Source: Amoeboaphelidium occidentale (lineage: Eukaryota; Aphelidiomycota; Aphelidea). Taken from it: a DNA stretch of 56,453 nucleotides. Shown piece after piece: positions 1-56,453 of the stretch. Both the position numbers and the translations under genes were made by a program. How positions within the stretch are numbered: position 1 is the stretch's first letter; every line of letters starts with the position of its first letter. Below the pieces are notes generated by a model that was given only the letters and a program-made list of their open reading frames with translations, ran no database searches and was not told the origin of the DNA. Location: positions 1 to 56,453 of the forward strand of contig JALGPX010000067.1 of the NCBI GenBank assembly GCA_023515795.1, given 5' to 3'.

Positions 1-1232
1 GATTACCTTGACGCGCCCATTCCAAAGTAGGTTAGAGGAGAGTTGTCAACAGGAACCTTTGAATATTTACTCTTTTGCAATACATGCCTCCAAGCGTATA
101 ATCTGTGAGCAAGACGTTGATTTTTCTTTCACTAAGATCATTTACATCAGACATAAGTATGATTAGAACATGCAAAATGGCAATGCGTTTGGTTTTAGAG
201 AAGGAGAACATTGGTGGTTATGTGAACTCCATTATTTAAAAGCAGTTTATTCAAGTCGAACTATCAGAATTCTCTTCATCCTGAGAGTTCACATTGTGAT
301 CAAGTTCTAGGGATGAGATTTCTCAGTCTGGAAGCACTGCAGCTACTCTTCCGTCGTACATTCGCCAAGTTTCACTACCGATATTCCAGTTTTATGGATA
401 CATGAGTGTGAATCATTTAAAGTATGGGGTGTTAACAAGCTACACATCAAGCCATTTTCTGCGACGGGTAGATGTTGAAATTAATTAATGAATTTACTTA
501 ATGATCTGAATTATCTTGTTTATGTATTAGTGTGTAATGTGCACAGTTTCAGAAAGATCAACGCTATTAGTAGATTATGTGCTACAGTTCTGGATAATAT
601 TTCGTAAAGATGATCGCTCATTGTAACTGTGTATCAATCACTTCAAGCTATAACTCAAGGTTGAAGTAAGATTGCTGGTAAGTTAACTAGCCGTGAAACA
701 ACTCACTTCCTGTACTATGTCATTCACGTGATCGGAAATGCTATCACTTAATCGCTTCAAGCAATTATAATAGATTTAAGGCGATATTAACAGGCACGTA
801 ACTGATATCTCCGATATTAACGATGAATTGAATCAAATGTTTCGTGAAGACTCCAACGAATTGGTACAGTTCTTTTTGGCTCTAAAGGAGATTTTCTTTT
901 ACCGCTGGTGCTATCAGGCCTTAAGACGCTATTGGTGTTGGGGTGGTTTTTATGTTTTATTTTTACCCCGAAAATGTTCGCTAGACGTAGATGGAGGGTT
1001 TTTCAAATTTTTCCTTCATCCTCGTGGCAGAGGTACTCTATGGTCTATCTTCGCGTGGCCAGTGCATGGGGCTGCGTAGGGAGAATTGGTTTTTTATGGT
1101 TCTGGTGTTTTATTTATCGCAATGGCCCTAGAATACATTTTTGTCCAAGAATTACAGCCCCACAGTTCCCCAAGTGGTTTGTGTCGGTTGCCTGTCACCT
1201 GATTTGATTAAGATAAATAAATCGCTACGTTC
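1..1232. other. Gene-free stretch, nothing recognised
   Basis: No open frame here has family-like composition; those present (for example around 828-1207) are short, rich in Phe/Trp/Arg and overlap each other in different frames, as expected of non-coding DNA. No tRNA, repeat array or promoter signature stands out. It lies 3' of the truncated WD40 copy on the minus strand. Confidence 0.5.
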
Positions 1233-1505
1233 CTAACCTAACCATGCTGACGTTATCATTGTCGCGGTGTTCGCAACCAGAATATTTTGAACTTGTCCTG
1301 AATGTGCAGCGAATTTTCTCTGTATACTTCCTGTTTCAATATCTTTCTGGACGACATCGTTTGAAGATGTCATCAGGATGGAGTTTTTGTAAACTGCAAT
1401 TCCGTAGATATTAGATGCAGTCGAATACGACATGAAACTCTTCTCATGCTGGAGAGTTGAAACCGATGGGAGAAGGCTAAGTACCAGCAGCAAAGCTTTT
1501 GACAT
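1233..1505 (-). pseudogene. Truncated 5' copy of the WD40 receptor-kinase gene
   Basis: Read from the ATG at 1505, this frame starts with a hydrophobic signal peptide (MSKALLLVLSLLPSVSTL) and then follows the N-terminus of the protein starting at 5345: LQHEKSF against LEHDKSF, and MTSSNDVVQKDIETG against LTSSSDIVEKDTKTG. It stops after about 90 residues at MITSAWLG, where the longer relative continues MITSGFDD into its first WD repeats. The frame is open upstream to 1601 but that part does not look coding. It lies downstream of the full gene on the same strand. It could be a decayed tandem duplicate or a first exon whose continuation I cannot find. Confidence 0.6.
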
Positions 1506-1665
1506 TGTGTTGACGGGGAGAAAATGTTGTTTGAAAAGTACACAACGCTGATACGCACTCTCCCGCTTGTATACGAGATTCCAAACGATCGATATAGTCA
1601 ACTGCTGGTTCGAGCAGATAAACTATCATCATACTAAAAAAAGAAATGTTATTTTTATGGCATAT

Positions 1666-4600
1666 TCAGTTCCATGGAACTCTTCTTGTCAAGACTTCAT
1701 AAGTAACACCAAAGAAAGAAAAAATATCATATTTCTTGAAATCAACGCTATTGTACTTCTTTGTCCGAAAGTTTCTAAATGCTTCTGGAGCCGCATATGG
1801 AACTGAAATACCTTTTAGCGAAGCAATTGTAAACATTCTTGCTGATACAATACTTTCGGAGAGAACTTGAGTAATGCCAAAGTCAGTTAGAAAACAGGAC
1901 GGCAAACCGTTTACTACTTCTACCAAGACATTTGCTGTTTTTAAATCACAGTGCGCCAAGTAATGGGAATGCATGATCTGTAAAGCCAACGAAATTTCTT
2001 TCAAAACTTTAACCATGGCCTTGCTGGAAACAGCCGTCCGATGCAAATAATCATTTAACGAGCCTCCAGAATAGTACTTTAAAATCATAGAGTAAGGCCT
2101 CTCGGTATATCCAATTATTTGACAGAAATGAGGAAAGGTCGATAGCATGATCATTATTCCGACTTCTTGAAAGAATGCATCTTGTGCCGCTTTGTTCTTC
2201 ATTATAACAATCTTTTGCACAACTGCTTGGCGTACTCTTTTTTCTAACACAGGATCCATGATTCTTGCAGTGAATAACTCTCCGCCGCCACCAGCTGCTA
2301 TTTTCTTTACAGCGACGATCGAAGATGTCGGAATAAAGTACGCAGCGTGTTTTGAAATTCCCATCACTGAATTCACTACAGTTTCCAGATCCGTAATTGC
2401 ACTCCAAGTTTCAGGTCCTATTGTTTTGGAAGGGGAAAATGCAATTAATCTGCGTGAATGTTTGTAGTAAAACAAGGTACAAATAATGAACAGAAGCAAA
2501 GCACCAATAATAACGACCGCAATGAGCGAAACGGCATTAAAATTCGCAACAGACGAAGACCCGGACAATTTTTTAAATATTGCTGAATACTTCCTGGTTG
2601 GGCCTTTAGTGCTTTTGATACTAGAAGTTTGAGTAAGACGCTTTTCTGGAAACTTTGGACTAAACATAAGAACTTTTGAGTCTTCACTTCCAGAAAAGAC
2701 ACTTCCATTATGACAAAGAACTGCCGTCACAGATTTTGAATGACCAAAGTAAACATCTTCATGTTTTCCGGTAACAGTGTTCCATCTTCTTATCACTTGA
2801 TCTGATCCGCCAGAAAATAGAACATCATTGCACAAACTTAACGAATTCACGGGACCTAAATGACCAAGAGCGCTAGCAGAGTATCTTTTCAAAATATTTT
2901 TAATACTTTTGTCTGCGATCGACCACTGAATTATAGTTTTATCATCAGAAGCTGAATAAAGATTATCATCTTCAGCCAATAAATAATTGATTTGAGATGT
3001 GTGCCCTTTGAGCGCAAATAGCGGCTCAAGAGTGTCACCATCCCAAGAAAATATATCCCCAGCCTTGGATCCCACAAATACCATGTTATCAAAGGCACAA
3101 ATTGAAGCTAAGGGTCTTGTTGATGACGTAGATCTTGCCTCCTGCCCTGAACTGATTCGAGGCAAGATTGTTATAATCGAATCTCCTTGAATAAGATATA
3201 ATTGGTCACCGTAAAGAGAAAAGCCTCTCAGTGGATCTTCGCTTGAATACGTTTTGACTGGCGATGCAGTCCAATTATTCAAACCAAACTGCATCAGTAA
3301 TCCGTCTATGGAAGCCGAGAAGATATTGGAATCTGCAACTACCAAACTTGTGATTTTTTTAGAATGGTAAGATCTTGAAATGATAATGTAAGCATTCTCG
3401 ATGTCGAAGATGTTGATTTCTCCGTTCAAAAGTCCAACAAGCAAGTAATCATTTAACGCGATCAACGACGACACAGAAAAATTTCGACTTTCAAAAGAAA
3501 ATGCCACCTTCCGAGTCGCTAGATTCCATCGTTTAACAGAGCCATCAGAGCTAGCAGAATAAAGGTTACCAGCTTCATCAAAACACAGGGAATAAACCGC
3601 GTCTCTGTGGCCCTGTAATGAATCAATAACGGAAAGAGTAAAATAATCTCGGATTCTTATTACATTATCTTGATGTCCAGTAAATACAAGATTTGCTCTG
3701 GATGTTATGTAAAGACATATAAATGATTCTACGGTTTAACGTAAAGTTATTAAAATACCTTGAAAAGCGGTAATTTCTTCTCCTGTTAGAGGATTCAACA
3801 GAAGTATTCCATCTGAAGTGCCGCTGATTAAGAAGTCATCATTTACATGAATAGCCTGAGCATAGTACGTTGCTAAAATTAGCTTTCACAGTTAAACTTA
3901 CTTTGAATTGAAAGGATTGCTTGTGCATTTTCTGTGGACCAAAATTTGATTGTCCTGTCCGAAGATCCTGAGTATAAAATGCTACCTTTGAGATCCAAAG
4001 ATGGTATTTGAGCGGTATGCCCAAAAAACTCCAAATCAAGCGTTCCATGTCGTATATTCCACTTCTTTATGACCAAATCGAATCCTGCTGAGTACACATG
4101 CTCGTCACCAGAAGTTAGAAAACTAACAGTGCCAGTATGACCCGTTAGTACTCTTACAATAGACCAAACGGTCAAATTCCATTGTCTCACGGTAGCGTCA
4201 GTGCTTCCAGAAAACAAAAAGTCTCCCTTCACTAGTAAGCAGTTAATACTTCCAGTATGTTCTGTTAGGGTTCTGAAAGGTTCAACGTTGTTAATAGACG
4301 TATCCCATGCATGAATTTCTTCATTGTCGCCTGCATCAATAACAAAGTTACTCCATAATGCTGCGGACCGTAGAACTCGGTTACGGCCTCCAAAGATAAA
4401 GATCGGCTCACCAGTTGTTAAGTTCCATTTAACCACAGTAGCATCACCTGAGCCAGAATACAATTCCTGATTCTTCCACGCAAAAGTTCTTATAAAATTG
4501 ATGTTGGTTCGAGGGAAAACTTGAAGAACTTCTCCATTGTCGATACTCCATTTTATCACGAAACCTTTGAAGCCGCCAGAATAGAGAACATTGTCTATCA

Positions 4601-5345
4601 CTACCAAAGCTGTGACACTCGCCGGATGCAACCAGAAAGTTCTTAGCAGCTGACCATTCTCAGAGTCCCAACATATAATGCTTTTATCAGAAGAACCAGA
4701 AAATAGAAGCGAACCAGTAGCATAAAGACTTAAGACTGTGTCCGCATGTCCTTCGAAGCTTATGAGCAAAGTTGAAGATGGGTAATGATACTTCTCAACG
4801 GGAGGTCCAAGGTACAATTTGCCAACATAAAGATAATTTTCAAGAACGAAAACAGCGTACACCTGAACACCCATGTTGAAAGTGTGTACCACTTTGCCTG
4901 TGATCAAATTGATCTGCCTGACTTTACCATCCAAGCCACCAGTAAACAACTGGTTATTTTGCAATGATATACTTTGAACTTGAGTATTGAGAGATCCAAC
5001 CCAAATTCTCTTCAGTACTGCACCAGTTTCCAAGCTCCAAACGATGATCATATCGTCAAACCCTGAAGTTATCATCTCGGAGGCATTTGTGACGATAATT
5101 CCAACCACTGTACTGGTGTGTGCGCTGAATGTTCTAACAACAGCCCCGGTTTTAGTATCCTTCTCTACAATATCGCTTGACGATGTAAGAAGCAACGAAT
5201 CCTTGAACAAAGCTATCGAGTAGACCATTGTGGCACCATCTTGAAGCTGGAAACTTTTATCATGCTCTAAAGCTGAACTTAGAGGCGATATCATCAAGAA
5301 AAGCAGGAAAGTAAAGATCATTCTGCTGCAGATGGAAGTTTTCAT
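1666..5345 (-). CDS. Secreted-side WD40 propeller, transmembrane segment and kinase (receptor-like kinase)
   Basis: Three exons (5345-3902, 3872-3759, 3695-1666) join in frame into about 1195 residues. The N-terminus is a signal peptide (FTFLLFLMISPLSSA). Roughly residues 30-870 are a long run of WD40 repeats with recurring SGSSD and W-N endings, enough for about two beta-propellers. One hydrophobic span (about 904-928, LIAVVIIGALLLFIICTLFYY) is followed by basic residues. The C-terminal part is a protein kinase of TKL-like appearance: Gly-rich loop AAGGGGELF, catalytic loop HCDLKTANV (Asp about 1103), DFG (about 1124) and APE. HCD replaces HRD, so it is a non-RD kinase. The kinase ends soon after the RRVPWN region, so the last C-lobe helices seem absent. 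The propellers would face outside. Ligand and pathway are unknown. Confidence 0.82.
3696..3758 (-). other. Intron 2 of the WD40-kinase gene (63 nt)
   Basis: On the minus strand it begins GTATTT and ends CCAGAG, with ACATAAC as a likely branch site. Removing it joins two WD40 reading frames with no stop and rebuilds a continuous repeat region. Confidence 0.75.
3873..3901 (-). other. Intron 1 of the WD40-kinase gene (29 nt)
   Basis: A 29-nt interval beginning GTAAGT and ending TTTTAG, with AGCTAAT close to the 3' end. Removing it joins the 5' WD40 frame (ending AILSIQ) to the next WD40 frame and bypasses the stop that otherwise ends the first open frame at 3879. Confidence 0.75.
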
Positions 5346-5477
5346 TATGAACTATACAGGGATGTTATGAAGCGTTGTTTGATCTGACTTGCGCCGCCTG
5401 TCGATAAACATATTTGGCCAATATCAACCTGTTTTACTTCTTCAATTGAGTTGAAACAGCATTTTCGAGTTTTATAA
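5346..5477. promoter_or_regulatory. Short bidirectional promoter region
   Basis: Only 132 bp separate the start codons of the divergent WD40-kinase and CCCH genes, so both promoters must lie here or inside the genes. I see no clear TATA box; this is inferred from layout only. Confidence 0.4.
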
Positions 5478-6497
5478 ATGTTGAGACAAAACCAGTCAAG
5501 TTCAGGCAGCTATAGGTCTCAAAGGATTTGTCGCCATTACGAAAATGGCTACTGCAGATATGGAGCCAATTGCCGATTTCTGCATCCACAGACTGTAACA
5601 AGAGTGTATGATTCCTCAAGTTCAGATGAAGAAGAGGTTCCACCTCCACCGATTGCCCGTGCTGGTTATGCTAAAATGTTGCCGCCTGATGACGTCTACT
5701 TGGTTGGTTATGCAGTCGCCGCAATTCGTATCGATGATGAACCTAAGTATTCTCCAAAGGATCAATGGAAAGCCCAGTGTAAATTCGATAAATGCGATGT
5801 GACACATGCTAACGAGAAGGAAGTTATCAATTGCGAGCATTATCACTCTAAAGAAGAACTCAGAAAATACTCCAATCTGTTTTGTGGCATATGGGACGAG
5901 AAAGGGTTCTGTACGAAGAAAGGGTGCAAGTTTTCCCATTCACTGTCTGATGAATTGTCTCAACTTCAAAGTACTTTAGCTGCATTGGATGATTTGAGTC
6001 TCAAGAAGGTTTTCAGTTCTCTGCCTGGCGACAAGTTACAAGGCCTACGTTCTGTGATACCGTTCAGGCCAAAGAAAGTGTGTCTGTTAAAGGAATGTTT
6101 TGGAAAGACCGTAAAGTACTCTGTATCGATTGGAAATGACCACATAAAAGATTTAACAGGAAAGCAAGTCGTATCTGAGTGTTACCGTCAATTGAGACAA
6201 AGAAAAGGCTCTCTGTTACAGGCTACATCATTCCAAGAACAAATGTTGAACTTGCGCACTTATATTGATGAACTTCCTTACAAGACACGCAAAGCGTTTG
6301 GTCCTAAATTCAATGAGCTCAAGACTATTCTGCATCATGCACATCATAATTCTTCTTACGATATTGTATCAGCGGGCGAAATTTCCAAAGATGATATGAT
6401 TGTAGTTGTGATGAGTGATATTGAAGACTTATTCGCCGCGCTTTTAGGCCCTGGCGTTGCAGTATCTATAGACAGGATGCGACAACATAACTATTAA
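5478..6497 (+). CDS. CCCH zinc-finger protein
   Basis: A 339-residue protein. Residues 18-36 form a canonical CCCH finger (C-x7-C-x5-C-x3-H: C18, C26, C32, H36). A second finger at C136, C145, C150, H154 has spacing C-x8-C-x4-C-x3-H. Between them C101, C106, C119 and H121/H123 could form a further divergent finger. An acidic Ser-rich stretch (SSSSDEEE) follows the first finger. The rest, about 160-339, is basic and without a domain I recognise. CCCH fingers usually bind RNA, so a role in mRNA processing or decay is likely but not shown. The stop is 5 bp from the convergent CLYBL-like stop. The ATG at 5478 precedes the first finger with no better alternative. Confidence 0.8.
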   Translation: MLRQNQSSSGSYRSQRICRHYENGYCRYGANCRFLHPQTVTRVYDSSSSDEEEVPPPPIARAGYAKMLPPDDVYLVGYAVAAIRIDDEPKYSPKDQWKAQCKFDKCDVTHANEKEVINCEHYHSKEELRKYSNLFCGIWDEKGFCTKKGCKFSHSLSDELSQLQSTLAALDDLSLKKVFSSLPGDKLQGLRSVIPFRPKKVCLLKECFGKTVKYSVSIGNDHIKDLTGKQVVSECYRQLRQRKGSLLQATSFQEQMLNLRTYIDELPYKTRKAFGPKFNELKTILHHAHHNSSYDIVSAGEISKDDMIVVVMSDIEDLFAALLGPGVAVSIDRMRQHNY

Positions 6498-6502
6498 AAC
6501 AT

Positions 6503-7483
6503 TTATTTTACCTTAGATTGATTTTCTTCAACATTAATTCCTGCATTCATGAGAACTTTCATTGCCTGTTTTACCATTGGAAGATCAATGACTTTACCAT
6601 CTAGGTCGAACGCACCAACTCCTTCAAGATTGTGTTTCTTGGCTCCCTCTATAATCTTTCTAGCAAAATCAATTTGTTTCTCTGATGGCTGAAACAATTC
6701 TTGAATGATTTCTAATTGATCAGGATGAATAGCTTGTTTGCCTGTAAAGCCCATATTCATTCCATTCTCGCATTCCCATCTCAAACGTTCAGAATTCTTA
6801 AAATCAATGCAAACAAGATCAATTGCTTGGAGATCATAAGCCTTGGCTGCATTCACAACAGCGGATCGCGCGTAAAGCATTTCTAGCAAGGACTCTGTTC
6901 TTGATATTCCTGTATCAGCACAGTAGTCTTCCGAGGCAAACACCAAACCGGCCATATAGTTAGAGCTCTGAGCTATGGAATCAACACGCTGCAATGATTT
7001 AGCTGATTCGATACATGCCAAATACTGTAAAGGTTTGAAAGAAGGATCCCTAACTCTCTTGACACGATCTTCAACTTTTTTGACGTCATCAGCAGAATCT
7101 ACTTTCGGAATTACAATTGTTTCAAGTTCCTGAAGTCCAGCGATCGCTTCCAAGTCTTCACTTCCTAAACCAGATCCAACGGCATTAATTCGAACCGCCC
7201 TTTCAAATGGAGTTCCTAATCCAAAAGCTTTTAACTTCATAGCAACCATTTTTCTTGCATCGACCTTCTTTGAAAGTGCTACGCCATCCTCCAAGTCCAG
7301 TACAACTGTGTCAACTTTCCCAGCCAACTTATCAATCTTTTGTAACTTTCTCTCGTCTGAACCCGGAACGTTAAACAGCGTACGCCTCTTTCGGTAAGAT
7401 TTTAAAGTATTTCCATTAGAATGGGTCACAGAGTAATTTCTGCAGAGTGGCTGGTTAATGGCGAACCTTGTTCTCGCCAGCAT
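6503..7483 (-). CDS. CLYBL: Mitochondrial CLYBL-like citramalyl-CoA lyase (HpcH/HpaI family)
   Basis: Starting at the ATG at 7483 gives 326 residues; the frame stays open upstream to 7666, but that part overlaps the start of the divergent gene and does not look coding. The N-terminus (MLARTRFAINQPLCRNYS) is a typical mitochondrial presequence. The body is a CitE/HpcH-type TIM barrel: RRTLFNVPGSDERK, VVLDLEDGV, RAVRINAVGS, IVIPKVDSADD, ACIESAKSL, GLVFASEDY and GKQAIHPDQ, which include the acidic metal-binding and Arg CoA/acid-binding positions of the family. Family members split citramalyl-CoA or malyl-CoA in the mitochondrion. The exact substrate cannot be read from the sequence. Confidence 0.85.
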   Translation of the reverse strand: MLARTRFAINQPLCRNYSVTHSNGNTLKSYRKRRTLFNVPGSDERKLQKIDKLAGKVDTVVLDLEDGVALSKKVDARKMVAMKLKAFGLGTPFERAVRINAVGSGLGSEDLEAIAGLQELETIVIPKVDSADDVKKVEDRVKRVRDPSFKPLQYLACIESAKSLQRVDSIAQSSNYMAGLVFASEDYCADTGISRTESLLEMLYARSAVVNAAKAYDLQAIDLVCIDFKNSERLRWECENGMNMGFTGKQAIHPDQLEIIQELFQPSEKQIDFARKIIEGAKKHNLEGVGAFDLDGKVIDLPMVKQAMKVLMNAGINVEENQSKVK

Positions 7484-7578
7484 GCTGTAATTTGATTGGT
7501 ACAAAAAAGCTTGATAATTGTTTCGACGTCTATCTACATTTATTTTTTTGTCAATATTCAGTCTAAGAACAAAGAAAC

Positions 7579-8061
7579 ATGATAAAGTCGTTAATCTTGT
7601 TGGGATTGCTAGTCGTTTCGCAAGTCCAGACAAAATATCACGCTGGCATTTGTCTTTCAACTCCAAGCGTGTTCATGTTGAACAAATGCGAGAAACCATC
7701 AAGATCATCAGATAATGATACTTTTGTTCCTTCAATGATCAAGAACACAATTCTATCACAGTATATCATTGAAAGAAAACCAACTGCACCAGCTGATACG
7801 CCATGCCCTTACGATCTGTTGAAGCAAGATATGAAAGAAGTTGGCTGTTTTGATGTTCAAGCGGAACCTCTAAGATCCACACTTCCTATTCCTCACAAGC
7901 ATAATTGTGAATCTGCATGTTTCTTCTCAAAGGAATGCACAGCTGCGACATGGGACGGTAGAAAGTGTCACTTGTTCAAAGGGAAAGTATTCCTGCGCAG
8001 ATCACTATGGAACTTTGCTACGAAATGCTCCACGCTCTTAAGACAAAACAAGGGAAAATAG
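7579..8061 (+). CDS. Small secreted Cys-rich protein with PAN/Apple-like domain
   Basis: A 160-residue protein with a clear signal peptide (MIKSLILLGLLVVSQVQT). The mature part is Cys-rich. Residues about 95-150 have the PAN/Apple layout: CFDV, then CESACFFSKECTAATW, then CHLFKGK and a closing Cys in FATKC. PAN modules bind proteins or carbohydrates outside the cell. The last residues are basic (LLRQNKGK). The ATG at 7579 puts the hydrophobic segment at the very N-terminus. The gene is divergent from the CLYBL-like gene (95 bp between starts) and nearly touches the convergent EBP gene. Role unknown; an adhesion or host-contact function is only a guess. Confidence 0.65.
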   Translation: MIKSLILLGLLVVSQVQTKYHAGICLSTPSVFMLNKCEKPSRSSDNDTFVPSMIKNTILSQYIIERKPTAPADTPCPYDLLKQDMKEVGCFDVQAEPLRSTLPIPHKHNCESACFFSKECTAATWDGRKCHLFKGKVFLRRSLWNFATKCSTLLRQNKGK

Positions 8062-8073
8062 ATCATTAAAATT

Positions 8074-8757
8074 TTATTCTTCCTTCTCGAAGACTTCATC
8101 CTTTTTTACAGCCTTTGAAACTGTGAAGGATCTTCCTTGTAAAACTTCGGAACAACACCACGAAGGAACTGCGATCCATGGAAAGTTCATCAAAACAAAG
8201 TAACCAAAGAAGTACGCGACCTCTGGTCTAGACTCTTTGAAACCTGTAACAGCTGAAGTGAAGTAATACAAAATACAGCCGTACAGTTGACCTAGCGAAA
8301 CAAGGAAAGCCAGAATGTCAACATTTCTGCTCTTCGCCAAACAGTAAGCGATGTAAAGACTCAGAGGGCCTTCAACGTACGCAGTAACTAATTCGATTCC
8401 CAAAACAGTTCCATCAGCAGTCAAGTAACGTGAATCAGATTTAGCGTACTCCTTCCAAGCTTGACCAAACCAGCTCAAGTCCGAAGCCAACGACTCACCG
8501 CCAAAGTACAAATTTACCAAAGTTTTGGTTACGAAGTAGCCCTCAAAGAATGTGTGAATAAGTCCGCAGATCCAAAACCACATTCCGGTTAGCTTGGTAA
8601 CGGTTGGTAAACCTTTGGTTGCTTGTAAATAGCCAACAGAGGCAGCCCCCACTACAGCGAAAAACGGAACTAAAATGGAAAGGAACGAATAAGTGTTCTC
8701 CTTGTAATTGTCAAGAACAATGTTCTGCGGGTAATAAGGATGTTGCAATTCAATCAT
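8074..8757 (-). CDS. EBP: EBP-type sterol delta8-delta7 isomerase (EXPERA family)
   Basis: A 227-residue membrane protein of normal EBP length. Diagnostic pieces are CGLIHTFFEGYFV (His and Glu of the active site), WKEYAKSDSRY, GIELVTAYVEGPLSLY, QLYGCILYYFTS and FFGYFVLMNFPWIAVPSW, all matching the emopamil-binding-protein family in order. The enzyme shifts the sterol double bond from C8 to C7 in the endoplasmic reticulum. Four or five hydrophobic spans are visible. Most well-known fungi use the unrelated ERG2 for this step, so an EBP is a useful taxonomic hint. It ends in an acidic/basic tail (KKDEVFEKEE). Confidence 0.9.
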   Translation of the reverse strand: MIELQHPYYPQNIVLDNYKENTYSFLSILVPFFAVVGAASVGYLQATKGLPTVTKLTGMWFWICGLIHTFFEGYFVTKTLVNLYFGGESLASDLSWFGQAWKEYAKSDSRYLTADGTVLGIELVTAYVEGPLSLYIAYCLAKSRNVDILAFLVSLGQLYGCILYYFTSAVTGFKESRPEVAYFFGYFVLMNFPWIAVPSWCCSEVLQGRSFTVSKAVKKDEVFEKEE

Positions 8758-8800
8758 GTTTTAGCGGAGGAAAACGAAGATTACTCAGGACAAAACGTTT

Positions 8801-11119
8801 TTAGTTAACTTTTTTTACATATTCTGATGCGCTTAACTCACTCTCTGCACCAGAAACTTTAACAGCTTTGTAAAGTGGAAATATCAAGTTCAAAACATCT
8901 TCCAATTTAACCCATGTCAACTTTCCAACTTCCATTGTTCCCAATATACCAGAATAATTGCAGACTCTCGAATCCAGAATCAGATTCTTTAGTTCTAGAA
9001 ATGTAACTGGGCGTCTCGGTAAAGTAAATGTTCCAGTTGAATTATTAGAAGAGAGAATTGCAGAGATGGAATTGAAAAAGTCATCTGTGGAAATGTAATT
9101 GAAGAATCTTGCCAAATGAAAATCCAAAACATAGTAGTCTTGTGGCAGAGGAATGTTTGGTTGAACAAGACCAGCTAGGATAGCCAAGTTATGAGGATCA
9201 GTAGCAGGATTAACACTAGACAAAATATTCATCAAATTCGGATAAGGAGAAGAAAGGTTGAAGACATTCAAAGGTGTCCACATAGGGTCCACTTGGAATG
9301 ATAAAGTTGAACGAGCACGTAGATCTACACGTCTTCTAATTCCATCATCGAACCGAGAACCAGTTGTAGGACCATTGGCTTTTTTCTCCTCTTTTGCCAA
9401 ATCTAAGCCTTTGACTTCAAATCCGCCCTTTGAAGGACTTTGAGGACCATTGCCTTTAAAGTTTCCGGTTGAGTTGGATCCAAATATACCAGGCTGTTGT
9501 TTGAAATCGTTGAACATCTTCTTGATCAGGATGTTGTCAGTCAAATCAACTGGGCGCTTATTAGCAGAATTCAAACAGTCAGTTTCGGCTTTTGCATTCA
9601 AAAGAACTTCGACACATTCAACATGTGAGTTCTCACAAGCATCGTGAAGTGGTACCTCATTCTTTTTTGACTTCTTGTTGACGTTTACACCAGCATCAAT
9701 CAATAGTCTTACAATCTTTGCATTTCCTTTAACACAGGCAACATGCAATGGAGTATAGCCATCATTATCCTCTTCTTCTAATGGTAATTTCTGTTCGATG
9801 TAAGCCTGAATTTCTTCTAGTCTACCTTCGGAAACTAAACAATGCAGAATGGACCAACCATCATCGCGTTTAATTAAATTGAAGACAAACTTTTTTGGTG
9901 ATTCCGCAGCATCAAGAACCATCTTCTCAGGTTCATCGACTTGAAGCGATTCGACGCTTTGAGCCTCTTCTTGAGTTGACTCTTGAGTTACAGAACTTTC
10001 GACTGGAGACGGAGTTGGAGCTTCTTCTTCTTCTGCTGGCTTTTCTACATCCATTCCATCATAGCTCTTTCTCTTTCGAGAAGCCTCAAGTGGCTTGCTT
10101 GAAACTTGTCTAATGGTAAGAATAACTTCATCATCCGAATAAGAGTCCTTCTTTAAGCCCATGCAAAATTGAGTTAATTTCTCATGGTCGACATCAGGCG
10201 ATGCCATCAACAATTCCCTCAAAATCTTGGTGATATTCTTCTTTTTCTGTTTCTTTTGAGACTCTGAGGAGTTTGACAACCCCAATTCATTCAACTCTTC
10301 AGAACCTGCAACTGTTGAAGTTTCGTCCTCTTCGTAATAGAGTTTGACTAATTCTTCAAGACAACTACGACCATCCTGATCTACGACATTAATGATATCC
10401 TTGAAACCACTTCTTAGTAATTTCCTGATAAACATTAAGTCACACTCATTCACAGCGTCATGAAGATAAGTTCTTCCCTTCGCATCCCTTGCCCATTTCA
10501 ATTGCTGAACATTTTCCTTGTAACGCAACAGAAACTTCTTCATCGCCATCAGCTCTTTTAAAACAACAGGATTCTGTTCATTGCCGCGTCGCATTTGTTC
10601 AACTAAATCCGTAGCATCCTTCCCTTCTGCATCTTTAAGAAGAATATCAACGCCCAATTCCAACAAACACTTGACGCACTCAGAATTCTTCGATTTAACA
10701 GCCAAATGCAAAACAGATTCCTTTGCAGGATTACTTGTCATTACCAAAACATCCAAATCCGGAACTAAAGGATCTTCCTGGGAGTATTTCGCTATTAGAA
10801 ATTGTAAATGTTCCAGTTGGGCATGCAAACATAAAAAATGCAGCAACGGAAGGCCTTCGCTGGTGGCCAATTTGAAAGGCTCTGGGGAGATCCTTCTCAA
10901 AGTTAAAAGGAGGGTTGGCAGCTCCGTCGTTGGCGCTTTTAAAAGAGCCTTAAACATAGCATCGATCGATTGCATTTCCTGTTGCGGTTGCTGTTGCTGG
11001 GGTGGCTGCTGTAGCTTATTCTCCAGTGCCGGCTCGACTTCATCTTCGATTATGATGACTTCTTCTGCTTTCTTTGGAGTATTCTGCATTCTTAAATTCT
11101 CTTTTTCAATAAGGGACAT
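8801..11119 (-). CDS. Nuclear-type ankyrin-repeat protein
   Basis: From the ATG at 11119 the protein has 772 residues; upstream the frame has only a TTG. After an acidic, Gln-rich stretch (QQPPQQQQPQQ) come two ankyrin blocks, about residues 80-270 and 415-530. The second is the clearer: DDGWSILHCLVSEGRL, DGYTPLHVACVKGNAKIV, NEVPLHDACENSHVECV. Basic and acidic low-complexity segments (KKQKKKNITK, RKRKSYDG, EEEEAPTPSP) suggest nuclear location. The last ~170 residues are a globular domain I do not recognise. The layout recalls chromatin-associated ankyrin proteins such as Hos4, but this is weak. No intron is needed. Confidence 0.7.
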   Translation of the reverse strand: MSLIEKENLRMQNTPKKAEEVIIIEDEVEPALENKLQQPPQQQQPQQEMQSIDAMFKALLKAPTTELPTLLLTLRRISPEPFKLATSEGLPLLHFLCLHAQLEHLQFLIAKYSQEDPLVPDLDVLVMTSNPAKESVLHLAVKSKNSECVKCLLELGVDILLKDAEGKDATDLVEQMRRGNEQNPVVLKELMAMKKFLLRYKENVQQLKWARDAKGRTYLHDAVNECDLMFIRKLLRSGFKDIINVVDQDGRSCLEELVKLYYEEDETSTVAGSEELNELGLSNSSESQKKQKKKNITKILRELLMASPDVDHEKLTQFCMGLKKDSYSDDEVILTIRQVSSKPLEASRKRKSYDGMDVEKPAEEEEAPTPSPVESSVTQESTQEEAQSVESLQVDEPEKMVLDAAESPKKFVFNLIKRDDGWSILHCLVSEGRLEEIQAYIEQKLPLEEEDNDGYTPLHVACVKGNAKIVRLLIDAGVNVNKKSKKNEVPLHDACENSHVECVEVLLNAKAETDCLNSANKRPVDLTDNILIKKMFNDFKQQPGIFGSNSTGNFKGNGPQSPSKGGFEVKGLDLAKEEKKANGPTTGSRFDDGIRRRVDLRARSTLSFQVDPMWTPLNVFNLSSPYPNLMNILSSVNPATDPHNLAILAGLVQPNIPLPQDYYVLDFHLARFFNYISTDDFFNSISAILSSNNSTGTFTLPRRPVTFLELKNLILDSRVCNYSGILGTMEVGKLTWVKLEDVLNLIFPLYKAVKVSGAESELSASEYVKKVN

Positions 11120-11194
11120 TTGAGGTTTACGGGAAACGAAGAGCTCGAATTTATTGAGAGTCGAATTTGGTTTCAAGAAAACTCGCTTGGTGGC

Positions 11195-12037
11195 TTAGAC
11201 CGCGCTTTCTGATTGTTTCATACTCAGAGCGTTCCTTATTACTTCCAGTGAAGATTTGCTTGTGCCATAGAATATCAGTAATGCAATACCAGGGACACAC
11301 GTGATTATCTCTGAAACTGACCATTCCATTCTACTAGATTCTCTGTGTGTTATAATGTTTACCATTGTGGGAATAAATGAAACGCACGACAAGCAGAGAT
11401 ACAAGGTAGAGAATATCAAAGATCTTATAACTGGAACATTCTTGACTTTGTTTCTTAGCAAGAATACTGTAGTTCTTAGTGAGAAGTAAGTTCCTGGTAG
11501 CGCCAGTATCAGATACCAACCAGCAAATGAGACAATGCGGAACCATGGAGGATTATAAAAGAAGCAGTATGGTTTCCTTGGTTCTATCAGTGTTGCTGTT
11601 AAGGAGAATTCTTGAGTATACACGAATGCTGTGACAATCCCAGTTACGAGTGCCATAATTGGAATCAGAAACATGGCAATGTAATACTTTGAGAAGTTTG
11701 TTTCTTGTAACACAGCCATACCAACCAAAAGGTGATATATGTGCAGCGAGAGCAGCAACATGATTGTATGCTCCATTATAAAGAAGAATGATAATGAATA
11801 GCCTTGTATAACACATATCCATTCAGTGTATTCTGTAGTGATGAAATCATAAGGTATACCAGGTAAAATGATCAGTAACGATACGACTATCCATGCTAAA
11901 CAGGATGATCGGATAAAGGTGTATGTCAAAGTGTTTGAAGTATCATCGCGGGTCCAAGACAGTAATAAGTACGTTATCAGTGCGCACACTATCGATATGC
12001 AGTGCATTACTGCGAATGCAATGAAATCAGGACTCAT
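11195..12037 (-). CDS. Seven-transmembrane receptor-like protein
   Basis: The ATG at 12037 gives 280 residues with seven well-spaced hydrophobic spans, for example AVMHCISIVCALITYLLL, CLAWIVVSLLIILP, EHTIMLLLSLHIYHLLVG, YYIAMFLIPIMALVTGIVTAF, IVSFAGWYLILALPGTYF, SLIFSTLYLCLSCVSFIP and IITCVPGIALLIFYG. The final tail is short and polar with Ser residues. This is the shape of a GPCR, perhaps of the fungal/Dictyostelium cAMP-receptor-like or pheromone-receptor kind, but I see no motif that fixes the class. Ligand unknown. Confidence 0.6.
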   Translation of the reverse strand: MSPDFIAFAVMHCISIVCALITYLLLSWTRDDTSNTLTYTFIRSSCLAWIVVSLLIILPGIPYDFITTEYTEWICVIQGYSLSFFFIMEHTIMLLLSLHIYHLLVGMAVLQETNFSKYYIAMFLIPIMALVTGIVTAFVYTQEFSLTATLIEPRKPYCFFYNPPWFRIVSFAGWYLILALPGTYFSLRTTVFLLRNKVKNVPVIRSLIFSTLYLCLSCVSFIPTMVNIITHRESSRMEWSVSEIITCVPGIALLIFYGTSKSSLEVIRNALSMKQSESAV

Positions 12038-12167
12038 AAGAAACAAGTTTTTTGGCGGCGTTACTTCTAATGGTCACGTTGCGCAATCACATTGTTACTT
12101 CGCACGCTGAGAAGTCGAAGTCTTTCCTCGCTACAAAAAAAACCCTGATAACTCAACAATGCCTCTA

Positions 12168-12800
12168 TTATTTCCTTACACGTTGGAACTTCTTCTTCTT
12201 TCGCTTGAACTCTGTTGACTTGATATGATTTTCACGCCTTGCATCCTGAACTTGTCTGAATTTCTTTGTGTACCACTGCTGAGCATCTTCATTAACTAGC
12301 AACTCATCAACGACAGTCTTTGCGCGTTCCTTCTTTGTGAGTCTCGTAATGCGATCTAGAGGAGAATCTTGGACTGTTCCGATTTGAAAGTAATACTTGC
12401 CAGACTTGTGAGGTACAGAGAGCAAATTCTTGTCTTTCTTATAGAATCTCTTTGGATCCAATACAGAACGCAGTTGCAGCAATTTGATATCCTGTTTAAG
12501 TTCAGGCGTAAGTTCAACAGGTTTCATTCCGAACCAATTCTTTAAATCCTCGGAAGAATCTTTAACAGCGTGTTGCGTTTTAATTGAAGTTGACAATAAA
12601 GAATCTATCGCGTTGTCTACAGCTTTGTTCGTTTCTTTCGTGATGTTTGTCGCCGTGCTTGATAATGAAGGCGCATTCCAATCGAAATAGCCGCTGCTTT
12701 TGTTCTCTTTCGTGTTTAATGAAATGTTGAGGCTCTTATCGCGTAGATTAGGAAGCGCGCCTCCGCCTAAGCTGATATGATCATCCTGTAATTCGAACAT
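12168..12800 (-). CDS. FCF2: FCF2 pre-rRNA processing protein
   Basis: A 210-residue basic protein whose C-terminal half is the Fcf2 domain: WFGMKPVELTPELKQDIKLL, LDPKRFYKKD, KYYFQIGTV, then a Lys/Arg-rich tail ending KKKKFQRVRK. Fcf2 (TdT-interacting protein 2 in animals) acts in the nucleolus in early cleavages of the 35S pre-rRNA with Fcf1 as part of the small-subunit processome. The N-terminal ~85 residues are polar and probably disordered. The start codon is only 17 bp from that of the divergent dioxygenase gene. Confidence 0.88.
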   Translation of the reverse strand: MFELQDDHISLGGGALPNLRDKSLNISLNTKENKSSGYFDWNAPSLSSTATNITKETNKAVDNAIDSLLSTSIKTQHAVKDSSEDLKNWFGMKPVELTPELKQDIKLLQLRSVLDPKRFYKKDKNLLSVPHKSGKYYFQIGTVQDSPLDRITRLTKKERAKTVVDELLVNEDAQQWYTKKFRQVQDARRENHIKSTEFKRKKKKFQRVRK

Positions 12801-12817
12801 CTTGTTTTCTGAATGAA

Positions 12818-13690
12818 ATGAAAATTTTCTTGAGCGCTTTGATCGCTTTGATTTTTGCTTTGGTAATTCGGTTTCAGTCGCAAATGACTTCTACGCTTCC
12901 AACTTTGTTCATGTCACACGGTGCGCCAACGATGGTTTTAGGAAAAGATCCGAGGGAAACTGTTAAGTTTATGAGAGACTTAGGAAAGAAGTTATTAGCG
13001 ATGCCTTTGAGAGCAATTTTGTGTATCAGCGCTCATTGGGAAACGTCTGGAGCATTAAGAGTGAGTGCTTCAAAGCAGCCTGAGCAGATTTATGATTTTT
13101 ATGGTTTTCCTAAAGAAACTTATGAAGTCAAGTATCCACTGAAAGGCAGCCCAGAAGTTGCCAAAGAAGTTGTTGACCAACTGGTTTCGAGTGGTATTGA
13201 TGCAGAGCTTGACATGAAACGGGGCATTGATCATGGATTCTGGGCATTACTTTGTAATATGTTTCCTACAGGTGAAGTACCTGTTGTTCAGTTGTCCTTG
13301 AACGCAAATCTGGACTATGCTTTTCATGTAAAAGTTGGCAATGCTTTACGCTCATTGAGAAATAATGGTATTCTTGTTATTTCAAGTGGTGGCGCTGTCC
13401 ATAATTTGGGTGATTTAGACTTCAATAATGAGACTGGCTCGCATTATTCTTGGGCTGATGATTTTGATGTGTTGTTGAGTGATGCTTTGACTAGTAACGA
13501 CCCGGTTAATGCGTTGTTGAGTTTACCAAAAGGGAATGCTGAGCTATTGAAAAGGGCTCATCCTCGCACAGAGCATTTGATGCCTGTTTATGTTATGGCT
13601 GGTACGCTTCATTCTGAAGAGAAGGTGAAACAACTTCACAAACATATGCAATTTAGATCTTTGTCTTTGGCGTCTTATGGAACTTTGTAG
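12818..13690 (+). CDS. DODA-type extradiol ring-cleaving dioxygenase (LigB superfamily)
   Basis: 290 residues. TLFMSHGAPTMVL, CISAHWETSG, YDFYGFPKETYEVKYPLKG, MKRGIDHGFWALLCNMFP, VQLSLN and ISSGGAVHNLG follow the YgiD/4,5-DOPA dioxygenase family; the His residues of SHG, AHW and DHG are the expected Zn/Fe ligands and catalytic His. Family members cleave catechol-type rings. An N-terminal hydrophobic stretch (IFLSALIALIFALVI) precedes the domain if the ATG at 12818 is used; the second ATG at 12884 (MTSTLPTLF) would give the usual ~268-residue soluble enzyme. The very short gap to the divergent FCF2 makes the downstream start attractive. Substrate unknown. Confidence 0.85.
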   Translation: MKIFLSALIALIFALVIRFQSQMTSTLPTLFMSHGAPTMVLGKDPRETVKFMRDLGKKLLAMPLRAILCISAHWETSGALRVSASKQPEQIYDFYGFPKETYEVKYPLKGSPEVAKEVVDQLVSSGIDAELDMKRGIDHGFWALLCNMFPTGEVPVVQLSLNANLDYAFHVKVGNALRSLRNNGILVISSGGAVHNLGDLDFNNETGSHYSWADDFDVLLSDALTSNDPVNALLSLPKGNAELLKRAHPRTEHLMPVYVMAGTLHSEEKVKQLHKHMQFRSLSLASYGTL

Positions 13691-13917
13691 TGTTGCTGTC
13701 TAATAGACGTATTATGTTTACATGTGCTGTCAACGTCTAAATTTTGTGATACTTGATAGGTTGCACAAACAGAACAGTGTACAACAAACTAAAACAAGTG
13801 TTACTTTAAAAATAACCGTATTGGTGTCACACGCATGATGTTACTTGGCGTTTTTTTGTATAAATTCAGCTTAATTTTGAGACTAATTTCTAATAAAATA
13901 TTGTTTGATCTTGTGTA

Positions 13918-14649
13918 ATGAATTATCTGTCAATTATTTCTTCTTTATTGATGGTATCATCAACTGGTGCTTTTCCTATGGAATACGTGGTTGGCGACAT
14001 TGAAACTGACTGCACTCCGACACCTATTGCTGATCAATTCATTAGTTTTCCTGCTATTTCGGCCAATCAGAATGCACTTCCGGCTACAACACCTGCAGGA
14101 AATCTCGCTGCACCCACAGTTTCAACTTCAACTAGTACATCAGTAGCAACGTTTTCGATGGCTACTCCAATAATAGGCCCGATTCGTACTGAGGATTTCG
14201 GTTCTGCAACTATGCAAACAAGAACAACAATTATAATACCTGCTGCATCTTTACCAATTATACCACCCGTTGCAACAAGAGACACCGGAGTTGTCCAAAC
14301 TCCAGCTAATACTATGCCGGCATCACCGGTTTCTACGACTATTCCAACTCCAACTGCTGTTTCAAATCAAATGCCTCCAGCACAAAACCAAGCATCCGGA
14401 ATCATTCCTCCTGTTGTCGTAGGTATTCCAACCGCGACAATAATTCAACTTGGTAGCTATCCAACAAGTACTGTTTCTCTGTATTCAGAACACGAGAAAA
14501 AGAAAAAGAAGAAGCATATGAAGAAAAAGAAGCATCGCCATAATGGTTATTTGCAAGTGGGATCTGGAGCAAACATACCTGGAGTACCATCATATATATC
14601 CAATAATCAGAAAGGGCATTCACGACTGAACTTGACCATTTCGTTTTAA
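13918..14649 (+). CDS. Secreted Thr/Pro/Ala-rich protein with Lys-rich tail
   Basis: 243 residues with a signal peptide (SIISSLLMVSSTGAFP). Most of the mature protein is low complexity, rich in Thr, Pro, Ala, Ser and Ile (runs such as STSTSTSVATF and TPTAVSNQMPPA), as in O-glycosylated surface proteins. Near the C-terminus is a striking basic run (EHEKKKKKKHMKKKKHRH), then an uncharged tail ending LNLTISF. No catalytic domain is visible. The basic run could bind anionic polysaccharide. The upstream region carries the words TGATAGG and GGTTGCACAA, also seen upstream of the proline-rich gene at 24507. Confidence 0.6.
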   Translation: MNYLSIISSLLMVSSTGAFPMEYVVGDIETDCTPTPIADQFISFPAISANQNALPATTPAGNLAAPTVSTSTSTSVATFSMATPIIGPIRTEDFGSATMQTRTTIIIPAASLPIIPPVATRDTGVVQTPANTMPASPVSTTIPTPTAVSNQMPPAQNQASGIIPPVVVGIPTATIIQLGSYPTSTVSLYSEHEKKKKKKHMKKKKHRHNGYLQVGSGANIPGVPSYISNNQKGHSRLNLTISF

Positions 14650-14777
14650 TAAACAGGATTAGCGTGTTCTTTATATTACATCGATCCATGCTGCATAAAC
14701 AAATTTGATTTCCGTTAAACTATGTTATGCATGTTCAACCTTTCCCCCGATCTGCGAATATTTCGCGAGCTATGCTG

Positions 14778-14836
14778 AAAAAAGAGTTACTCGACTGCCG
14801 ATCCGGTTCAGATTCCGTGACAGTCGGCCTTTTTTT
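14778..14836. ncRNA. Candidate hairpin/T-run RNA next to the Fanzor 3' end
   Basis: Just beyond the Fanzor stop lies an inverted repeat: CGACTG at 14792-14797 pairs with CAGTCG at 14821-14826, with an inner CGG/CCG pair around an 8-nt loop. T-runs flank it on both strands: T7 at 14830-14836 reading plus, and T6 on the minus strand (14783-14778). TnpB and Fanzor guide (omega) RNAs are encoded at or just past the 3' end of the nuclease gene, which is this position. No RNA family was recognised; the call rests on position and foldability only. Confidence 0.3.
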
Positions 14837-14853
14837 CGTTTTTGCGACATTTT

Positions 14854-16523
14854 CTAGCGCTTTTTCTGTCGAGAGCTTCTTCTCAAGCCCTCTTGCTTGT
14901 CCTTGTCTTTCTCTTTCGGGTTGCGCCCTTTGATACTACCCTTCTTGACATCTTGAACAGGTTCTTCTGTCGCTTCTTCTGTTTCATCATCAGGAGGCTT
15001 GCACAAATATTCAGGACGCTCACCCTTCTCCAACATTGCGGATAATGCAGCACACATATTATCAGCAGCCAATATATCTCTGTGAAATACCACCTTGCAT
15101 TTGGGACATTGTTTCGCTCTCATGGATAGTGATTCTGTAAAATCGTGACAGCGAACACATTTCTGAGAAGTGAAATACTCATCAACACCAAGTATAGTAA
15201 GACCCATTGGTTTTGCTTTTCTGACAAAATATTTTAAGAAGGATGTATGAAAGGAGCCGTTTGAATCAAATTCGCCAGTTCCAACTCCAACATATATGCG
15301 CTTGTTACCTTTGACTTTCTGGTTCGGTTTCAAGCCAACCATAGAAATTAATGCATTGAAGACGCGATCCATTTCTCTTTGCATTGCACAATTGTATTCA
15401 AAACTTCGCTTTCGAACTGCATGAGAGTTGTAGAATTGTGATAATGTTGAGTCCCTCTCCATTATGCGGTTGAAGTACATTTCATCGGGCTCATCTGTAC
15501 CTTGTTCAACAACACTATTTTCAGCGTCCCTCAGCAGCTTGTTTTGATCGTCCATCGTGGTCTTATTGAGCCAGTTTCTGTACAGACGGCCAAGCTCGCC
15601 AAGGGCAGTTTTCTTCACAGCCACGATTTTCTTGCTGCCATCAGGGAGCCACGACACAGCGCCAACAGTATATGTTTGTCCAAGATCTAATCCCAAAATT
15701 ATATCAGTTGATTTGTTAAACTCAGGTTCTTTCGCTGCCATTGGTGGTCCTGTTTCATTTTTGACTTTTTTTGCATGCTTATCAATAACATTGACCAAGA
15801 GACTGAAACCATCCGTGCTAAAAGAAGTCATAAGCACAAACCTCTTCCGCATATCTTGGTTTCCTATGAAACAGTAAGATCTGTAGTCTTTTGATCTCAG
15901 GCCGAACACACTTTGCAAAACCATTCCTTTGCAGTCGTGATTTAACTTAAAATGAGTGATTTTACCATTCTTAACCAAAAAACCAGCCAGATACTTTTTG
16001 GAATCTTCCATGCCAATTATACTAAGCAAAAGGTCTTCGGTGAGATCTAGTGAACCGTGTGTTGGTGAATACTGTGGAAACGACTTGAACCGCTCCGTAG
16101 CTGGCAGCATTTCATTCATTGCTGTAAACAATCTTACTATAGAGTACGTATCTAAATCACCAGCCTTGTAGAGAACTTCATTCGTAACTTCTTCTTCATC
16201 CTTTTCTGTCTCGTCTCTCTTTCGCTTTTTTGTAGTTTTCTTAGCACTAGAGGCATTATCTCTCACAACCACGTTCGATACTGGCTCATCTTAATGTTAG
16301 TTAAATCTTCAATACCAAATCTAATCTTACCATTAGTTTTACTTGACGATTGCCCGGTTGTGTCAATTTCTACTTCTACGTTCTTCTTCTGTTTCTTACC
16401 CTTATTCAGAATGGTTTGGTCAATCATGTTTATAAGCTTGTCTACTTCTTGTCCCTTTTCTGGGCAAATTTCCTTAACTTTGGCAGCAAGAACTGTAGAC
16501 GAACCGATAAAGTGAAGTGCCAT
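14854..16523 (-). CDS. Fanzor (eukaryotic TnpB-like) RNA-guided nuclease domain
   Basis: Two exons (16523-16331 and 16289-14854) around a 41-nt intron. The C-terminal half holds a RuvC/TnpB nuclease. Counting from the GTG at 16272: LGLDLGQTYTVG supplies the first Asp (196); the zinc ribbon is CVRC (372/375) with CPKC (389/392); HRDILAADN supplies the last Asp (399). The usual RuvC-II Glu position (YVGVGTGEF) is altered, and E365 in VDEYFTSQKC sits where Fanzors carry their displaced Glu. Upstream lies a basic, acidic-flanked linker (KKTTKKRKRDETEKDEEE). The C-terminus is very basic (RRSSRQKKR). Fanzors are RNA-guided DNA nucleases linked to transposons. The stretch before 16523 is open in frame right up to the XPG stop, so this may be the C-terminal part of one larger protein. 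Confidence 0.85.
16290..16330 (-). other. Intron in the Fanzor gene (41 nt)
   Basis: Begins GTAAGA, ends TTAAG, with a perfect CTAAC branch word 5 nt before the terminal AG. Removing it places the upstream frame (ending SSSKTNG) in frame with the nuclease frame (DEPVSNVVVRDN); without it the upstream frame stops at 16263 and the downstream frame has no ATG. Confidence 0.8.
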
Positions 16524-16534
16524 GATTCTATCCA

Positions 16535-16564
16535 CTGATTGGCCGTGATAATGAAGAAGTTAAC
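16535..16564 (-). other. Possible 30-nt micro-intron, or a true stop, between XPG and Fanzor parts
   Basis: The XPG frame ends at a TAA (16562-16560), but the same frame is open again immediately and runs into the Fanzor exon. An interval beginning GTTAAC and ending CAATCAG is exactly 30 nt, contains the TAA, and leaves the frame unchanged. The 5' site is atypical for this window (others begin GTA) and no branch word is close to the end, so splicing here is unproven. Confidence 0.35.
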
Positions 16565-18320
16565 AGTAAATGAACTCAACATATTCTGACTCTTTTTCGG
16601 TAAGCGTGATTTTGAGCTTGTTGTCATCCATAAATGTTCTTACAATCTGGTATAATCTTGGACCATTTTTACCAAAGTCCCCTGGCTTGATTAAGTAGGC
16701 AATGAGGTTGCCCCAGTACTGCTTGCCACCGCCAACGTCAATTAAAAAATCATCATCAGTGTCCTTAGAAGCCGTGCTTTGTTTAAAGTAAAGCGCTGTA
16801 ATGATAACAGCAGCGTATGTCGCCCTATTAATCAAGGCGACCACACCTTGAATTCGATCCAATAAAGTTGATTTGAACTCTTCAGGTAAACATGATTTTC
16901 TAAGACAAGCCTTTAATGTGCCAAGTTTCCAGGTTTTAGTCTCAAATTTTTTCTTTAGACCTTGCATATTTTTTGTAGGTTGTGTATAAACAGCTGTTTT
17001 TCGCGGCTTGTCAGACTTGATGGATCGAGTAGCCATATTAGATTTCTTGCGCCTCGGCGCCTTCTTTTTCTTTCCATTTGTTTTTGCTTTAGGTTTAGTT
17101 TTTCGTTTGCTTTGAGGATTTGAAGAGTTACTAGGCGATATCGTTTCTTTACAGTCCTTGCCGTCTGCTTCATGCTCAATAATCAAACTTAATTTAGTCT
17201 TGTCTAGCAGCTTTGGTTTGTATCTTCCATACGTAGAATTAACAAGAGGGCTAAACCTATTCCGTTGCCCCTTAAACACTAGGTGTTTCAATTGTTCTAA
17301 CGATCGAACTTCAAATGCAGCTTTTTTTTCGGCTTTCCAGTTTTCATACAGCTTGTTGAACTCCTCAATTTTTAACACAATTTCTTCATACTCTTCCTGA
17401 ATTGGATGTGTTATGCATACTGAACACTGTTCTTCTTTGTGATTCACAAACACGTTAAATGCTGTATCAAAGTGATTGTTGATCTGGTTTATCTCAGTAA
17501 AAGCATTGACGATTTCCTTTGTAGTCATAGTCTTATTTGCATCACAAAGTTTTATGAATTGATGGACTTTACTCAATCCAAATCCTTTAAAATTGTCGCT
17601 ATAATCATTCCCAGATAATAATCCTAGAGCAATCATTCCATAACTTGATATATTCAAGCGTGTCAAGATTTGAGTTCGGTTTGCAAGTCTGAAATGAAGC
17701 GATTGATAGTCGAATTTGTTGTTGAAACGAGGTCTTGCAAACAAAGGAGCATCGTGAATGACCATGTCGGAATCTCCGGAGACAACAACAATGGAGTTTC
17801 GTTTGTCATCGTTCAATTCTGAAACCAACTTCGCAATTGCGACATCTGCCTCAAACGGTGCGATTACAACTCTTAATCCTATTGATTGTAATGCAACTTT
17901 TAAGGATTCTGTGTGAAATTTGCTAATACGAAAGCAGCTCTTCTCTAAACTATGCAAGCTTTTCCACTTAGACTTTTTTAGCTTTTGGTGAGGCTTCAAG
18001 TTATGAACCAGATCTTCTAGACGTTTAATTTTTGAGTGTCTTGAAGCATCGCGCATACAATGAGTGTGATGCTTTTCTTTTGATCTCGCACCATCTAGGT
18101 AAAATACAACGTTCAATCCTTCAAACAATAATTTCATACAATTAGCAAGCCCATTGTATTCTTGCGTCATAATGAAGTGCACGCATAAGTTGTAGAAAGA
18201 ACCATAGGGATCAACAAGAACCTCGCGATTCTTGTAATTGGCTCGAAATTGATTAAGTTTCAGTTCTTCCGGAAACAAATTATGCGTTTTAGCGAACGCA
18301 GAGAATCCTTTAATACCCAT
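16560..18320 (-). CDS. XPG/FEN1-like structure-specific nuclease, possibly fused to Fanzor
   Basis: 586 residues from the ATG at 18320. The N-terminus is XPG-N (MGIKGFSAF, VDPYG with D37, YLDGARSKEK with D76). XPG-I is clear: GLRVVIAPFEADVAIAKL (E157, D159) and VVSGDSDMVIHD (D183, D185), then LLSGNDYSD (D239) in the helix-hairpin part. All acidic metal ligands of the family are present. Residues about 385-450 are a Lys/Arg-rich linker. The last ~120 residues (LKACLRKSCLPEEF, INRATYAAVIITAL) are not XPG-like and resemble the helical N-terminal region that precedes RuvC in large Fanzors. The next in-frame sequence after the stop is the Fanzor exon, so a single ~1131-residue XPG-Fanzor protein is possible. 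Confidence 0.85.
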   Translation of the reverse strand: MGIKGFSAFAKTHNLFPEELKLNQFRANYKNREVLVDPYGSFYNLCVHFIMTQEYNGLANCMKLLFEGLNVVFYLDGARSKEKHHTHCMRDASRHSKIKRLEDLVHNLKPHQKLKKSKWKSLHSLEKSCFRISKFHTESLKVALQSIGLRVVIAPFEADVAIAKLVSELNDDKRNSIVVVSGDSDMVIHDAPLFARPRFNNKFDYQSLHFRLANRTQILTRLNISSYGMIALGLLSGNDYSDNFKGFGLSKVHQFIKLCDANKTMTTKEIVNAFTEINQINNHFDTAFNVFVNHKEEQCSVCITHPIQEEYEEIVLKIEEFNKLYENWKAEKKAAFEVRSLEQLKHLVFKGQRNRFSPLVNSTYGRYKPKLLDKTKLSLIIEHEADGKDCKETISPSNSSNPQSKRKTKPKAKTNGKKKKAPRRKKSNMATRSIKSDKPRKTAVYTQPTKNMQGLKKKFETKTWKLGTLKACLRKSCLPEEFKSTLLDRIQGVVALINRATYAAVIITALYFKQSTASKDTDDDFLIDVGGGKQYWGNLIAYLIKPGDFGKNGPRLYQIVRTFMDDNKLKITLTEKESEYVEFIYC

Positions 18321-19720
18321 TAATTTTTGATATATAGGGACTCAGTTAAGCTGTTGTTGGTAAAGATCTTTCGCAAGTTCTGTATTGTCAGCAGATTGAG
18401 GTAGTCAAGAACTATCTTTCTTGAAGCAATTATCTGTTATGGCAAAGACAGAGCTTTGGAAGAGAAGATAAAAATATCTTTCTTTCAATGATCATTGCGT
18501 TCAAAGAGGTCTATTTGGGAACCACCAATCAGTAACCAGGCAATTGCACTTCTCCAATGTGATCTTGCACATAGAACTGCTGGGTTACCTGCATACACCG
18601 TATTGAAAAAGAACTCCTGTGAATTTTATGTGGTTAACAGGACGGATAGTTGAAACTGCATCATGTGTGATTCGGTTGCCAAGAACAAATAGATTTAATT
18701 TGCAATTGGAAGAATATCGAGAGAGCTTGCTCTAACATTATAGAGACCATGGTCTATATTGTCGGTTAACGGTAAAAAGCTTATCCGATGGGTTTTTCTT
18801 TGCTTCAAAGAGCCCGACGGGCGTTTCCAACAGCCATTTCTTATGCTTTACGCAGCAGAGTAATTGGTTCTTCCGTTCTCTTTGCTTATCGTGTTTTTTT
18901 CTAGTGCCTGACTAATGCATGAGTTGTTTTCACAGTATGGCTCGAAAGGATACCATAAAACAATTATGATCAATTAACGATCTTCAAAGCCAACCGATTG
19001 TTACTAGAAATTATGATCCAATGCTCAAACCATATAGAAGTTGCGTTGAAAGCTGAGCAAATTACGGCTAGATGGACAAAGAAAGGTATTGTAGCTGCAG
19101 TCAACATTGTGGTGCATGTGATCTTCGTGAATGTACAAGATTTACGGTCTTCTCATGTAACACTGTGTTTTAACGTGGAAAACCTTTAGTAAATCGGTGC
19201 AAATAAAGCAGGCAAACTCAACTTCTTTAAGATATCCTGAATCATACTGCTTCATCTTGATTACAAGAAAAGGTTTATGATTTCACAGAAGAAATGTGAA
19301 TTGCTTCATTCAAGGCAACGCTATGCGCAGATTTTCCAGCGAATGAGCCATCGCACGGAGATACAATAAAATAACATGTGAATGTATTGTGAGAAGAACA
19401 GATTGGATAAGAATCCGATACGTTGATAAAGCAAATGGTGTTTTCAAGAGTTTCAAAAGCGTTCGTGTGCCTTGATGACAACAACGGGTATAAGTTTAAA
19501 GTGTTGCGTAGCCGCTCAGTTATAATGCAATACAGAAAATGAACATTAACGCGTTTTTTAATTCTTCGTACACATTGTGCATGTCCTGTATTCATTATTC
19601 TCTAAATGTGGGATCCTGTGTATCATTGCGGAAACCATGTTTCGTGTTCTTATAACAGCATACAGGAATAATTTTATCTCTTCTGTTTCACGGTACATAG
19701 GATTCTACTGATCTCAACAT
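18321..19720. other. Gene-poor stretch
   Basis: About 1.4 kb upstream of the XPG start. Open frames are short and overlap in several frames without recognisable content. A small GC-rich inverted word (CCCG-ac-CGGG) sits near 18812. I found no tRNA, no terminal inverted repeat matching the region 3' of the Fanzor gene, and no clear promoter. Confidence 0.4.
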
Positions 19721-21033
19721 TTAGAGTTTATTCAATTCAGACCAGATTCCATTTTCAAAGTTTTCGCCGTCAAGATCCTGGGACTCCAAAATGTTTGGTT
19801 GAATGAAGTTAACATTCTGATCAACCTGGGAAGAATAGTAATCTTCTGGCGACATCGATACATTTTCTCTGCGTTGCTCCTGAACATGCAGAGATAATAA
19901 ATTAACAAACTTCTCGAATGAGGCATTAGAAAGGCAATAACAACGGCTCCATTTAAAATCTTTGGGAAGAAAATCGTGAATGAACTGTTCGCCACCAGTT
20001 GTATGACACACTTGCATGACACGCTTCCCTCTCCTTATGTATTGATACAAGTTAGAAGTTTGTTTTAAAGTCCAATCATTGAAATTACTATAACGCATTG
20101 ATAGCGCAAACGCTCTGTATTTGAGGAACATCAGCTGTGTAAATGATTGGGAATTCGAGCCTTGAAATTCCTGTGCTACAACAGCAATTCGCATCATGGC
20201 AAGAGCTGTTTGAAAGCTCAGTCGATTCTGTGTTTTACCATTGGTAACTATAATTCTGATGTGGTACAGAATTCGGTTAAAGTAATCGTCGTATCTATCG
20301 ACGCAGCCACTTGAATCATCCACCATAATAGTTTCAAATAGGCACTCGTCCGGATTAATGTTACTTCTAACATTATGCGCATAAATAGACTCCATTAAAT
20401 CAAAAACGTAGTCTTTAGGACGAGCTTCAGTGAATTCTGACGTGGAAGTTTCATCGCCAATCCATTCAGTTGATTTTAAAGAGCCATCACTCATAAAAGA
20501 CACAAACGAGCTGCTACAATCACTATTATAGTCCGGGCAGGAAGCCACCAAACTAAAGGATGAACGCCTGGTTTCGGAGTGATCATGGGGCAATAAATGT
20601 TCTGTTTCAACAGAACTAAACCATGAGTTGTGATCACTGTTTGAGGAGGTGTCTGAAAGAGCATCAAGGGTTCTCTAGAGCTGTCTACTTATTTGTGTGC
20701 CTTTACTTGAGGAATCGTCCGATGATACTTCACTATAGCGCTTAATTGTTGAAGCGCGAGTATAAGTAGCCTGCATACCGGCTGATGAAACATGTCTACG
20801 TGCACGCGTATTGTTTGGCCTCCAAAGACCATATCGTTTAACTGCCATAAGTCTCAGACTCTCCTCAGGATCATTTAAGAACTCATAAGTTTGTCCTGTA
20901 ACCAAGCTGCGCCATGAGCTTTGTTGCCAATAGAGGAACGTTCCAGATATCGTGCAACACCATCATACGCTGCGTCAAGAAGAGCCTGGTCATTTGCGTT
21001 ATTGTTTGGAAGTATATCACGAGGTATCGTCAT
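19721..21033 (-). CDS. Unknown helical protein, probably three exons
   Basis: The ATG at 21033 opens a convincing frame (MTIPRDILPNNNANDQALL through KAHGAAWLQDKLMSS). A second frame takes over around 20900 (YEFLNDPEESLRLMAVKRYG), so a short intron or a frameshift lies between; I could not fix its ends (a GTTACA..GAGAG interval of 44 nt would work). A 54-nt intron at 20653-20706 (GTAAAG..CTTTCAG) removes an in-frame TAG and leads into the long 3' exon ending at 19721. That exon has a Ser/Asp-rich start (residues like SSSFVSFMSDGS) and a helical domain containing DYVFDLMESIYAHN, RILYHIRIIVTNG and FTQLMFLKYRAF. I recognise no family. If the joins are wrong it is a broken gene. Confidence 0.45.
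20653..20706 (-). other. Probable 54-nt intron removing an in-frame TAG
   Basis: Begins GTAAAG, ends with a pyrimidine-rich CTCTTTCAG, length divisible by three, and contains the TAG that otherwise splits the frame. The joined Ser/Asn/Asp-rich reading (SSNTSSNSDHN) is smooth. Confidence 0.55.
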
Positions 21034-21637
21034 CGATAGTCACTTGATATTAAAAGTGTAACCTGCATCTCAGAAAAGTTTCGCTCAAACGAATACGTTC
21101 TTGTACTCACCAAGGAAAGCCTGGGATTGGCTCACAGGGTTTCACAGATGCAGCAGCTACGTCTTAATAGCAAGACCTGCACAATCACTGTTGTCGCGGT
21201 TTCAGTAAAATCGCGTCGCTAAAACAACTCCAAAAATACTTTTTTTTAGCAAAAGGAGACAATGCAGCGACAAATATATCATGTAAGGCAGCACAGTATA
21301 ATTAAAACATTGTCTACTTGGGGAGGGAGTAAATCGAGGCTTGAACCAAGCCTTTATTATCTTCATGCGTCCTTTCGTAAGCTTGCTTACTTTGGTTAAT
21401 GGTTTTGTACGGATGTATGACAGGAAGTTGAAGTAATTTATGCCACGTAAATTGTCATGATAAATATAATTCTGCACTATAATCAGCGCGTACACTTGTG
21501 GTTCATTGGGAAACCACTTGATCTGTTTGTGCCTTTAAGCCATTGCAATTTACCATTGAACTAGCTCTTTGATCTAAAGGTGTTGCTTTAAGTTCGATAC
21601 AAGAGGGCAACAGAGAGAAGCATATAAAGCAAATGTT
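21034..21637. other. Intergenic stretch with no supported gene
   Basis: About 600 bp between divergent-free minus-strand genes. A GTGGTT/AACCAC inverted word sits near 21508-21526. A tRNA A-box-like word reads on the minus strand near 21560, but no matching T-arm or acceptor follows, so I do not call a tRNA. Confidence 0.35.
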
Positions 21638-22573
21638 TTATTTCAAGTCAATATCAAATCTTTCGTGTAGCTTCTTTTCCCTATTGTAAAAGTATCGTAA
21701 TGTTAAAGATAATCTGATGTTATTTGGCATGAATCCTACTTCCTCGACCCCTTCATTCCTTTCCAGTATCTTTCTCTTATTGGCACCAACTGTTTCAATT
21801 CCGTGATAGTACTCAAAGCGCGCCTTGTTACAAATCACGTATGCATCTCCAGGTCCCAGCCAAACTCTTTCATTTGATTTGTCGTTTGAGACAGATTCCG
21901 CAAGCACTACAAACGCTCCACCTGTTAGCACTAAGTTGAAAATTACATCGCCATAACCTTCATTCTTGACAAGATCTCGGTGGAGAACAAGCCCAGCATT
22001 GCCACATGCATTCAAATTGGCTCCTATTAATAGCAGGCTGTCACATTCGATTTTGTTACTTTTGATCAGCTTTTGGAACAGACTGTCAGATATTTCATGC
22101 ACCCAAGAAGTGATCAAGGATGATCTGAATTCTAGATTAGCACGCAGAGACAACTTTGGATTTCTACGGTTCCAGTAATGGTTATGATTATCCAACATGT
22201 CATATGAGAAGACATATGCCTTGGCGCTACCGGCGGAAGAGACGTTGTTCCAGGACTTCCAGTCCAAAAACCTCCAAAATGACTTCAATTGATCAAGTAT
22301 ATTTATCCTGTAATCGCTGTGAGTCGCGTAAGATAAACAATTCCTAAACAAAAGCAAGCCCTTCTTCTCCCACTCTGTTATCTTCTCTTGGCTGAAGGTG
22401 ATCATGGTGGTCCCCGAGGCGTCTCTTGTATTCAAACTATCGTAATCGTTTCTCATCCACTCGATTATCTCTTTGTTGTAGCAAGGAGACTATGAACTTA
22501 ACTCAAATAGACCAGTACTTACAGTATATTCTCGTTGTTCTAACGTCACAATATCAGTTTTGCTGGATTCCAT
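21638..22573 (-). CDS. AlkB-like 2-oxoglutarate/Fe(II) dioxygenase
   Basis: Two exons (22573-22523 and 22489-21638) joined over a 33-nt intron give 300 residues starting MESSKTDIVTLEQREYT. The C-terminal half has the AlkB signature in order: LVLHRD (Fe ligands H187 and D189), VWLGPGDAYVICNKAR, then YYHGI (third ligand H246) and RLSLTLRYF with Arg276 and Arg282, the R-x5-R pair that binds 2-oxoglutarate. AlkB relatives remove methyl groups from nucleic acids or, less often, proteins. The N-terminal ~130 residues are not recognisable. Which AlkB subfamily it belongs to is not clear, and its target is unknown. Confidence 0.7.
22490..22522 (-). other. Intron in the AlkB-like gene (33 nt)
   Basis: Begins GTAAGT and ends TTCATAG, with GTTAAG as a possible branch site. 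Removing it joins LEQREYT to SPCYNKEIIEW and extends the dioxygenase frame to a good ATG. Confidence 0.7.
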
Positions 22574-23425
22574 GATATTTATAAAATGATTGCTAGTGTA
22601 ACATGAATTCGACGATCGTCGAAACTGCGTTGCACATGCAGCTGTGGAACGTAGGACATGCAGAGATAATGATAAAGTTCTGAAGCCGTGGAAAATGCTT
22701 CCGGGCTCATTATGGGGACTTGCATTCACAACGGCTCCCGACATCACCTGTTTCAATACCTTGTCTTTGTGATCCACTGTGTTACAGTTGAGATCAAACC
22801 AACTATTGACCACGATAGTGACATACTGCTGATTTCAGAGCACTACGCGTTGATCTCCGTGTTAACAACTTCATTCTCATCTGTGGATTCTGTTAGATCA
22901 ATGAAGCTCATTTCAACAAATATGAAACACACTTATCAGCACAAAGAGGACAACAGACTGTGCTACCTAGTCTGTTACACAATAGAATGTCTTGTACTAT
23001 GACTCTTGGATGCATTGCGTAAGGCTGGATGTGCAGAACATATGGTCAGATTGCTCCTAGTGATGCTAGTGACCACAGTAACCCTTCCTTCCGGTAGATA
23101 TCAGGTAAAGCCTGTCGCCGGGTATGGTACGGAGTGTTATTAGTCTTGTACGCTCGAGTTCTATTGGTTTTAAGGCTAAATACGGTGTAATCCGGCTCAA
23201 TCCGGTAAGCTGCTCGGGCCGACCGGATTTTCTAAGCAACACCGACCGGATCGGCGAGAATAAAACTTGTGCAACATGGTGACATATACTGTTGTGTGAC
23301 CCGAGATCTAGCTTGTATTACAGACACGCCAATAAATTGATGTGCAACTGACACAAGCATCACATAAAAGGCGACTGTGCCTGTTATTAATATTTTTTAA
23401 ATAATTTGATAATAGGAAAATCATA
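22574..23425. other. Intergenic stretch with CCGG-rich direct repeats
   Basis: No gene is supported. Between 23180 and 23260 the sequence becomes GC-rich and repeats CCGGAT-type words: ATCCGG twice at 23190-23205 and CCGACCGGAT twice (23219-23228 and 23242-23251). A similar word lies in the hairpin 3' of the Fanzor gene (14799-14817). A TATA-like CATAAAAGG at 23362 probably belongs to the gene at 23426. Confidence 0.4.
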
Positions 23426-24094
23426 ATGAAGGCCATCCTGATTGTTTCAACTCTACTTTCCTTGATCACAATAGCCGCTCCTGATGCGAATGGCGCAGCG
23501 CCATGTTCTGGCTCAGCACCGAAAACATCAGCACTTCCGGATCAGTCCACCACCATTCCTGGTCCACCTCCAGTTACATATGTCGTGCCAACACCACCTC
23601 CGCCCGTGGTTTCAACAACATTAACAAATCCTATCTTCTATCCTCCACCAGAAACGACTGTTGTACCTCCACCTCCTCCAGTGGTTTCAACTACATTAAC
23701 AAATCCTATCTTCTATCCCCCACCAGCAACTACGAGTTCTGTGATTTACCCAACACCATAAACAACCGTGGTTCCACCAGTTCCTCCTCCACAAACAAGC
23801 GTCGTGCCTCCTCCACCTGAACCATCTCCCCCTACACCGCCACCTCCACCACCACAAACAAGCGTCGTGCCTCCTCCGCCACCACAAACCACTAGCGTTC
23901 CACCACAAGTGCCACCACCACCACCTCCTCCTACTCCTCCGCCACCAATGACTTCTGTTCCGCCTCCTCCGCCACCTATAACAAGAGGGCCACCACCTCC
24001 ACCGCCAACTACCCGTAGACCTCCTCCTCCGCCACCACGTCGCCCACCACCTCCACCACCTCGCAAGAAAAATCGCGGCGGTGGTTCTTATTAA
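23426..24094 (+). pseudogene. Secreted proline-rich protein 1, split by an in-frame stop
   Basis: The frame opens with the same signal peptide type as its two relatives (MKAILIVSTLLSLITIAAP, then ANGAAPC) and continues with Pro/Thr/Val repeats (NPIFYPPPETTVVPPPPP). At 23759-23761 a TAA interrupts, in a place where the repeat has Glu (YPPPETTVV against YPTP-stop-TTVV). The same frame then continues to 24094 with PPP repeats and the family tail (RPPPPPPRKKNRGGGSY). A GAA-to-TAA change fits. No GT..AG interval of a length divisible by three was found to remove it. The product would be a 111-residue truncated protein or a readthrough product of about 222. Confidence 0.6.
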
Positions 24095-24506
24095 ACCTCT
24101 GTGAATACCTCGTTAATTAAGCATGATAATTAAATCCTTGAAATAAACGCAACAATATTTTGTGTAATGAGGTAGTGAATAAATACTTGCGGAAATATCA
24201 GATCTTCAATAGGAAAGAGCTATCTGCTTCATGACGGAGCTGCAAACATTTTTGGGCATGCTAAACTTCGTCGACTCAGTGAAGCAATGTAACCTCAAAC
24301 CACATGCCCTGCTTCATTACTGATGTTGAAATTTCTTGGCATGCTTCATTTTACCTATTGTGACAGGTTGCACAATCTTCGATAGGCCTAGTAAACAATT
24401 GTTGATACCCTGAAACTGCGTAACCTTAAGACAGGGTATATAAAAGCAGACTAATTGCTGCACTAATCATTTGCATATTTTGTTATATACCTGTTCTTAA
24501 AACATA
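24095..24506. promoter_or_regulatory. Intergenic region and promoter of proline-rich gene 2
   Basis: A TATA box (TATATAAAAG, 24437-24446) lies about 60 bp before the ATG. Upstream blocks shared with the promoter of the gene at 27301 include TTGGCATGCTTCATTTTAC..TATTGTGAC (from 24336) and TGAAACTGCGTAACCTT (24411-24427). Confidence 0.55.
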
Positions 24507-25145
24507 ATGAAATTATTCTTGATTGTTTCAATGTTGATCTCCTTGCAGTTGGCGTTGCCTGAACCAAATGGTGCTGCACCGTGTCCCAGTGCTTCAACAC
24601 CAAATGTTGCATATCCTGATGCTTCAACTACTCTGCCATATGTGGCTACACCGACTGGTTCACCTATTCTGCCAAGTTATGTTGTACCAACACCAAGCAC
24701 ACCTGTTCCTCCTTCTGTTCCTCCTTCTGTTTCAACTTCAGTTCCACCTCCTTCTGGTACATTACCTCCTTTACCGCCTCCTCCAGGAAATACAGAACCT
24801 CCATTGCCTCCTTCTCCACCTGTTCCACCAACTGGTACCACAAATGCCGTTCCGCCACCACCAGGAACAACTCCTCCATTTCCACCAACTGAAACCACAA
24901 ACATTGTTCCACCGCCACCAGGAAGCACTGAAACACCAGGCTTCCCGTTCCCACCACCTCCGCCTGGAACTACGGATGCATTCCCAACACCTCCCATAAC
25001 GCAAACAAACACAAGACCAATTCCAACTAATGATTCGCCACCTTCTACTCGCCGACCACCACCTCCCCCAGCTCCGCGTCCTCCACCGCCACGACGCCCT
25101 CCACCACCAAGACGCAAAAGTCACCAACCTGGAATGGCATACTGA
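24507..25145 (+). CDS. Secreted proline-rich protein 2
   Basis: 212 residues. Signal peptide MKLFLIVSMLISLQLALP, then the family motif PNGAAPCPSAS. The rest is Pro/Thr/Val/Ser repeats of the type VPPPPGTT and PPLPPPPG, and a basic Pro/Arg tail (RRPPPPRRKSHQPGMAY). It aligns with the proteins at 23426 and 27301 over the signal peptide and tail; the middle varies in repeat number. Such proteins are cell-wall or mucilage components in many eukaryotes. The opposite strand shows long open frames only because of the repeat composition. Confidence 0.7.
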   Translation: MKLFLIVSMLISLQLALPEPNGAAPCPSASTPNVAYPDASTTLPYVATPTGSPILPSYVVPTPSTPVPPSVPPSVSTSVPPPSGTLPPLPPPPGNTEPPLPPSPPVPPTGTTNAVPPPPGTTPPFPPTETTNIVPPPPGSTETPGFPFPPPPPGTTDAFPTPPITQTNTRPIPTNDSPPSTRRPPPPPAPRPPPPRRPPPPRRKSHQPGMAY

Positions 25146-25386
25146 TTTTTCACTATGAAAGCCATTGTAATAAATTGGGTGAGCCTTGTAACGGTTTAAG
25201 TTCTATAAGACACTTAACTGTTGGAACAGTTTTTTCTGCACGTTGAGAATTACATGAAACATCCTGAATGTAACAACATGCTACAATTGTAACTGTAGCA
25301 TTTATGATTCTAGCGATTCATGCAGTTTCACGTGCTAAATACCCCTAAGATAGAACTTCCAATTGCAAAATGCTTTCATCTGGATA

Positions 25387-26934
25387 ATGAAATCGATTTC
25401 ATTGTGCTCTATTTCGGTAATGCTATTGGGTTCTATGGCCTTTCCTGCTCCAACTGGTGGTCAATCATCTGCGATCATCGACAGGGCAAATGAAGTATCG
25501 CAGAAGGAATCAACGAGCGCTGGTATGGTTCAACGATTCTCCGAAAAAATGGGCATAAACAGACAATCTCGATCTAGTGTTGAAAAGAATGATGTCAATT
25601 CGCAACCAACTGAGAAAAAATCCGACTCTGTGATCAACTTAGCCTTGAAAGACTTCTCCTCTATGACTAAAGCATGCGGAGAGGACCTTTCTAATGATCT
25701 GGTAAAACAACAAATGACAAACGATTATGAAGAAGTGTGGTTGGGTATTAACGATCAAACTGTTGCGAAACGCGCCATTAGTTGCCTTTGGGCCGCAAAG
25801 AAGTGGGTCGAGACACTCGATAAACCTCAGACTATTAGGCTTAAAATGGACATTTACAATTCTGATGCAGCAACTAAAATCCTATCAGACAAGAAGCTTT
25901 TCAAAGTAACCAATAAGGCACGCTTCGTGCTTCATCTTTCGGTCACCAAATCTTATGTTCAATTGGAGAATTTGTTCCTAGCGATATCGAAAAATGAAAA
26001 CGTTCTATCATTCAAGTTGTATCGTAGCGACTTAGATGAAGGTGAAACAGTTGCACTGTCCAAAATACTGGAAAAGAACGCCGCGCTTCAAAAACTTGAT
26101 CTGTGGAACATTAAATTAGACCCCAAAGGTACGGTTAAGTTAATGGAGGCTTTAAAGATTAATACTGGTCTCATGTTACTAGACATGGCTGACACTCGTA
26201 TAGGCGAGAAAGAAGTAGCTGCGCTGTCTGATGCACTAAAAATCAACTCCAGGCTTCAAGAACTTTTAATGGCGGGTGTTGGCATCGGTAATCAAGGTGC
26301 GAAACTACTAGTCGACGGTTTGATGCATAATTCGGCTCTTCAACATTTGAATCTAGAACAAAATGGCATTGGTCACGATGGTGCAGAGTATTTGTCAAGC
26401 GCTTTGCAATATTCGGCAATTAAGACCCTCAACATGAAATACAATTCTATTGGCGGCCAAGGAGTTGCAGCAATAATCAGCAAGGCAAAACTAAAGAAAT
26501 TATTAGTGTCAGATAATGGCATGGACGACCAAGGAGCACAGCAAATCGCTGAAGCAGTAAAAGATGCCTCTGATCTTCAATTCTTAGAATTAACGGGCTG
26601 CAAAATTAAGGACGATGGTGCTGCAGCTTTGGCTACAGCACTTTCATATAATGCGACGCTTGTTGAGCTGGACCTGCGTTTCAATGAAATTAAGAACGGC
26701 GGTGCAAAAGCCCTCGCTGGAATGTTGAAACGGAATAACGCGCTTAAAGAGTTAAAACTATCACACAATGAGATTGGTTATGAAGGCGCAATGGCTTTGG
26801 CAGATGCATGGAATGCTAACACTGCGCTGGAATTCATGAGTTTGTCCTACAACGAAATCAAAAAGGAGGTTCTTGATATTTTGGACGAAATCCATAAACT
26901 TAAAAAAGCGCGTCAAAACCTGACCAGAGAATAA
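25387..26934 (+). CDS. Secreted leucine-rich-repeat protein (RNI/NLRC type)
   Basis: 515 residues from the ATG at 25387, which heads a signal peptide (SLCSISVMLLGSMAFP); the frame upstream offers only a TTG. A polar segment (about 20-90) is followed by a partly helical region and then, from about 220 on, at least nine 28-residue leucine-rich repeats of the ribonuclease-inhibitor type: LQHLNLEQNGIGHDGAEYL, LVELDLRFNEIKNGGAKAL, LKELKLSHNEIGYEGAMAL. Such repeats are usual in cytosolic proteins (RanGAP, NLR tails); having one behind a signal peptide is less common and suggests a secreted binding protein. It stands between two proline-rich secreted genes. Ligand unknown. Confidence 0.75.
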   Translation: MKSISLCSISVMLLGSMAFPAPTGGQSSAIIDRANEVSQKESTSAGMVQRFSEKMGINRQSRSSVEKNDVNSQPTEKKSDSVINLALKDFSSMTKACGEDLSNDLVKQQMTNDYEEVWLGINDQTVAKRAISCLWAAKKWVETLDKPQTIRLKMDIYNSDAATKILSDKKLFKVTNKARFVLHLSVTKSYVQLENLFLAISKNENVLSFKLYRSDLDEGETVALSKILEKNAALQKLDLWNIKLDPKGTVKLMEALKINTGLMLLDMADTRIGEKEVAALSDALKINSRLQELLMAGVGIGNQGAKLLVDGLMHNSALQHLNLEQNGIGHDGAEYLSSALQYSAIKTLNMKYNSIGGQGVAAIISKAKLKKLLVSDNGMDDQGAQQIAEAVKDASDLQFLELTGCKIKDDGAAALATALSYNATLVELDLRFNEIKNGGAKALAGMLKRNNALKELKLSHNEIGYEGAMALADAWNANTALEFMSLSYNEIKKEVLDILDEIHKLKKARQNLTRE

Positions 26935-27300
26935 ATTAAAAATAGTTTAAGCTTGATAATCATTAAGAAGCAGTTTCAAGAAACCGCACTTCTTCACAAT
27001 TAAATGGTGCATTGTGTACCGTTTTGATAAGTTGCAATAAAGAAGTTCGCGTAAGAAACAGAGCATATACAGCATTTTCTTATTGAACCTCATCTAACGT
27101 ACCCTGTTTTAATAATTCTTGTGTCATTTCTTGGCGTGTTTCATGTTACTTATTGTGACTGACTGTGTCACCATTGATAGGTCGTTAGTTGCCCTTGATT
27201 TGACTTTGAAACTGTGTAACCTTTGAAGCCCCCTTTAAAAACAGACCAATAGTTAACATGTTGTTTCCCTTTCCTGTTAAATATTTGTAATCATACTATA
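26935..27300. promoter_or_regulatory. Promoter region of proline-rich gene 3
   Basis: Holds a TATA-like CTTTAAAAA (27233-27241) about 60 bp before the ATG. The blocks TTGGCGTGTTTCATGTTAC..TATTGTGAC (from 27131) and TGAAACTGTGTAACCTT (27207-27223) match the promoter of the gene at 24507 in sequence and order, so the promoter was duplicated with the gene. Confidence 0.6.
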
Positions 27301-27885
27301 ATGAAGTTCATTTTGATTGTTTCAACTCTGGTCTATTTGCATTATGCTCTGCCTCAAGCTAATGGTGCCGCACCGTGTCCACCTGCTTCTACCCCTGGTG
27401 TATCTGCTCCAAATGATGCTCCGCCGTATGTTGTTCCATTTCCGGGAACAAACCCAGTTCCGCCTCCTTCTGGAACTACACCACCTTTATTACCTCCTTC
27501 TGATACAACGCCATTGCCACCTCCTCCTTCTGATGCTGCACCACCATTACTTCCATCTCCTGGAGCAACAGATAGTGTTCCACAACTACCAATCCCTCCT
27601 TCTCCGCCGCTTCCACCAAACGATAACTCGAATCCCATTCATCCTCCAGGAAACACGGATACACCAAATTTACCTGTTTCACCTCCTCCAATTGGAACCA
27701 CAAACATCGTTCCAATACCTCCGACAACTCAAACAAACACAACGCCATCCCCGACTTCGCTCACTTCGACCCGTGGACCGCCTTCACCTCCGCGCACGCC
27801 TGCTCGCAGACCAACTCCAACTCCGCGCCGTCCGCGTCCGCGTCCAGTCATGATTTCAAATAATCGCGGAGGTGGAGGATACTAA
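27301..27885 (+). CDS. Secreted proline-rich protein 3
   Basis: 194 residues. Signal peptide MKFILIVSTLVYLHYALP, family motif ANGAAPCPPAS, then Pro/Ser/Thr repeats (PPPSGTTPPLLPPSDTT, LPPPPSDAAPPLL) and a basic tail RRPRPRPVMISNNRGGGGY. The RGGGGY end matches the RGGGSY end of the protein at 23426. No catalytic domain. Likely an extracellular matrix or wall protein by composition; function otherwise unknown. Confidence 0.7.
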   Translation: MKFILIVSTLVYLHYALPQANGAAPCPPASTPGVSAPNDAPPYVVPFPGTNPVPPPSGTTPPLLPPSDTTPLPPPPSDAAPPLLPSPGATDSVPQLPIPPSPPLPPNDNSNPIHPPGNTDTPNLPVSPPPIGTTNIVPIPPTTQTNTTPSPTSLTSTRGPPSPPRTPARRPTPTPRRPRPRPVMISNNRGGGGY

Positions 27886-28006
27886 TTACTAAAGATCCGC
27901 ACCAATGTAATTAAAGTTCTCGTTCTGTAAGTATTCCTTCAACTTAGAATATTAACTCAACTTGAAACGTTCTTCAATCCTTTTTCTTTTTCAACGCAAA
28001 ATCGTA

Positions 28007-30274
28007 ATGATCAATTTAGATCGAAAGCTTATCGCTGTTGGTTGCGGAAGAACGCACCACGCTTCCGATTACAATGAAGAAGAAGAAATACTCATTTACG
28101 CTGCCCACAATAGCGTAGCAGTTGCTTCTTTCAAGGATCAGATATCACACGGAGTTCTCGCGACACTTAGAGGGCACACAGATCGTGTCCAGTCCGTAAG
28201 CTTTTTTGATACTGCACGATATTCGCTTGGATTTGTGTCGTGCTCTGTTGATGGGAGCGTGCGCGTTTGGTATAACAAGGAAGGATCATCATTTGAATGT
28301 GCACAGATTCTGGATGGACATTCCTGTTGTGTTAATGTCGTTAAAGCATTTCATCACAGCGATTGTGATGGTAATTCCACGCGATTTATCGTCTCTTCAT
28401 CTTCGGATGGAGTTGTTTGCGTCTGGAAGAGTTTGGATAGCAGCGAGTTTGCTCTCGTGCAAAAGATGCAATTGGAGTATCATTACTGTTTATCTGTTGC
28501 TTTTGGTTGCATTTTAAAAGCAGAAAGTGCTGTTCCTGTTCTTGCTTTGGGTCTCACAAGTTCTAAAATCAGCCTGCGCCTGTTTAATGGTACAGAGTTT
28601 GTTCAAGTTACGCAACTGGAAGGACATTCAGACTGGATTAGATCTTTGCATTTTACCACATTGAACGAAAGCAAAATAATGTTAGCGAGTGGCGCTCAGG
28701 ATAAATTAGTGCGTCTTTGGTCTATAGAGTTAAATGAAGAAGATGGAGATGAACACGGTTTGTTGTATTCCCTTGACTCTGTGCTTTTGGCTCATGAAGA
28801 CTGGGTTAATTCTGTACGTTGGAGTAACATGAAAAGCGATCAGAATGGAGGCTTTCCTCGATTATTGACCTCTTCCGCTGATAAAACTGTTATTGTTTGG
28901 TCTCTAGACGTGGAATCTGGGCTGTGGATGCCTGAACATCAGTTAGGAGATGTTGGGGGAAATTTTTCTTTTGGTAACTTGAATGCACTCTGGTCAAACA
29001 ATGATTCCATGATTCTCAGTCAATCTTATAGTGGAAACTTCCAAGCTTGGACTTACAATGAAGATAAGGGAGGTTACAGACAAGCTAGAGGTCTAACTGG
29101 GCATTTTGAAACAGTTAACGATATTCATTGGAGTAAGTCTGGAGAATATTTACTTTCTGTCAGTAAAGACCAGACATCAAGAATATTCGCTGAAACTTCA
29201 GAGCGTTGGATGGAAGTTTCAAGAGCTCAAGTTCACGGTTACGATTTGAACTGTTGTTGTTTCTTGGGTGACAATGAATTCTGTTCGGGTTCTGATGGTG
29301 AAAAGATTATTAGAATATTCAGAGCTCCAGTTTGGTTCATCAACAAAGACAAGGTCGATTCAGATGAAGCTATTATTCAACCTTCTTTGGGTTTATCTAA
29401 TAAGGCAACTGCAGCTCAAAGTAACACTGAGAACTTTATTCAGAAAGCAAGCAACATAAACTTCAATTCTGTAACAGAAAGTCAGTTGATGTTGAAAACT
29501 CTGTGGCCGGAATCTGATAAACTTTATGGTCACGGAGACAGTGTTTTTACTCTGAATAGCTCGCATAACTTGAAAGTATTTATGAGTGCCAGTGTCGGGA
29601 GAACTGGTGGTCGAATGGAAGAAACAGCTATCCGTGTTTGGACTGTGAAAGATAATCGATGGACAGAGACTGGAACACTGTTAGAAGGCCATTCGCTGAC
29701 TGTTACTAGGATGTCATATTCAAATGATGATAATTATGTTGTTACTGTTGGAAGAGATAGAAAATGGATGTTATTCAAGATCTCATGGAACAATGGAGAG
29801 TTCACTTCCGTTGACCCTGTGATGTCATTTTCTAAAGCACACTCGAGAATCATTTGGGATGTATGCTGGACACCAGATGATATGTTTTTCATTACAGGAT
29901 CGAGAGATAAATTAGTCGCAGTTTGGGCATCGCAAAAGAACGAGGATAAATTTGAAAAGTTCACCAGGAATGGTTCCGCTTATTCAACGGTCAAGTTTGA
30001 AGAGGCCGTTACATCTGTTCAATGTACACCGGAGCTAATTGATGGAAAATACGTTTTGTTTGTTGGTCTAGAAAATGGGGATATTCATATTTTGTCAACT
30101 TCAGTTGAAAATCCATTGAGATGGACAACAGTGTTTCAGCTTCCTCATAATCTGGCGCACGATTCTGCTGTGAAGAGGATTCAGATTAGAAAGACAGAAA
30201 GTAATAACTCTTTTATGGTAGCTTCGTGCTCAGAAGACAACTCCGTCAGGTTATTTGATGTTACCATTTGTTGA
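28007..30274 (+). CDS. ELP2: Elongator complex subunit 2 (WD40)
   Basis: 755 residues from the ATG at 28007. It opens with the Elp2-typical start GCGRTHHASDYNEEEEILIYAAHNSVAV and carries two seven-bladed WD40 propellers, with blades such as LRGHTDRVQSVSF, LEGHSDWIRSLHF, AHEDWVNSVRW, LTGHFETVNDIHW, LEGHSLTVTRMSY and AHSRIIWDVCWTPD. Length and order match Elp2. With Elp1 and Elp3 it forms the core of Elongator, which modifies wobble uridines in tRNA. It is intact, without introns. Confidence 0.92.
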   Translation: MINLDRKLIAVGCGRTHHASDYNEEEEILIYAAHNSVAVASFKDQISHGVLATLRGHTDRVQSVSFFDTARYSLGFVSCSVDGSVRVWYNKEGSSFECAQILDGHSCCVNVVKAFHHSDCDGNSTRFIVSSSSDGVVCVWKSLDSSEFALVQKMQLEYHYCLSVAFGCILKAESAVPVLALGLTSSKISLRLFNGTEFVQVTQLEGHSDWIRSLHFTTLNESKIMLASGAQDKLVRLWSIELNEEDGDEHGLLYSLDSVLLAHEDWVNSVRWSNMKSDQNGGFPRLLTSSADKTVIVWSLDVESGLWMPEHQLGDVGGNFSFGNLNALWSNNDSMILSQSYSGNFQAWTYNEDKGGYRQARGLTGHFETVNDIHWSKSGEYLLSVSKDQTSRIFAETSERWMEVSRAQVHGYDLNCCCFLGDNEFCSGSDGEKIIRIFRAPVWFINKDKVDSDEAIIQPSLGLSNKATAAQSNTENFIQKASNINFNSVTESQLMLKTLWPESDKLYGHGDSVFTLNSSHNLKVFMSASVGRTGGRMEETAIRVWTVKDNRWTETGTLLEGHSLTVTRMSYSNDDNYVVTVGRDRKWMLFKISWNNGEFTSVDPVMSFSKAHSRIIWDVCWTPDDMFFITGSRDKLVAVWASQKNEDKFEKFTRNGSAYSTVKFEEAVTSVQCTPELIDGKYVLFVGLENGDIHILSTSVENPLRWTTVFQLPHNLAHDSAVKRIQIRKTESNNSFMVASCSEDNSVRLFDVTIC

Positions 30275-30347
30275 CACAATAAACAACGGCATAAAGCATT
30301 AACAATTCTAATTAAGTCGTCAAGGTTTGTATTCCGGCAAAATTTCA

Positions 30348-30932
30348 TCATTGATGATGTCTGGCATATCCACAGTTATTTCCATTGCTAAACATAAGCA
30401 CTAATAGAACGGAGATATGATTACTTTCTAAAGGTGACAATAAACGTTCTCCCGGTGGCAATCGAGGATCTCCTGGTGGCGGTCGTGAATAATCAGCAGG
30501 ATCATATTCAGGAGTATCAACACTCCGCTGAGCACCTCTTATAACATGTTCCGGAAGTGAAAATGGCTCTGGCATTCTGATCAGTATCTTGATTTCTATA
30601 CTCTCGCCCTTCATGCTACCATCACGACCCTTGCGAGGTTTCTTGTACTTCCATCTTAGACGATTAGCGTCTGCATTATTCAAATCATCCACAAATGATT
30701 GTAAAAACCTTTCCCTTATTTCCTTCATATTTTGGTATCTCAAGAGACACATTGATGACAGTATCGTGGACACGATAACAGGAACTACCATATATATATA
30801 AAGTCCAAGGAAAACTATCACACCACACATAATCAGGCCTATTACGACAGACATGATGAGCTGAGCATATTTATCTGTGGGTTTCATTTGTTCCAGTACT
30901 CTATTTAGATCTTTGATCCTCATCAAATACAT
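30348..30932 (-). CDS. Unknown two-pass membrane protein
   Basis: 194 residues from the ATG at 30932. An N-terminal polar stretch (RIKDLNRVLEQMKPTDK) is followed by two adjacent hydrophobic spans (about 24-66; LIMSVVIGLIMCGVIVFLGL, VVPVIVSTILSS), a charged region (FLQSFVDDLNNADANRLRW) with a basic patch KYKKPRKGRDG, then a Pro-rich acidic segment and a tail ending in NNCGYARHHQ. The shape, a helical hairpin in the membrane with the bulk in the cytosol, recalls small endomembrane proteins such as the Brl1/lunapark-like groups, but I cannot assign a family. It is convergent with ELP2. Confidence 0.5.
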   Translation of the reverse strand: MYLMRIKDLNRVLEQMKPTDKYAQLIMSVVIGLIMCGVIVFLGLYIYMVVPVIVSTILSSMCLLRYQNMKEIRERFLQSFVDDLNNADANRLRWKYKKPRKGRDGSMKGESIEIKILIRMPEPFSLPEHVIRGAQRSVDTPEYDPADYSRPPPGDPRLPPGERLLSPLESNHISVLLVLMFSNGNNCGYARHHQ

Positions 30933-31134
30933 CTCTTCCGTGATCTACAGCATGTCAGCCTCTTGGAATAATGTGATATCGTCTTACAATGCCGCTTAGT
31001 ATCACAGGATACCGTTCTTCAACTCCTGTTTCATCTGATATTCTTAGCTCAACTTTGGGCATCACAGTGAAGTTGAAACTTGGTTGTGATGGTCCCGTGT
31101 GATATTTTTAAATTTCATCAGGCAAAACTTCAAA

Positions 31135-31261
31135 CGCAATGCAATTAGGAATATCACTCATACACCATCACATAATTTTCACTTGGGAATGATCATCAGC
31201 GATTTCTTCTACAGCAGACGCAAACAGATCGGATGGACAATCGGAATTGGAGTTGGTGCGT
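31135..31261 (+). repeat. Duplicated PEX3 5' end left of the assembly gap
   Basis: This 127-bp segment is repeated at 31282-31408 with a single base difference (cacttGggaatg against cacttCggaatg). It encodes the PEX3 N-terminus up to GIGVGA. Lying directly against a run of Ns, it is best explained as unmerged overlapping contig ends rather than a biological repeat. Confidence 0.8.
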
Positions 31262-31281
31262 NNNNNNNNNNNNNNNNNNNN
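31262..31281. other. Assembly gap (20 N)
   Basis: Twenty undetermined bases flanked by the two copies of a 127-bp segment. Confidence 0.95.
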
Positions 31282-31335
31282 CGCAATGCAATTAGGAATA
31301 TCACTCATACACCATCACATAATTTTCACTTCGGA

Positions 31336-32447
31336 ATGATCATCAGCGATTTCTTCTACAGCAGACGCAAACAGATCGGATGGACAATCGGAATTGGAGT
31401 TGGTGCGTACCTCCTGTCGCAGTACCTCAAAAACAAAGTAACGGAATTTCTTGAACAGGCAGAGCTGGACCGCTTAGCCAGGGAGAAGTAACGCTTATTG
31501 AAGCTGTTAGTTAACGCCTGACTGATTTTAGCATTAAGAAAAGATTCCAACAGAACCAAATTGACTGTAGAATAACTTTACTATCTCATTTGTGTTCGTT
31601 ACAGGAAAATATCTTTGAGAATGTTCCTCTGGAAGCTGTTACGGAACGTCTGAAAAGTCTCCGTGGCTCAGATTCCCCGGAACAGCAGCAAAAGCAAGAG
31701 AAGGCTGACTTGTGGGAAAGAGCAAAACTTTATTCGTTTGTTCGGACAGTCGTTGCGCTTTACGCTGTGTCTGTTTTGAATGTGTTCCTTCGTGTGCAGT
31801 TGAATATTATTGGTCGGTCTACTTATTTGGATTCCTTGGACAAATCGAGCACGGGAACGCTGAGCCCAGACACGGAGCGAAAGTATTTGGCGATGGCGTG
31901 GTACTTTTTGTTTGAAGGATACAAGACTATTATAAACCGTGTACAAGAAAAGGCTCAAACAGTTTTGGAAGGAATTGAATTGACACGGAAACTGAGTGGC
32001 AAAGATGTTTCTGTATTGCTGGGAGAAATCGAGATAGATCTTGATGATTTCGCAGAGTTGGTTTTACCTTCAGAGGATTTAATTGCTAAAGTTTCAACAG
32101 CTGGTTTGAGTTCATGCAAATCCTTTGAGGAACTGCCATCAAAGTTGATTACTGTGGATGATGACTTACTGAAACTTTACAAGGAAACAAAACATTTGCT
32201 ATCTTCAAGAGAGGCCAAATCGGTTCTTAAAGCGCAGTTCGAAAATGCTTTGAAACATGTCGTTACTGAGTTGGAAAAGGAAGATGTAGTCAAACCATTT
32301 GCATCATACTTTCCAATGGTTCACAAGTATTCCATTTCCATTTTGTCACCTTCAATGGATGTTAATTTCATTGTAAAACAGGAAATACCAGCTATTGATG
32401 CGTTTTCAGCAATTATATACTCTAGTTACGACAGACTTGATCAATAG
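31336..32447 (+). CDS. PEX3: Peroxisomal biogenesis factor 3
   Basis: Exons 31336-31487 and 31532-32447 give 355 residues. The N-terminus (DFFYSRRKQIGWTIGIGVGAYLL) is the short luminal tail plus membrane anchor of Pex3. Splicing joins ELDRLARE to NIKKRFQQNQIDCRITLL, the Pex3-type region, followed by ENIFENVPLEAVTERL, KADLWERAKLYSFVRTVV and VFLRVQLNIIGRSTYLD, which match the family in order. Pex3 sits in the peroxisomal membrane and docks Pex19 to insert other membrane proteins. Its 5' part is duplicated across the adjoining assembly gap, so the upstream sequence of this gene is not reliable. Confidence 0.9.
31488..31531 (+). other. Intron in PEX3 (44 nt)
   Basis: Begins GTAACG and ends GATTTTAG, with CTGACTGAT near the 3' end. 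Removing it restores a continuous Pex3 reading frame. Confidence 0.8.
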
Positions 32448-32510
32448 ATTCAGTAGTTTCACAATTTACTTCAAAGTAAAATCTGTTCTTTATTATTGGT
32501 GTTGTAGTAG

Positions 32511-34226
32511 TTACAGCATGGCTTTACCCAAATTCTTTGCGCGATCTGGCCATGATTTCTGTACAGACACGTCCACTTCCTTTGGTTCAATTCCATATAC
32601 AATTTCTGAAGTTGATGTTACTTGCCTTGGAACACGATTATGATCAAAGAACACAACAGTTATTGTTATATCATCTCTTATTCTTCTTGAGTATGGCGGT
32701 AGACTAGCCCAGATATCCTCATCGAATATTTTGCTGCTTGTTCGATGACTTAGATCTTCCCTTACAGCTTCTACAGCCTTCTTCATCAAATAACTTGCTG
32801 CATTCAATCCCTTCTCATCATCACCCAATTTCCCATTCTTAGACTTTGTTAGGAATTCATCAACATACTCGACAGCGTGTTTAGAATCTAAATCATCCCA
32901 CAGGCCGTCACTAGCAATGATTATGAATTCATCGTCTTCTGTCAATTGATGATGTTTGACTTCAGGTCGAGCTGTTACATATGGCGGTGTCTTGTATATC
33001 TCTTTTGACTTCCACCTCAAGCTTTTGATTAATTCATCTCTTCCACCTTCATCTTTACCAAAAGAAGGTTCCTTCTTTACCAAATCTTTTGACAACGATT
33101 CCATCTGTTGTACAGCGTACTTATAGACAGCATCCCCAAAACTTCTGGTTGGCTGTAAACCTCCAAGAACACGATTGTGTCTCAGTAAATTCCCATGCTC
33201 TTCTACAGGATGTTCAGAGCGCATTCTTTTAACTTCATCTGGATTCTGAGCATTATGATCAGTAGAAAGAGGAACAGTATTTAAAACACCATCCTTACGA
33301 GTACCCAAAACACATCGAACATCGCCTGTTCCGCCGACATATAAGTGATTATCGAATAAAACTGTTTGTAACACAACAGCACCAGAAAGCGCAGGTAGAA
33401 CAGTACTTTCTAATTTTGCAAACTCCTTTCCAACTGCAACCTTCAAAAGATCATCATCCAAAGTAACAAAAGCATCCTCAATAACTTTGGCGATATCACC
33501 CTGAGATCCCAATTTGAGAAGTCTTGTAGCGATATACTGAGGCAACAGTTCCTTGATCAAATCAGCGCAATGATATCCAGAATGACCATCATAAACACCA
33601 AACATGTAAACATCAGAGCCCTTCAAAGGAATTTTAAAAGACATTTCAGAGTGCCTGTCTTCAAAAGGTTCATTTGAAGCAGCAGAAGCTTGATGCAACA
33701 ATCCTTTCTTGCCAAAACCAGCAACGTACTGATTCTCCGTTAAAGCCCTTAAATTAGCCTGCTGAATCTTTTCCTGAGAATCTCCCTCTTGATAAAGTCT
33801 GCTTGGATGAAGAGGAATTGACTTGTACGGAGGAATTATCTTTGCAACAGCCGTAGAAGCAGCTGCGGTATCACTAATAACATCGCCACCAGAGCTGCTC
33901 CTGTAAGTACTGTAATAAGCAACACCACCAATGACTAAAGAAGCTAAGAATAGCTGAGTCGTAAATGGAATTCTTCTCTGATTTGGGCCTGTTCGTTTGC
34001 TATTGCTATTGTTGTTGCTAGCGGAAGTGGGCATTTGAAATGAATCGCCGCTGCTGTTGCTTCTGCTGCTGGAACTTGCGGAAAAGTGACGAATTGGAAT
34101 TGCAGAGTTAACGAATGCGTTCGTTTTAAAGCCGATTGTAGAGGCGTCCAGTAAGTTACGGGGCTTCTGGAATGTCGTCGAAGTGCTGATGAATCTCGGC
34201 AAGGTTTTTCTCAGGAGTTGTAACAT
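32511..34226 (-). CDS. Mitochondrial PP2C phosphatase (PDP/Ptc5 type)
   Basis: 571 residues from the ATG at 34226, which begins a mitochondrial presequence (MLQLLRKTLPRFISTSTTFQ). A hydrophobic span at about 86-107 (LFLASLVIGGVAYYS) would anchor it in the inner membrane. The PP2C domain follows: FEDRHSE, VYMFGVYDGHSGYHCADL (metal Asp about 213), LYVGGTGDVRCVL, LLRHNRVLGGLQPTRSFGDA and IIASDGLWDDL. This arrangement is that of pyruvate dehydrogenase phosphatase and fungal Ptc5, which dephosphorylates and activates the pyruvate dehydrogenase complex. All metal-binding Asp positions that I can place are present. Confidence 0.88.
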   Translation of the reverse strand: MLQLLRKTLPRFISTSTTFQKPRNLLDASTIGFKTNAFVNSAIPIRHFSASSSSRSNSSGDSFQMPTSASNNNSNSKRTGPNQRRIPFTTQLFLASLVIGGVAYYSTYRSSSGGDVISDTAAASTAVAKIIPPYKSIPLHPSRLYQEGDSQEKIQQANLRALTENQYVAGFGKKGLLHQASAASNEPFEDRHSEMSFKIPLKGSDVYMFGVYDGHSGYHCADLIKELLPQYIATRLLKLGSQGDIAKVIEDAFVTLDDDLLKVAVGKEFAKLESTVLPALSGAVVLQTVLFDNHLYVGGTGDVRCVLGTRKDGVLNTVPLSTDHNAQNPDEVKRMRSEHPVEEHGNLLRHNRVLGGLQPTRSFGDAVYKYAVQQMESLSKDLVKKEPSFGKDEGGRDELIKSLRWKSKEIYKTPPYVTARPEVKHHQLTEDDEFIIIASDGLWDDLDSKHAVEYVDEFLTKSKNGKLGDDEKGLNAASYLMKKAVEAVREDLSHRTSSKIFDEDIWASLPPYSRRIRDDITITVVFFDHNRVPRQVTSTSEIVYGIEPKEVDVSVQKSWPDRAKNLGKAML

Positions 34227-34354
34227 CGCACGAAATCGAAGGCTGAACGGTCGCAATAGAAAATTTAATTGGAATAAGTTTAATTAGTGACAAAGCAGTA
34301 GATTATTTTAAGGGTTCAGCTCCTTTAATAGATGGTGAAACATCATATCAATCA

Positions 34355-35686
34355 CTACGCGAATGGGCTGCGCGGACCGAACCCTCCATAAAATTCAGCG
34401 TAAAGCAAGTCACGACAGAAATATCTCATGATTTCACTTGAAAACAACAATGTTTCTTCCTTGCGATCAGTGATACAAACTCCCAACTTGACAAGACCAA
34501 CCAACTTCTCATCATTCAGAGGCGTAGTGTCACTAGAAATTAGAGTTTCCAATATTTGACGAGTATCATCTCCCAGAAATTCTTTTAATTCACTATATCC
34601 TATTGAAAAACATCTGGAATGACTGTAAATCATCTTTCTAAATTCTCCTGTAACAAATAGTTTCATAATATCAGACGCATTTTCCGCATTGAGTGGACGG
34701 CGAGTGAATTCACGTGAAATGATATGCAATGCCACGAAAACCAAACTAGGATTATAATTGAGAAAACCAAAAAGATTTCCTAGCACTTCTGGTGTCAAAA
34801 GATCTGCTTTTCTTGGTACCCACTGTCTAAACAATTCAACAAGCTGCCAGCATTCTTCCTCAGTGAGTTTAACATCTTCGTAATTCCATTTCAATTGAAA
34901 CTGCGGAGGAGATCGATTAGTACCAATGAAAGACAAAACATGAACACCAAATGCCAACACTTTACAGACTCGTGTTTCACTATTAAAACTATCCCAAAAA
35001 TCAGAACGATTGTAAATAAAATCCACATCATCCATGATCAAATAGCAATCAGTCTCAAGCACCTCTGATATGTGCAGATGAACTCTCTGATAAATGTAAG
35101 CATACAAATCTGGATAATCCCAAATTCTCGAAAAAGAAATGTAATAGACTGTTTTGCCTTGCTGTTGCAAATGATTATAAACCAAGTTTGCTAGTGAAGT
35201 TTTGCCTCCAAATATTGGCATCGTGATGAGCAGCGATTTATGTTTCATCAATGCATCAGCAATCTTGTTCACAAGAGACACGCGACAAAGTCTCAACTGG
35301 TTTACTTCTGGAAGACCCTCAAAGAATCCAACGCTATTTGGAGGAAAGGGAATCATTTTTCTCATGGAGGATTTCTCATCAGGCGTAGTAACTGTTCGAA
35401 TTACCAAAACTAGTCCTCCCTCATCGACGCTTTCGTGATATTCTTCAGATATTTCGTTCAAATGAATTACCAAGTTATCAAAGTTCGATTCCTTCTCGTT
35501 GGTGCCATTAGATCGAGATTTGTAAAGCCTAATGATCTCAGCAGAATATGGAATATCATCGCCAAATTCCGCCTTGATTTCTTTACGCAAATCGCTCAAG
35601 TCTTTTATTTCAGTCGTATCGATCCTTTTGGTCTTTTGGCCAAGTCTGGCGTTGAGGAATTTATTTTGCTGGTGTTGGTGACTCAT
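34355..35686 (-). CDS. Crinkler-type protein: ubiquitin-like header plus P-loop NTPase
   Basis: 443 residues. Residues about 20-100 look like the ubiquitin-like header of Crinkler (CRN) proteins (IDTTEIKDLSDLRKEIKAEF, then EIIRLYKS, LVLVIRTVT). After a linker with FFEGLPEVNQLR comes a P-loop NTPase: Walker A LLITMPIFGGKTSLAN (K162) and Walker B CYLIMDDVDFIY (D219, D220), followed by a helical part. In the Crinkler class the header and NTPase carry a C-terminal toxin-like or nuclease domain; none is obvious here, so this may be a header-NTPase-only form. No signal peptide is visible. Such proteins occur in oomycetes, chytrids and Mucoromycota and act in host or own nuclei. Confidence 0.7.
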   Translation of the reverse strand: MSHQHQQNKFLNARLGQKTKRIDTTEIKDLSDLRKEIKAEFGDDIPYSAEIIRLYKSRSNGTNEKESNFDNLVIHLNEISEEYHESVDEGGLVLVIRTVTTPDEKSSMRKMIPFPPNSVGFFEGLPEVNQLRLCRVSLVNKIADALMKHKSLLITMPIFGGKTSLANLVYNHLQQQGKTVYYISFSRIWDYPDLYAYIYQRVHLHISEVLETDCYLIMDDVDFIYNRSDFWDSFNSETRVCKVLAFGVHVLSFIGTNRSPPQFQLKWNYEDVKLTEEECWQLVELFRQWVPRKADLLTPEVLGNLFGFLNYNPSLVFVALHIISREFTRRPLNAENASDIMKLFVTGEFRKMIYSHSRCFSIGYSELKEFLGDDTRQILETLISSDTTPLNDEKLVGLVKLGVCITDRKEETLLFSSEIMRYFCRDLLYAEFYGGFGPRSPFA

Positions 35687-35850
35687 TGCTTGGCGTAAAG
35701 CTGAAACCGAATATGATTTTTATCAAAGGTCCGGGTGATTATGGTAATTCAATGCTTCAAAGCCTGCTAGGTGAGCCGTTAAAATTCGATTAAAAGAACT
35801 ATATATATCAGAAGTTTATTGTTTTTGTCTCAATTTACTTTAGAAAGAAC

Positions 35851-37406
35851 TCATGATGCTTGACGCGATTCTACTTCAGTCCTTCTTTTACGAATTTCAT
35901 TTGCAACAGCAACTTGTTCATTGGTATAACAGAAATTCCTTTTTGATGCCAAATAATTTGCACAAACGTGCGTAATTTCTGGCAAGTACTTACCATGAAC
36001 AATTTTTACCAAAAGCCTTCGGGAGTGATCATCCAGATAAAAGCCTTTGGGATATAATATTTCACGCAATGTTTCATCTGCAAAACACATCATCAAAATA
36101 TGTTCTTCACTACCACGGTAACGCCAATCTCCATCTGGAACAACAAATCTCCATTTGAGACAATCCTTGAAAAGTTCCAAATATTCCTTCATTTGATCTT
36201 CCGAGTACCTAATTTCCGTGATAGAATTTACCAAATGCTCCACAAAACAGTTGAAAAACTCACCATAATTAGATTTCTTTTTGCTGATTATTTCACGCAA
36301 AAGGAACTGGTAAATTTGACCTAGGGCCACAGAGTTAATCTTGACCAGACATTTGATGCTAGTAGCAACAAATCCGACAATTTTGTTGTCTGTGACTTGC
36401 GGGAGCAGGTGTTTTAGATGCTCCAATACAGATCCACATTCGAACTCAAAATCTGCAACATGCTTCACCAAATGAATAATTAATTCTTTAAGAATTTCTT
36501 GCGCTAATTTCGGGTAATTCTTCTCTTTCGCAAAATCCAAATACTCTTCAAGACGCTGAGTCCAATCATTGTAAGTCTCCCTGCGGTCCTTATCCCTATT
36601 CCAGAATGACACATAATCCACTGTTTCAGTATAAAAAACTTCTTCAAAACGATCCCAATACTTTGTCTTCGCCAAGTCAACATTTCTTTCTCTAAAATCT
36701 GATAGAGTCTGATGCACCTCATCGATTGTGCTGCTATGAATACCAAAACGAACTGATCCATAATAACCAGCAAATATTTCCCCAATTTTAGCTCCTGGAA
36801 TTTCAACCTCGCAACCGATCGTGGGAGTNATGACACATAATCCACTGTTTCAGTGTAAAAAACTTCTTCAAAACGATCCCAATACTTTGTCTTCGCCAAG
36901 TCAACATTTCTTTCTCTAAAATCTGATAGAGTCTGATGCACCTCATCGATTGTGTGGCAATGAATACCAAAACGAACTGATCCATAATAACCAGCAAATA
37001 TTTCCCCAATTTTAGCTCCTGGAATTTCAACCTCGCAACCGATCGTGGGAGTATCAAGTAACACGCTGTAACATTTCCTGGTTTTCACGGTCTCATAGAA
37101 AAAGGATATAAACTCATCCATATCATCGTAAAGCCTTCTGATGATTTCTTCCCAATTGGATAAAGTAAAGCGTTTAGAGTAAACTTTCTGTATTGCTAAT
37201 TTTGGATACTTTCTTTTAAAGTATTCACAATAGAAGAAAACACCTGATGTTGCAACCAGCACCTTCTTCGTTGCTAACTGAAAGTGATACAGATCATCAT
37301 AGCAGAGATTCATTCCAACCATTTCTAGTATTTCTACAGGCAGCATTGCAAGAGACATTGTCGGTATGAAAATGGTTTCTGTTGCTGATTCAGGCTTATG
37401 ATCCAT
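35851..37406 (-). CDS. F-box-like protein, interrupted by an assembly duplication
   Basis: The frame starts at 37406; an F-box-like motif follows (LAMLPVEILEMVGMNLCYDDLYHFQLATKKV). At 36829 a single N is flanked by two copies of a 223-bp segment. Using only one copy (35851-36605 joined to 36830-37406) restores one frame of 443 residues ending NEIRKRRTEVESRQAS. The long C-terminal part is helical (DWTQRLEEYLDFAKEK, VKHVADFEFECGSVLEHLKHLL) and has no repeat I recognise. F-box proteins usually recruit substrates to SCF ubiquitin ligases. An extra open stretch upstream (37407-37560, KQTDIFNISVPVLLDLTTQ, preceded by TTGCTAG) might be an earlier exon. Confidence 0.6.
36606..37052. repeat. 223-bp segment duplicated around a single N
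   Basis: Copies at 36606-36828 and 36830-37052 meet at the N at 36829 and differ at a few bases (for example gctgctatg against gtggcaatg, changing HSS to HCH). The exact abutment and the restored frame when one copy is dropped point to unmerged allelic contig ends. Confidence 0.85.
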
Positions 37407-37916
37407 GACTCAGCATCTGATCGTTTAATGTTGCTCTTAGCGATGCCTGCCATGGTTTTCTCTGTCACTTGTTCGTTTTCTTGTTCTGCAGGTAGCTCCA
37501 ATGGATCTTGGGTTGTCAAATCCAACAACACTGGAACAGAAATATTGAAGATATCAGTTTGTTTCTAGCAACTTCAAGTCCAATGAAATTAAAGTAATTA
37601 TATTCAAGTAAAAGTTTCAGAGTGGGATCTTTTAGAACAAACGATCATTAACGTTCAACTCAAACCGAACATCACAAATTTTTACTTCTTGACATTCTGC
37701 TTTCACATCAGTTGATGTTCAGGAATTCTAAATTTACATCTGTCGGTTATACAGCACCACGTTTGCCAGTCTTCAGTTCGTACAGCAACTTTCGCGGAGG
37801 CCAGAGGAATGCAGATAATATTGTTTTTTCATTTTACAATAGGGAAATTGTATCCCCAACGTTTGCTTATCGAGAAATTGCATACTTGCCTGAGCTAAAA
37901 CATGGTTTGACACATT
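37407..37916. other. Intergenic stretch, possible upstream exon of the F-box-like gene
   Basis: On the minus strand a frame without ATG reads KQTDIFNISVPVLLDL and TTQDPLELPAEQENEQVTEK after TTGCTAG, which has the form of an intron 3' end. A plus-strand frame from the ATG at 37715 (MFRNSKFTSVGYTAP, 69 codons) is not supported by anything else. No repeats seen. Confidence 0.3.
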
Positions 37917-39233
37917 TTATTTAAACTTTGCATTAAATTCTGTCCAATTCTCGTTATATTCAGATTCCCAAAAGAGTTTCTCAACGTTTGTACCGCAAGT
38001 GGACAAGGCTTTTGAAAGTGTGACAGTACTAGCTGCAGAACCGTGAATATTGAACGAATGTATAATCAATCTCAAATTACTATCAGTAGAAAACGTCTGA
38101 TAGTTTTCACTCAAATATTTCAGATGAGGCGATTCTCTTTTTCTCTGAGACAGAATCGTTTCATCAATAAATAATAAGTCCTTGCAGAAACAGCAGAGTT
38201 TTTGATTAATTGAATTATTCTTGATAAACTCCGCGCAAAACTGTTCTAATCTTGAGATTAAGCCAGACGTTTCAGTCATCTCTAAACTGCCCTCGTTATT
38301 AATTGATAGATAAATTAAATCATTGGCTACCCATCTTTCATGCAACAGCCAGATTCGACGCCATACAGAAAATGGAGACCCATCTAAGTACTGCGAAATC
38401 TTCTTCTTCAAATCAGAAGTTTTCTTTGCGATGTTGTCAAAGTCAGATGACTTCGTTGTTTCCATCATAGTCAAATAGTCACAAAACATGTCCAAAATCT
38501 TCTTGTCAGAAGGAGTTATAACAAGATACACTTTCGAAGCTTTGCAATAAGACTTTCTGGTTTCTAATGGATTGCTCATAGAATCTCCGTACGGAACTAC
38601 CATCTGCAAGTCCGACTTTTCAAGCAGTTTGACGAGCTTCAGGCTACCAATATTTGGTATTTTACAACCGCCTTGAACAGCTTTTGAAGATTGCTTGCAA
38701 ATTGGGCAACAAGGACCTTTAGGACTATTAGTGCTGATTCATAGTCTGATTCAGAGTTTGACCACACAGAAACACTTGTACAAACCGTTGAATCGATGAA
38801 AGTCCTCTCGCATGTGGTGCATTTAATAGCGCCTACAGTGCAGCCTTTTACCTTCAACGGTTTCACAAGCACCTCGTTATTTTCTATTTTGTAGTCCCAT
38901 CCAGCAACACTACCAAATATGTTGTATTCATTCTCAGTGGTGAATAGTTTGTCACCAAGATATTCCAACATTTAATCAATCTTANACTATTAGTGCTGAT
39001 TCATAGTCTGATTCAGAGTTTGACCACACAGAAACACTTGTACAAACCGTTGAATCGATGAAAGTCCTTTTGCAATTGTCGCATTTAATAGCGTCTACAG
39101 TGCAGCCTTTTACCTTCAAGGGTTTCACAAGCACCTTGCTATTTTTTATCCTGTAGTCCCATCCAGCAACACTACCAAATATGTTGTATTCATTCTCAGT
39201 GGTGAATAGTTTGTCACCAAGATATTCCAACAT
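37917..39233 (-). CDS. Unknown Cys-containing protein (probably two exons, duplicated in assembly)
   Basis: The start MLEYLGDKLFTTENEYNIFG occurs twice (39233 and 38971) because a 261-bp segment is present on both sides of the N at 38985. From either copy the frame contains Cys pairs (CTVGAIKCTTCERTF), then leaves frame. A 38-nt interval at 38725-38762 (minus strand, begins GTCAAA, ends CACTAATAG) would splice it to a second frame reading PKGPCCPICKQSSKAVQGGC and on to 37917 (LKLVKLLEKSDLQMVVPYGD, RIWLLHERWVANDLIYLS). The Cys layout looks zinc-binding. I recognise no family. If the intron is not real, the gene is frameshifted. Confidence 0.4.
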
Positions 39234-39246
39234 TTAATCAATCTTA
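38724..39246. repeat. 261-bp segment duplicated around a single N, diverged copies
   Basis: Copies at 38724-38984 and 38986-39246. They differ more than the other joins: within about 35 codons the protein reads KIENNEV..CTVGAIKCTTCERTF against RIKNSKV..CTVDAIKCDNCKRTF, so several changes alter amino acids. They may be two alleles or two close paralogues collapsed together. Confidence 0.75.
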
Positions 39247-39702
39247 TTTCCTAAAATGAAAAACGCCTCACATTTGAATAGTCGATCTTTGTGGCGTTTC
39301 GCTACAGAATTGTATATACGCCTCGATATGTATGTGCCTTTTGAAACTTTAAGGTTTTCTAATTTGAACTCATCCAGTATTCCAAACTCGGCCTGTTTCG
39401 TCGTGATCTTCACAGAATAGATCGAATGAGTTCTGGTAAAGTCTTGTTTATCATGAACCAAACCCTTTCCGAGCTTAGGGAATGCTTTAGCCACAGTAGA
39501 ATAACGCCAAATCGTATTCAGTTCCTGTTCACGAAGCCAATTATCGAATAATTCCTTCTTTTCTATCTTTAATTGGTCCCTCTTGTGTTTCCAATAATTC
39601 CACTGATCGCTAAAAGTTTCATACTTTTTCGCTTAAGCCTCAGCTTCTTCGATTTTGGTTTCAAGCGGGGTGGTTTTCCTTTCGTATTCTGCAAAGTTCA
39701 TG
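39234..39702 (-). pseudogene. Unknown ORF with two in-frame stops
   Basis: The frame MNFAEYERKTTPLETKIEEA (ATG at 39702) meets a TAA, then runs on in the same frame (AKKYETFSDQWNYWKHKRDQ, ELFDNWLREQELNTIWRYST, KGTYISRRIYNSVAKRHKDR) to a TAA at 39234-39236, which overlaps the ATG of the next frame (TAAATG), again in frame. The first TAA occurs in all three assembled copies of this stretch, so it is not a random base error. No suitable short intron was found. It reads as a decayed gene, or as the 5' part of the gene ending at 37917. Confidence 0.4.
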
Positions 39703-40986
39703 GACAGCATTAGTCAGCAGCAAAAATGAAAGTTGAAACAGGCGATATTCTGGTCCACTTCGAGCCCCAATATTAAGCCGACTAGTGTTCGAAGTGATAT
39801 TATCATACATGAGATATCCAAGCTATCTGACTAAACANCCAAATCGTATTCAGTTCCTGTTCACGAAGCCAATTATCGAATAATTCGTTCTTTTCTATCT
39901 TTAATTGGTCCCTCTTGTGTTTCCAATAATTCCACTGATCGCTAAAAGTTTCATACTTTTTCGCTTAAGCCTCAGCTTCTTCGATTTTGGTTTCAAGCGA
40001 GGGGGGGGGTTCCTTTCGTATTCAGCAAAGTTCATGGACAGCATTAGTCAGCAGCAAAAATGAAAGTTGAAACAGGAGATATTCTGGTCCACTTCGAGCC
40101 CCAATATTAAGCCGACTAGTGTTCGAAGTGATATTATCATACATGAGATATCCAAGCTATCTGACTAAACACAAAAAGAGTGAAGTAAAGGTCGCAAGAG
40201 AGTGAACTGGTTCAAAGTGCGGGTTTAAAAACGACACCAATAACAATCTCAACATCGTCGACCGGAATGATCAAGATTGTCCCTTGCACTCTACGACTAG
40301 CTGATAGTGGATATCGTTTACAGAATTCATCCAGAATTACCATACTCAGCTCGAGAACCGAACTCTAAGATTACGTGAGCGGCCGCCTGATTTTCCCTGT
40401 GGCGCAGCAACGATTTCAATATCATCNAAGCCAATTATCGAATAATTCCTTCTTTTCTATCTTTAATTGGTCCCTCTTGTGTTTCCAATAATTCCACTGA
40501 TCGCTAAAAGTTTCATACTTTTTCGCTTAAGCCTCAGCTTCTTCGATTTTGGTTTCAAGCGGGGTGGTTTTCCTTTCGTATTCTGCAAAGTTCATGGACA
40601 GCATTAGTCAGCAGCAAAAATGAAAGTTGAAACAGGCGATATTCTGGTCCACTTCGAGCCCCAATATTAAGCCGACTAGTGTTCGAAGTGATATTATCAT
40701 ACATGAGATATCCAAGCTATCTGACTAAACACAAAAAGAGTGAAGTTAAGGTCGCAAGAGAGTGAACTGGTTCAAAGTGCGGGTTTAAAAACGCCACCAA
40801 TAACAATCTCAACATCGTCGACCGGAATGATCAAGATTGTCCCTTGCGCTCTACGACTAGCTGATAGTGGATATCGTTTACAGAATTCATCCAGAATTAC
40901 CATACTCAGCTCGAGAACCGAACTCTAAGATTACGTGAGCGGCCGCCTGATTTTCCCTGTGGCGCAGCAACGATTTCAATATCATC
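39507..40986. repeat. Threefold repeated segment at two single-N joins
   Basis: The stretch beginning CCAAATCGTATTCAG at 39507 is repeated at 39839 (after the N at 39838), and the part beginning AAGCCAATTATCG at 39866 is repeated at 40428 (after the N at 40427) through 40986. Copies differ by single bases and by a G-run (GGGGTGG against a run of nine G). Exact abutment to Ns indicates overlapping contig ends placed in series. The unique content is therefore about half of what is shown. Confidence 0.85.
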
Positions 40987-40994
40987 TCCCCAAA

Positions 40995-41804
40995 ATGAAC
41001 CCACTATTGATCTTGGCTTCTATCAGCTTAATTCTAGCCCTGGCTAATGCAGTTGTTGTTGTAAACGCAGCATTGATGTCAGCGGGTGCTAATGCGGCCG
41101 CTGCGAGAAGGGCAGCCGAAGAACGAGAAAGACTTGTGATGGCAGTAATTGCTTCTCGTTTAGTAAGTCAAGGAATTTATCTACCAACTCCTGAGCAGGT
41201 ATTGAAGGCAAGAAAAATATATAGCATTCATTCAATCGTCACTGCCGAGTACAAGGAAATGTCTCGTAGACTCGATGGTCTGGATAACGGTGCAGACGAT
41301 TTGGAAGAAACTACAAGAATTCCAAATGACGTTGAATTATCAGAATTCTACAGTCAGATCATCGGTTGGAAAGAATTATCACCTCAGAATGATGTTGAAG
41401 CAACGGCTGGTGATAAGACTGCTGTTACAAAGGTCCTCCGTGTTTTTGATACCACGAGGTTCATTTGGCGCTCATATTTTGAGATTGATAAGACGGTTCT
41501 GTACCACTTGGTTGCCAGGAATGAGTTAGACCAGCAAACATCATGTTTTGGATGTAATCGAAGATGGCCAAAGGTTCTTATGACAGTGAAAGATGGTGAT
41601 CATGATTGTTTTACTATTGACTTCCGTGTCTATCCAGAAACCGAGAGACGTCACAGCCATGCATTAAAATTGATTAAGTTCCCAATAACCAGCTCTTGCA
41701 AGTTTCAAAACATTGATGTGGACTTCTCCGTTCAAAATCCAGCTGAGAAGGGAGAATTAAAGAAACTGGTTTCTTACAGTTATAACATTGGTGAAATTGC
41801 TTAG
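40995..41804 (+). CDS. Unknown membrane-anchored or secreted protein
   Basis: 269 residues from the ATG at 40995, which heads a long hydrophobic segment (LLILASISLILALANAVVVV) rich in Ala, followed by an Ala/Arg/Glu helix (ANAAAARRAAEERERL). The mature part has two Cys close together (CFGCNRRWPK) and several His/Asp (VKDGDHDCFTIDF, ERRHSHALKL), ending ELKKLVSYSYNIGEIA. It could be a signal peptide or a type II anchor. I recognise no domain. Its 5' flank is repeated across the assembly joins, so promoter inference is unsafe. It stands at the end of the effector-like region. Confidence 0.55.
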   Translation: MNPLLILASISLILALANAVVVVNAALMSAGANAAAARRAAEERERLVMAVIASRLVSQGIYLPTPEQVLKARKIYSIHSIVTAEYKEMSRRLDGLDNGADDLEETTRIPNDVELSEFYSQIIGWKELSPQNDVEATAGDKTAVTKVLRVFDTTRFIWRSYFEIDKTVLYHLVARNELDQQTSCFGCNRRWPKVLMTVKDGDHDCFTIDFRVYPETERRHSHALKLIKFPITSSCKFQNIDVDFSVQNPAEKGELKKLVSYSYNIGEIA

Positions 41805-42156
41805 GCGTGATGTCTATTAATAAATAAATAAGATCAATTCCCTATACTTTATAGGAGCATTTTTGGTAGTTATTGTCAAGTCCTCGAAGAAACATGGTAT
41901 GATGTTCACACTGAGATATCTCTTCTTACTACGAAAGACTGTCCTATTTTGTTGGGCCTTTTTCAAATAACAAAATGCCTCAAAATGATGGCGCAGTTGC
42001 CTGTTTGGAATGCATTCGCAGATCCCACGCAAACGTCAATGTCAGATTGACGTTTGTGGCAAACATGTAAACGAAACAGGAAGGTGTAAAATGATAAATA
42101 GCGCAAAATGCGGCATTTTAAAATTACTCAGAAACAATTCTCTGCTCTTCACTACT
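41805..42156. other. Intergenic region with a strong hairpin
   Basis: CAAACGTCAAT (42030-42040) and ATTGACGTTTG (42046-42056) form an 11-bp perfect stem with a 5-nt loop. CCAC/GTGG extends it on the outside (42025-42028 with 42056-42059) apart from a short bulge. It lies about 100 bp before the start of the secreted Ser-rich gene. The arms contain TGACGT, a CRE-like core. Confidence 0.5.
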
Positions 42157-42564
42157 ATGAAATCGCTATTGATCTTGTCTGCCATGTTTGTTTCAGCTCT
42201 TTCTGCTCCTGTTGGTGATACTAATACCGCACCTGCTGTATGCAAAGGAAAATTCTGTTTGAACAATGCAAAATCTGAGGGAAATGGTGTAAAGCTGTCC
42301 TTCTTGGAAGTTTGGCCTGGTACTACTGCCGTCATTTCAGGATCTACAGATATTGTCAAGGCTGAGTCGCGTGTTTCAGCATCAGCTTCAATACCTGGTT
42401 CAGTTGCTTCAAGTTCAGCTGGATCATTCTCTTCAGGTTGGGACGATTCTAGAACTGCAGAATCATTTGCTTCAACAGGTCGTGCATTCTCCTCTGGTTC
42501 AGCTTCAAGCGCAGGCAGCACAGGTATTGCAATATCCTTCAATGACCTAGGAGGTAGTGATTAA
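42157..42564 (+). CDS. Secreted Ser-rich protein
   Basis: 135 residues from the ATG at 42157, chosen because it heads a clean signal peptide (MKSLLILSAMFVSALSAP); the frame is open upstream to 42010 but without a better start. Two Cys follow (CKGKFC). The C-terminal half is Ser/Ala/Gly-rich (SASASIPGSVASSSAGSF, SSGSASSAGSTG) and ends SFNDLGGSD. No catalytic domain. Composition suggests an O-glycosylated extracellular protein. It shares direction with the next secreted gene. Confidence 0.6.
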   Translation: MKSLLILSAMFVSALSAPVGDTNTAPAVCKGKFCLNNAKSEGNGVKLSFLEVWPGTTAVISGSTDIVKAESRVSASASIPGSVASSSAGSFSSGWDDSRTAESFASTGRAFSSGSASSAGSTGIAISFNDLGGSD

Positions 42565-42657
42565 ATATGCTTCTTGCTTTAAGATGATAAGACTTTGATA
42601 ATAAATGATTTATGCGAAACTGGACAACAGCATCGCGGGAGAATTTGATGTTTGATC

Positions 42658-43560
42658 ATGATCAATATCGTTCTATTCGTTTTAGCAGCCACTTGCGCTA
42701 TTGCAGCCCAATTACCTTTCAAATTCTACAAGAATAATGGAATTGAAGCAAAGAAGTATCTGCCATTGAATAGGGAGTTTCAGATCAAAGTGAATACTTC
42801 CTGGTTCCAGCCATTGTCCTCAGGTGTTGAGTCTGTCGTAAAGTTCCTCAACACATTGCCCTTGGAAGATGGACTTGTTTTGGAACTTGATACCGCTTCA
42901 ATATCAAGAAAACATGAAGACTATGTTGTGTATGATACTCCTGGCGAATTCTTCAAGTCTAAGGGCCATGTTGTTCAAACAAGAAATACTTCAAAAGGCA
43001 GCGAAACAGAATTTACTGTTACTATGAAGCGTAATAATTTTGATTTTGACGTTTTGAGATCTGATACTTTGCATGCGGGTAAGAAAAACAAGAAGGATGT
43101 TGAAGAAAAGTTGGAAATGGACATTTATCCTTGCCAATTCAAATTTGCAAAGTCCATCAAGACAAAAACGGAGCCTTTGGAGCTGAAATCTGTAAAAGTC
43201 TTGAGAAAATTCTATTCTGGCGGTATCTTGGAGGAAGATGGGAACCAGGCTCTTGAACCTACAAGAAAATTCGCGCGTTCCACCTTGTCTATTGAAGCAC
43301 AGTTGAAACAATTACAAAAGCCAGACGCTGTTTTGGGTTTGAGATTTGTCATTAGCGCATCTTATGCATCGATGGAAGAAGCTAAACGCGGCGTATCAGA
43401 ACCATTTGATGTCGAGGTATCTTTCAGACTATCAAATCCATATGTTTCTACTTCAGCTTTGAAATCAACTACCTTCAGTAAAATCGACAATATCAGAAAT
43501 AGCTGGTCATTGTACGGCTCATTGCAAAAATATTGCGGGACAATAATGAATGACTGCTGA
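42658..43560 (+). CDS. Secreted CYTH-like domain protein
   Basis: 300 residues from the ATG at 42658, beginning with a signal peptide (MINIVLFVLAATCAIAAQ). The body reads like a CYTH/triphosphate-tunnel fold: an early Lys/Arg strand (FQIKVN), VVYDTPGEFFKSKGHVVQTR (the YYDTP-xx-L-xx-KG-x-xLR motif with changes), TEFTVTMKR, and an acidic strand (KKDVEEKLEMDIYP). Secreted CYTH-like proteins are known in some fungi; the charged residues that bind triphosphate in this fold seem partly replaced, so enzymatic activity is uncertain. Two Cys near the end (YCGTIMNDC) may form a disulfide. Confidence 0.5.
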   Translation: MINIVLFVLAATCAIAAQLPFKFYKNNGIEAKKYLPLNREFQIKVNTSWFQPLSSGVESVVKFLNTLPLEDGLVLELDTASISRKHEDYVVYDTPGEFFKSKGHVVQTRNTSKGSETEFTVTMKRNNFDFDVLRSDTLHAGKKNKKDVEEKLEMDIYPCQFKFAKSIKTKTEPLELKSVKVLRKFYSGGILEEDGNQALEPTRKFARSTLSIEAQLKQLQKPDAVLGLRFVISASYASMEEAKRGVSEPFDVEVSFRLSNPYVSTSALKSTTFSKIDNIRNSWSLYGSLQKYCGTIMNDC

Positions 43561-43697
43561 TATCTGAAATAAACCCCTTTTTTGAATGTATTACGAAATC
43601 CTTATCGAAAACTTGGCGTCATTGCGCAATGCAACGTTGAAGTAGCTCAATCAGCTGATCACAAATCCACTTCCCAGCGATTCTTTGTGTCCTAAAA

Positions 43698-44891
43698 ATG
43701 AACAATCAACAAGACAGGCAACAACCAGGCAGCAGCGAAGGTGGTGATAACGGCGGAGACGGTGACAATTCAAATAGAAATATGATGCAATTCATACCGT
43801 CATTTATCAGAAGGGCCATGCTGGAAAGTTTGCGACATGCACCACCAGGCGCAGATGAAGCGACTCTATCAATAATCATTGTGCCTACGATGGATGACTC
43901 GGAAACTTTTCATTTCGAAATGAGGACTTTTGCTGAGGAAATGCAGCCGAATGTAAATGCTTCTGGGGATGCTGCTCCTTCTTCTGCCGAGAATTATTCC
44001 ACAAACGCACAACCTGCCCCGCAGCCACATGATGAATTAGAAAGTGCTTCTGTTCAGTTTATGAATGAAAGGCCGCTGGGTCCAAATGCTGATAATCCCG
44101 AAGATGGCAACGCTGGAAGGTACAATTTCAGAAACAGACTCAGACGATCACCTGCATTTATCAGAAGACGCACATTAGTCGATGAGTCTCAGATATCATC
44201 ATTGCTTCAGTTCTTTTTTGAGATTGTTGCTTCACAGGCCGCGACTCAGGGCACATCACAACCGCCTGCGTCAGAAGAAGCTAAAGGGAAACTTCCGTCT
44301 TTGCGATATCTTTCTTCGCGACAACTTTCAAAGAGTCCTGCTTGTGTGATATGCATGGAGAACTTTGATGCTCGCTCAAGTGCCTCTGCTGAATCTTTTT
44401 CGAGTGATGATACCAACGCTACAACGGATCTACCGGCTGTTCTGAGTGAAAACGATGATCCTGAAGATGAAAGGATTCTTGTGATGCCTTGTGGTCATTG
44501 TTACCATCATACCTGCCTGCATACGTGGTTGAAAGATTCAAATCAATGTCCTACTTGCAGATATGAAATTATGACCGATAATGTGGAGTATAATGATGTT
44601 GTGAAGAGCAGAATGGCTCCCAGAGAAGAAGAAGTACAAAAGGAAATGAATTTCATGAATGAAATACACGCAAAAGCAGCACAACCTGTTGCCGCTGCCA
44701 CTGTAGAATTAGAAACGTTACCATCTTTAAAGAGAAAGCATGAAAATGCTGATGAAGAATCTGTTGAAGTTCCAATTACAAATTTGCGTAAAAGACAAAG
44801 GAGGCGAGACGAAGAGGATGCTCCACTTACGACAGAAAAGAGGGTTACTAGATCAATGTCCAGAAGTTCTAGTAGCAATTCTAATTCATAA
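43698..44891 (+). CDS. RING-H2 E3 ubiquitin ligase
   Basis: 397 residues. Ser/Asn/Gly-rich start, a basic segment RYNFRNRLRRSPAFIRRR (about 141-158), then the RING-H2: C216-x2-C219, C265-x-H267-x2-H270-x2-C273, C284-x2-C287, with CGHCYHHTCLHTWL and CPTCRYE as core. The spacer between the second and third ligands is 45 residues and rich in Ser/Asp/Glu, longer than the usual 9-39. The C-terminus is charged (KRKHENADEE, LRKRQRRRDEEDAP) with a Ser-rich end, suggesting nuclear localisation. It is probably an RNF126/RNF115-like ubiquitin ligase by RING type, but substrates are unknown. Confidence 0.8.
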   Translation: MNNQQDRQQPGSSEGGDNGGDGDNSNRNMMQFIPSFIRRAMLESLRHAPPGADEATLSIIIVPTMDDSETFHFEMRTFAEEMQPNVNASGDAAPSSAENYSTNAQPAPQPHDELESASVQFMNERPLGPNADNPEDGNAGRYNFRNRLRRSPAFIRRRTLVDESQISSLLQFFFEIVASQAATQGTSQPPASEEAKGKLPSLRYLSSRQLSKSPACVICMENFDARSSASAESFSSDDTNATTDLPAVLSENDDPEDERILVMPCGHCYHHTCLHTWLKDSNQCPTCRYEIMTDNVEYNDVVKSRMAPREEEVQKEMNFMNEIHAKAAQPVAAATVELETLPSLKRKHENADEESVEVPITNLRKRQRRRDEEDAPLTTEKRVTRSMSRSSSSNSNS

Positions 44892-44992
44892 TCTATGCGA
44901 CATTATTAAATATGTATAAATTTCGATACATTTTTAGTGTGATCCTGTTTCATCGCCAAGCTATTTTTATCCAGCTTTTCTCTCGCTAAAAG

Positions 44993-46370
44993 ATGTCTAC
45001 CTCAGACACCACCACTAACCAACCAGGGAATTCTCAGCCATCATCGCTATCACCAACAGCAGCTGTGTTGATATCAGTGTGTGTAGTGGTAGTTGTTGGG
45101 AATATCATCTTCGCCATATGGTTCTACATTGTGAAACTCAGGATAGAGGAGAAATTGGCAAAGTACAGAGCAAAGAAAGAGAAGCGATTACAGAAGGAAA
45201 GGGAAAGGGAGGAGAGGCACAAGAAGAGAGAAAGTAACACGCCAGATCAGTATGATTTTAGATCGCCAATTCAGAACAATGCTACTGTGGTAATGGCTGG
45301 TAATCAGACCATTGGAGAGATGAACGATTACCTGCCAGATGTCCAATTGATTCTGGACCAGACTAATATCGCTTTTAATGATCGCCTCGTTGACTATGGA
45401 GACTCAACGATCGTTGATGAGGGTAAACTGATGAAAGGTTTCAAGACCATTCAAGCTGGTGGTTATGGTACTCAAGTACAGGGAATGACATTGATGGCTT
45501 TGGGTGGAACCATCACAAGCTCAACTCTGATGAGTAATGAAAGAGCTCTTACAGTTCCCGCGTTCCTGGAAATGAAGTACGGACAAGACTTCTCGCCCAT
45601 CAAACAGCTGGCTAAAGGTGGCGGCGGAATTATTTATATCGGAGAAGCCAAGAGTCCTCAGTTGAAGGAACGTTGCAGGAATGAGAAGATCATCATAAAA
45701 GTTCAGATTCCCGATCCAGCAAACAAGGATGCGCTAAAATTGGTGTTTGATCAAGAGGTTGCAACCATGTACTATTTCAATGATAACCCATACTTTGCGA
45801 AAATGTATGCGTTTTGCTCCGAACCTCAGAGTATCGTGATGAAATTTTACCCACTTGGAGCTTTACAAGGATTCATTTACTCTAAAAGGGCAACTTACAC
45901 TAAAGTTATTGTTGTTCATCTTCTAAAAGATATATCGAAGGGTCTTAAAGCGATGCATGATAATGGACTAGCACATTGTGATATTAAGGTAAACCTTTGT
46001 AGTCGATTTGAATGCTAATTATTAGCCTCAAAATATTCTGCTTGAACAAGATTCTTACGGACGCATTAATGCATTACTTACTGACTTTGGAATAGCAAGA
46101 ATCTTTGACTCAAAAGCTCTTCTGGTTAAGGCATTTCAGAAGGCAAAGATTGAAGGTGGCTCGCTCTTTTATGGTACGTTGTCCTGTTTAAGATGATCTT
46201 ACTTTGTAGCATCTCCTGAAGTTCTTGCCATTTTATCTTCAACAGAAGTCAACTTCTCGACTATTATGCCGGATTTGATAATGGCCAGAGACATTTATTC
46301 GTTTGCTGTTATGATTGCAGAGATGATTACTAGACGCATGCCAACGTTTGGAAGACAGAGAAAATCGTAA
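44993..46370 (+). CDS. Single-pass transmembrane TKL-like protein kinase
   Basis: Exons 44993-45988, 46026-46173 and 46210-46370 give 434 residues. A short Ser/Thr/Pro ectodomain (1-22) without signal peptide precedes a transmembrane span (about 23-47), then a highly basic juxtamembrane helix (KEKRLQKEREREERHKKRES). The kinase starts near 200: LAKGGGGIIYIGEA, IIIKVQ, HCDIK (Asp 330) plus PQNILLE, LTDFGIAR and SPEV. It is non-RD (HCD). It ends at RRMPTFGRQRKS, the same point at which the WD40-kinase ends, so the C-lobe is short in both. The GGGG loop and this end show that the two kinases are paralogues. Ligand and substrate unknown. Confidence 0.78.
45989..46025 (+). other. Intron 1 of the transmembrane kinase (37 nt)
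   Basis: Begins GTAAAC, ends TTATTAG with GCTAAT as branch word. It splits the kinase catalytic loop between HCDIK and PQNILL. Confidence 0.85.
46174..46209 (+). other. Intron 2 of the transmembrane kinase (36 nt)
   Basis: Begins GTACGT, ends TTTGTAG. Removing it joins GGSLFY to ASPEVL, the activation-segment end of the kinase. Confidence 0.85.
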
Positions 46371-46407
46371 ATCAATAAAGAATACAAATTGAGTACTCAT
46401 AAGACGC

Positions 46408-47115
46408 TCAGTATTCTCGCCATACCTGCCATGATCGCTTGTTTGTGAAGAAAAGATAGAGATGAAACCAAATCAATGATCCAAGCATTACTGAAGTGAA
46501 ACTGTATGTTACTAGCAATGCATATCTTCCCATGAACTTGGAATCAATTTCTGACATGTACTGCCTTGAAGATAAAATGAGTATACCACAAGCCAGAAGA
46601 AGTTCTTGAAGGACAATGTACAAAAAGAACATCCAGTAATTACCTCTTCCTACACAGCATTCCAACCATGCACAGTGATGATCAAAACCCGCTACACATC
46701 TGGTACATTGTTTACAATGACGAGTGCCATATGGTAGAGAATCTTGAAGTTTACAATGACCACATGACTGCATTTCATTGACAGGTTTATAGACCTTCTC
46801 AGAGGACTGACTAGACGATACCTTTGGTTTTGGGACATAGCCAGGATCAGCGTATATCAGCATAAGTAAGAGTAAAACAGTTGAAACGAACAGCGTAACC
46901 ACAAAACCACTCAGGTACTTCTCAGAAACATGATCACACACCCACATCATCTGACACTCAGAATCTTCTTCAACATGGAGCAGTGTCAGCAACGGAAAAG
47001 GATATTCTTCAATGTCAACTAACAAGAACCATACTAAGCTGAGCACATACAGACCGAATACTGAAGATCTGTATGTCACCCATTGGTAACTTGTTTGTAA
47101 TAGTGACATGATCAT
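46408..47115 (-). CDS. DHHC palmitoyltransferase
   Basis: 235 residues from the ATG at 47115. Two transmembrane spans ([32 protein letters not shown]), the DPGYVP motif, then the Cys-rich domain: [39 protein letters not shown] with the catalytic Cys in DHHC (about 148), and two further spans. The DHHC Cys forms the acyl intermediate in S-palmitoylation. Ala replaces the usual Pro after DHHC, and the family TTxE motif is not obvious. The protein is short; the C-terminus ends [13 protein letters not shown]. The frame is open upstream to 47178 without ATG and overlaps the end of POP4. Confidence 0.85.
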
Positions 47116-47144
47116 CGAAGAGAAAACATTGATAGTAACATGAT

Positions 47145-47726
47145 CTATTTCAGGTCGATAGTTGGTCTGTTCTTCCACTTCTTAGTGAGCCTTTCGGCAG
47201 GTCGGACGCAGAACTCGTTGCCGAAAATCAGCCATGTGCCTTCAGTAGCTTTACAGTAAAGGCGAAACACACAATTCTTCTTTGGGACCACTTTGATCTC
47301 ATCGTTGGACTGAAGAATTGAGAAAACATTCATCTTCTCTTGAGCTACAATACCACGTACGCCAATGACGGAATGATTTGTAGATTTGACCACTTCAATA
47401 TCAGCACCGTGCAGATCAACTTTCAATAGTCTTTCCATGGTATCCTGTTCTCCTTTCACTTCCGCGAGCACTGATTTGATATACTCGTTCCACATGGAAT
47501 TAATTGGTACAAAGTCCGCGTATTTCAGTCCAGATCGGATTACACCTTTGGATTTCCGTATCTTTGGCTTCACTTTCTGTTTTTTCTCTTTAGGTTTTGT
47601 ATTAAGAAGCGGCTCTAAGTTCAGTGCGCGCATTTTTACTTGTTGTGCAAAGATATCATCTGCTTTAGCCTTCTTTTTGTTCTCTAGAACTTGTCCCAGA
47701 AGTTCTTTTGTGAAATTCGAAGTCAT
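47145..47726 (-). CDS. POP4: RNase P/MRP subunit POP4 (Rpp29)
   Basis: 193 residues. A Lys-rich N-terminal half ([18 protein letters not shown]) is followed by the Pop4/Rpp29 domain: [50 protein letters not shown] and [20 protein letters not shown]. This Sm-like barrel binds the RNA of RNase P and MRP, which mature tRNA and rRNA. Length and motif order match the family. Its stop is 30 bp from the start of the DHHC gene on the same strand, and the next gene (MATE) is divergent. Confidence 0.9.
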
Positions 47727-47891
47727 AGAGTAAATAAAGAAGTGATTTGATTTGATGAGTTGTGTTTGATCATGTTCTGTATGATAACTTTACCGCAATC
47801 TTAATGTGAGGTCATGCTAAGGCTAGCGTGAGACGATTCTAATGCCTTCAATCACCGTGTACTTCCTGTGATCATCGTGAGGCAAGCTTAA

Positions 47892-49628
47892 ATGTCGAGT
47901 AGAAACTATCAAAAAGTACAAACTACTGTAGACGAGGAGGACATTGTTCATGTAGCTGCTGATTTACAATACGGAATAGCCAAAAGCACGTCTATATCAA
48001 ACAAGTTATCCGTTGAAACGCGGACTGTTTCAATCGCCAGAGTATATCTTTTGGAGGTATATGAGTTGCTAAAAGTGGGTTGGCCGCTGGTATTAACTTT
48101 TGTCCTTCACTCTTCCTTTAGTCTGATATCCGTTTTCTTCGTTGGTCACTTGGGCACAGAATACTTGGCTGCAACAGCTTTGGCCACTTCGATCTTCAAC
48201 ATTACCGGTGTATCCATAATATATGGAATGGCTGGTGCTCTAGATACTTACGCGTCACAAAAATTCGGACATCTAAGGGCAGCTTACGAAAGTAGCAATA
48301 TGATACCTCATGGTACTGGAACGATTAAAGCCTTGTCGCAAGATGTAAAATATCAAAAGAAACTTTTATCACTTGGAACACATTTCTACAGAGCTTTGCT
48401 GATAGTTTGGATCTCAGTTATGCCCATTATGGTTCTTTGGACGTTTTCAGGGCCAATATTAAAGGCTTTGGGTCAACCAGAGATATTAGTGCGACTCACG
48501 TCGTTTTACTTGCAACGAATGATTCCCGTGTTACCATTTCTAGCAACGTACGAAACTTTAAAAAGATTTTGGGTGTCAGTTGAGAGGAGTGATGGACCTA
48601 TGCTTTGGATGACTATTGGATCGATAGCTTGCTTTATCAGTAATTACATTGGGGTCACAAAAGAAAATGCAGAGAATAGTTGGCAGTTTGCTCCATATGC
48701 TCTATCAAGTGGATATTTCTTTGCATTATTAGCATCTGTCATTCATACTCTGTTAACTCCTTCGATTTTCAATTCACTCCAGAAACCATCAAGAGATTGT
48801 CTGAAACATTGGATACAATACTTGAAACTAAGTCTCCCCTCAACTATCATGATATGCGCTGAATGGTGGGCGTTTGAAATTTGTTCACTAGTAGCTGGTT
48901 CACTGGGAACTGTCTCTATGGCTGCACATTCAATAGTTCAAACAACAACATATTCTGCATACATGCTTCCTTACGGTTTAACTGGTGTGGCTGCAGTTAG
49001 AGTCGGGACATATTTGGGTGCAGGAGATGCAAAAGGCGCAAAGAGATCTGCTTTGTCTTCCATGATATTCATCTCAGGTGTCATGTTGATAAACGCGGTT
49101 GGTTTACTTGCACTACGCAAAAAAATCACTTCATGGTACATGGATGGTGAAGGAGTTGGAAGTGAGAAACTAACTCAGGCAGAAGAGTTTGAGAAGGTTA
49201 GCCATATCAACGAAATCCTTTTTGGTATTGCTTCAGTGTTCCAAGTTTTCGACGGTGCTCAGAATTGTGGACAAGCCATTCTTCGTGGAGCAGGAAAAGT
49301 CAAGATGGGAGCATTGCTTACATTGATGAGTTATTATTTCATCTGTCTTCCCATAGGTATACCTTTGGCATTTTATGGCCCAACCATAGACCCAATTGTG
49401 TCGGAGAAAGGATCAGGTGTAGTTGGGCTCTGGATCGGTATTGGTGTAGCAACAATGTTCTTAGGTATAACTATGACATGGTATGTTTTACGAATCAATT
49501 GGGATACAGAAAGCAGATTAGCGTCAGAGAGAATCAGATTAGAATCGCCAATTGAAGAAACTACTGCTGACTTGTTGGAGCAGACGACTGACTCCGAAGA
49601 CCAGATAGAATTAGAAGTTCTCAATTGA
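47892..49628 (+). CDS. MATE family multidrug/toxin extrusion transporter
   Basis: 578 residues with twelve hydrophobic spans in two MatE halves. The first half opens VGWPLVLTFVLHSSFSLISV, FFVGHLGTEYLAATALATSI, YGMAGALDTYASQKFG; the second SLPSTIMICAEWWAFEI, GTVSMAAHSIVQTTTYSAYM, LPYGLTGVAAVRVGTYLGAG. The conserved Gln/Gly and the AHSIVQ region are those of eukaryotic (MATE1/Erc1-type) exporters, which move cationic compounds out against H+ or Na+. The tail is acidic (LLEQTTDSEDQIELE). Substrate unknown. No intron. Confidence 0.92.
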   Translation: MSSRNYQKVQTTVDEEDIVHVAADLQYGIAKSTSISNKLSVETRTVSIARVYLLEVYELLKVGWPLVLTFVLHSSFSLISVFFVGHLGTEYLAATALATSIFNITGVSIIYGMAGALDTYASQKFGHLRAAYESSNMIPHGTGTIKALSQDVKYQKKLLSLGTHFYRALLIVWISVMPIMVLWTFSGPILKALGQPEILVRLTSFYLQRMIPVLPFLATYETLKRFWVSVERSDGPMLWMTIGSIACFISNYIGVTKENAENSWQFAPYALSSGYFFALLASVIHTLLTPSIFNSLQKPSRDCLKHWIQYLKLSLPSTIMICAEWWAFEICSLVAGSLGTVSMAAHSIVQTTTYSAYMLPYGLTGVAAVRVGTYLGAGDAKGAKRSALSSMIFISGVMLINAVGLLALRKKITSWYMDGEGVGSEKLTQAEEFEKVSHINEILFGIASVFQVFDGAQNCGQAILRGAGKVKMGALLTLMSYYFICLPIGIPLAFYGPTIDPIVSEKGSGVVGLWIGIGVATMFLGITMTWYVLRINWDTESRLASERIRLESPIEETTADLLEQTTDSEDQIELEVLN

Positions 49629-49648
49629 ATTAAGATAAAGGTTTTCTA

Positions 49649-51212
49649 TTATTCTTTTAGATCGGTGCCAAAATATCTATCCCCAAAATTTCCTAAACCT
49701 GGAACCATTCTGTACGTTGTAAGATCAATTCCAGGCCAGTCAACTTCACTAACTACAACTTTAACCTTTGGAAAACATCCACAAATGATATCCAAACCTA
49801 AAGGAGTTCCTATTAGTGAGAGAACGATAACTCTTTCTTCTGCTACACCATGCTCGAGTAAAACTTTAATTGCCATCAACATTGCAGCCCCTGTCCCGAT
49901 AACTGCATCACAAAGCAGAACAAACATATCCTTAACGTCTTGTGGTAGTATACAATAGTGTAAATGCGGTTCGCGTGTGCCTGGAGAATACTGGATTAGC
50001 AATTTGCCCATCGACACATTCGGACAAACTTTTCTCAATGGCTTTTCCATAGCCAAACCAGAGCGTATAATTGAAACACCACACAAATTGTCTTTCCTTG
50101 CTTTACCTTCATATTTGCTTCCAGTTGGAGTTGTAACTTCATTTGGTTGAAACGGAAGCAAAGACAAGGCGGCTTCAACTACCAACCTTGACAATCGCTC
50201 TGCAAAGAACACAAAATCATCTCTGCGTGTATCTTGATCCCTTATCATTGTTTGTATATATTTCAATTGAGGAGTCGCCGGTAAAACTGTGACTTGAGAT
50301 GGCATTACGTGATTATTCAAATCGATACTTTTGGCAATCTGAGCCAACTTGGATCTCATTGAGTATCCACGCTCATCCAACTTTAGTGATATAAAATCTG
50401 TGCACAAGTTCACAGCAACAACATTATCTGCTCCACGTGGAATAATCACATCAGCGTACTTCATAGTTGGACGAATGTAGCTATCAAAAGCAGGTTTAAC
50501 AAATCGTTGGTATTGTTTCAAGACTCCCTTTAAATCACGGCCTCGTTCTGTAATGTCTCGTTTTAACCTTCTTGACAGTCTAATATCATCATCAGTGTCA
50601 ACAAAAATCTTCAGGTCCATCAACTCATTAATCCTTTGATCATACAACGACAAGATGCCTTCAAAAATAACAACTGTCGCTCCGTAAACGTGTCTGGAAT
50701 TCTTTGTTCTGCTGTGAGTTTTGAAGTCATAATTGGGAACATTCACGCTTTTTCCAGCCTTCAGATCCTTCAACGTCTCAAACAGAAGATCATAATCAAA
50801 AGCGCTCGGATGGTCAAAATTATAGTCGTTATTGTATGCCTTGGCACTTTCTTCTGGACTCAGAACTTTGTAAAATGAGTCCATGCACAAGAGCACAACC
50901 CACGGAACGTCCAACTGCTTGATGATCATTCTACACAAGATAACACGATGAAGTAATTAACAATACTAGCATTTTGCGATCTTACTCTGATACTGATGTC
51001 TTTCCTGATGCAGAACCACCGCATATTCCAATAATAAAAGCATCTGTCGATTCAAATTTAAACCCGTGCCTCGGACTATTTGGCTCGGCTAAAGATGAAT
51101 TCGGCGCAGATGTTAATGCTTCTGGCGCGGAAGGAATATCCACGTTGAACCACGGTGGTCTTCCAGTCGTGTAAAAGTTTGGCGTCGATGGTCTTTCAAA
51201 GCTGTGTTCCAT
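49649..51212 (-). CDS. Uridine-cytidine kinase fused to uracil phosphoribosyltransferase
   Basis: Exons 51212-50986 and 50930-49649 give 502 residues. Exon 1 holds a Ser/Pro-rich start and the kinase P-loop (IIGICGGSASGKTS, Lys71). Exon 2 continues the kinase (MDSFYKVLSPEES, NFDHPSAFDYDLL, VVIFEGIL, DDIRLSRRLKRDITERGR) and then the UPRT domain (FVFFAERLSRLVVEAALSLL, VSIIRSGLAMEKPLRK, PRPP loop LLCDAVIGTGAAMLMAI, and the C-terminal NFGDRYFGTD). This is the UCKL1/Urk1-type fused enzyme of pyrimidine salvage; in many animals' UCKL1 the UPRT half is thought inactive, and here its PRPP loop looks complete. Confidence 0.92.
50931..50985 (-). other. Intron in the uridine kinase-UPRT gene (55 nt)
   Basis: Begins GTAAGA and ends CTTGTGTAG. 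It separates the P-loop exon from the rest of the kinase; joining gives SVSE-MIIKQLDVPW in frame. Confidence 0.85.
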
Positions 51213-51840
51213 CGGTCGCGAGCAAGAGAAAAAGTTATACGGTTTCACACTAACAGAACATAGCGCGATAATTTATACATGGAAGGGCCTTGGATATGAT
51301 CGTTGTTAAGAAAGGAGCAGGCCCAATTGTAATGGTTTGTTGCTAAGTTAAAAACATTGATCTTTAGTCAAGCGAGGACTTTTTTAGTTAATGTGATAAG
51401 ATAACTGTTAAGCGTGAGATATTCTGCAGAAAAGTGAGAACATTTCGGCGGCTGATCTTATGAATGTCGTTCCTCTGCCAAGAACTTATAGGCGAGGCTC
51501 GGGAAACGAACGGAGCCAGACTATACGAAGGCTTTCACAGCAGGGCCCCATTATTCATCACACAATACTTACCGACGCCGGGCGTTTCAAATCAATAGTC
51601 AATAGATTTGTGTTTAAACAGAGACAATTTTATCGTGTGTGTGCAATGATCACGATATGTTTCTTCGCTGTGAAACATTTTGATCAACATCTGCCCAAAA
51701 CTTGCTTGAAACCGCGACATGCGAAACAATAATTCCCGCGAAAAACTTGTTTCATTACGGCCTTGCCAGTATAAAAGCGGCACTAAACAAAGCACAAGTG
51801 ATCAAACCAATCCGTGATTGCCACATTGGTTTTCTTCAGA
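51213..51840. promoter_or_regulatory. Intergenic region with TATA box for the effector gene
   Basis: A TATAAAAG box at 51770-51777 lies about 64 bp before the ATG at 51841. A 90-codon frame from 51460 (MNVVPLPRTYRRGSGNER) has no recognisable content and is not supported as a gene. Confidence 0.5.
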
Positions 51841-53478
51841 ATGTCTTCGATTACACCGCAGCAGTATCCTTCAGAAGTAGTAGTTGTCTACCATCAAATG
51901 GATGATTTCAACAAGACAAGACAGCTTGGTCTGAGACTAAGACCGGACGGAAGGTTTTTGGTGAACGGTTTGGAAAAAGGGTTCAACCTGAGAGTTGTCA
52001 TGCAGTACAACATCGCTGAAGGCTTTTCAACAATCATAGATGTCGATCCTTCCAGTGGTTTCTCCTTGTACCCTATCTTCCTGGCGGCTGATGGAAAGTT
52101 CCACATCACTGGTGATCCTGTTCAACAGCATTCACAGTTCCAGATTACGACAATCCATCAGGCTTTGGATTCGCATTTCTCAGAAATTACCATAGCCAGG
52201 TATCACTCAAGCACGTGTACAACAAAAAGTATTTGTGATAAATACAAAGACATTACAAAATTAGAACTAAGAGAATGGGAAAATTTTCAAGATGAAGTGG
52301 TTAAGCGCAAAACAGAGATACCAAACGATCCGCTGAAGACTCCATTTCTCGCTCACGAGGCAATTATATGTGCAAGCGAAGCAGATATTTTATCTGAAGC
52401 CAGGAGTAGTGTCTTCAAATATTTGACTGGAGTGATCACATCTTTATCGGGGCATGCTAATTTCCCTCATGTTTCTCCTGGGAGTTTCCAAGCTTCAGAT
52501 GGCCGCACTAATGTTTTGGGTGATCCTGACAGAGTTTGGACTCCCGATGGGACCAACTCCGCAAAATTGACGGTTGAGTTCAAATCACCTTGGGCGATTG
52601 AATCATTAGACAATATCATTCAACGCTACGAAGAGGAATACACTGAGTTTGTTTCTGGAACGGTCAAGGAAAAAGGAAAGATTATAAGGGCTTTGGAACA
52701 AATCTATGTGTACATGACAATCAATCGTTATCGATATGGTGTTTTAACAAATTATAATGATACCTGCTTTCTGAAGAAAATTGATGTTCCTACATCTCCC
52801 CATAGGTCTGTGTTGTGGGTATCTCCGGTGATCAAATGTTCGCAGCGGGCGCCATACACCTTGATGAGTGCATGGATTTATCTGCTGTTGTTAATCGAAC
52901 AAGGTACAGATTGGATATATTCTTCACCTCACAGTAGTCTGGTTGCTTCACCTGATGTTAACGTGCTACGGGAGCATAGCAATAGAGCGCGCAGGTACAC
53001 AGCAAAGAATCTCGAAGGTTTAACCAAGTGGACTGGCATCATTACCAGGAGTCAGGCGGGAGCTGTGGCAGCTGGAACATATTTGAATGTTCAGAATGTT
53101 GTGTTCAAAACCATTGATCTGACAAAGCGTGAAAACGCGTTGGCTCAATTCGACCATGAAGTTTCAGTGTACAAGGAACTTGAGAGTTTGCAAGGCACTG
53201 TGATTCCTACCCTGTATGCGTATGGAAACATTGGAGGTCTATTACAAGTTATTGTATTGGAAAACGTTGGCCGGTGCATCACTTCGGATGAGTTCCAAAT
53301 GAGAAAAGATGAGGTCTATGAAGCAATTAAAAAGATTAACGATCTTGGAATAATGCATGGTGATTTGAGGTTGCCAAACATCATGGTTGACCAGGAGAAT
53401 TGCATACGCATCATTGACTTTGGATTTTCCGAGAAGGTAGGTGGTCCAATAGTTGAGTATGTGAATCTGAGGGACTAA
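51841..53478 (+). CDS. Crinkler-class effector: PD-(D/E)XK nuclease domain plus protein kinase
   Basis: 545 residues from the ATG at 51841 (upstream only GTG). After an N-terminal domain (about 1-130) comes a region with the PD-(D/E)XK nuclease pattern: GDPDRVWTPDG (D228/D230), then LTVEFKSPW (E246, K248). From about 395 the protein is kinase-like: VVFKTIDL, HEVSVYKELESLQG, VIVLENVG, IMHGDLRLPNIMV (D508, N513) and RIIDFGFSE (D526). It ends soon after DFG. A REase-like domain coupled to a kinase is a known layout of the Crinkler/RHS-type effectors described by Aravind and co-workers. No signal peptide and no canonical Crinkler header were found. Target unknown. Confidence 0.7.
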   Translation: MSSITPQQYPSEVVVVYHQMDDFNKTRQLGLRLRPDGRFLVNGLEKGFNLRVVMQYNIAEGFSTIIDVDPSSGFSLYPIFLAADGKFHITGDPVQQHSQFQITTIHQALDSHFSEITIARYHSSTCTTKSICDKYKDITKLELREWENFQDEVVKRKTEIPNDPLKTPFLAHEAIICASEADILSEARSSVFKYLTGVITSLSGHANFPHVSPGSFQASDGRTNVLGDPDRVWTPDGTNSAKLTVEFKSPWAIESLDNIIQRYEEEYTEFVSGTVKEKGKIIRALEQIYVYMTINRYRYGVLTNYNDTCFLKKIDVPTSPHRSVLWVSPVIKCSQRAPYTLMSAWIYLLLLIEQGTDWIYSSPHSSLVASPDVNVLREHSNRARRYTAKNLEGLTKWTGIITRSQAGAVAAGTYLNVQNVVFKTIDLTKRENALAQFDHEVSVYKELESLQGTVIPTLYAYGNIGGLLQVIVLENVGRCITSDEFQMRKDEVYEAIKKINDLGIMHGDLRLPNIMVDQENCIRIIDFGFSEKVGGPIVEYVNLRD

Positions 53479-53722
53479 CCTTGTTCACTTTTTTGCTGCC
53501 TCCAGAAGTCTTTACAACTTGCATCACGTCTTTCATATCCAACTGCTGCTGTTTCTATTGAATAAATGTACCATAATAAGATTGTTTCAACTCAGCTTCT
53601 ACAGTTCATGTTATTTGATTCCATTTCTAGAACGAATCAACCGAAGATTCCATTGTTGAAACCAGACTGGAAGCTTGCGTGTTGATTCGTGTCAAAGCTA
53701 TTTTTACAAGTCATTGCATTCA

Positions 53723-54283
53723 ATGTTCTCTACCGCTGGCATCTTGCTACTTTCAATCGTATTTAATGGTGTACTTACATGCAGTCCTAGTGAAGGATGG
53801 AAACCAAAATCATCAGGAGAGTTGGCGTCTTTGGTAAAGTATGTGGTATCAGGAACTCCAGTCGAGATCATTGGTCGGGAAGAGGTTGTTTCATCTGCTA
53901 TAGTTGATGTCTCGTGTGTTTATAAAGCTGCTGCTGGTTTCAACTATACTTCTATTCTTGGCAAGAATATTACCGTGTCCGGTTTCACCTCTAGCGCTGC
54001 ATGTGGTGTAGATGCTTCATTGAACTACAGTCAAATCTATTTTCTAGATGTCGATGATGCACAGGCATTGAAGTTCAAACTTGTCTCCAATGATTTACAC
54101 GGTGGTGCTAAGCCATATGATGAACAGAATGGTGGCAGCGTATACACTTCTCTTACACAAGCAGAACGAAGTTTAGTCATGGGAGACAAATGTTATAAAG
54201 TAATAATCAATGAGTCCAACAGGGTCACCATTGCTGCAATCTCGTTGTTGACAGTGGCGTTGATTTATATGTTCTTGTTATAA
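53723..54283 (+). CDS. Secreted, GPI-anchor-type Cys protein (netrin/TIMP-like?)
   Basis: 186 residues from the ATG at 53723, chosen for the signal peptide (MFSTAGILLLSIVFNGVLTC). The mature protein starts with Cys at the cleavage site (CSPSEGW), has VEIIGREEVVSSAIVDVSCVYK and ITVSGFTSSAACGVD, several N-glycosylation sites (NYTS, NITV, NYSQ) and ends in a hydrophobic tail (TIAAISLLTVALIYMFLL) as in GPI-anchored proteins. A Cys right after the signal peptide and the beta-rich look recall the netrin/TIMP (NTR) fold, but the match is weak. Likely displayed on the cell surface. Confidence 0.5.
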   Translation: MFSTAGILLLSIVFNGVLTCSPSEGWKPKSSGELASLVKYVVSGTPVEIIGREEVVSSAIVDVSCVYKAAAGFNYTSILGKNITVSGFTSSAACGVDASLNYSQIYFLDVDDAQALKFKLVSNDLHGGAKPYDEQNGGSVYTSLTQAERSLVMGDKCYKVIINESNRVTIAAISLLTVALIYMFLL

Positions 54284-54330
54284 CCAGATGAAATATATAC
54301 AACTTCCATGTGTTCATTATAAAGATTTAA

Positions 54331-54927
54331 TCATGTCCATAGAGACCGTGTAACTTCAGGATGTTCCCTTTCCGCCCGCGAGAGTATCAGTAAGAAATCA
54401 GGATTCAAATCCATTATACTGTCCTGTGCTTCATCGAATATCTGACCAAATTGGGAATCATTCGCATTCAGAGGAGAATTAAGCCACTGCTTCGGATTCT
54501 TCCATAAGCTCTTGCCTGCAGTATCTTTCTTTGAGTACTCCAGAAGAGGATGATCTTTCCTATTGTCTGGATTATGTCTGTTGGTCAAGAAGGACTCAAT
54601 AGGATAATTAATGCTTTTAGACGATATGAAATTGTAAGGTTCACTGAACTGTTTAATGCAAATGAAATCATTCAAATGCTGGCATGGAACGAGAACGTGT
54701 AGAACCATCTGACCGAATGTGTTAAGAGGTATCCGCTTGGTCTTCTTTGTAGAGCTATTTTTAGCATCCAGTCGCTTTGAAGCTTGCGGCAAATCAAATA
54801 CACCAAGAGCACTAACATCGGAAGTCTTTGTCAATGCTGCATTGCCCTGAACCAATGGAGAGGAAGAACCTCCAATTAAGGGCGACAGTTGTAGTCTGGA
54901 TTTTGGTGAATGCTGAGGAGTTTCCAT
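54331..54927 (-). CDS. Unknown polar protein
   Basis: 198 residues from the ATG at 54927. The N-terminal third is Ser/Pro/Leu-rich (SPKSRLQLSPLIGGSSSPL) and then Lys-rich (RLDAKNSSTKKTKRIPLNT). The rest contains QMVLHVLVPCQHLNDFICI, HPLLEYSKKDTAGKSLWKNP, KQWLNSPLNANDSQFGQIFD and LLILSRAEREHPEVTRSLWT. The start is clear and coding composition is even across the frame, so it is probably a real gene, but I recognise no domain. It is convergent with the gene at 53723. Confidence 0.5.
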   Translation of the reverse strand: METPQHSPKSRLQLSPLIGGSSSPLVQGNAALTKTSDVSALGVFDLPQASKRLDAKNSSTKKTKRIPLNTFGQMVLHVLVPCQHLNDFICIKQFSEPYNFISSKSINYPIESFLTNRHNPDNRKDHPLLEYSKKDTAGKSLWKNPKQWLNSPLNANDSQFGQIFDEAQDSIMDLNPDFLLILSRAEREHPEVTRSLWT

Positions 54928-55069
54928 AGGAGTGTCGAGAGTCGCAACAAAAATGGAAACGAGGCCGTTTGAAGATTCTAAAGGCTGAAACGCTTTTTAG
55001 AAGGAAGTTCTCAACACGTCTTTTATTGAATACCCTAAAACCTCCAGCGATATTGTAACAGCAAAGCGA

Positions 55070-56453
55070 TCACTGCATTCCGTTAATGGTGATTTTCACG
55101 TATGAGTTGATGGGAGACGAAGACGCCGATGAGGATACAAAATCCACACTTCCGGGCGACATCGCAGTTGGATTTGTGTTACCAGATAAATCTTCAGAGT
55201 AACAACTCTCAGCCATACAACTAAGCAATTCAGCCTTCATTTCCAGAATTTTCAGCCATTCTTTGATCAAATCCTTACGCATATTGTACGGTATTGAGAA
55301 GATTGTCCTCACAAAATTAGTCACTAGACTTGAATAACTATCCACATCCTTCAGTAATAACAATACCTTTGAACCTTTCTGTTTTATCCTGTCATAATAA
55401 AACTGATTGCGCATATTATTGTATTGCTGTTGAATAGAAATAGTCTGCTTCACTGTCAAAGCGTCCAAATCTATCCATGTTGACGTTTCTGGCAATTCAA
55501 GTACGAGCGCATCTGTTATTGAAATACCTTCTAGACCATACTGAGGAACAATTAAGCCCTGTACCAAGTGGTGCTTAGATATAGAATCCGTAGAAGTTGA
55601 TATTGTTACTGCTGTATTTGGATGAAACAATTTTAAAGTATCCAAGAATAAATTAATCATTCTACGATCACTACCTACTACGACAGTTCTTCTTGTAGAA
55701 AGCGAAGATGATAAACACTTTGCAAAGAACTCTAAGCCATAAATGTTTTCATACTTTTTCGAAAACAGCGAAACTTCATCTTCTAGCCTGTCTAATGGCG
55801 CTCTTATTCTCTGCTCTACAAAATATCTAAATGAATCATTGAATAGACACCGAGTCCATGCAGCAAGACTGTTCTCCAACTTGCTCATAATCGCAGGATC
55901 CAAAGAACTCTGCTGAGCCGAAATGCTCGTGCAAAAGTTTCCTCTTTGAATTGCCTTCCATTCAGCGATTAAACAAGAAACATTTAACTTTAAAGTTTGA
56001 ATAATCAATTCAGTAACAAAATCATAGTCGGTAGCATAAATGTTGAGATCTAAGCCGCTTTCTTTTAACCAGTCTACAATATCTTGTGTCAGTATCATAA
56101 AGCTAAGCACTGAAGGTCTTGAAGTCATTGAACCAGCAGAAGTCATTAAATGTTCTCCAGAAGAATAACTCACAACGCGTATAGACTTGAATATCACAGA
56201 CAGACAATGCAGCTCTTTGCTTCGATGTATCCTCCACTTTAGTTCCCGGCTTAAATCATTCTCCGTGTCTTCCTCATCGCATTCATAACTAAATCGAATA
56301 TCAGGCGTCAAAGTCTGTCTTATCATCTGAGCCTCAAGTGCCCCAGTTAGCTTTACTGTGCCTTCATTATGTTGCATCTGCGCTTCTGATGTTTTCCATT
56401 TGGCAACAATTTTACATCCACTAAAGTCATTCCATTCCGCGTAAATTATCTTC
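55070..56453 (-). CDS. C9orf72: C9orf72-like DENN protein (5' end beyond the window)
   Basis: The frame is open from the right edge to 55070. At the edge it reads IIYAEWNDFSGCKIVAKWK, which corresponds to the AYWDN-x-x-GP start of C9orf72. Later come VVVGSDRRMINLFLDTLKLF, HHLVQGLIVPQYG and STWIDLDALTVKQ, which match the second half of C9orf72 closely (VVVG..VN..TL.LF, LVQGL, HIDVD..TVKQ). An internal ATG at 56377 is not the start. C9orf72 forms a complex with SMCR8 and WDR41 that acts on small GTPases in autophagy and lysosome control. The C-terminus is Ser-rich (SSSASSSPINSY). The N-terminal part beyond the window was not seen. Confidence 0.75.
   Translation of the reverse strand, partial: KIIYAEWNDFSGCKIVAKWKTSEAQMQHNEGTVKLTGALEAQMIRQTLTPDIRFSYECDEEDTENDLSRELKWRIHRSKELHCLSVIFKSIRVVSYSSGEHLMTSAGSMTSRPSVLSFMILTQDIVDWLKESGLDLNIYATDYDFVTELIIQTLKLNVSCLIAEWKAIQRGNFCTSISAQQSSLDPAIMSKLENSLAAWTRCLFNDSFRYFVEQRIRAPLDRLEDEVSLFSKKYENIYGLEFFAKCLSSSLSTRRTVVVGSDRRMINLFLDTLKLFHPNTAVTISTSTDSISKHHLVQGLIVPQYGLEGISITDALVLELPETSTWIDLDALTVKQTISIQQQYNNMRNQFYYDRIKQKGSKVLLLLKDVDSYSSLVTNFVRTIFSIPYNMRKDLIKEWLKILEMKAELLSCMAESCYSEDLSGNTNPTAMSPGSVDFVSSSASSSPINSYVKITINGMQ

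Follow-up and report, generated by a model that had tools for sequence, protein, structure and literature searches.

A predicted fusion of an XPG-type nuclease to a Fanzor-like nuclease in a mobile family of Amoeboaphelidium occidentale

We found that a dispersed gene family in the genome of Amoeboaphelidium occidentale joins an XPG/EXO1-type nuclease domain to a TnpB/Fanzor-like nuclease, and the comparison of its copies argues that this fusion is real and is the ancestral architecture in this genome. In our main reading, to which we give a probability of about one half, the family is mobile and would encode a two-nuclease protein in which the TnpB-like half opens an RNA-guided R-loop and the XPG half cuts or trims the border of that R-loop or its flaps. 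Aphelids are parasitoids of algae and relatives of fungi. NCBI taxonomy places the genus Amoeboaphelidium in Aphelidiomycota. The window, meaning the whole stretch of DNA that was analyzed, is contig JALGPX010000067.1, 56,453 nucleotides long.

In the window, the minus strand carries a single gene of two exons at 18320..14854 (all features below are on this strand), with the XPG part first and the RuvC part last. The XPG/EXO1-type nuclease domain (17421..18320; exon 1 codons 1-300, ATG at 18320) was delimited by PF00867 and by profile alignment to EXO1 and FEN1 and contains the XPG_I region (17604-17879). The XPG-like ORF (16560-18320, 586 aa) scored 27.7 bits with PF00867 against a cut-off of 24.9 in the Pfam search of the window, in which the N-terminal XPG model had no match. 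A basic linker and a helical region follow (16563..17420, codons 301-586). As originally predicted, this ORF ends in a TAA (codon 587, 16560..16562) and the same frame is open past it, as a 90-aa ORF at 16263-16535; the remainder of exon 1 is codons 588-663 plus one base (16331..16559). The predicted 41-nt intron linking this exon to the RuvC part was also found, as a GT..AG phase-1 intron with a CTAAC word at 16290..16330. Exon 2 (14854..16289, stop codon at 14854-14856) encodes the RuvC D-E-D residues and a zinc ribbon between RuvC2 and RuvC3, which matches PF07282 at 15058-15246 with 43.2 bits, above the cut-off of 26.3.

We searched the 11.3-Mb genome, which is possibly incomplete, with each half and then read the frames. 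The XPG family occupies nine loci, C146 (the window), C197, C129, C119, C38, C5, C189, C11, and C188. The original prediction had named relatives in which the XPG and Fanzor genes are never adjacent as part of what would count against it; a TnpB/Fanzor-like RuvC exon lies directly after the XPG part in six of the nine, and the recurrence of this order led us to reject the idea that the two are chance neighbors. At the remaining three loci the RuvC side is uninformative, owing to a contig end (C38), an N gap (C5), or a palindromic rearrangement (C189); C38 and C5 both break off after the start of the linker. The C119 copy is open throughout, with 646 codons and one base, a 35-nt intron, and then the rest, for a total of 1157 codons. 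Exon 1 has the same length (1990 nt) in the window and in C197, with one stop in each, at codon 587 and codon 645, respectively, while in C129 the XPG part contains two stops and is followed by an N run across which the frame changes. All four of these copies have an intron of 35 to 41 nt at one shared alignment position, and it is in phase 1 in the three in which exon 1 is unbroken. The C129 copy has already been deposited as a single 1047-aa hypothetical protein that spans both halves and is spliced at this intron, in a gene model that also skips stretches of the XPG part.

Thus, of the original proposal of one two-nuclease protein, the fused frame stands as the ancestral state, on the strength of the open C119 copy and the deposited C129 protein, but the means of joining does not. 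The 30-nt micro-intron that had been placed at 16535-16564 was discarded, since the corresponding bases of C197 and C129 are coding and the alignment there has no gap; such an intron is unneeded, and splicing it out would delete conserved residues. The view that the split falls inside one fold held up, as a continuous helical stretch is read through at the position of the TAA in C197, C129, and C119.

The order of the two halves is also kept in a divergent pair, C11 and C188, in which the XPG part is about 25% and the RuvC half 28 to 29% identical to the first row of the alignment. In this pair there is no intron between the putative helical part and RuvC (576-aa ORF, L041:749-2476) and there are frame breaks in the XPG part; both loci contain duplications and frame breaks, and neither has a single unbroken XPG-to-RuvC frame. 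The helical part of C11 is colinear with exon 1 of C119 at 27.7% identity over 112 residues, a weak match (E 0.12), and residues 382-545 of C11 match at E 2.1e-5, with one stop inside, in the genome search with the halves. Since the helical match reaches only E 0.12, the independent support from C11 and C188 consists of gene order and the XPG and RuvC matches.

In a genome-wide profile search, seven of the nine family loci passed the XPG_I cut-off, with C11 and C188 absent from the listing. Four further XPG_I places (C157, C145, C105, and C51) have no PF07282 place within 16 kb; the match at C157 is a better one and is separate from the family. There are 142 PF07282 places in the genome, and 84 of them pass the cut-off, so the XPG-bearing copies are a small minority. 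Two members of the same RuvC clade, C185 and C145, have no recognizable XPG part in the upstream DNA examined (2.3 kb for C185 and about 2.9 kb for C145), a search of C145 giving only nonsignificant scraps. Five other RuvC parts (C46, C76, C141, C13, and C154) are truncated or lie at contig ends.

Protein-database searches returned 13 distinct proteins, 8 of them from A. occidentale. One of the 13, P0004 (64%, with 53% of the query covered), begins at the end of the XPG domain and continues across the linker into the helical part, where it stops; P0012 (Lobosporangium) and P0008 show no XPG domain within the extent of their gene models. Pattern scans, each with two short patterns that would miss distant kin, gave 41 and 22 matches in two scans of viral contigs and 50 in prokaryote genome contigs, none of which was confirmed. 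The sampling of eukaryotes was thin. Among the papers listed in our literature search, which covered freely accessible articles and few preprints, we found no published XPG-Fanzor fusion, and the accessible parts of PMC12719977 and PMC7286691 describe none; the fusion is thus apparently unpublished.

The prediction that the XPG half keeps its acidic metal ligands was borne out: D37, D76, E157, D159, D183, D185, and D239, together with Gly2, are invariant in an alignment of five copies. In a seven-row alignment D76, E157, D159, D183, and D185 are likewise invariant, C11 and C188 not reaching D37, and the database relative P0003 has Asn at D239. A seven-row profile retrieves chains of EXO1 and FEN1 (best E 1.2e-12). 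The acids were matched to EXO1 from position 52 on, and D37, which lies before this point, we take to be equivalent to an EXO1 acid. By the XPG_I cut-off and the acidic ligands, the predicted domain is a member of the XPG/RAD2 superfamily.

All seven rows of the RuvC-half alignment share D211, E380, and D414 (the RuvC D-E-D) and three zinc cysteines; a fourth zinc cysteine is kept in the XPG-bearing rows and lost in C185. In the accessible parts of PMC10711439, the Fanzor fingerprint consists of a DPG in RuvC1, near exclusive to Fanzors, and a glutamate placed six residues ahead of the zinc finger. This glutamate is present, as DEYFTSQKC in the window, C197, C129, and C119, EEYLTSQMC in C11, and EEYLTGQMC in C188. 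In contrast, the RuvC1 motif of the six XPG-bearing copies is DLG or DMG (DLG in the window) and that of C185 is DVG, against DPG or DPN in the four canonical Fanzor1 copies examined in this genome. The RuvC half therefore has one of the two published Fanzor traits and lacks the other, and the original label of Fanzor fits the shifted glutamate and zinc ribbon but not the RuvC1 motif. In a 13-row tree, the four canonical DPG/DPN copies split from the XPG-bearing clade at 100/100, although the program warned of long branches between the groups. C145 was dropped from this tree for want of the end motif, C185 was counted under the XPG label in spite of having no XPG part, and the Lobosporangium row began at a misplaced RuvC1 start, which makes its placement untrustworthy.

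An 80-nt tail (14781..14860 in the window) is common to six copies of the window's subfamily; it begins at, and thus overlaps, the stop codon, ends abruptly, and gives way to unique DNA. According to the accessible parts of PMC10432273, the transposon end is the source of omega-RNAs, and their guide comes from the 3' flank. Given this origin, the tail is a candidate omega-RNA scaffold as well as the right end of the element, and the unique flank directly past it, where the copies diverge, is a candidate guide (14756..14780, a length chosen arbitrarily). Rfam gave no match up to E 1 within 14000-19500. Three other groups have sharp right ends of their own, namely, subfamily B, whose tail ends in a 20-nt palindrome and GTTGATT in the five loci read, C11/C188, and C185/C154/C92. 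No left end was found when we looked for one in the window's subfamily, and no target duplication was recognized. A clean break at the ATG, read partly from C189, was considered as a left end and dropped, as C189 is palindromic and divergence between the other pairs is close to saturated at that point.

The element ends bear on the main rival explanation. This accepts the fusion but gives the XPG domain a part in transposition itself, where it would stand in for a classical transposase by processing hairpin ends or the intermediates of excision and replication, the RNA-guided cut being left to the TnpB-like half. Hairpins occur at both ends of subfamily B, and TTTAT immediately precedes its left end in 23 of the 27 copies read. 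Our transposase search, which covered the Y1 family (PF01797), gave no match at E up to 1 in the possibly incomplete A. occidentale genome; 6 of 14 control genomes matched. These findings favor a role in transposition. However, a genome search found the subfamily B left end in 46 places, and of 16 places that were aligned, at least 12 are short elements that have a common right end and lack XPG, so whatever moves these ends may act in trans. The window's own subfamily, moreover, is the one without a recognized left end. On balance, we regard this explanation as unlikely, if the strongest of the alternatives.

A second alternative is that the fusion was once active and the whole family is now decaying, with all copies relics and C119 open by luck. 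Stops are present in three of the four full-length copies examined, and other copies are rearranged or truncated, so the original concern that the locus is a decayed copy with disabled relatives applies in part; it is offset by the shared architecture and the open C119 frame. Selection also argues against general decay. By the Nei-Gojobori method, omega between the window and C197 is 0.25 (codons 301-450) and 0.18 (codons 451-663) in the linker and helical part and 0.24 and 0.13 in exon 2. In the XPG part dN is 0.41 and dS is saturated, so omega is unmeasurable there. Protein-level constraint thus appears strong wherever dS is unsaturated (omega, 0.13 to 0.25). Synonymous divergence between these two copies drops from 5' to 3', which suggests mosaic copies. 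Several subfamily B right ends are 95 to 98% alike to that of C119, which points to recent spread. We therefore consider it doubtful that every copy is a relic.

As for the window copy, the check on conservation of the TAA that the original prediction had called for showed this stop to be private to it; a sense codon stands there in C197, C129, and C119. The 76 codons past it differ from C197 at 6, 7, and 24 sites in codon positions 1, 2, and 3, respectively, with 84% protein identity, a third-position bias indicating that this frame was coding until recently. From this pattern and the private stop, we conclude that the copy is lightly decayed and the architecture ancestral, and that the window holds a recently disabled member, with one putative nonsense codon. 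That the locus is instead two separate adjoining genes, produced or controlled together and with the TAA genuinely ending the first, finds some support in the later ATG/GTG at which the frame reopens but is very improbable, given the three relatives without a stop there, the coding pattern that runs past the TAA, and a deposited protein covering both halves.

The main reading, that of a mobile two-nuclease family, starts from what could be read from sequence, which is the fused frame, the conserved active-site residues, the constraint, and the dispersed copies with sharp right ends. The protein would consist of an N-terminal XPG/EXO1-type structure-specific nuclease, a basic linker, and the eukaryotic TnpB/Fanzor-like nuclease, and the 3' tail with its unique flank would serve as omega-RNA. 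The TnpB-like half would open an R-loop at a matching site and RuvC would cut, whereupon the tethered XPG domain may cut the R-loop border or trim flaps, yielding a committed break; repair of this break from an element-bearing copy would keep or spread the element. A paper on Cas12a notes, in its accessible part, cleavage by purified XPG in the 3' flank of an R-loop (PMC7286691). We counted against the main reading the stops in three of four full-length copies, the saturated XPG dS, C185 and C145 without an XPG part, and the Asn of P0003 at D239.

In TnpB/Cas12-type enzymes, a single RuvC site does the cutting. If evolution has kept such an enzyme fused to a structure-specific nuclease, the R-loop would gain a second active site, of possible use in controlling break ends, and the fusion would be relevant to the question of how Fanzor-like elements last or spread when they have no transposase. 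The clade, which is eukaryotic and has the shifted glutamate of Fanzors but not their DPG, also bears on Fanzor origin. A broader proposal, which we advance only tentatively, is that a distinct eukaryotic TnpB lineage, marked by the shifted glutamate and DLG, is a natural two-nuclease RNA-guided enzyme in which the XPG/EXO1-type domain acts on its partner's R-loop, so that recognition of the target is uncoupled from the cutting of strands and the trimming of ends, and drives the spread of an element without its own transposase.

Compared with known systems, the family shares with the XPG/RAD2 superfamily (EXO1, FEN1, RAD2, and XPG) the XPG_I region, the EAD, DxD, and GxDY acids, and the N-terminal MG, but differs in its fusion to a TnpB-like nuclease and in having no N-terminal XPG Pfam match. 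The window's XPG domain also falls far below the equivalog cut-off for a FEN1 orthologue (47.1 versus 351.95 bits with fen_arch, the archaeal FEN1 model). Subfamily B resembles IS200/IS605 TnpB elements in its terminal hairpins and in the short fixed motif adjoining its left end, whereas the A. occidentale family is eukaryotic, carries the XPG fusion, and has no Y1 transposase that we could find in this genome. The Mucor MCi-2 Fanzor1 elements, as described in the accessible parts of PMC3627910, resemble the family in a conserved 3' nuclease part, a variable 5' part, and no recognized inverted terminal repeats and differ in their 11- to 12-bp target duplications; those parts mention no XPG domain. 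With Fanzor1 and Fanzor2, as far as the accessible parts of PMC10432273, PMC10711439, and PMC3627910 describe them, the family has in common the RuvC D-E-D split around a zinc ribbon, the glutamate six residues before the first zinc CxxC, introns, a eukaryotic mobile setting, and a conserved right-end tail, and it differs in its RuvC1 DLG/DMG, its N-terminal XPG-type nuclease, and its position in a clade apart from the DPG/DPN copies.

The 11.3-Mb genome of A. occidentale is rich in zinc ribbons of the TnpB/Fanzor type, with 84 of 142 places matching the zinc-ribbon model PF07282 lying above the cut-off. Among the XPG-Fanzor copies in this genome, approximately 600 nt upstream of the ATG are 95 to 96% identical among the open copy C119, C38, and C5, while C119 and C38 are approximately 80% identical over a longer stretch that includes coding sequence. 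Judged from these alignments, the 5' flank of the three copies looks recently shared.

P0003, an A. occidentale database protein, carries a third XPG-like type, matching the divergent locus on C11 at 38%, N-terminal to a C119-like XPG domain, and this double arrangement could represent a chimera, a tandem, or a gene-model error. On C145, two scraps upstream of the RuvC part (L044:2931-3236) resemble the first 9 to 22 residues of the XPG domain at nonsignificant E values of 0.19 to 0.94 and may be leftovers of a deleted XPG part.

Two 3'-partial copies begin at the same element base, one internally on its contig (L045, on C46) and the other at a contig end (L046, on C141), and this common base may mark where a shorter repeat unit begins. 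Element pieces are repeated in tandem or as palindromes at L041 (C11), L043 (C13), and L050 (C189), reflecting either genuine rearrangement or an assembly artifact; some of these repeats adjoin N characters.

XPG-Fanzor subfamily B has its hairpin left end (TTTAT preceding CGCGCAGAG) in common with a family of short dispersed elements (L070 to L085; on C7, C200, C89, C203, C145, C16, C12, C88, C69, C194, C166, C156, and others), whose right end is of its own type and common within the family. Since several of these short elements overlap weak PF07282 matches, they may descend from other Fanzor elements.
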